Assembly: GCA_029865225.1 (NCBI GenBank)
Contig: JAOUHJ010000034.1
Span: 1 to 33,520 of the forward strand
DNA from: Nitrospira sp.
GTDB taxonomy: Bacteria > Nitrospirota > Nitrospiria > Nitrospirales > Nitrospiraceae
Direction of reading: 5' to 3'
Length of the DNA stretch: 33,520 nucleotides
Part shown: piece by piece, positions 1 to 33,520 of the stretch
Numbering within the stretch: position 1 is the first letter of the stretch
Layout of the letters: each line of letters opens with the position of its first letter
The notes under the pieces: model-generated
Seen by the model: the letters and a program-made list of their open reading frames with translations, nothing else
Databases searched by the model: none
What the model was told of the DNA's origin: nothing
Program-made: the position numbers and the translations under genes

Positions 1-1064
1 GTCATTTCGTTCTTCGTGAGTGTGCCGGTTTTATCGGAGCAGATGACGGTGGCGGAACCGAGCGTTTCAACCGCCGGCAATTTGCGAATGAGCGCGTTCC
101 GTCGGACCATTCGCGTGACACCCAGGGCGAGGGTGATCGTTACCACAGCCGGGAGCCCCTCCGGAACGGCGGCCACAGCAAGACTGACTGATGTGAGGAA
201 CATGGTCATCGCCGGTTCGCCGCGCACGTAGCCCAAGACAAAGACGGCACTGACGACCCCCAGCGCCAACCACAATAAGGTGTAGCCGAATTGCGCGAGG
301 CGCTGCTGAAGTGGCGTTTCGGTCCGCTCCGCTTCGGCGGCCTTTTGAATCATGGTGGCGATGTGTCCCAGTTCTGTTGTGAGCCCCGTGGCCGTCACGA
401 GCGCACGGGCCTTGCCCGACACAGCAACGGTGCCCATGAAGACCATGTTGGATCGGTCGGCCAGCGGCACATCCGGTCGATCGATTGCGTCCGCGCTCTT
501 TTCAACCGGTGACGATTCTCCGGTGAGGGAAGCTTCCTGTGTGTGAAAATTTGTCGTGTACACCAGCCTGGCATCTGCCGGAATTCGATCTCCGGCCTCG
601 AGGAGCACGACATCGCCGGAGGCGACCTCACGCGCAGGAATCACTTGCAACGTGCCGTCTCGGACCACCCGAGCCGTCGCGACCGACATTTTTCGCAGCG
701 CGGCCAACGACCGCTCGGCCCGGAACTCCTGAACAAACCCAAGAACTCCGTTGAGGAGCACAATCGTTAAGATGGCCGCCGCATCAAGCCAATCCTCTAA
801 AAGACCGGAGATGATCGCCGCCCCGATCAGCACCCACACGATGACGCTGGTGAACTGAGACAGGAACAATGAGAGAAGGGAAGGAGGCGGGCTTTCAGGC
901 AGTTCGTTGGCACCTTGGCTATCCAGGCGACGCCGGGCTTCCTCGGCGGCGAGACCATGCTCCGCATCCGCCTCCACATGCCGAACCAAGTCTTCGATCG
1001 AAAGCCGCCACATCCTGGTGCTCTGCCGCTCTTCTTTCGGGACGGTGGTAATTGATGCGTTCAT
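1..1064 (-). CDS. P2-type cation-transporting ATPase (Ca2+-ATPase-like), N-terminal part, cut by the window edge
   Basis: This is the first 354 codons of a P-type ATPase that would pump a cation using ATP; the reading frame is open to base 1. An N-terminal cation-ATPase domain (about residues 15-80, with a GANELPE motif) is followed by membrane helices. The actuator-domain motif TGES lies near residue 180, and a membrane motif [15 protein letters not shown] comes before the phosphorylation site [11 protein letters not shown], whose Asp is residue 344. PEGLPA before DKTGT is typical of the P2A/P2B (SERCA/PMCA-like) branch rather than of heavy-metal P1B pumps, so Ca2+ or Na+/K+ is the likelier substrate. 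The start overlaps the stop of the antiporter gene as ATGA, which implies translational coupling. Family is sure; the ion is not. Confidence 0.93.
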
Positions 1065-2086
1065 TCAAATAACAACCAGAGCCCGAGACAGTAGCCCAAG
1101 ATAATCGCCAAACTGTCCGGTTCGATCAGGATATACCGTTTCTCCACCCGATAAATGATGCCCATCAGGGCCAGACTCGTCAGCAGAATGCTCCATAAGG
1201 CTGTCAGCGCGTGGGCGTCGGAGACGGCGCTGAACAACGCCCCGCTGCGATAGGCCACGTCGACAAAAAAGAACGCCGCCATATTGAAGGCATTGCTCCC
1301 GAAGAGATTGCCGACGGCCAAATCGAAGGCCCCCAGCCGAACGGCAGCGAACGCTGTCACAAGCTCCGGAAGCGACGTCGTAATCGCCACGATCGACGTC
1401 CCGATAAAGGTGGCGCTCACACCGCTCAATTCGGCGATCTGGTTCGCGGAACTAGCAAGGAACGGTGCGGCCACGAGCAACCCGACTGCTGCCAGGCCGA
1501 ACCCGATGGATGCCCGCCGGAGCCCCTCCTGCCTGCCCGCCCGTTTGGCTTCCTCCTCCGCTTGCGCCTCTACGACGACTTCATGTTCCCGCTGCCGTCG
1601 TTTGACACTTTCCTGCCTGAAGATCATGCGCATGCCGAGGATGTAAAACACCAGCAGGAGTGCGCTGCCCGATCCAATGCCGATATGTTTGACATCCTGT
1701 CCTAGGAGGATGAAAAATGCGGCCAGACCTGTTAAAAACATCGCCAATCCGGCGCTGAGCGCATGATCGAGCGCGGCCTGTTGCCACACTTTTTTTTGCC
1801 GATGAAACAGATCAATCAGCGCCAGCGTGAGCATGTTGGTCATCCCGGCGCCGAACAGGTCGCCGGCCGCTAGGTCCGGCGCATCGAGCAGGCTCGCGCT
1901 GACGGTCGTGAATACTTCTGGTAGCGACGTGGCTCCGGCCATCAGCACAACGCCGATCCAGAGCCCACCCAAACCGGTCAGATCCGCGATTTGGTCCCCA
2001 TAACGGGACAGTTTCGTACCGGCATAAACGATGACCGCCGCGCTCGCCAGGAAGATCGCCCAGGCAATGAACATCGAGCCTCCCAT
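1061..2086 (-). CDS. CaCA-family sodium/calcium-type antiporter
   Basis: This membrane protein of about 340 residues has the two inverted alpha-repeats of the Ca2+/cation antiporter family: MAGATSLPE in the first half and VAITTSLPELV followed by GNLFGSNAFNM in the second. Hydrophobic helices fill both halves, and a charged cytoplasmic loop (about residues 155-195, KRRQREHE and an Ala/Glu stretch) separates them. It would exchange Ca2+ or another cation for Na+ or H+. The listed ATG gives MGGSMFIAW; a second ATG 12 bases downstream (at 2074) has a better-placed GGGAGG and may be the real start. Its stop overlaps the start of the downstream P-type ATPase by the ATGA arrangement, so the two probably form one cation-export unit. 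It follows ppsA after 52 bases. Confidence 0.92.
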   Translation of the reverse strand: MGGSMFIAWAIFLASAAVIVYAGTKLSRYGDQIADLTGLGGLWIGVVLMAGATSLPEVFTTVSASLLDAPDLAAGDLFGAGMTNMLTLALIDLFHRQKKVWQQAALDHALSAGLAMFLTGLAAFFILLGQDVKHIGIGSGSALLLVFYILGMRMIFRQESVKRRQREHEVVVEAQAEEEAKRAGRQEGLRRASIGFGLAAVGLLVAAPFLASSANQIAELSGVSATFIGTSIVAITTSLPELVTAFAAVRLGAFDLAVGNLFGSNAFNMAAFFFVDVAYRSGALFSAVSDAHALTALWSILLTSLALMGIIYRVEKRYILIEPDSLAIILGYCLGLWLLFE

Positions 2087-2138
2087 GCCCTCTCTCGCCT
2101 CTCGTCACGCTGTTCCGCCCCGGTTTCATCACGCGGAC

Positions 2139-4556
2139 TCATCGCGAGAGCTGTTGCTCCTGCTCCAGCACGGCCATCGTCGTTCTGATGACCGCGTCCG
2201 GATTCAGGGACATGCTTTCGACCCCCTGCTCGACGAGAAAGCCTGCAAACTCGGGATAATCGCTCGGCGCCTGCCCACAAATGCCAATCTTCCGCCCCTT
2301 CGCCTTGGCTACTTTGATCACAGCTGCCACCATCTTCTTGACCGCCTCGTTCCGCTCGTCGAACAGATGGGCTACGATTTCGGAATCGCGATCGACACCG
2401 AGCACCAGCTGCGTGAGATCATTGGATCCGATCGAAAAGCCATCGAAGAGTTCGGCAAATTCTTCCGCCAAAATCACGTTGCTCGGAATTTCGCACATGA
2501 CGTAGACTTCGAGTCCCTTCTCTCCCCGCTTTAACCCATGCCGCTCCATTTCTGCCAGAACGAGTCTCCCTTCTTCAACTGTACGGCAGAACGGGACCAT
2601 GAGTTTCACGTTCGTCAGACCCATCACATCCCGCACCTGTTTCATCGCTCGGCATTCTAATGCGAAGCCCTCGCGGTAGCGCGGATCGTAATAACGTGAT
2701 GCGCCTCGGAACCCCAACATCGGGTTCTCTTCATGCGGCTCGTAGCGCCGGCCTCCGATCAGATCGGCGTACTCGTTGCTCTTAAAGTCACTGAGCCGGA
2801 CGATCACGTCCTTGGGATAGAACGCCGCCCCGATCATCGCGACGCCCTGCGCCAACTTGTCGACGAAGAACTCGGCCTTGTCCGAATACCCCTCCGTGAC
2901 TCGGTTGATCTCAGCCCTCAGGGCCTGATCTTCCAGTCGGTCGAACTCGAGGAGCGCCAGCGGATGCACTTTGATATAGGTACTGATAATGAATTCTTCC
3001 CTCGCCAAACCGACGCCGTCATTCGGGATGGAGGAGAGCCCGAAGGCTTCTTGCGGATTGCCGACATTCATCATGATCTTGGTCTTGGGCCTGCGGATCT
3101 CTTTCACGTCCAGCTTCTCGACGTGAAACGGAATCTGCCCCTCGTACACGAAACCCTTATCGCCTTCCGCACAGGACACGGTGACGAGTTGTCCATCGTG
3201 GAGCACGTCGGTCGCATGTTCCGTCCCGACGATGGCCGGTAATCCTAATTCGCGGCTGACGATGGCGGCATGGCAGGTCCGTCCCCCCCGATTGGTCACG
3301 ATCGCCTGCGCTTTCTTCATGACCGGTTCCCAGTCCGGATCCGTCTTATCCGTGACCAAGACTTCGCCACCGCGAAATTCGTGAATCTGCTGAACGGACT
3401 TGATGACCCGCACCGGTCCCTGCGCGATCTTGGCCCCGATACTCCGCCCCTCGACCAAGACCCGCCCTCGTTGTTTGAGTCGATAGGTTTCCAGCACCTG
3501 TCCCTTTTTCAGCGATTGAACTGTTTCGGGACGAGCCTGCACGATGAAGAGTTCCCCCGTCAGGCCGTCCTTGGCCCATTCCATGTCCATCGGGCTTGGA
3601 GCTCCGCGCTTCGCGCTGTAATGGTCTTCAATGGTGCAGGCCCATCGGGCAAGCGTCAGAATGTCCTCGTCCGTCACGGCGAACTTTGCCCTCTCGCCCG
3701 GAGGGACCGGTAGATTCTTGACCATCTTGCCGCCGCCGATGTCATACACCAGTTTGAATTCTTTGGTGCCGAGTATTTTCTGCAGAATGGGGCGATGGCC
3801 CTGCTTCAACGTCGGCTTGAAGACATAGTACTCGTCCGGATTCACCGACCCCTGCACGACGTTTTCACCGAGACCATAGGCCGCATTGATCAGCACCGCG
3901 TCACGAAAGCCGGTTTCCGTATCGATCGAAAACATCACGCCGGACGTCGCCAGGTCGGAGCGCACCATCCGTTGGACGCCGATGGAGAGCGCGATCTTGA
4001 AATGATCGAACCCTTTGTCGGCCCGGTACGAAATAGCCCGGTCGGTGAACAAGGACGCAAAGCAGCGCTTGCAGTATTCCAGTAACGCGAGATGGCCCTG
4101 AACATTCAGATACGTTTCCTGTTGGCCGGCGAAACTGGCGTCGGGGAGATCCTCAGCCGTCGCACTACTCCGAACAGCAACATCGAGGGGCTCTGCATGG
4201 CTGCCGCTCAACCGATCGTACGCGTCGGTGATCGCTTCGGACAACTCCAGCGGCAAAACGGCGCCTAGAATCGCCTGCCGTACTTGCCTGCCGCGCTGAC
4301 GCAGATTCTCCAGATTGTGGGTATCGAGGTCTTTGAGAATGGTCCTGATCGTGCCGTCGAGTTTTGCTTCTTTCAAGAAGGCGCGGTACGCGTCCGCGGT
4401 GACGGCGAACCCGTTCGGCACCTTGACGCCTTTGGCGGCCAGCTCACGATACATTTCGCCCAGCGACGCGTTCTTCCCTCCGACGGACGGCACGTCTTCA
4501 ATGCCCAGCTCTTCAAACCATTTCACCAGTTCAATACTCTGTGTGACTCTGCCCAT
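2139..4556 (-). CDS. ppsA: Phosphoenolpyruvate synthase (pyruvate, water dikinase)
   Basis: The enzyme makes PEP from pyruvate and ATP, releasing AMP and phosphate, the entry to gluconeogenesis in the cytoplasm. The 805-residue length is the family norm. An ATP-grasp pyruvate/PEP-binding domain spans about residues 10-340 (VGGKNASLGEM, VAVRSSATAEDLPDASFAGQ). The swivelling phosphohistidine domain carries NRGGRTCHAAIVSRELG with the catalytic His near residue 430. The C-terminal PEP-utilising barrel has GFSIGSNDLTQLVLGVDRD and ICGQAPSDYPEF. The ATG is preceded by AAGGAGC at 5-base spacing. It sits 84 bases downstream of the GT4 gene in the same direction, and presence with pyruvate kinase elsewhere in the window implies a regulated PEP/pyruvate node. 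Confidence 0.97.
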   Translation of the reverse strand: MGRVTQSIELVKWFEELGIEDVPSVGGKNASLGEMYRELAAKGVKVPNGFAVTADAYRAFLKEAKLDGTIRTILKDLDTHNLENLRQRGRQVRQAILGAVLPLELSEAITDAYDRLSGSHAEPLDVAVRSSATAEDLPDASFAGQQETYLNVQGHLALLEYCKRCFASLFTDRAISYRADKGFDHFKIALSIGVQRMVRSDLATSGVMFSIDTETGFRDAVLINAAYGLGENVVQGSVNPDEYYVFKPTLKQGHRPILQKILGTKEFKLVYDIGGGKMVKNLPVPPGERAKFAVTDEDILTLARWACTIEDHYSAKRGAPSPMDMEWAKDGLTGELFIVQARPETVQSLKKGQVLETYRLKQRGRVLVEGRSIGAKIAQGPVRVIKSVQQIHEFRGGEVLVTDKTDPDWEPVMKKAQAIVTNRGGRTCHAAIVSRELGLPAIVGTEHATDVLHDGQLVTVSCAEGDKGFVYEGQIPFHVEKLDVKEIRRPKTKIMMNVGNPQEAFGLSSIPNDGVGLAREEFIISTYIKVHPLALLEFDRLEDQALRAEINRVTEGYSDKAEFFVDKLAQGVAMIGAAFYPKDVIVRLSDFKSNEYADLIGGRRYEPHEENPMLGFRGASRYYDPRYREGFALECRAMKQVRDVMGLTNVKLMVPFCRTVEEGRLVLAEMERHGLKRGEKGLEVYVMCEIPSNVILAEEFAELFDGFSIGSNDLTQLVLGVDRDSEIVAHLFDERNEAVKKMVAAVIKVAKAKGRKIGICGQAPSDYPEFAGFLVEQGVESMSLNPDAVIRTTMAVLEQEQQLSR

Positions 4557-4640
4557 AGGTGCTCCTTCCTTGGATTCTTTGATTGATCATGCAGGCAGCC
4601 CACCCCCTTATGCAACGGCTGTGAAGACCATCATCGGACA

Positions 4641-5894
4641 TCAGCCGACAAGTTGCTTGATCAAGCGAAGCTCATCGCGAACCAATCGCGGCAGGAGGAA
4701 GTTCTTCCGCACGTGTTCGCGGCCGGCCCGTCCAAACGAGCCCCGCTCACCGGGATGGCGCAACAGATGGACGATGCGTTCCGCACAGGCGTCGACGTTG
4801 TGAACCAGGTTGGCCTCGAACCCTTCCGGATACTGCATCGGAATTCCTCCGGCCTGTCCTGCCACGACGGCCTTCTCCTTCCAGAATGCTTCCGACACGA
4901 CGAGCCCGAATCCCTCCCGAAGCGATTTCTGAATGACGACGTCGCAGCCGCGCTGAAACACATTGACTTCCATGCTGCCGACACCGGCCAGGTTCGTAAA
5001 CACGAACATGTTCGAGTCTCCGGACGCTTCCTCTTCCACCCGATCGAGCAATTCCCACCCCTCTGGATCGTCCCCGGCCATCGCGCCGATCAAGGCGAGC
5101 TGTACGTCAGGGATTTCCTTCTTGACCAAACGGTAGGCTTCAATGACACCCAAAGGATCTTTCCAGGGATCGAACCGCGACACTTGCACGAGCACGGGTT
5201 TACTCGGATCGACGCCGGAATCCGCGATGGCGCGGCGGCATAAATCCTGGGAGAGTTCCATGTTCTTGGTCGCCAATGGATCGATAGCCGGCGCAATGAA
5301 GGCCGCGCGTTGGGCCCTGAGACCCGGCAAGAGGAACTCGGACATCGTGAAGACCACGGCATCATACTCCTCAAGGTACGGCAGAAGAAATCCGCTCACC
5401 TGCTTGTCCGGCGCCGAACTATCGATGTGACAACGCCAGATCCATTTCGCATGGCGGGGACCGGTAAAATGTCGCAATGCCGCCGGTTGAGGATCGTGCA
5501 CGATGTAAACGTCGTAGTCGTCGCCCAACGCTTCTGCGCTTCGCTCGTTCACCTCCAGATACAGTTTCTGTTCCATCTCGCCCAAGGCGTAATGTCCTCC
5601 CTGCAGCGCGTTGTGAAAGGCCTTCGTGACGGTGAAAAATTCAGGTTGGCCGTGGATCAAGCGCCAGTCGGCTGAAATGCCCAAGGCCTGCAGCATCGGC
5701 AGGTATCGAGAGAGCAGTTCGGCGACGCCGCCGCCGAAGGCGGTCGAGTTCAGATGGCAAATCCGTACATCTTTCAGTTCGTGCGCGAGCTGCAACAGCT
5801 CCTCATTCAATTCATCGCTGATCAGCATGCGGTAGCGCTGAACATTAGCCAGCATGGCCCCGCACCGTCGACTTACGGAGATTTTCGGAAGCAT
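4641..5894 (-). CDS. GT4 glycosyltransferase, trehalose synthase (TreT)-like
   Basis: The protein (417 residues from the chosen start) looks like the trehalose glycosyltransferring synthase branch of GT4, which joins NDP-glucose and glucose to give trehalose. Visible marks are the N-terminal glycine loop STAFGGGVAELL, YIVHDPQPAAL, WRCHIDSS, and a C-terminal nucleotide-sugar site REGFGLVVSEAFWKEKAVV with the spaced Glu pair of retaining GT-B enzymes, followed by GGIP. I start it at the ATG at 5894 because an AAAGGAG lies 5 bases before it; an ATG at 5909 overlapping the galT stop (TGATG) would add five residues. Its position between galT and ppsA and the GH65 phosphorylase in the same window fit trehalose metabolism. 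Acceptor specificity is an inference from family resemblance. Confidence 0.88.
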   Translation of the reverse strand: MLPKISVSRRCGAMLANVQRYRMLISDELNEELLQLAHELKDVRICHLNSTAFGGGVAELLSRYLPMLQALGISADWRLIHGQPEFFTVTKAFHNALQGGHYALGEMEQKLYLEVNERSAEALGDDYDVYIVHDPQPAALRHFTGPRHAKWIWRCHIDSSAPDKQVSGFLLPYLEEYDAVVFTMSEFLLPGLRAQRAAFIAPAIDPLATKNMELSQDLCRRAIADSGVDPSKPVLVQVSRFDPWKDPLGVIEAYRLVKKEIPDVQLALIGAMAGDDPEGWELLDRVEEEASGDSNMFVFTNLAGVGSMEVNVFQRGCDVVIQKSLREGFGLVVSEAFWKEKAVVAGQAGGIPMQYPEGFEANLVHNVDACAERIVHLLRHPGERGSFGRAGREHVRKNFLLPRLVRDELRLIKQLVG

Positions 5895-5899
5895 CGTTG

Positions 5900-5906
5900 C
5901 TCCTTT
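5900..5906 (-). promoter_or_regulatory. Ribosome binding site deciding the GT4 start
   Basis: On the minus strand this reads AAAGGAG and lies 5 bases before the ATG at 5894. It lies inside the reading frame opened by the alternative ATG at 5909, so it argues for the downstream start. Confidence 0.6.
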
Positions 5907-5908
5907 CA

Positions 5909-6934
5909 TCAGCCGAATCCTTTTCCAGCTGTCACCTGCTCATATTCTCTGATCACGGCTGCCGAATCCTCAGGACGCATGGTCGACACGTAAATGCCGG
6001 ATCCAAGTTCAAATCCGGCGATCGTCGTCAGCCGAGGAAGGATTTGAATGTGCCAGAGGTAGTAGTCCTTGTTTTCATCTTCCGCCGGCGCGCTGTGGAT
6101 GATGTAATTGAAGTCAGGATCGCCTAGCTGGTCGTACAAGGCGCGCAACGTTCGCCGCAGCACCGGCGCCAATTCACGAAGATCCTCCTCGCTCACCTGC
6201 CCGAACGACGGTTGATGCCGCTTGGGTGTAATCCACGTCTCGAACGACACTCGCGAGGCGAACGGATGGAAGACGAGGAACCGGTCGGTTTCTAAAACGA
6301 CCCGGCTCTTCGCCCGGCGTTCTTCCTCCGCGATATCGCAATACAAGCACCGGCCCGTGTCGTCGTAATGTGCGACGGCGACTTCGTACTTTCTGCGGAG
6401 CAACATGGGTGGGACCGGCGTCGCGACCAATTGGGAATGGGGGTGTGCCAGCGACGTCCCCGCCGCTTCGCCATGGTTCTTGAAAATGATGATGTATTTG
6501 AGACGCGGGTCTTCCCGCAACGACCGATATCGTGACTGATAGGCGAGCAGAACATCAGCCACCTCACGGTCCGTCATGAGAGGCAAACTTCTTTCGTGAG
6601 AAGGCGTCTCAATGATCACCTCATGCGTCCCCACACCGTCCATTTCACGGAACAGGGGCCCTGCTTCTCGTCGTTCCAGCACACCCGTTGCGCCGAGTGC
6701 CGGATATTTGTTCGATGTCACCCTCACGGCCCAGCCAACTCCACTCGAATCCGGTACTCGAAAGACCTCATCCGGTGTCTTCGCCTCATGACCAGGACAA
6801 AATGGACAGGGACCGGTCTCAGCTGGTTGCGGGTGAGCACGGGGGTGACGATGATATTCGTGCGGGCGCCTTTTTCGCTCCGCGGCAATGATGACCCATT
6901 CCTTCGTCGTGGGATCTTGACGGATGATGGACAT
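5909..6934 (-). CDS. galT: Galactose-1-phosphate uridylyltransferase (GalT, HIT superfamily)
   Basis: The 341-residue enzyme transfers a nucleotidyl group between hexose-1-phosphates in the Leloir pathway. The nucleotidylated-histidine motif HPHSQLVATP is at about residues 164-173; the classical form is HPHGQ, so a Ser replaces Gly. Two zinc-type pairs, CPFC (43-46) and CLYC (about 196-199), and the segment SNKYPAL are also family marks. A second HIT-like half ends with HIQILPRL. No galK or galE is in the window. In this setting of glycogen and trehalose genes it may act on glucose-1-phosphate (supplying NDP-glucose to the adjacent GT4 enzyme) rather than on galactose; that is inference. It starts 7 bases after the YHS gene and overlaps the longer form of the GT4 frame. 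Confidence 0.93.
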   Translation of the reverse strand: MSIIRQDPTTKEWVIIAAERKRRPHEYHRHPRAHPQPAETGPCPFCPGHEAKTPDEVFRVPDSSGVGWAVRVTSNKYPALGATGVLERREAGPLFREMDGVGTHEVIIETPSHERSLPLMTDREVADVLLAYQSRYRSLREDPRLKYIIIFKNHGEAAGTSLAHPHSQLVATPVPPMLLRRKYEVAVAHYDDTGRCLYCDIAEEERRAKSRVVLETDRFLVFHPFASRVSFETWITPKRHQPSFGQVSEEDLRELAPVLRRTLRALYDQLGDPDFNYIIHSAPAEDENKDYYLWHIQILPRLTTIAGFELGSGIYVSTMRPEDSAAVIREYEQVTAGKGFG

Positions 6935-6940
6935 GGCCGA

Positions 6941-7123
6941 TCACTTGTCCGAATGAATCTTCCGGCCAAGAAGGTCGGTCTCTTTCGGGATGTACCGGCC
7001 GGGGTCTTTCTCAAACGCTTCCTGGCAGCCTAGAGCGCAAAAATAATAGGTCTTCCCCTGATAGGTGCTGTGTGCCGCTGCCGATTGCTCATCCACATCC
7101 ATCTGACAGACAGGATCTTTCAT
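6941..7123 (-). CDS. Small YHS-domain metal-binding protein
   Basis: This 60-residue protein is essentially one YHS/TRASH domain: DPVCQMDVDE near the N-terminus, TYQGKTYYFCALGCQEAF in the middle and DPGRYI after it. The Cys residues of the PVC and FCALGC motifs are the expected metal ligands. YHS domains occur on copper and heavy-metal transporters and as free-standing proteins thought to handle metals. A strong GAGGAGG lies 8 to 9 bases before the ATG. It is the first gene of the run YHS-galT-GT4-ppsA-antiporter-ATPase. What it does for the sugar genes is unclear; its metal link would fit the cation pumps at the far end of the run or the decayed copper ATPase elsewhere. Confidence 0.9.
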   Translation of the reverse strand: MKDPVCQMDVDEQSAAAHSTYQGKTYYFCALGCQEAFEKDPGRYIPKETDLLGRKIHSDK

Positions 7124-7242
7124 TGTAGGTTCCTCCTCTTCGTTATCCCGTTATCCAGGACAGGTCATGATTGGTTCCGCTGCCTACATGCTTGTTCAAC
7201 TCAATGATCCGAGCAGACAAAAATCATCCGTCCGCTTCGACC

Positions 7243-8658
7243 CTAATGCTGGGTCTCGTTCCAGATCGACTCGCACGACGCAAGGTCCGGTCCCGAGTGA
7301 TCCGTCAGCCTTTTGGCGATCTTGCGCACCGCCGACTCCATCCCCTCTTCCACCGTGGGATGATAAAAAGGCAGCCTCAGAAATTCTTGCGCCGTCATTC
7401 GCTCGTGGATCGCACAGGCCAGTAGGTGCGCCAGGTGCTCGCCGCGCGGCGCGCACAGCTCGGCGCCCACCAACCGCCCGTCACTCCGGTCTGCATACAC
7501 CCGCAACGGTCCGTGATTTTCAGCCGCCATCAGTGCGCGGCCCTGGTCCGAGAAATCGAACTCACCGATGACCATCTCGCCGACATTCAGCTCGCCGAAC
7601 ACCTGTCCGACGGCGGCGATGTTGGGGTCCGTGAATACGATGGACAGCGGCGTGCGGCGCTGGAAACATTCTGGCCGCTCACGCGATGCGTTGTAGCCGG
7701 CGATGTGCCCCTCGTCGACAGCCTCATGGAGCAGCGGCAGATGGCCGTTGGAATCACCCGCGATATAGACAGGCAAGTCGCCTACTTGCATCGTCCGTGG
7801 ATCGTAACGGGGTATGCCGTCCCCATCCAACTCGGCACCGATCTGATCGAGGCTGAGACCGTCCACGTTGGGGCGCCGGCCGAGGGCGACGAGCACCTTG
7901 TCCACGGTCACCGCGTTGGCGCCCCCGCTCACCCGTACACCCGCACCGTCCACGTGAAGCTCCGCGTTGCTTCCAAGGTACAAAGGAAACTCCTCCTTCA
8001 GCATCGCGACCACGGCTCGGTTGACGACCGGATCGGTCACACCGGCCACCTGTTCGACGCGATCGAAGCCGGTCACCTCGATGCCAAGACGACTGAGCGC
8101 CTGCGCCATTTCCGCCCCGACACTGCCAAGCCCCACCACCGCCATGCGCGGCGGAAGCAGCTCCATCTCGAAAAGGTCGTCGCTCGTGATCAGGTACTCG
8201 CGAAACGCCTTCCAGGCCGGTGGAACAATCGGTCGTGATCCGGTCGCGATGATCACGCGCCCGGCCTTCAATCGCGCGCCGTTCACCTCGAGCACATGCG
8301 GTGCGACGAACCTGGCGTGACCCGCGATGTTGCGCTCGCCGAGATCCTGCGTTCGCTCCAGCACGTACGAGACAAATGCATCGCGCAACGTCCGCACGCG
8401 ATGCAACACGCCTGCACGGTCCACGGTCAACCGGTCTCCGCCCGAGATGCCCATTTCAGGAAGCCGATGCCGATGGTGGAAGGCGTTGGCGGCTTCGATC
8501 AAGGCCTTCGACGGCATGCAGCCGACGCGCGCGCAGGTCGTGCCGTAGGCCCCGTGGTTGATGAGTACGAAGTTCTCCGTATGCCGTCGGATCTCGCGCA
8601 GCGCGGAGAGACCTGCGCTGCCGGCTCCGATGATGGCGACGTCAACGTCGTGCTTCAT
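7243..8658 (-). CDS. lpdA: Dihydrolipoamide dehydrogenase-family flavoprotein disulfide reductase
   Basis: The 471-residue protein is a class I pyridine-nucleotide disulfide oxidoreductase. FAD-binding GAGSAGLSAL lies at residues 11-20, the redox-active disulfide CARVGCMPSK at 42-51, an ATGSRPIVPP segment follows, the NAD(P) Rossmann motif is VVGLGSVGAEMAQAL, and YIAGDSNG is the second FAD contact. The dimerisation domain ends with FYHPTVEEG carrying the catalytic His-Glu pair. No E1 or E2 dehydrogenase gene is nearby, so the partner complex is unknown; a lipoamide dehydrogenase, a mercuric-reductase-like enzyme or a transhydrogenase-like role remain possible. No strong ribosome site precedes the ATG. 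The next gene upstream is the N-ATPase operon with its trailing gamma remnant. Confidence 0.88.
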   Translation of the reverse strand: MKHDVDVAIIGAGSAGLSALREIRRHTENFVLINHGAYGTTCARVGCMPSKALIEAANAFHHRHRLPEMGISGGDRLTVDRAGVLHRVRTLRDAFVSYVLERTQDLGERNIAGHARFVAPHVLEVNGARLKAGRVIIATGSRPIVPPAWKAFREYLITSDDLFEMELLPPRMAVVGLGSVGAEMAQALSRLGIEVTGFDRVEQVAGVTDPVVNRAVVAMLKEEFPLYLGSNAELHVDGAGVRVSGGANAVTVDKVLVALGRRPNVDGLSLDQIGAELDGDGIPRYDPRTMQVGDLPVYIAGDSNGHLPLLHEAVDEGHIAGYNASRERPECFQRRTPLSIVFTDPNIAAVGQVFGELNVGEMVIGEFDFSDQGRALMAAENHGPLRVYADRSDGRLVGAELCAPRGEHLAHLLACAIHERMTAQEFLRLPFYHPTVEEGMESAVRKIAKRLTDHSGPDLASCESIWNETQH

Positions 8659-8705
8659 TGTTCTTGTTTACCGATCGCCATGTTGGTTTCTCTCTGTTCG
8701 CACCA

Positions 8706-8819
8706 TTACCGCCGATGAATCGTAGCCAGACTGCTCAACATCAGCACCTCGATTTCTTCGGTGATCTCCTCTTGCCGGAGAGCGTTGCGTCGCTGCAGAT
8801 CTCCCACTCCGTCACGAGT
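8706..8819 (-). pseudogene. Remnant of the C-terminal helix of a second ATPase gamma subunit
   Basis: Beyond the stop of the intact atpG, another frame reads GDLQRRNALRQEEITEEIEV and ends at a TAA at 8706-8708. The pattern LQ..(Y)N..RQ..IT.E(I/L) is what F-type gamma subunits carry near their C-terminus (E. coli has RQASITQEL). The intact atpG has its own version, [16 protein letters not shown], so this is not a continuation of that gene. No start codon with a ribosome site and no further gamma sequence is visible upstream in this frame. I read it as the surviving 3' end of an older copy; the match is short, so certainty is moderate. Confidence 0.5.
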
Positions 8820-8890
8820 GGACACCGAAACACACGCCCGCGTGCACGACCATGCCCTGTGGATGAAACAACTCTTTCATGACTGAGCCC

Positions 8891-9796
8891 TCAGGAGGCT
8901 GGGCTGCGTCCCTTGTGTGACAGAGCCTCGAAGCCGGATGTGACATCAAACAGTTCCTCATCGATACCGCTCTGCCGCAAACGATGGAATGTCCCGTTGA
9001 GGTGTTCCAGCAATTCGTCGATATTTTTGTCGGCGCGCTGCATCGCCGCCAGGCGGCTCGCGTTCTCGCTCGCGAGGGATTCGGCGCAGGCTCGGAAGAG
9101 CGAGACAAAAAGATATTCGCGGATGAGCACCCGCAAGGTCGCGGTGCCGCGACCTATGACCTCGGGCAAGTTTCCGGTCGGCCAAGGACGTTCCGCCGAC
9201 TTGCGTCGCCAGGACTCGTCCAACGGTAGCAGTCGCTGACTAACTGGGGCATATACCGCCCCGGCGGTGGGGCGGTTGTAGAAGAGGTGAAGTTCGGTGA
9301 GGTCACCCTGGCTGTGGTAGGTCTCGCTCTCGACGAGAATCTGCCCGACGAGCGGGGTGATGGCCTTGATGGAGTTCGGCACAGCGAAGAGTCCAACCGG
9401 CGGCAGCCCCGCGTCCGACAGGCGGTCATGCACACGTTCGCCGACCGCCCAGATCTGCGGTTTACCGGGAAGAGCGGCCAGGGTTTTCACCGCAAAATCA
9501 CCTACCACATCATTGAACTGCCCCACCAGCCCCTGATCGGAACCGAATACAACCGCACCGACGGAGGCCTCATCGGTGCGTCCTGTACACGTGGTCAACA
9601 GCCCTTCCGGCCTGCTTTCCCGGAAACACACGCTCAACCCCAGCTCCACAGTGCGATAGTAGTCGGCCAACGCGCGCACTGATTGCTCGTATTGGCCGAT
9701 ACTCGATCCGGCCAGGGCTTTCATTGTGCGGACCACGGACTGGAGATCTCTAGCACCGTTGATCTTACGGCGCAGGCTCGCCGTCGTCTCGCTCAT
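8891..9796 (-). CDS. atpG: N-ATPase gamma subunit
   Basis: The central rotor-shaft subunit of F1, 301 residues. The N-terminal helix [23 protein letters not shown] matches the gamma signature in register with the family, and the C-terminal helix has [22 protein letters not shown]. The middle is a Rossmann-like segment with [14 protein letters not shown]. It is the last gene of the operon; its ATG overlaps the atpA stop as ATGA and is preceded by GAGGAG at 5-base spacing. The sequence is closer to N-type than to standard F-type gammas by context (operon order) rather than by a single motif. A short remnant of another gamma follows about 70 bases downstream. Confidence 0.93.
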
Positions 9797-11430
9797 GACT
9801 TCTCCTCGGCCTCTGCCTTTGGCTTCGGTGTAGTCGCCGGCTCGGGCTTCGGTTTGGCGTGTACATCAGATGTGGGTTTGTCTTTGGAGTCAGGATTTGA
9901 TCCCGGCTTAGCCTGGAAACGGACGAGTGAACGGCGGGCGATCTTGATGATCGTGTCGCGATCCTCATCGCTCAACGTCTCGGCGGTTTCGAATCGCGTA
10001 CATACTTCCGCCGGGATGTGCGCCGCCGCCTCGTGCAAGGCGTGCTCGGCGTCCGTCATCTGGTCGATCGGCACCGGATCGAAGAGTTTCGCGGTCAACG
10101 CCAGCAACACAGCGATTTGTGCGGCCACGGATTCCGGGGAGAATTCCGGCTGTTTGAGACAGGCACGAATACGCCGCCCATGCTCGATGATCTTGCGGGT
10201 GTCCTCATCCAGCCTGGCGCCGAACCTGGCAAAAGTCTCGAGCTCCTCAAACTGTGCGTAGGCGAGCTTGAGATCGCCTGCCACGGCACGGTAGGCTGCG
10301 CGTTGCGCCTTGCCGCCGACGCGCGAGACAGATTTACCGACATCGACCGCGGGCAGTACGCCTAATTCGAACAACGACGGTGAGAGGTAAATCTGCCCGT
10401 CCGTGATGGAAATGAGGTTGGTCGGAATGTAGGCGGAAATGTCCTGCGCTTCAGTTTCGATAATAGGCAGCGCGGTCAGTGATCCGCCACCGAGTTCCGG
10501 GCGCAAGTGCGTGGCCCGTTCCAGCAGCCGCGCGTGGAGGTAGAAGATGTCGCCGGGAAACGCCTCGCGGCCGGGCGGGCGACGCAGCAATAGAGATAGT
10601 TCGCGATAGGCGCGCGCATGATGGGTGAGGTCGTCGTACACGATCAGCACATCCCGGCCTTGCGCCATGAAATGCTCCGCAATGCTGGTCGCGGCGTACG
10701 GAGCGATGTAGGCGAGGCCGGGTGGATCGTTGCCTTCGGTTACGACCACAATGGTGTAATCCATCGCGCCTTGCTCTCGCAGGGCGGCGACCACTTTGGC
10801 CACGCCGGATGCACGCTGGCCAATGGCGCAATATACGCAGAGCACATTTTGGTCGCGTTGATTGAGAATCGTATCGAGCGCGATCGTGGTCTTGCCTGTC
10901 TGCCGGTCGCCGACGATCAATTCGCGCTGGCCGCGCCCGATGGGGATAAGCGCATCGATGACCTTGATACCGGTTTGCAACGGTACGGTGACGGGCGCGC
11001 GGTCCATGATGTGCGGTGCAGTGCGCTCGATGGGTAGACGCCCGCTGGTCACCACCGGGCCCTTCCCGTCCAGAGGCCGGCCCAAGGGATTAAGAATGCG
11101 TCCGATCAATGCGTTTCCCACCGGCACGTCCATCACGTGTCCCCTGCGTTCGACTTCATCGCCCGTATGCAGCTGCCAGTAGTCGCCCAACAGAACCACG
11201 CCGATTTCGTCTTCATCGACGTTGAATGCGATGCCATATACATCTCCGGCAAACCTCAGCACCTCCTCAAAACCCACGCCGGAGAGGCCTGAGACCTTTG
11301 CGATGCCCGTGGCGATACTCGTAATCGTGCCGATTTCCCGCGGCCTCAGTTGGTGCACGAATGCATCCCGCACCTGGCTTATTCCGGTAAACGCGCGGTC
11401 GAACACGTTCTGGAGGCTCTCAGGTTCCAT
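9793..11430 (-). CDS. atpA: N-ATPase alpha subunit
   Basis: The regulatory nucleotide-binding subunit of F1, 545 residues against about 505 for standard alphas. Walker [10 protein letters not shown] is at residues 174-182, and the Walker B region reads [18 protein letters not shown] with [15 protein letters not shown] after it. The phosphate-binding Arg segment [15 protein letters not shown]-like motif appears as [17 protein letters not shown]. The last 28 or so residues are a Lys/Pro/Glu-rich tail ([18 protein letters not shown]), probably disordered, which accounts for the extra length. It starts 2 bases after the b-subunit gene, with no strong ribosome site, and overlaps atpG by 4 bases, so it is likely coupled on both sides. 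Confidence 0.96.
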
Positions 11431-11432
11431 GT

Positions 11433-12254
11433 TCAGTGGCTCTGTGTTTGTGGCTGAGGTTCTTCGGATTGAGGTTCGGCCTTGGCCTGAGACGTATCTT
11501 TCTTTGTCAGTAATTCGCCGACGCCTTTTTCCAGCGACAGGAGATAATCCGCGATGCTCCAGGCCACTTTGTGTCCATTCGTAGTGAATTCGATTCCGCT
11601 GATCAAATCCGGCGCGGTCTCAAACCGGACGGCGATTTCAGCCGAGAAGGTTTCATTGAGTGCCTGTTGTATCGCCGCCCGTTCCTCCGCCGGTAAGTCA
11701 AACGCGCTGCGCACGCGCGCGGGGCTCGATGATGTCTTGAGGGCCGCGGCGAGGCCTGCTTTTGCCTCCCCGTCCATCCCTTGCAAGCGGCGAATGAACA
11801 CCTCTCCTATGCGCTCTTCCAGACTGGTCGTGGCGAGATCCCTCAGTGCCTTTCGCGCAATGGCAAACACTTCCTGCTGGGTCCGGCGACTGATGGCTTG
11901 ATTGAGGTGATGAGCATCGTTTCTCAGCGTTTCCTGTCGCTTGGCACTCAAGGCGTCGGCCGCCTGCCGTGCTTCGTCGAGGAGCCGCTGACGTTCAGCT
12001 TTCGCCTCGTCTGTCGCCTGGCTCAAGAGTGCGGCAAGCTGCCGGTCGAACTCCTTGTTTTTGCGCTGGAACTCGTCACGCTCCTCTTGAGCTTCAGTTT
12101 GTTTCGCGGCGGCATCGGCGAGTTCACCGACGATACGCTTCTCCCGCTCATCGATGGCATGGAGAATGGGTTTGTATAGAAAACGCCTCATCAACCACAC
12201 CAAGATGAGAAAGTTGAGCGCCTGCGCAATGACGGTGAACCAATCGATCAGCAT
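11433..12254 (-). CDS. atpF: N-ATPase b subunit with delta-like C-terminal part
   Basis: The peripheral stalk subunit, 273 residues, much longer than a standard b (about 160). Residues 1-25 form the membrane anchor ([21 protein letters not shown]), then a long charged helix rich in Lys, Glu, Gln and Ala runs to about residue 165. The remainder ([20 protein letters not shown], then a [20 protein letters not shown] segment) resembles the C-terminal part of the delta subunit. N-ATPase operons lack a separate delta gene, as here, and the extended b is thought to take over that job. The protein ends with a Glu/Pro/Gln-rich tail. It starts 3 bases after atpE. Confidence 0.93.
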
Positions 12255-12257
12255 CGG

Positions 12258-12539
12258 TTACTTTCCCGTGGCTAGCGCGATGGCGTGGTTCCAAAAGGGA
12301 TTGGCGAACAGGAGAATCATCGACACCACGAAACAGTAGATCGCCGTGGACTCGATCATCGCCAGGCCCACGAATAAGGTCCGGGTGATGGTCGCGGAGG
12401 CATCTGGTTGCTGGGCCAGTGACGTCAGCGCGCTCGAGACCGCCTTCCCCTCGCCCAATGCAGGCCCGATAGCCCCGAAGCTAGTGGTAATGCCTGCAGT
12501 AACAATTGATGCCACCGCAATAATCGTCAAACTATCCAT
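12258..12539 (-). CDS. atpE: N-ATPase c subunit with sodium-binding signature
   Basis: The rotor-ring proteolipid, 93 residues from the ATG at 12539, with two hydrophobic helices joined by the polar loop LAQQPDAS. The ion-binding carboxylate is Glu63 in GLAMIESTAIY. Around it, Ser64, Thr65 and Tyr68 match the known Na+ ligand set ES(T)..Y of Na+-dependent c rings, and helix 1 has Glu30 (GPALGEGKAV) where such rings have Gln or Glu. This pattern is described for N-ATPases and predicts Na+ rather than H+ translocation. A longer frame from 12575 exists, but a clean AAAGGAG lies 6 bases before the ATG at 12539, and the longer form would prepend a charged, non-helical stretch. Confidence 0.95.
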   Translation of the reverse strand: MDSLTIIAVASIVTAGITTSFGAIGPALGEGKAVSSALTSLAQQPDASATITRTLFVGLAMIESTAIYCFVVSMILLFANPFWNHAIALATGK

Positions 12540-12545
12540 CCGTAT

Positions 12546-12552
12546 CTCCTTT
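12546..12552 (-). promoter_or_regulatory. Ribosome binding site of atpE
   Basis: On the minus strand this is AAAGGAG, 6 bases before the ATG at 12539. It is the strongest such site in the operon, which suits the high copy number of c subunits per complex, and it settles the start of atpE. Confidence 0.65.
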
Positions 12553-12571
12553 GGTTGTCGTAGTTCATCAT

Positions 12572-13267
12572 TCAATGTTTTGCCTCTGGTTCAGGCTTGG
12601 GCCTACGGACTCGCGTGGCAGCCGCGATGTACACCGCCGCCAGGATGCTGAAAATGTAGGCCTGCACCATGCCGGTGAGCAGACCGAGCGCCGTCATGGC
12701 GATCGGAAAGATAAAGGGCGTAATAGTCAGCAGGATGCCGATAATCATGGCTCCGCTCATCATGTTGCCGAATAGACGGACGGCCAGGGCCAGCGTGCGG
12801 GACATTTCGCTGATGATATTAAACGGCAACATGATGGCCGTTGGCTGTGCGTAGGACTTGAGGTATCCGCCCACGCCTTGCTCTTCAATGCCGAACAACG
12901 GGACGGCCACGAACACACACAACGCCAGCGCCGTGGTGGTCGAGAGCGAACCGGTCGGCGGTTCATAGCCGGGGATAACGGTGCCAAGGCTGGCGGCGGC
13001 GACAAATAGGAAGAGCGTACCCAAAAATGGGAGATATTTCTTCGGGTGGCGGAGGCCAACTTCTTCGATTTGTTTCTCAATAGCAGTAACGATGATCTCC
13101 ACAAAGTTCTGCCAGCGGGAACGTCGCAGGCCCGTGGACAGTTTGCGCGTGATGAGTAGCGATCCGACCGCCAGCACGAACATCAGCCCCCACGTCAACA
13201 CAATCGTGGCGTTGAGTTTGAAAAACCCATATTGCCAGAAGATGATCTCGTCGGGACTAAGACGCAT
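12572..13267 (-). CDS. atpB: N-ATPase a subunit
   Basis: The stator membrane subunit forming the ion half-channels, 231 residues with five or six hydrophobic helices. The essential Arg is residue 164 in LALAVRLFGNMMSG, the canonical motif of helix 4. The final helix contains MTALGLLTGMVQAYIFSILAAVYIA, followed by a short basic tail ending in the stop. GGAGG lies 6 bases before the ATG, inside the end of atpR, which it overlaps by 11 bases. The stop lies 33 bases before the atpE start. Confidence 0.95.
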   Translation of the reverse strand: MRLSPDEIIFWQYGFFKLNATIVLTWGLMFVLAVGSLLITRKLSTGLRRSRWQNFVEIIVTAIEKQIEEVGLRHPKKYLPFLGTLFLFVAAASLGTVIPGYEPPTGSLSTTTALALCVFVAVPLFGIEEQGVGGYLKSYAQPTAIMLPFNIISEMSRTLALAVRLFGNMMSGAMIIGILLTITPFIFPIAMTALGLLTGMVQAYIFSILAAVYIAAATRVRRPKPEPEAKH

Positions 13268-13571
13268 GACCGGCCTCCTTTGCCGGGGAATTGTGGTGCC
13301 CGACCGGCGGGCCGGTCAACCGCGTCACAGTGAAATGCGCGATGACAAATCCAAGGAGACACAGCAGCAACCGCTCCCAGTGACCGCCCGCTACAAAGTA
13401 AAATCCGGCAAGGACGATACCAGTCCGCAACAGCAAGCTTCCCAGAAACCACAGCGCTGGACGTTTCGCAGAAACACCCTGCCGTACCGTCCACCAAAGG
13501 CCGCCAAAGAACATCGTCCCCAGCAAAACGCCTGCTATCAATGCATCCATCAGGCTCACTGATTCATTCAT
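13257..13571 (-). CDS. atpR: N-ATPase-associated membrane protein AtpR
   Basis: A 104-residue, three-helix membrane protein found only in N-ATPase operons. It fits by position (between atpQ and atpB), size, and the sequence GVLLGTMFFGGLWWTVRQG with LLRTGIVLAGFYFVAGGHW. AtpR is proposed to help assemble the Na+-selective c ring through conserved polar or Arg residues in its helices; the Arg of LLRTGIV is a candidate. I start it at the ATG at 13571, which overlaps the end of atpQ by 8 bases; a frame extending further upstream only reads through atpQ in another frame. Confidence 0.9.
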   Translation of the reverse strand: MNESVSLMDALIAGVLLGTMFFGGLWWTVRQGVSAKRPALWFLGSLLLRTGIVLAGFYFVAGGHWERLLLCLLGFVIAHFTVTRLTGPPVGHHNSPAKEAGHAS

Positions 13572-13894
13572 GGTTATTCTCCTCTTGCTCGCGTATTTCT
13601 CTGCCTTCCTTAGCAACCCAATGCCACGCAATGAAACAGCCGATCGCGAGGCCGGCGACCAGCAGGGCCACCGTCCAAGAACGGCCACCTGGATAGTGCC
13701 GGTCCAGCCAGAGCCCGATGGCTGCGCCCAGCAGTGTCGGCACCGCCACCGACCAACCCACCATGCCCATCATGCCCAAGCCGGACCAGACGGTCTGCGT
13801 GACATGACGTTGCGCCTTGAGCTTGCGAGCCGCCTTCACGCTTACCTGGTGGCTGAATTCCGTCTCGCCCTCCGCAGGCTTTTCTTCCGGCTCT

Positions 13895-13902
<8 letters not shown>
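13564..13902 (-). CDS. atpQ: N-ATPase-associated membrane protein AtpQ (AtpI-like)
   Basis: A 112-residue protein with a charged N-terminus (MSEEPEEKPAEGETEF), two hydrophobic helices (MVGWSVAVPTLLGAAIGLWLD and SWTVALLVAGLAIGCFIAWHW) joined by RHYPGG, and a Glu-rich C-terminus. It resembles AtpI, the assembly and Mg2+-related protein of standard operons, and occupies the atpQ slot of N-ATPase operons. It overlaps atpC by 8 bases and atpR by 8 bases. Confidence 0.9.
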
Positions 13903-16277
<2,375 letters not shown>

Positions 16278-16578
16278 CTAGTAAATGATCGGCAGTCGCG
16301 TGTTATTGACTATCAGCATCAGCCGTCGATGTTTCAGCGGCCGCTCCGGATCCCGGGTGTAGTGCGATACGTCCTCTGACACTTCGGTGTGACTTAGCGG
16401 AACCGAAATTGTTTGTTTCATATGAGTCATATGCGTCTCGCATGGAGAGATCAACAAGTTCGGCATTGCATCCTGTCACCACCGCATTCAAACCCTCTTC
16501 GTCACGGAAATCGACGGCAATCCGTTCCTCAGGATCAATCCACGGCGCGATCTTTTTCACTTTCTCCTGTTTGGTCAC
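16278..16578 (-). pseudogene. Frameshifted copy of the small paralogous protein (copy 1)
   Basis: Aligned with the intact copy at 18184-18609, the frame opens at a GTG (16578, with AGGAG 6 bases before it) as TKQEKVKKIAPWIDPEERIAV and runs to VDLS. There the DNA has one extra base (a C at about 16441 on the plus strand), after which similarity continues in another frame as THMKQTISVPLS and DPERPLKHRRLMLIV. It ends at PIIY with a TAG where the intact copy has an AAG codon and 40 more residues. The first 44 positions share 28 identities. Function unknown. One insertion plus a nonsense change make this a clear pseudogene, assuming the base call is right. Confidence 0.8.
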
Positions 16579-16848
16579 ACAGTTCTCCTCTCCTTCTTTC
16601 TTCAGTTTCTGTGTGCAACAGAATGATACGCGTGCGACGCACAAACCCGCTGAACATTGCTGCTCTCAAACCAACAGCATGACATTACGCGTAGATAACA
16701 GTTAATAAGAGCAGAGTGTGTGCCAGGAAGTTCCGGAAGAACAGCATCTGCCGATCGCATACGCACAGAGATTTCTGTGAGTGTAGAAGAAGGTACGATA
16801 GAAATGGGAAGACTCCTATGGGGCATTTCAGATCACACTACCACAAGT

Positions 16849-16869
16849 CCTGTCGCAAAAAGCGACAGG
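16849..16869 (-). terminator. Perfect 8-bp hairpin downstream of the LOG-family gene
   Basis: CCTGTCGC, a five-base loop and GCGACAGG form a perfect stem. It lies about 60 bases past the stop of the LOG-family gene. No T-run follows on the minus strand, so it may be an RNA-stability or attenuated terminator hairpin rather than a classical terminator. Confidence 0.4.
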
Positions 16870-16931
16870 GGAACTATGGAGCCGTGCCCTCAAGCCTCAT
16901 CCCTGATGTGAATTTTTCGAGGGTCTACTAT

Positions 16932-17891
16932 TTACAAAATGGACGCAAGGGGTTCCCCCGCGCCTTCATACCAACGCAGAATCCCTTCCCAAATATCCTG
17001 TGCCGTCTCGGCGAACCAAAACAATTCCCGGTCCTCGAGATCGATAACGCCCTCGTCCACCAGAAAATCCACGTTGAAGGCCTGCCGCCAATAGTGCTCG
17101 CCAACCAAGACCACCGGCACCGGCTTGATCGTGCGTGTTTGCACCAGAGCGAGAGTTTCGAAGATTTCGTCGAGCGTCCCGTAGCCACCAGGAAAGGCAA
17201 CAAGGGCTTTGGCCCGCAAGAGAAAATGCAATTTGCGGATCGCAAAGTAATGAAATTGAAAGCAGAGGTCGGGCGTGATATAGGGATTCGGATACTGCTC
17301 ATGGGCGAGATGAATATTCAAACCAACCGTCTTGGCACCGACATCATAGGCTCCACGGTTCGCAGCTTCCATAATGCCGGGGCCGCCACCGGTCACCACC
17401 ACAAGCCGATTATTTCCCGTAGCTTCACTGCTTCGTGCCACGAGCCGACCAAACTCGCGGGCCACGTCGTAATAGCCGCTTTTGGCAAGCAGACGTTCTG
17501 CGACACTGAGGCGGCTGGCCAGTTCGCGATTAGTTGGGTCCGCTGATTGGGCCTTGCGCAATACCGTTACTTTCTGCTTCGCGGCAACAGGCTCCGGGAT
17601 ACGAGTGCCACCGAAGACGACGATGGTCCGCCGGACATCGTGTCGGTTCAACAGGATCTGGGGTTTCAGGTAGTCCAATTGAAGACGCATCCCCCTCGCC
17701 TCACCGCTCTGGAGGAACTCCATGTCTTCATCGGCTTCCCGATAGGTGGGACTATCGAGAATCGCCTGGATGCGCTGCTGCGCCTCCGGGTCTTCCTCGA
17801 CCGGCTTGGGCCGTTGCCACGGCAGTGGCTCACGCCGTTGTGAGGGATGCGGCGGCGCGGGAATCATGGTTTTCTTCAACATGTCAGACAT
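16932..17891 (-). CDS. LOG-family protein (TIGR00730-like nucleotide 5'-monophosphate nucleosidase)
   Basis: A 319-residue Rossmann-fold protein. The family motifs are both present: VVVTGGGPGIMEAANRG (about residues 164-180) and FPGGYGTLDEIFETL (233-247), which form the active site of LOG phosphoribohydrolases that release the base from nucleoside 5'-monophosphates. About 85 extra residues precede the fold: a Pro-rich start, then a helical stretch. Bacterial members act in nucleotide recycling or cytokinin-like compound formation; which applies here cannot be read from the sequence. An AAGGG lies 7 bases before the ATG. It stands alone between the two copies of the small paralogous protein, and no known metabolic partner is adjacent. 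Confidence 0.93.
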   Translation of the reverse strand: MSDMLKKTMIPAPPHPSQRREPLPWQRPKPVEEDPEAQQRIQAILDSPTYREADEDMEFLQSGEARGMRLQLDYLKPQILLNRHDVRRTIVVFGGTRIPEPVAAKQKVTVLRKAQSADPTNRELASRLSVAERLLAKSGYYDVAREFGRLVARSSEATGNNRLVVVTGGGPGIMEAANRGAYDVGAKTVGLNIHLAHEQYPNPYITPDLCFQFHYFAIRKLHFLLRAKALVAFPGGYGTLDEIFETLALVQTRTIKPVPVVLVGEHYWRQAFNVDFLVDEGVIDLEDRELFWFAETAQDIWEGILRWYEGAGEPLASIL

Positions 17892-18035
17892 AGAATGCCC
17901 TTCTTCCTCATTCGTGCGGCTATAGTCGATGAATTCAGTGCGGCTAGAGCATGTCAGTTATTCAAACTAGGCACACTTATAAATCAGCCGGCTCTCGATC
18001 ACCAGCCCTCTTCTGCTTATCTCTGTCCACACCGA

Positions 18036-18143
18036 CTAGAAGCGAGGCCCCGCCCCTTTGTGAGTATGATGATCCCACCCGTTGTTCAGCCGAACCCCGC
18101 CGATATCCAGAACCAACGTCGTGACCTGGATCTCCCTTTTCAT
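18036..18143 (-). pseudogene. N-terminal stub of a HAD-superfamily hydrolase
   Basis: From the ATG at 18143 (GAGG just before it) the frame reads MKREIQVTTLVLDIGGV and then NNGWDHH before a TAG at 18036. The pattern VLDIGGVL(L)xNGWDHH is the start of a HAD-type hydrolase, whose first Asp is the nucleophile in D.GG. Only about 35 residues remain of a family that normally spans about 200. Just past the stop another short frame (LVIESRLIYKCA) resembles the C-terminal part of the small paralogous protein, LVIDS..PPIIYKYV, and may be a further fragment of that family. Confidence 0.55.
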
Positions 18144-18183
18144 GTGGCCGCCTCAACACCCTCAACCACCTTGCATAGCTTGT

Positions 18184-18609
18184 TCATCGAGCCAACCGTA
18201 TGATACGCGACTTGGGAATCAGGTGGTACATGTGAGAATCTCCCCCAACCGGTTCCTCGCCCGGCGCAAACAGATCGTCTGGCACGTCACGAGAGGTGTT
18301 CACGTACTTGTAAATGATCGGTGGTCTCGTGCTATCGATCACTAACATCAATCGGCGCTGTTTGAGCGGCCGCTCCGGATCGCGCTTGTAATGTGAAGGA
18401 TCTTCCGACACGATCACCCGGCTCAGCGGAACGGCAATCCGCTGTTTCATATGAGTCACACGCGTCTCGATGGAGAGATCAACCGACTGGTCGCTACAGC
18501 CCATCACTTCGGCGTTCAGGTCCTGGGCGTCCAGGAAATTCACCGTGATCCGTTCTTCCGGATTAATCCACGGAATAATCTTCTTCGGCTTTTCTTGATT
18601 GGTCATCAT
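18184..18609 (-). CDS. Conserved small protein of unknown function (intact copy 2 of a local family)
   Basis: I do not recognise this 141-residue protein. It is soluble by composition, charged, with no signal peptide or membrane helix. The core reads PWINPEERITVNFLD, then a Cys in EVMGCSDQSVDLS, THMKQRIAVPLS, DPSHYKRDPERPLKQRRL and PPIIYKYVN. The alternating short strands and the RR/PERP motifs suggest a small beta-rich domain, but that is a guess. Two ATGs in tandem (MM) are possible starts; GAGG precedes them. A frameshifted copy lies at 16278-16578 and an N-terminal piece of a third at 33260-33442. Selection appears to have kept this copy open. Confidence 0.75.
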   Translation of the reverse strand: MMTNQEKPKKIIPWINPEERITVNFLDAQDLNAEVMGCSDQSVDLSIETRVTHMKQRIAVPLSRVIVSEDPSHYKRDPERPLKQRRLMLVIDSTRPPIIYKYVNTSRDVPDDLFAPGEEPVGGDSHMYHLIPKSRIIRLAR

Positions 18610-18969
18610 GCGTCCTCATAATTTGTCATGCAGTGCTGTTCTGAATGATCGGTGCACCCGTTGACGTCCGGTTACGATCACAGACCAATACCAAGGACGA
18701 ACCGCTACGGCTAACAGCCGGTCGACAACCTATTCTTGGGCCAAGCAAAAAGAGCACCTCCAATCAATGCTCAATTGACGCATGCTGTTGATCGCACGAA
18801 TGTTTTACGGAGCAGACTATGTGCCAGAACCCTCCTGCCTGGAAAGCAACAATCTTCACCCATAATAGAAGAAGGTTTTCGGAACGAGCCTAGAGAATTA
18901 GAAATGGATCAAAAGACCATTCATGTGGGGCATTTCGCATCTGGACAAACTATCCATTGACGCAAAAAG
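18610..18969. other. Non-coding stretch between copy 2 and the atpD remnant
   Basis: I see no gene. The stretch 18815-18945 shares short blocks in the same order with 16715-16832 upstream of copy 1: GTGCCAG, TAGAAGAAGGT, AGAAATGG and TGGGGCATTTC (plus-strand reading). The shared blocks lie upstream of both small-protein copies, so they may be an old common promoter or leader region. Confidence 0.4.
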
Positions 18970-19137
18970 GAACAAGATGCTCGTCGAGTTGCGCCAAGAC
19001 CTCAATGCAATTGTCCCCTCCTGCGCGTGCAGCAACGAGTAGATAGGCGGCAAACGACCATTAAACTGTACATCGACGACACTGCCGCGCACCGAGAGGA
19101 CAGTGCCAAGGTTCGAAGGACTGGTTGTGTACTTCAT
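18970..19137 (-). pseudogene. 5' remnant of a second, diverged N-ATPase atpD
   Basis: From the ATG at 19137, with GAGG 5 bases ahead, the frame matches the start of the intact beta subunit: [15 protein letters not shown] and PPIYSLLHAQEGTIA. Over 34 aligned residues 26 are identical, so it is an old or foreign copy and not a fresh duplicate. One base is missing near 19008 (ATTGCATTGAG where the intact gene has ATTGCCATTGAG); the similarity then resumes in another frame as [12 protein letters not shown] and ends near 18973. Nothing of the remaining 440 residues follows. Sequence just before the ATG also resembles the intact gene (TGGAAAGGCGTAT versus TGGAAAGACGTAT). Confidence 0.85.
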
Positions 19138-19209
19138 ATTTTCCTCTCGCCGATACACCGTCACTTTATTTAAATATACGCCTTTCCAGCCATCACTTTC
19201 TCCTCCTAC

Positions 19210-19598
19210 CTACCTGCCATCCCGACTCCACTTCCAGTTCCAGATTTCCGGCATGTCTTGGCCGTGCGTGTCGATGTATTGCTTGTGCTCGATGAGTTTG
19301 TCCTTGAGTTGCTGCTTCCGATAGAGGTCCTTATCTCCGGTCTGCCGCAGGCGGTCAATGGTGTCCATCACGAGATGGAAGCGGTCCAGATCGTTCAGCA
19401 CCGTCATGTCGAAGGGCGTCGTGCCCCGGTGCCTCAGCAACATGTGCCTCACCTCTACGACGTCAGCGGCCGCTTCAGCAGCGGATTGTCGCACAGATCA
19501 ATCTGGCCGACCGAGAGATAGTTTGCGGCACGCCAGGAGGCATCCAACTTGTGGAGCAGTTCCGGAGAGAGCGCGTTTGTTTTCTTTTGTAGTTTCAT
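19210..19598 (-). pseudogene. Phosphoketolase reduced to its two ends
   Basis: The ATG at 19598 opens [37 protein letters not shown], the hallmark N-terminus of xylulose-5-phosphate/fructose-6-phosphate phosphoketolase, and stops at 19455. In another frame the C-terminus follows at once: [39 protein letters not shown] and MPEIWNWKW, ending at a TAG at 19210. Intact enzymes have about 790 residues; here about 45 and 85 remain. The centre, with the thiamine-diphosphate sites, is gone and the two parts are out of frame, so no enzyme can be made. Phosphoketolase would split sugar phosphates to acetyl phosphate. Confidence 0.85.
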
Positions 19599-19643
19599 GG
19601 GCCGTCTAAAATTGGACGATCGTAATAAGAATGAGCGGCCGGG

Positions 19644-21068
19644 TCACGGCGGATCATTCAAAGTAGCAATGCGGAGGAAGTCGGCTTGTCCCGGGGGAGA
19701 GTATGGTGCCCCGGCCACGATCACTACCTTATTTCCGGCCATCACAATCCCTTGTTTGAAAGCCAGGTCCATTGCCGCCTTTATCATTGCATCAATCGAT
19801 GTGCATTCTTCTAACAGGAATGGGTGGACACCCCAGACCAGCATGAGCCGCCGCACGGTTTGGGGCACAGGGGTAACAGCGACAATCGGCTGGGCCGGCC
19901 GGTATTTCGCAACCAGCCGAGCCGTCTGGCCTGTCCGAGTACAGCAGATAATGGCTGTGGCTTTAGCCTGATGGGCCACGAGACTTGCGGCGTGGGCAAT
20001 AGATTCAGAGGCGGAAACGCGGTCGGTAGGGCAAAGAGATACGAAGGGTCGCCGGGCAACAAGTCGGTCCTCCGCTACCTCAGCAGTTTCTGCCAGAACC
20101 TTGACTGCCTCGACAGGATAAGCGCCTACGGCGCTTTCCTCGGAAAGCATCAAAGCATCGGACCCATCGAGCACCGCGTTAGCAATATCGGAGACTTCCG
20201 CGCGGCTGGGTCGAGGGTTTTCGACCATCGAGCGAAGCATCTGCGTAGCTGTGACCACGGGTTTGGCGGCCTGGTTCGCTTTGGAAATCAGTTCCTTCTG
20301 GATGTGAGGCACCTGCGTGATCGGAACTTCAATACCGAGATCACCGCGGGCAACCATAATGGAATCAGCCACAGCAAGAATGTCGGCTATTATGTCCAAC
20401 GACTCGAGCTTCTCGATTTTGGCCATTACGGGAAGGTTTGCTTGGCGGCCTGCAAGGAAGCTTCGGGCAGACGTAATATCAGCCGGAGAGCGGACAAAGG
20501 AAAGTGCAACCACATCCACACCTGCTTCAAGGCCGGCCAGAAGAAGCTTCTGGTCGTGCTCTGTGAAAGCGGACAAGCTTGAGCTTCCCCCTACCGCATT
20601 GACGCCTTTATGATTCGTCAGGACTCCACCGAGAACGACTCGGCACACGATCTCCCGTGGGGCGACTGTTTCGACCACGAACTCCACTGTCCCGTCGGCA
20701 AGTAGAATACTTTGACCTGGCCTCACTTCGTCCGGAAGTTTGGCATAGCTGACCGATGCGGATTCATGATCCCCGGTAATTTCCTCGGTTGTGAGGCGGA
20801 AACGATCTCCGGCATGAAGCTCGGCCGAGCCATTTTTGAACACGCCAAGCCGGATCTTGGGACCGGGGAGATCTTGAAGGATGGCAACAGCTTTTCCAGT
20901 CTCCTTCTCGACGACCCGGATGCGGCGTATGATGGACTGGTGTTCGCTTACCGTCCCGTGAGAGAAGTTGAGCCGAAAGACATCCGTGCCGGCCTCCACC
21001 AACTTGCGAAGCATCTCGGCCGATTCGGTAGCGGGACCAACGGTACAAATGATCTTTGTGCGACGCAT
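19644..21068 (-). CDS. pyk: Pyruvate kinase
   Basis: The enzyme transfers phosphate from PEP to ADP, the last step of glycolysis. The 474-residue length is standard. RRTKIICTVGPATES opens the barrel, NFSHG follows, VMAKIEKLES holds the catalytic Lys-Glu region, MVARGDLGIEVP is the metal and substrate loop, and RAEVSDIANAVLDGSDALML is the classical pyruvate kinase helix. The C-terminal allosteric domain ends with VVIVAGAPYSPPG. No strong ribosome site precedes the ATG, and a palindromic repeat lies just upstream at 21.1-21.2 kb. It opposes PEP synthase in direction of flux. Confidence 0.97.
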   Translation of the reverse strand: MRRTKIICTVGPATESAEMLRKLVEAGTDVFRLNFSHGTVSEHQSIIRRIRVVEKETGKAVAILQDLPGPKIRLGVFKNGSAELHAGDRFRLTTEEITGDHESASVSYAKLPDEVRPGQSILLADGTVEFVVETVAPREIVCRVVLGGVLTNHKGVNAVGGSSSLSAFTEHDQKLLLAGLEAGVDVVALSFVRSPADITSARSFLAGRQANLPVMAKIEKLESLDIIADILAVADSIMVARGDLGIEVPITQVPHIQKELISKANQAAKPVVTATQMLRSMVENPRPSRAEVSDIANAVLDGSDALMLSEESAVGAYPVEAVKVLAETAEVAEDRLVARRPFVSLCPTDRVSASESIAHAASLVAHQAKATAIICCTRTGQTARLVAKYRPAQPIVAVTPVPQTVRRLMLVWGVHPFLLEECTSIDAMIKAAMDLAFKQGIVMAGNKVVIVAGAPYSPPGQADFLRIATLNDPP

Positions 21069-21093
21069 GATGACAACCCGATCGCTCTAACAA

Positions 21094-21218
21094 GCTGCTG
21101 AACAACCGCCGTTCCCCCTTCGACAGGCTTCAGGGCCAACGGTCTGAGAGTTACCATTATTGAACTGTTCTCCGGTCATGCTGAGCCCGTCGAAACCTTC
21201 CGCGGTTGTTTCAACATC
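21094..21218. repeat. Long imperfect palindrome of REP type upstream of pyk
   Basis: The inner arms are TTCGACAGGCTTCAGG (from 21119) and CTGAGCCCGTCGAA (to 21194), which pair with one bulge, extended by AACGG and CCGGT. Outer arms, CTGAACAACCGCC (from 21098) and GCGGTTGTTTCAAC (to 21215), pair as well. Repeats with a TTCGACAGGCTCAGG core are, to my knowledge, common as dispersed palindromes in many bacterial genomes. No transposase is adjacent. It lies in the 240-base gap between the M48 gene and pyk and could act as a hairpin between the two transcripts. Confidence 0.6.
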
Positions 21219-21308
21219 CTGCGAAGGCGAATATAGCTGAGGCCGGAGACGTTCTCGTTCCTCAACAGATTGATCATTTTGGGGATTCGGGTACATACGA
21301 TCCTCTTG

Positions 21309-23264
21309 TTAGCCTTTGGCCATCTGGACAAACGGCGGGATCGGACAATCCAGCGTTTCGGCGATGGCACGGAGCAATTCGGCTTGACGTTCCTGGATCA
21401 CGCCGTCCGCGCCGACGACCTGCACGCAGGCTTCGAGGACATGCTTTTTGAGTTGCGGCGCGGCCAACGCGAGGCGATCGAGCGCGGTATCCAGTTGTTC
21501 CAGCCCAGATTCTGTGCGCGGCAAGAGCTTGAGCCCGTCGGCCTCCGCCCGCAGATGGGGCGCGCCCTTGCGGAATGCCTTTTCGACCTCGCCGGCCTCG
21601 CTGCTGCTGACGTGCGCCAGTGCCGAGAGCACGACGCTGCAATCCCGCACGAGCGGTTTGAGCGTGTGGTATTGAATCGAGGTCGGCCAGGTTTCACTCG
21701 ACTGCGACGCGAGGTGGCGGCGGACGATTTTCTGCAGGACGAATTCAAAGATGTCGATCTGCCCGTCGCCCTCTATCAGCCCTTGCAACGCGCAGCTGAA
21801 TTGCTTGAACTCGTCGGGCCGAAGGAGACCCAGCGCGGGCAAGGCGAGGTTCACGAGCGGCAGCCGCGCGCGCGCGGCGATAGGCGCGACGTCAGGCCAG
21901 AGCGCGGCGGTTTTTTCGCCACCCCCCGGCGCGGCCCGCGCGGCGAGTTCCGTGAGTTCCTTCGCGCGCAAGGCGCTGTCCGGGCTGAGGAGCATCGCAT
22001 AAACAAGCGCGGTGGCATCGAGCGGCTCGCGAGCAGCAGACCGAACCTTTTCCGAGAATGAATTCCGCAACTCCTCGGCGTAGCGCAAGTGCAGTGGCGT
22101 TGGCTGGCCCAGGGCCGGCAGCACGGCTCCCACTTGGACGACGTTGGCAGCGATACCGGCGGCGCCAGCCCGTGCGCCGGGCATCCCGGGAGTCGGCGGA
22201 AACGGAAATCGTGACGACGGCGGTTTCGCCGCCTTGCGCGGCGAATCTGCTTCTGCTGCGGTGACACTGCCGGGCTTGAATGTTCCGTCCCAGCCTGGAT
22301 CAATGGCGCGGATACGTTCGTCAAGCGGCGGGTGCGTGGCCAGCAACCCGAGAAACGGCTTGCCCAGGCCGTTGCCGAAGAACATGTGACTGGCTTCCCC
22401 GGCGTGGGCGGATTCGATCTTCGAGCCGGCACCGCCAATTTTTTGTAGCGCCCCGGAAAGCCCCGCGGGGTTGCGGGTGAACTGAACCGAAGAAGCATCG
22501 GCCAGAAATTCCCGTTGCCGGCTGAGTGCAGCCTGGATGAGCCGGCCAAAGAATACACCGATCGCGCCGATCACGATCAGGGCAAGCCCCAAGAGCATCA
22601 GTGGATTCCTGTCTCGGCTGCGGCTGCGCGAGTAGAGCAGGACTCGGCCAATCACCGCGAGACACAGGATGCCGAAGAGGACTCCGATGAGGCGCAGATT
22701 CAGACGCATGTCGCCATTGAGGATATGACTAAACTCGTGGCCGATGACGCCTTGCAACTCATCACGGTTGAGCCATGTCATGCAATCGCGCGTGACGCCG
22801 ATGGCGGCGTCGCTCGGCGAGTGGCCGGCAGCAAAGGCGTTGATGCCTTCTTCGTTGTCGAGCACATAAATCTTGGGGATGGGCACGCCGGAGGCAATGG
22901 CCATTTCCTCGATCACGTTCTGGAGTTTACGCTCATCAGGATGGGACGTGTTGGGGCCGACGAGCCGTCCGCCGAGCATCTCGGCGACGGCACTGCCGCC
23001 CCTGGCCAAAGCGGCAGTTTTGTAGAGGCTGCCAATGACGACGACACTGAGCGTGCCGAGCACGACGTAGAGGAACAGCTCGGGATCCCACAGGAGGAGC
23101 GGGGGCGGCGGACCGCCAGGCTGCTGTTGGGAGTTGGCACCGTAGAAAATCAGCAGACTGGCGACATACACCGACGCAATGATGCACACGACGGCGAGCG
23201 CGAAGTACGTCACCAGCAGCTTCGTGTTCTTCCTGGCTTTGTCCTGATGTTCAAAAAAATCCAT
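21309..23264 (-). CDS. M48-family membrane metalloprotease (HtpX-like) with long C-terminal extension
   Basis: A 651-residue zinc protease, about twice the size of HtpX (about 290). Two helices (about residues 15-43 and 62-82) precede the active site VIGHEFSHILNGD, with HEFSH at 176-180; two more helices follow, and the third ligand Glu is in REFLADASSVQFTRNP. This half would degrade misfolded membrane proteins. The second half, from about residue 300, is soluble and largely helical, starting with a low-complexity Pro-rich linker (PPSSRFPFPPTPGMPG); I recognise no domain. It starts 14 bases after the LemA gene, a common pairing of LemA with M48 proteases, and the two are likely co-transcribed. 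Confidence 0.92.
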   Translation of the reverse strand: MDFFEHQDKARKNTKLLVTYFALAVVCIIASVYVASLLIFYGANSQQQPGGPPPPLLLWDPELFLYVVLGTLSVVVIGSLYKTAALARGGSAVAEMLGGRLVGPNTSHPDERKLQNVIEEMAIASGVPIPKIYVLDNEEGINAFAAGHSPSDAAIGVTRDCMTWLNRDELQGVIGHEFSHILNGDMRLNLRLIGVLFGILCLAVIGRVLLYSRSRSRDRNPLMLLGLALIVIGAIGVFFGRLIQAALSRQREFLADASSVQFTRNPAGLSGALQKIGGAGSKIESAHAGEASHMFFGNGLGKPFLGLLATHPPLDERIRAIDPGWDGTFKPGSVTAAEADSPRKAAKPPSSRFPFPPTPGMPGARAGAAGIAANVVQVGAVLPALGQPTPLHLRYAEELRNSFSEKVRSAAREPLDATALVYAMLLSPDSALRAKELTELAARAAPGGGEKTAALWPDVAPIAARARLPLVNLALPALGLLRPDEFKQFSCALQGLIEGDGQIDIFEFVLQKIVRRHLASQSSETWPTSIQYHTLKPLVRDCSVVLSALAHVSSSEAGEVEKAFRKGAPHLRAEADGLKLLPRTESGLEQLDTALDRLALAAPQLKKHVLEACVQVVGADGVIQERQAELLRAIAETLDCPIPPFVQMAKG

Positions 23265-23278
23265 GGGCTAACCCTTCA

Positions 23279-23881
23279 TCAAGAGAACGACACCCTCGTC
23301 GCCTCGCGTTGCTCCGGATTCTCGATGGCGAACAGCTCGGCGGCGGTGAAGTCAAACGTGCCGGCGATGATGCTGCTGGGAAACACTTCCCGCTGCGTGT
23401 TGTAGGCCATCACCGAGTCGTTATAGGCCTGGCGGGAAAATGAGACTTTGTTCTCCGTCGAGGTCAGTTCTTCCATCAGGCTCAATATGGTCGTGTTCGC
23501 TTTGAGGTCGGGATACGCCTCGGAGAGCGCGAACAGCCGGCCGAGGGTGCCGGCGAGCGTGCCTTCGGCGCTGGCGAGTTGCTTCATCGCAGCCGGGTCG
23601 CCAGGATTGGCGGCCGCGCCTGTGTTGGCGGCCGCCGCCGCATTGCGCGCGGCGATGACGGCTTCGAGCGTGCCACGTTCGTGTTGGAGGTAGCCCTTAA
23701 CGGTCTCGACCAGATTCGGAATCAGGTCGTAGCGCCGCTTGAGCTGCACGTCAATTTGCGCATAGGCGTTTTTGAACCGATTACGCAGCGCGACGAGTTT
23801 GTTGTAGATGCCGACAACGAACATCGCGGCGACCAATACCATCGCAGCGAGCACGATGATGACGATTAGGAGGGGATTCAT
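23279..23881 (-). CDS. lemA: LemA family protein
   Basis: A 200-residue protein with one N-terminal membrane helix (residues 2-25, LLIVIIVLAAMVLVAAMFVV) and a helical bundle outside. The signature is clear: YNKLVALRNRFKNAYAQIDVQLKRRYDLIPNLVETVKGY in order, then ALSEAYPDLKANTTIL and ELTSTENKVSFSRQAYND. An Ala/Gly insert (AAAANTGAAANPGD) sits mid-protein. LemA proteins are envelope proteins of unclear function that are often encoded beside M48 proteases, as here. AAAGGAG lies 10 bases before the ATG. Confidence 0.95.
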   Translation of the reverse strand: MNPLLIVIIVLAAMVLVAAMFVVGIYNKLVALRNRFKNAYAQIDVQLKRRYDLIPNLVETVKGYLQHERGTLEAVIAARNAAAAANTGAAANPGDPAAMKQLASAEGTLAGTLGRLFALSEAYPDLKANTTILSLMEELTSTENKVSFSRQAYNDSVMAYNTQREVFPSSIIAGTFDFTAAELFAIENPEQREATRVSFS

Positions 23882-24051
23882 AGCATTCTAGCTCCTTTGC
23901 CGATTTCAAAAGGTTGATGGACCGGTGTCAGCTCGTATTTTCTTCCGTCGGGATGCTTCCTTCTTGGTTGTTGTCACTGTCTTTCTAATTGCGGTTTTCA
24001 CCTTTGTTTCGTTTTAATCCAAATTCGTGTCCCCGTCCTTTACTAGCTTGG

Positions 24052-24479
24052 TCAATTCTTCAGGCTCAGCAGTCGCGCATTGATGGCCACAATCACCGTG
24101 CTCGCTGACATCAGCACCGCGGCGCAGCTGTAGAGGTAGGCGGTAGTGATGGCGACGGCGACCAGCGTCATCATTACGGGCTGACGCGAGGCCAGCTCTC
24201 CATACAGCCCTTTGAGAAACGGCCAGCCGCCATAGAAGAATACGACGGTCGAAAGCCCGAACAGAACGTAGAGATCGCCAGCAAAGCCGATGGCCTCGCG
24301 CAATCCCACCACTTCTTTTGCAGCACAGGGGAAAGACCCAGAATCGGCAGTGTCAGGACCAGCGAGATCCAGAACCGTTTCCGAAAGTCCGCCGCCATGT
24401 GGGCATGATGATCGTGGTGCTCGTGAGGCTCTCGCTTCGCTGCAGACTTCATCCCGTGCTTGTCGGCGTTCGACTTCAT
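24052..24479 (-). pseudogene. Copper-type P1B ATPase reduced to its two ends
   Basis: From the ATG at 24479 a His-rich start (EHHDHHAHMAADFRKRFWIS) and helix LVLTLPILGLSPVLQK follow the CopB pattern of heavy-metal P1B ATPases. A frameshift near 24310 moves the similarity to GLREAIGFAGDLYVLFGLST and GGWPFLKGLYGELASRQP. After TTAYLYSCAA (near 24115) the sequence jumps to LMSASTVIVAINARLL, the last-helix motif of these pumps, and stops at 24052. Intact members have 650 to 750 residues; the actuator, phosphorylation (DKTGT) and ATP domains are missing. The His-rich tip would bind copper or silver in an intact protein. Confidence 0.82.
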
Positions 24480-24495
24480 GGACCACCCTCCATTG

Positions 24496-27400
24496 TCAGG
24501 AGACTTCCGGAGAAGCCGGGGGTTCTTTGAACGATAACTCGAACTCGCGGGTCGTGCCGCTGACGAATTCGTCGACCTTGTCGTCGACGCACAGGGCAAT
24601 CGGCGCCGCCACGCCATCACGCCCGCGGACCGTAAGCGAGTCACGCGTCAGCCGCAGATCAAGTGCGTGCCCGCGATAGCGAATGCGCATGTCAAGGCGT
24701 TTCATTTCCTGCGGCAATTCCGGATTGAGTCGCAGCACATCGCCTCTCGCTTCGATGCCGGTTGATACGCGCTGTACCAGATCCACCGCACCCGCCATGG
24801 CCCCGAGGTGCACGCCCTCCGCCGTGGTGCCTTGCTGGATATCGCTGAAGTCGCTTTGCAGCGCTTGCGCGAAAAACTCCATCGCGCGCGGGCGGTCGGA
24901 CCGCGCCAGCACCCAGGCATGGACCACCCGGGACAAGGTGGAGCCATGGGACGAGTGCCCGATGTAATAATCAACATTGCGCGGGATGGTTTCATATTCG
25001 AACGGATAGCCTAGCCGTTCGAACAATTCGCCCAGCTCCTCGGAGGAAAACAGATAAAACAACATCAAGACATCGGCCTGTTTCGACACCTTGTAGCGGT
25101 TGACATTGTCGCCCTCCGCCTCGAGGATGAGATCGAGACGCTGGATGTTGTCGTAGCGGGTCCGGTAGGCCTCCCAATCGAGCTCACGCAATGTTTGGTA
25201 GCCCTCGAACTGGCTAATGATCCCGTCGTCGTGAAACGGAACATACATCCTGCGACTGATGTCGTCCCAGCATTTGATTTTCTCCGCCGACAGGTCAAGC
25301 TGAGCCGTGAGCTCGGCGCGCCGCACGTCGGACAGCAGATCGAGTACCTCCAACGCGCAGCACAGCACCCACACGGCCATGATGTTGGTATAGGCGTTGT
25401 TGTTGAGGCCGGGTGTTGCGGCATCCGGATAGCCGTCATGGAATTCGTCCGGCCCCATCACGCCGTGGATCTCGTAACGTCCGCGCTCGTCATTGAAACT
25501 TGCGAGGCTTGACCAGAAGCGAGCGATCTCGAGAATCAGCTCGGCGCCGTATGAGTGCAAGAACTCCACATCACGGGTGACTTGGAAATACTGCCAGACG
25601 TTAAAGGCCACGGCGCTGCCGACGTGGCGCTGTAAGTAGGAATTGTCCCGTACCCAGCGCTGTGAACGCGGGTTCAGGTTGCATTCTTGGGTTTCCTCCT
25701 GTCCGTCGCTGCCACTCTGCCAGGGGAACATCGCCCCCTGGTATCCGGCGCTGCGGGCGGCAGTGCGCGCTTCGCCCAGGCGACAGTAGCGGTACATCAG
25801 CAGCGCCCGGGTGATTTCAGGCATGCGAAAGTTGAAGAACGGAAAGATGAACAATTCATCCCAGAATATGTGGCCCTGATAGGCTTCGCCGGTCCAGGCC
25901 CGTGCGGGCACGCCGATATCGAGTCCGATGGATTTGGGCGAGACGGCCTGCAGCAGGTGAAACATGTTCAAGCGAAGCAGCATCGAGACGTTCATCTTGA
26001 ACCCGGGATCGGCTGGCAGGATATGGACGTCAAAGCGACGCCACAAGTGCTTCCAGGCCAGCACATGATCCGCCATCACGGCATCGAAGCGGTCGGCGCG
26101 CGCCACGGCCTTGCGCGCCTCCAGACCGCATTCGGAGATGGCATGATCTCGCGAGGTGTAAAAAGAGGCCAGCTTCTCCAGCACAAGCGTCGCGCCTTGC
26201 TTGAGGTCGACCCTCAGTTCCTGCCCGATGTATCCCGATCCCTCAATCACCCGACGCCGCACATCGACAGGTTTTCCGTCGAGGAACGCGCGCGTTCGCG
26301 CCGCCTGCGCGGCATGAATATTCGACTGACAGGTGCGCATCAGCAGGTATACGCCGTCCTCGCCGACGACCCCGCTGGCCACTGGCTCCAAGTGTTTGTT
26401 GTTGAATTTGCGATAGAGCTTCGCGCCCGCGTTTACGATGCGACCGTCAATCGCCGAACGCACCGTGACGCCAGCGGACCAGTTGTCGGCGGTCAGCGAC
26501 ACTTCCAGCGCGCTCATATGCATGTCCGCCATCGAGACCAGGCGCCGCTCGCGGAGGGTGCTGCGCCGCCCCTGTCCGTCCTCGAAGCTGATGCTGCGCA
26601 ACAGCATGCCGTGCCGAAGATCAAGTTCCTGGCGGTAGGACAGGATTGTGACCGCTCTCGCATCGAACCAGTTCTCGTCGGCGATGCGCCACCCGAGTGC
26701 GAGCCAGTTGGGGAGATTGACGAGATCCTCGTTCTCAACCACCCGGCCGGCGATGTCGGTACGCAACCGGTTGTAGCCGCCGGCGAGGTAGGTCCCCGGA
26801 TAGTGGATGTCATCCGCCACCGACCAGGCGGCGGCACCCCGCGTCGCGAAGTAGCCATTTCCCAGTGTGCACAAGGCTTCGCGAACACCCTCTTGTGCCG
26901 GATCGAACCCCTCAAACACCAGTGACCACGCGGAAGCCGGTTCCACTGCCACACGGACTTGCGCCAGATTGGTCACCACGACATCGGCACCGGCATCACG
27001 AAGCGCCTGCGCCTGCCCGCGGCGATCGACGCCGATGACGCAGCCGAATCGGCCGGCGCGCCCGGCCTTGACGCCGGCGATCGCGTCTTCCACAACAACG
27101 ATACGCGAAGGCTCTACCCCGATGCGCCGTGCCGCCTCCAGAAACGCATCCGGTGCCGGCTTCCCCTTGAGTGTGAGCCGGGTGATGTCTGTTCCGTCCA
27201 CTCGCACGTCGAACAACTGCGCGATTCCTGCCGCCTTGAGCACCGCTGCGCAGTTGTTGCTGGAGGACACGACAGCGGTCTTGATCTCCTGCGCCCGGAG
27301 TTTACGTACCAGCGCAATTGCCGCCTCATAGGGTTCGACGCCGTGCTGCTCCAGGTACTGCAGGAAATATCGGTCTTTTCGATTGCCCAACGCCCGCACG

Positions 27401-27696
27401 CTGTGCACGTCGGGGCCGTCTTCGGATGCACCCAACGGCAATGCGATCCCACGTGACTGGAGGAAGGCTGCCACGCCGTCGTAACGCAGCTTGCCATCGA
27501 CGTAGCGCGAGTAGTCGGTGGCAATATCAAATGGTACGAACGACTCACCTGCCTGAGTGGCGCGCTGTTCGAGAAAACTGTCGAACAGTTTTTTCCAGGC
27601 CGAGGCATGTACGCTCGCCGTCCTGGTCAACACCCCATCGAGATCGAACAACACCGCGTCATAGTCCCGCGGGGAGAGTGTGATAACGGCTATCAT
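24496..27696 (-). CDS. Beta-phosphoglucomutase / GH65 disaccharide phosphorylase fusion
   Basis: A 1066-residue fusion. Residues 1-240 form a HAD-type beta-phosphoglucomutase: nucleophile motif FDLDGVLTRTA (Asp18), VVSSSNN, and VVVEDAIAGVKAGRAG. The remainder is a GH65 protein with an N-terminal beta domain, the (alpha/alpha)6 catalytic barrel and a small C-terminal domain. GHIFWDELFIFPFF marks the barrel, and Glu751 in GPDEFHDGYPD is the expected general acid, followed by NNNAYTN. GH65 phosphorylases split trehalose, maltose or kojibiose to beta-glucose-1-phosphate, which the mutase half would turn into glucose-6-phosphate for the nearby zwf. Substrate is not settled; trehalose fits the TreT-like gene. 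GGGGGA lies 5 bases before the ATG. Confidence 0.93.
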   Translation of the reverse strand: MIAVITLSPRDYDAVLFDLDGVLTRTASVHASAWKKLFDSFLEQRATQAGESFVPFDIATDYSRYVDGKLRYDGVAAFLQSRGIALPLGASEDGPDVHSVRALGNRKDRYFLQYLEQHGVEPYEAAIALVRKLRAQEIKTAVVSSSNNCAAVLKAAGIAQLFDVRVDGTDITRLTLKGKPAPDAFLEAARRIGVEPSRIVVVEDAIAGVKAGRAGRFGCVIGVDRRGQAQALRDAGADVVVTNLAQVRVAVEPASAWSLVFEGFDPAQEGVREALCTLGNGYFATRGAAAWSVADDIHYPGTYLAGGYNRLRTDIAGRVVENEDLVNLPNWLALGWRIADENWFDARAVTILSYRQELDLRHGMLLRSISFEDGQGRRSTLRERRLVSMADMHMSALEVSLTADNWSAGVTVRSAIDGRIVNAGAKLYRKFNNKHLEPVASGVVGEDGVYLLMRTCQSNIHAAQAARTRAFLDGKPVDVRRRVIEGSGYIGQELRVDLKQGATLVLEKLASFYTSRDHAISECGLEARKAVARADRFDAVMADHVLAWKHLWRRFDVHILPADPGFKMNVSMLLRLNMFHLLQAVSPKSIGLDIGVPARAWTGEAYQGHIFWDELFIFPFFNFRMPEITRALLMYRYCRLGEARTAARSAGYQGAMFPWQSGSDGQEETQECNLNPRSQRWVRDNSYLQRHVGSAVAFNVWQYFQVTRDVEFLHSYGAELILEIARFWSSLASFNDERGRYEIHGVMGPDEFHDGYPDAATPGLNNNAYTNIMAVWVLCCALEVLDLLSDVRRAELTAQLDLSAEKIKCWDDISRRMYVPFHDDGIISQFEGYQTLRELDWEAYRTRYDNIQRLDLILEAEGDNVNRYKVSKQADVLMLFYLFSSEELGELFERLGYPFEYETIPRNVDYYIGHSSHGSTLSRVVHAWVLARSDRPRAMEFFAQALQSDFSDIQQGTTAEGVHLGAMAGAVDLVQRVSTGIEARGDVLRLNPELPQEMKRLDMRIRYRGHALDLRLTRDSLTVRGRDGVAAPIALCVDDKVDEFVSGTTREFELSFKEPPASPEVS

Positions 27697-27805
27697 GGAG
27701 TCCCCCGTCTAACGCTCCCAGCACGGAAGACCGCACTTGAATCCCCTTCGTTCAGGGCAACGATCCATTTCACGGCAAAGCATAGCAGCGCCTCGTTCGC
27801 TGCTG

Positions 27806-29239
27806 TCACTTTGTCGCCTTCACCAGTATGGGGTTGTGCCAACTGCTGTCTGCCGCAATGAGCGCGTCAGCTTGTTTCGGGCCCCAGCTGCCAGGCTTGT
27901 AGTGGTGAGCCCGGTGGTGCGTGCTGAGAACTGGATCGACCACGGCCCAGGCGGACTCAATCGCCTCCTCACGGGCAAAAAGCGCCCCGTTGCCGGCCAT
28001 GGCGTCGCTCAGGAGCCGCTCGTAGGCTGTTTCCTTTCCCGGCTGTTCATCCAGCAAATAGAGCTCGTGCTGGTCGCCGACGAACTCCTTCCCTCGACGC
28101 TTGACGCGAGCGGCGAGGGCGACGGCGGAGTTGGGGGAGAGCCGGAAACGCAGATAATTCGCCCGCTCGTCCACCGCCGATGAATCGTCGAACAGTCTTT
28201 GCGGTGGTGGCTTAAACTCGACCAGGACCTCGGCGACTGTGGCAGCCAGACATTTGCCTGAACGCACGTACCACGGCACGCCTTCCCAGCGCCACGAATC
28301 AATGAACAGCCGCAGGGCGCAGAACGTCTCGACGTCCGAGCCCTTCGCCACGCCCGGCTCATTTCGGTAGCCAGCGTACTGACCGCGCACCACGTCGTCC
28401 GGCTGCAGGGGGCGCATGGCTTGGAACACCTTGGTTTTCTCGCTATGAACGGCGCCGAAGCCCTGATAGGCCGGCGCCTCCATGGCCAGCAGCGCGACGA
28501 TCTGGAACAGATGGTTCTGGACGACGTCGCGCAGACAGCCGGCACTTTCGTAAAACGCGCCACGGCCCTTTACGCCAAAATCTTCGGACAAGGTAATCTG
28601 AATACTGGCCACATAGTTGCGGTTCCAGATCGGTTCGAGGAAGGAATTGGCGAAACGGAAATAGAGGACATTCATGATCGCTTCCTTCCCAAGATAGTGA
28701 TCAATGCGGAAGATTGAATCTTCCGCGAACGCCGACAGCGCAATTCGATTGAGCTCACGCGCGGAGGCCAGATCACGCCCGAACGGTTTTTCGACGACGA
28801 TCCGCCCATGCTCGGCCAGCCCTGCAGCGTCGAGCCCTTTGATAACCGCGGCAAACAGCGCGGGTGGAATTGCGAGGTAATGTACCGGAGACCGGGCGCT
28901 GCCCAGCGCCTTTTTGAGTGCGGTAAAAGTCTTCAGCTTTTCGTAGTCGCCACGCACATAGCGAAGCAGGGAGAAAAGACGATCAAGGGCTGATGGGTCA
29001 TCGATCCCGCCTGACTTCATGATGGCGTCCCTGGCCCGATTGCGTAGCTCATCCAAGCTCACCTTGGATGTGGCGACGCCGACCACCGGAACGTTGAGGC
29101 CGCCTCGCTTCGCCATTGCGTAGAGCGCCGGAAAGATCTTCTTATGGGTAAGATCACCCGTCACGCCGAACAACACCAGTGCGTCGGATTGCGTTGCGTC
29201 GTCGTAGTCCTTCTCAGTGTTCCTTTTTCTTTTCATCAT
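27806..29239 (-). CDS. zwf: Glucose-6-phosphate 1-dehydrogenase
   Basis: The enzyme oxidises glucose-6-phosphate to 6-phosphogluconolactone with NADP, first step of the oxidative pentose-phosphate route. From the ATG at 29239 it has 477 residues. NADP-binding GVTGDL is at 25-30, EKPFG at 150-154 and the substrate-binding and catalytic RIDHYLGKE at 178-186. A GTG nine bases upstream could add three residues; neither start has a good ribosome site, which may reflect loss of the natural upstream gene. That upstream gene seems to have been a 6-phosphogluconate dehydrogenase, whose tail ends 10 bases before the start. 109 bases separate it from the GH65 fusion downstream. Confidence 0.96.
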   Translation of the reverse strand: MMKRKRNTEKDYDDATQSDALVLFGVTGDLTHKKIFPALYAMAKRGGLNVPVVGVATSKVSLDELRNRARDAIMKSGGIDDPSALDRLFSLLRYVRGDYEKLKTFTALKKALGSARSPVHYLAIPPALFAAVIKGLDAAGLAEHGRIVVEKPFGRDLASARELNRIALSAFAEDSIFRIDHYLGKEAIMNVLYFRFANSFLEPIWNRNYVASIQITLSEDFGVKGRGAFYESAGCLRDVVQNHLFQIVALLAMEAPAYQGFGAVHSEKTKVFQAMRPLQPDDVVRGQYAGYRNEPGVAKGSDVETFCALRLFIDSWRWEGVPWYVRSGKCLAATVAEVLVEFKPPPQRLFDDSSAVDERANYLRFRLSPNSAVALAARVKRRGKEFVGDQHELYLLDEQPGKETAYERLLSDAMAGNGALFAREEAIESAWAVVDPVLSTHHRAHHYKPGSWGPKQADALIAADSSWHNPILVKATK

Positions 29240-29249
29240 GTCCGCCACA

Positions 29250-29385
29250 CTACGTTCTTATCGCGGGTAGAACCCGGTTGGCATAGCCGGCATCGCCGCG
29301 CATGGCGACGCGCTCGAATTGCGCCGCTTTGATGACCGGTGCCTGGGCTCTCCCTCAATGGAGCCCAGGGCCCCTCCCCCGAAAA
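29250..29385 (-). pseudogene. C-terminal remnant of 6-phosphogluconate dehydrogenase
   Basis: One frame gives FSGEGPWAPLRE, resembling the SGEGRWT motif of the substrate site. A frameshift near 29360 then leads to APVIKAAQFERVAMRG and YANRVLPAIR before a TAG at 29250. These match the order of the C-terminal part of decarboxylating 6-phosphogluconate dehydrogenases (SGEGRWT ... PAPV..AALF.RF.SRG...FA.RVL.A.R). Position directly before zwf, its pathway neighbour, supports the reading. It has no N-terminal domain and is joined directly to the glgX remnant. Short and shifted, so I am moderately sure. Confidence 0.55.
29342..29369. repeat. Perfect 9-bp inverted repeat at the glgX/gnd remnant junction
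   Basis: CCTGGGCTC and GAGCCCAGG flank a loop of ten bases, forming a stable hairpin. It lies inside the 6-phosphogluconate dehydrogenase remnant, exactly where its reading frame shifts, 16 bases from the join with the glgX remnant. It may be a terminator-like structure on either strand, though no T-run follows, or a trace of the event that broke the gene. Confidence 0.45.
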
Positions 29386-30464
29386 CAGGAAATTCTTGAT
29401 CTGACGCTTTCTGACAGACTCGATTCGGGGATCCGTCGTGACTCCTTTATCGCCGTAATGCTCGCTGAAATTCTCGCTCGCCCCATCGGGATTGTTCTGC
29501 CTGTTTGATTCATTGTGTTTCTGTCGACAACTCACGAGATCATGCAACGTGAAGCCATGGTGACAGGCGACGAAATTGATGCTGCTCTCGGGCCCTTTGC
29601 CGGACTTGGCGTAGATGTCAGTGGTTGGCCAGAGTGCGGATTGATGCCGATCACCTGGTGTGAATTGAATTCCTGGATGGGCATCAGTTCCACGGCCGTC
29701 ACCCCCAGGTCTTGAAAATACGGGATCTTTTCCATGAGGCCCCGATACGTGCCGGGATGCATCACCTGGGAGGTGGGATGGATCGTGAACCCACGCACAT
29801 GTGTTTCATAAATCATCGTCTTCGACCAGGGATGTCTGGGCGGCTGGTCGTCCTGCCAATGGAAGTGCTCCTGCATGAAGACGCACTTGGGCATCGCGCC
29901 AGCATCATCGACTGTCGAACACACCACGTCTCGTTCTGGGGCCGACGGATCGTCGCCGCGCGCCGGGCCAAAATCCCAATCAGGCAACGGCGAGATCGCT
30001 GTCGCAAAGGGGTCCAGGAGCAGCCTATTGAAATTGAACCGATGGCCGTCGTTGGGTTGATACGGACCGTCCACGCGATAGGCATAGAGTTGGCCAGGCT
30101 GAATCCCCTCAACCCAGATGTGCCACACGTCACCCGTGCGGTGGCGCGCGGGATCAAGATCAATCCCTTTGGCAGTCATGGCATCGTGGGGATGATCAAA
30201 CAACTCCAGCCGTACGCGGCTGGCGTGACGGCTGAAGAAGGCGAAGTTGACTCCCCTCCCGTATTCATGGGTTCCCATAGGTAACGGAACGCCCCTCCGA
30301 ACTTCGGTGCGTTCGGACACCGTGGCCACATACTCATGCAGCGGGCGTTTGAGCGTGGTCAGATCTGTGGTCGCGTCCGTTGTTTCTGCGGCCTGGCTTG
30401 ACTGGGATCCCATTCGGTCTGGTGGCGGTCGCATTCTTTTCGGATTGTTTGACTCTTTCATCAT
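29386..30464 (-). pseudogene. Glycogen debranching enzyme GlgX with its middle and end missing
   Basis: From the ATG at 30464 (GGAAGG ahead) the frame carries the N-terminal starch-binding domain and start of the GH13 barrel: PLPMGTHEYGRGVNFAFFSR, YAYRVDGPYQPNDGHRFNFN, MIYETHVRGFTIHPTS and VTAVELMPIQEFN. After NPHSGQPL (near 29630) the frame continues only as junk to 29532. In another frame similarity resumes far along the family: KGPESSINFVACHHGFTLHD, LVSCRQKHNESNRQNNPDG and KRQIKNFL, then ends at the gnd remnant. The catalytic Asp and Glu region is lost. Intact GlgX has about 700 residues; it would remove alpha-1,6 branches left by the adjacent GlgP. Confidence 0.85.
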
Positions 30465-30500
30465 GTGCCTTCCGTCGTACTGCTCTCGTTCGAAGGACAC

Positions 30501-33047
30501 TTACCGCTGCCAGAGAATGAGATCGATTTCCAGGGGCACAGCCACGCCATCGTAGTGTGGGATCACTCGCGCCGTATAGTCCCCCACTGAACGAGCCGCT
30601 GATACCGCCGCGCTGTAGAGGTAACCGTCAGACGCGCCGGCCAGTTGGCGGATGCGCATCATCTCCAGTCGGATCGGATCGCTGCCATGGGTTCCATCGG
30701 CATACAGCTCGACTCGCACCGCTGTGGGGTCGAGGTCCTTGAGATAGACCTGAATCTCAAATAGATGCTGCTCGTCACGAGTTTCCACCGTCACGTCCCT
30801 GAACCGTAGCGTGGCCCATTGCTGTGTCAGTTTCTGTTTCCACTTGACCACCTGGCTGCCTACTGCCCCTTTATCGGCAGCCCGCTCACGGTAGGCTGAA
30901 GCCGACGGGAGATAGTGTCGTTCCGTGTACTCACGCACCGTGCGGTTGGTGGAGAAACGCGGCGTCAACCGCGCCATGCTCTCCCGCATCCGTTTGACCC
31001 AGGCGGTGGGAATGCCCTGTTCGTCTCGGGCATAAAATTCTGGGATCACCTCTTGCTCAAGCAGGTCATAGAGGCGTTCGGCATCGAGTGCATCCCAGGC
31101 AGGATCATCGCCATGCTCTTGACCATCCCCCAACGCCCACCCCACCTCAGGGCTGTACGCCTCAGCCCACCAGCCGTCTAATTCCGAGAGATTGAGGCCG
31201 CCATTGACCAGCACCTTCATGCCGCTGGTTCCACAGGCCTCCCAGGGGCGCCGCGGTGTGTTCAGCCAGACGTCCACCCCCTGCACCATCTGCTCGGTCA
31301 ACTGCATGTCGTAGTCCGCAAGGAAAATCGCATGCGGGCGGACCTCGGGCCGCTGAATGAACTGGGTCCATTCCTGAATCAGGGCCTGCCCTCCATGGTC
31401 CTCCGGATGAGCCTTCCCCGCGATAATAAGTTGCACCGGTTGCTCTGCGTTCGCCAACAGGCGCAGTAATCGCGCCGGATTGTGCAGCAAGAGGTTCGGT
31501 CGCTTGTAGGTCGCAAACCGGCGTGCAAAGCCGATCGTCAAGGCGTTGGGATCGAAGAGATGTGCCGCCTCCTCTCGTGTTTTGGGCGATGCGCCAGAAA
31601 CAGCCAGTTGATGGGAGAATCGTTCTCGGGTGTAGGCCACAAGCGACTGGCTTGCCGCAACACGAAATTCCCAGAGCCCAGCGTCAGAGACGCAGCGAAT
31701 ATCCTGTTCCAGGGGTTCTGTCACACCCAGCCAGCGACCTTTGCCACAGGCCTTCGTCCACAGCTCGTCGGCTGCCGCCGAATCCCAGGTCGGCATATGC
31801 ACGCCGTTGGTCACATGTCCGACCGGCACGTCGTCTTCTGGCCACCGCGGAAAGAGCGGATGAAATAGGTGGCGGCTGACGTTCCCATGCAAGCGACTCA
31901 CACCATTGACTCTGCCACTCCCGCGGATGGCCAAATAGGCCATGTTGAACGGTTCCGACGAGTCGGTTGGGTTCTGGCGGCCCAGGGCCAGCAGCGCATG
32001 GAGTGGGAGGCCGAGTGTTTGCTTGGCATATCCACCGAGGTATTGGTCGATAAGAGTTGGCGCGAACCGGTCAAAGCCGGCGGCCACGGCCGTGTGGGTG
32101 GTGAAGAGGTTCCCCGCTCGCGTGACAGCCAGGGCGACGTCGAAGGGCTGCCCGGTCTCGTCCATAAAACTGCGGGCGCGTTCCAAGACAACACAGGCTG
32201 CATGCCCTTCATTCAGGTGACAGACCTCCGGCTGAATGCCCAGTGCACGAAGCAATCGCCACCCGCCGATCCCAAGCAGCAGTTCTTGCTTGAGGCGCAG
32301 CTCTGGGCCGCCGCCATACAATTCGCTGGTAATCCCTCGATGCGCGGGGAAGTTCGCCGCGTCATTGCTGTCCAGCAGATAGAGCTTCACCCGGCCGACC
32401 TGGACCTGCCAGGCACGTAGCCAGACCGAGTACCCCGGTAGGGCGATTTCCAACCGCAACCATTCACCATTGGCCTGGCGCAACGGCGTGATCGGCAACT
32501 GTCCGGGATCGTTATAGGGGAAGAGGGCTTCTTGCGCGCCGTCCTTGCCGATCACTTGGCGAAAATACCCTTGCTGGTAGAGCAGGCCCACGCCGACCAC
32601 CGGCACGCCCAGATCGCTGGCAGCCTTGAGCTGATCGCCCGCGACATTGCCCAGCCCGCCCGAGTAGATGGGCAGCGCCTCGCTCAACATGAATTCCATG
32701 CTGAAGTAGGCGACGCAACTCAGCGGAGATCCCGGATGGGTGTGCTGAAACCACGCGGGCGCCGCCGCCGCATCACGTCTAGTCTGCACCAAGTCATCAA
32801 CGTTCTTTCGAAACACGGGATCGGCTAACACGCGCTCGATCTGGTCCCGCGAGACCGTCTGCAGCACCACCCAGGGACTGTGGGTCAGATCCCACAGCGC
32901 AGGGTCAAGCTGCCGCCATACATGATCGGTCGCATGGTTCCACGACCAGCGCAGATCCAGCGCCAGCTCGGCGAGGGAATCGAATCTCTCGATTTCCGTG
33001 GGGAGCAGATTGTAGATGGGGTGGCTGGCACGGGTGGGTATGCTCAT
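30501..33047 (-). CDS. glgP: Alpha-glucan (glycogen) phosphorylase, GT35 family
   Basis: An 848-residue enzyme that releases glucose-1-phosphate from glycogen or maltodextrins. It belongs to the branch with an N-terminal DUF3417-type domain (LAELALDLRWSWNHATDHVW). The middle has YFSMEFMLSEALPIYSGGLG and GDQLKAASDLGVPVVGVGLL, HLNEGHAA and VGHVTNGVHMPTW. The pyridoxal-phosphate Lys is residue 611 in EACGTSGMK, followed by NLSELDGWWAEAY. The last 130 residues form an extra beta-rich domain (EIQVYLKDLDP, MRIRQLAG). AAGGA lies 9 bases before the ATG. Its usual partners glgX (downstream) and pgm (upstream) are both broken here. Confidence 0.96.
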   Translation of the reverse strand: MSIPTRASHPIYNLLPTEIERFDSLAELALDLRWSWNHATDHVWRQLDPALWDLTHSPWVVLQTVSRDQIERVLADPVFRKNVDDLVQTRRDAAAAPAWFQHTHPGSPLSCVAYFSMEFMLSEALPIYSGGLGNVAGDQLKAASDLGVPVVGVGLLYQQGYFRQVIGKDGAQEALFPYNDPGQLPITPLRQANGEWLRLEIALPGYSVWLRAWQVQVGRVKLYLLDSNDAANFPAHRGITSELYGGGPELRLKQELLLGIGGWRLLRALGIQPEVCHLNEGHAACVVLERARSFMDETGQPFDVALAVTRAGNLFTTHTAVAAGFDRFAPTLIDQYLGGYAKQTLGLPLHALLALGRQNPTDSSEPFNMAYLAIRGSGRVNGVSRLHGNVSRHLFHPLFPRWPEDDVPVGHVTNGVHMPTWDSAAADELWTKACGKGRWLGVTEPLEQDIRCVSDAGLWEFRVAASQSLVAYTRERFSHQLAVSGASPKTREEAAHLFDPNALTIGFARRFATYKRPNLLLHNPARLLRLLANAEQPVQLIIAGKAHPEDHGGQALIQEWTQFIQRPEVRPHAIFLADYDMQLTEQMVQGVDVWLNTPRRPWEACGTSGMKVLVNGGLNLSELDGWWAEAYSPEVGWALGDGQEHGDDPAWDALDAERLYDLLEQEVIPEFYARDEQGIPTAWVKRMRESMARLTPRFSTNRTVREYTERHYLPSASAYRERAADKGAVGSQVVKWKQKLTQQWATLRFRDVTVETRDEQHLFEIQVYLKDLDPTAVRVELYADGTHGSDPIRLEMMRIRQLAGASDGYLYSAAVSAARSVGDYTARVIPHYDGVAVPLEIDLILWQR

Positions 33048-33062
33048 CGCATGTTCCTTCAG

Positions 33063-33206
33063 TTATGACTCGGATGGAATCCCTGGCTGCTGCGGGGATG
33101 CCGCCAACGCCTGATCGACAATGGTCTGGGATTCCTCCAGAATGCGCCGCAGATGATCCGCGCCACGAAAACTCTTCGAATCAATCTTGTAAATTATCTC
33201 GGTGCC
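33063..33206 (-). pseudogene. C-terminal tail of phosphoglucomutase
   Basis: The frame GTEIIYKIDSKSFRGADHLR, then ILEESQTIVDQALAA, ends at a TAA at 33063, 13 bases before the glgP start. It matches the last 45 or so residues of alpha-phosphoglucomutase, whose phosphate-binding motif is RPSGTE followed by (D)YKIYAESF.G..HL..I..EA..IV. The Arg-Pro-Ser of that motif is not in frame (PKQ precedes GTE), and nothing earlier in the enzyme is recognisable. The enzyme would convert the glucose-1-phosphate made by GlgP to glucose-6-phosphate, which explains the position. Confidence 0.65.
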
Positions 33207-33259
33207 TTGTTTCGGTACTGAGGGGGCAGGCACTTATACAAGCTTTCGCCCCCCAACGA

Positions 33260-33442
33260 TCAGCACCGGGTCCCGACTTTCGGTCGCATGAAGGTGACGT
33301 TCAAGCACGAAGAGGATTCGATCGTTGAAAGCTCCTCAGAAGCCCCGTTTTGACCCGATGACCAGATGAAGAAATGCACCGCCACCCGTTCCTCCGGATC
33401 GATCCACTCCACCAGCTTCTTGACTTTCTCCTCATTGGTCAT
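33260..33442 (-). pseudogene. N-terminal piece of the small paralogous protein (copy 3)
   Basis: The frame opens MTNEEKVKKLVEWIDPEERV and AVHF, matching the first 25 residues of the intact copy at 18184-18609 (TNQEKPKKIIPWINPEERIT, VNF). From there the frame stays open for 36 residues with no further similarity (FIWSSGQNGAS and on to GTRC). The join lies near 33370. It may be translated as a 60-residue chimera, but I treat it as a truncated copy. It is followed by the phosphoglucomutase tail, so one deletion could have joined the two. Confidence 0.6.
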
Positions 33443-33520
33443 AGGCTGCCCCGGTGTGTCTTGGACGGTGAGGTCTTCTCGACGCAGTGAGTGTCGCCTG
33501 TATCACGGCGCGACAACCGA

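Follow-up and report, generated by a model that had tools for sequence, protein, structure and literature searches.

Why does one contig of a Nitrospira genome carry three copies of the same small gene, each in a different state? The stretch analysed here (the window, 33,520 nucleotides) is contig C114 of a 4.1 Mb genome in 169 contigs. An earlier note described in it an uncharacterised small protein family present in several states, and proposed that this family might spread with, or mark, rearranged sites. Are these copies the traces of a spreading element, or old genes that decay where they stand? A six-frame HMM scan of the window returned four matches and no others, which make up three family copies, all on the minus strand, and the E values in Table 1 show that none of the three is a chance match. 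The description of an unnamed small family in several states has held up, and that of its individual copies and of its mobility has had to be revised.

The family protein has about 99 residues. Among 19 diverse rows, the invariant residues are K6, I10, W13, P16, E18, R19, V22, F24, V42, H52, P60, L61, D69, Y73, R75, P77, P80, R85, L86, L88, R94 and P95. A stop codon directly follows residue 99 in all 45 genus rows at loci L036-L080 (the second site of the window's own genome included). Elsewhere, a divergent genus row (L086) and 8 of the 23 rows from other genera (L162, L163, L175, L178, L180, L181, L184 and L187) lack a stop at exactly this position. At an E value of 0.001, 51 of 79 genus genomes have a family match, and a profile search found 69 positive genomes among 395 of the phylum, the matches listed all belonging to the same genus, family or order as the window. 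In a collection of 84,980 species, where the scan reaches close relatives only, the window protein hit one locus, on a near-identical contig discussed below. Plasmids, phages and viral contigs gave no family match in one query each.

No Pfam, NCBIfam, PHROGs or PADLOC model names the family. Pfam reported no family for the window copy up to E 10, the PADLOC anti-phage defence models gave 0 families for 19 members, and the weak names returned by Pfam and NCBIfam for these 19 members included DUF6689 (2/19, best E 0.008) and the MM0924 family (2/19, best E 0.11). Nor did a known domain with a mundane role turn up. In the parts of the literature reached by word search, no description of such a family was recognised, though one may exist under another name; the same kind of search found no work combining Nitrospira with PRC-barrel, or Nitrospira with phosphoketolase and glycogen phosphorylase. 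The family looks like an uncharacterised accessory gene and not like a travelling marker of rearrangement. It has so far been found only in Nitrospira and close relatives (order Nitrospirales), and an accessory role is suggested by its uneven occurrence and by the fact that it has been lost more than once.

The copy at 18184-18609 had been taken for an intact protein of 141 residues. Its frame is indeed open, but 141 residues is not the size of the family: a core of 99 residues has lost its stop codon and reads on into a tail of 41 residues, which is non-family and has the lowest confidence in the second structure model. A contig of 3197 bases (JAOUMR010000190.1; L035, G062:C62), apparently of another bin, G062, matches window positions 17288-20484 with a single mismatch, at 19023. 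As it has the same lost stop, this loss is not peculiar to the present assembly. A second lost-stop candidate is the family gene of G186 (L162), which reads through with CGA where the near relative G337 (L164) has TGA.

The second copy, earlier placed at 16278-16578 and credited with an inserted base and a nonsense codon, does carry a frameshift of one base, near 16440. Beyond it the frame continues without interruption as far as residue 99, and the supposed nonsense codon is TAG, the family's own stop. The exact frameshifted stretch has no second copy in the six genomes searched, so the frameshift may be an assembly error. Nonsynonymous change in both halves is 0.11-0.22 against synonymous change of 1.2 or more, much as in the open window copy (0.16 against 1.2-1.5). 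Since both halves are as constrained as the open copy, this copy was broken either recently or by such an error. The third copy, described as the first 25 residues at 33260-33442, is real and recognisable only over residues 1-24. A proposed fourth scrap, LVIESRLIYKC near 17980, had to be dropped: the letters are present, but they give no HMM match and score 22 against the window protein and 15 against the consensus, below the mean best score of 29 from 300 crude shuffles of the same stretch.

Table 1. Family copies and neighbouring genes in the window (positions counted from its first letter)
Feature	Position	Strand	Evidence
Whole N-ATPase beta gene, downstream of second copy; AtpR and AtpQ genes follow	14274..15797	-	
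Second copy, full length, one frameshift; GTG start, then usual TAG stop	16281..16578	-	HMM halves: 16438-16575 (residues 2-47, E 3.8e-17) and 16281-16442 (residues 46-99, E 3.1e-24)
LOG-type gene (Pfam Lysine_decarbox, PF03641), between the first two copies	16932..17891	-	Pfam; same gene-copy order in G011
Read-through tail of 41 residues, with stop	18184..18309	-	AAG at usual stop-codon position
Family core of 99 residues, open	18310..18606	-	HMM E 2.8e-49, residues 1-99; substitution pattern against relatives
Partial duplicate of ATPase beta gene start	18976..19110	-	Direct repeats with 15605-15740, 81-85% identity
Phosphoketolase C-terminal remnant	19210..19494	-	PF09363 XFP_C, profile 138-202 of 202
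glgP, downstream of third copy	30501..33047	-	Name from sequence and relatives
Third copy, residues 1-24 only, upstream of glgP	33371..33442	-	HMM E 1.2e-6

Could these broken states be, in part, artefacts of metagenome assembly or binning? The even constraint on the frameshifted copy is what an assembly error would give, and almost identical sequence over 3.2 kb of the window contig sits in a contig of another bin, while the two genomes (G062 and the window's own, G000) differ at the copy beside cytochrome c, with a synonymous difference of 0.37. Either misbinning or recent transfer would account for a contig that is nearly identical despite this divergence. Against such an origin, the lost stop is present in both contigs, though these may stem from related samples, no error in one base could reduce the third copy to 24 codons, and broken and partial rows are common in relatives. 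We therefore consider it unlikely that artefacts explain the broken states.

How the family behaves in other genomes was followed in the stretches fetched around its matches, which comprise L036-L093 (58, one of them the second site of the window's own genome) and L153-L188 (36, other genera). In the loci examined, 76 of 112 HMM rows are full and open and 36 are broken or partial; for the window together with L036-L093, the figures are 46 and 28 of 74. In these counts some broken copies are entered twice, contig edges cut a few of the rows, and a match starting after residue 4 is not called full even if the rest is open. Thirteen pairs of open copies differ by 0.01-0.18 in nonsynonymous and 0.5-1.9 in synonymous change. 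Such substitution counts, which are no formal test and in which synonymous change is near saturation, indicate that the family is under purifying selection.

Full copies recur at four addresses: beside hypD-hypE-cytochrome c; between lon/thiL and the PafA-proteasome genes; in the row SOD-[CBS]-ferritin-glgX; and in the surroundings of glgP, phosphoketolase, zwf or the N-ATPase. The names cytochrome c, SOD, ferritin, CBS, isoamylase, M23, Fic, PIN, XFP_C, LOG and ATPase are based on Pfam, and the genes that we take to be hyp, lon, thiL, PafA, proteasome, zwf and glgP were named from their sequences. A family tree with 99 columns and many weak forks was built from 77 rows, namely the 76 full copies plus residues 46-99 of the broken one. 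On it, the 62 rows with a labelled address require 4 changes of address, where none of 500 shuffles needed fewer than 25. When the other 15 rows, which lack a labelled address, are counted as a state of their own, there are 13 changes against at least 39. Because the tree groups copies by genomic address in this way, most copies were inherited in place. Among the nine genomes listed with several rows, a label is shared by two of three rows in G034 and in G410, by both rows in G251 and by the two window rows of G000; the rest differ.

On these results, most copies are old paralogues that were passed down in place, and some of them are decaying. The proposed spread with, or marking of, rearranged sites is not borne out as a general rule: the copies follow their address, and most are full and open. 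When the 800-base flanks of the window copies were compared with all copies, similarity beyond the gene was confined to G011 and G068, which have the same neighbours, and to the ATPase beta repeat. There is one upstream repeat of 21 bases, 81% alike, and transposon-like ends were not seen in the flanks.

The window itself does record a rearrangement. The LOG gene and the family copy downstream of it recur in G011 at 70% DNA identity over about 1.4 kb. In the window, the row copy-LOG-copy separates the phosphoketolase remnant and the partial beta duplicate from the whole beta gene. The beta gene of G067 and of G065 has a phosphoketolase end on its upstream side, and G001 has the same N-ATPase gene row (87-96% protein identity) with no family copy in the two stretches examined. 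This comparison, together with the copy-LOG-copy arrangement, tells us that an insertion or duplication did occur at the island. As DNA identity between the two larger copies is no more than about 70%, it occurred long ago and does not reflect recent local spread. The earlier remark that all copies stand beside gene remnants is thus borne out near the 18184 copy, by the phosphoketolase remnant and the beta duplicate.

At the third copy, the comparison is less direct. G068, G157, G186 and G337 have a full copy directly before glgP, where the window has a remnant of 24 codons, and in G068, G186 and G337 the N-ATPase beta gene comes next after copy and glgP. The window gene that we presume, from its sequence and from relatives, to be glgP shares just 54% identity with those of G068 and G186. 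It is closer to the glgP of G065, at 88%, and there the fetched stretches contain no family copy, so a site in common with G068 and G186 is only a possibility for the third copy.

Some other genes of the window deserve mention. The PEP synthase gene is whole in the window (2139-4556) and is cut down to two end pieces in G001 (L201:9814-9980), in a gene row that otherwise matches. Window positions 29532-30500 hold only the CBM48 start of a glgX-like gene, 322 residues against 712 in a relative, which is probably truncated. At 24496-27696, a HAD hydrolase and an enzyme of glycoside hydrolase family 65 share one frame of 1066 residues. The N-ATPase row, at 12258-13688, includes an AtpR gene (PF12966), and subunit c reads ..GPALGEG.. 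and ..ESTAIY... According to PMC12342949, most Nitrospiraceae N-type operons lack atpR as well as the sodium-site glutamate and threonine. The window row differs from most operons in that account by having AtpR; the sodium-site residues of its subunit c are assigned on our own reading.

One clade departs from the general rule. Its lon-proteasome interval is hypervariable and punctuated by copies and 3' scraps. Across 48 genus genomes (L057-L093, L124-L152), the interval bounded by the HD and M23 genes spans 0.6-10.8 kb, with varied cargo and family pieces. In the 48 genomes with both anchors on one contig, 24 gaps reach at least 3 kb, and 22 of these hold a family match; among the 24 shorter gaps, 2 do. 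This cut-off was picked after the table had been seen, and the genomes are related. Every listed copy is co-oriented with the anchor gene in 42 of 48 genomes, those that have a match and in which its strand relative to the anchor could be established. Single cargo genes, for example Fic and PIN, lie between co-oriented copies. Partial matches in the interval number 20, of which 16 begin at residue 41 or later (two of these are parts of one copy), 3 begin at residue 8 or 15, and 1 covers residues 1-77. A link between copies and remnants outside the window, which the earlier note had left to be checked, is thus mixed: it exists in this interval, with its copies, 3' scraps and variable cargo, and about a third of all rows examined (36/112) are broken.

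Might the family gene, or its 3' half, then be a recombination landmark, at which inserted single genes leave direct-repeat scraps as attachment sites or cassette ends do? The large gaps that hold matches, the common orientation, the excess of late-starting pieces with only 1 of 20 keeping the 5' end alone, and the cargo between pieces all fit, and the window has its own copy-LOG-copy. On the other side, the DNA start points of the 16 late-starting pieces are spread (nt 122-156 in 11, nt 202 in 1, uninformative in 4), which rejects one site-specific junction, and a multiple DNA alignment of these pieces was too gappy for use. Many pieces are orthologous, so that independent cases are few; the window copies share no ends beyond the gene; no recombinase was noticed in passing; and at other addresses most copies stand alone. 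Pieces of the 5' end occur at other addresses (the window, L087, L155, L166 and L168), so the 3' bias is not general. A landmark role is quite unlikely on this balance. A narrower version, in which the 3' half serves in this one clade as a cassette-like insertion junction between lon and the proteasome genes, with Fic and PIN toxins and other cargo accumulating between direct-repeat pieces and the window's copy-LOG-copy as a relic of the same process elsewhere, is a long shot. Were it true, variable islands beside bacterial proteasome genes would be built in a way not known so far.

The reading that we prefer, with a probability of roughly 0.5, is that a Nitrospirales family of soluble proteins of about 99 residues has long been kept at a small number of fixed addresses, next to genes for energy reserves, redox reactions and stress, and that the window holds three old paralogues at different stages of loss. 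Its footing is the family, its distribution, its constraint, its inheritance by address and the state of each copy, as established above. The duplicates would have arisen long ago, and single copies would often have been lost. An island of reserve-carbohydrate and N-ATPase genes houses the three: one has lost its stop codon, with the core still constrained, one was frameshifted recently or only by assembly error, and one retains no more than codons 1-24. That a single contig holds three copies which look broken is not in itself a sign of mobility.

What might the protein do? Two AF2 models from the window sequences alone agree in their strand order; their mean pLDDT is 52 and 45. Foldseek on the model gave nothing better than E 0.29 (chance-level matches, mostly PTP1B, with other folds on top), and sequence relatives with solved structures gave nothing below E 0.59. 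A further structure comparison of the pLDDT 52 model placed PRC-barrel-containing chains of three kinds at ranks 1-10 of the 50 rows listed, with Z 3.6-5.2, and Z values of at most 5.2 are at the level where the tool warns of common arrangements. The low-confidence models thus weakly suggest a PRC-barrel-like small beta-barrel, and we claim no membership of the PRC-barrel family. Neighbours of the copies include cytochrome c, SOD, ferritin, glgX, CBS, glgP, zwf, phosphoketolase and N-ATPase genes; as they differ between clades, no single partner is implied. The protein could be a docking or adaptor module, possibly PRC-barrel-like, for a partner encoded nearby, and if we had to guess, we would call it a small adaptor of the cytosol with ties to energy-reserve and stress genes. 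The work defines a protein family without a name in the Nitrospirales, an order of nitrite oxidisers, and the fixed genomic addresses of this family hint that it serves reserve, redox or stress metabolism.

Among known systems, attachment-site genes and cassette junctions offer one comparison. The likeness is that one clade has, in its lon-proteasome interval, cargo flanked by a copy and by 3' pieces of the same orientation; the difference is that family pieces have no common start and copies at other addresses are mostly alone. Small beta-barrels of the Sm/Hfq kind offer another, in which the protein would be an RNA-binding barrel replacing the missing Hfq of the genus. The models allow the strand order, with a short turn after strand 4, and an Hfq model matched 0 of 76 genus genomes while 5 of 14 control genomes were positive. 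Yet the family has no sequence match to that model, and it could be no general substitute where 28 of 79 genus genomes lack a family match. Sm chains are absent from the 50 structure-comparison rows listed, as are Hfq and PilZ chains, an absence that excludes nothing, and on the whole a stand-in for Hfq is highly improbable. The third comparison is the PRC-barrel (PF05239), which RimM, in its C-terminal domain, and the reaction-centre H chain carry. Sequence does not tie the family to it: PF05239 does not match the window copy and is absent from the 6 weak families of the 19 members, although HMMER filters may drop weak matches, and two profile comparisons with PRC proteins from the window's order fell short of significance, at P 0.096 (25 columns) and P 0.63 (18 columns), against P 0.00014 for two true local PRC families compared with each other. 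The likeness lies in the size and in the strand order of the low-confidence model, and in the PRC genes that occur near some divergent copies (L082, L083, L086, L188, L182, L183 and L185).
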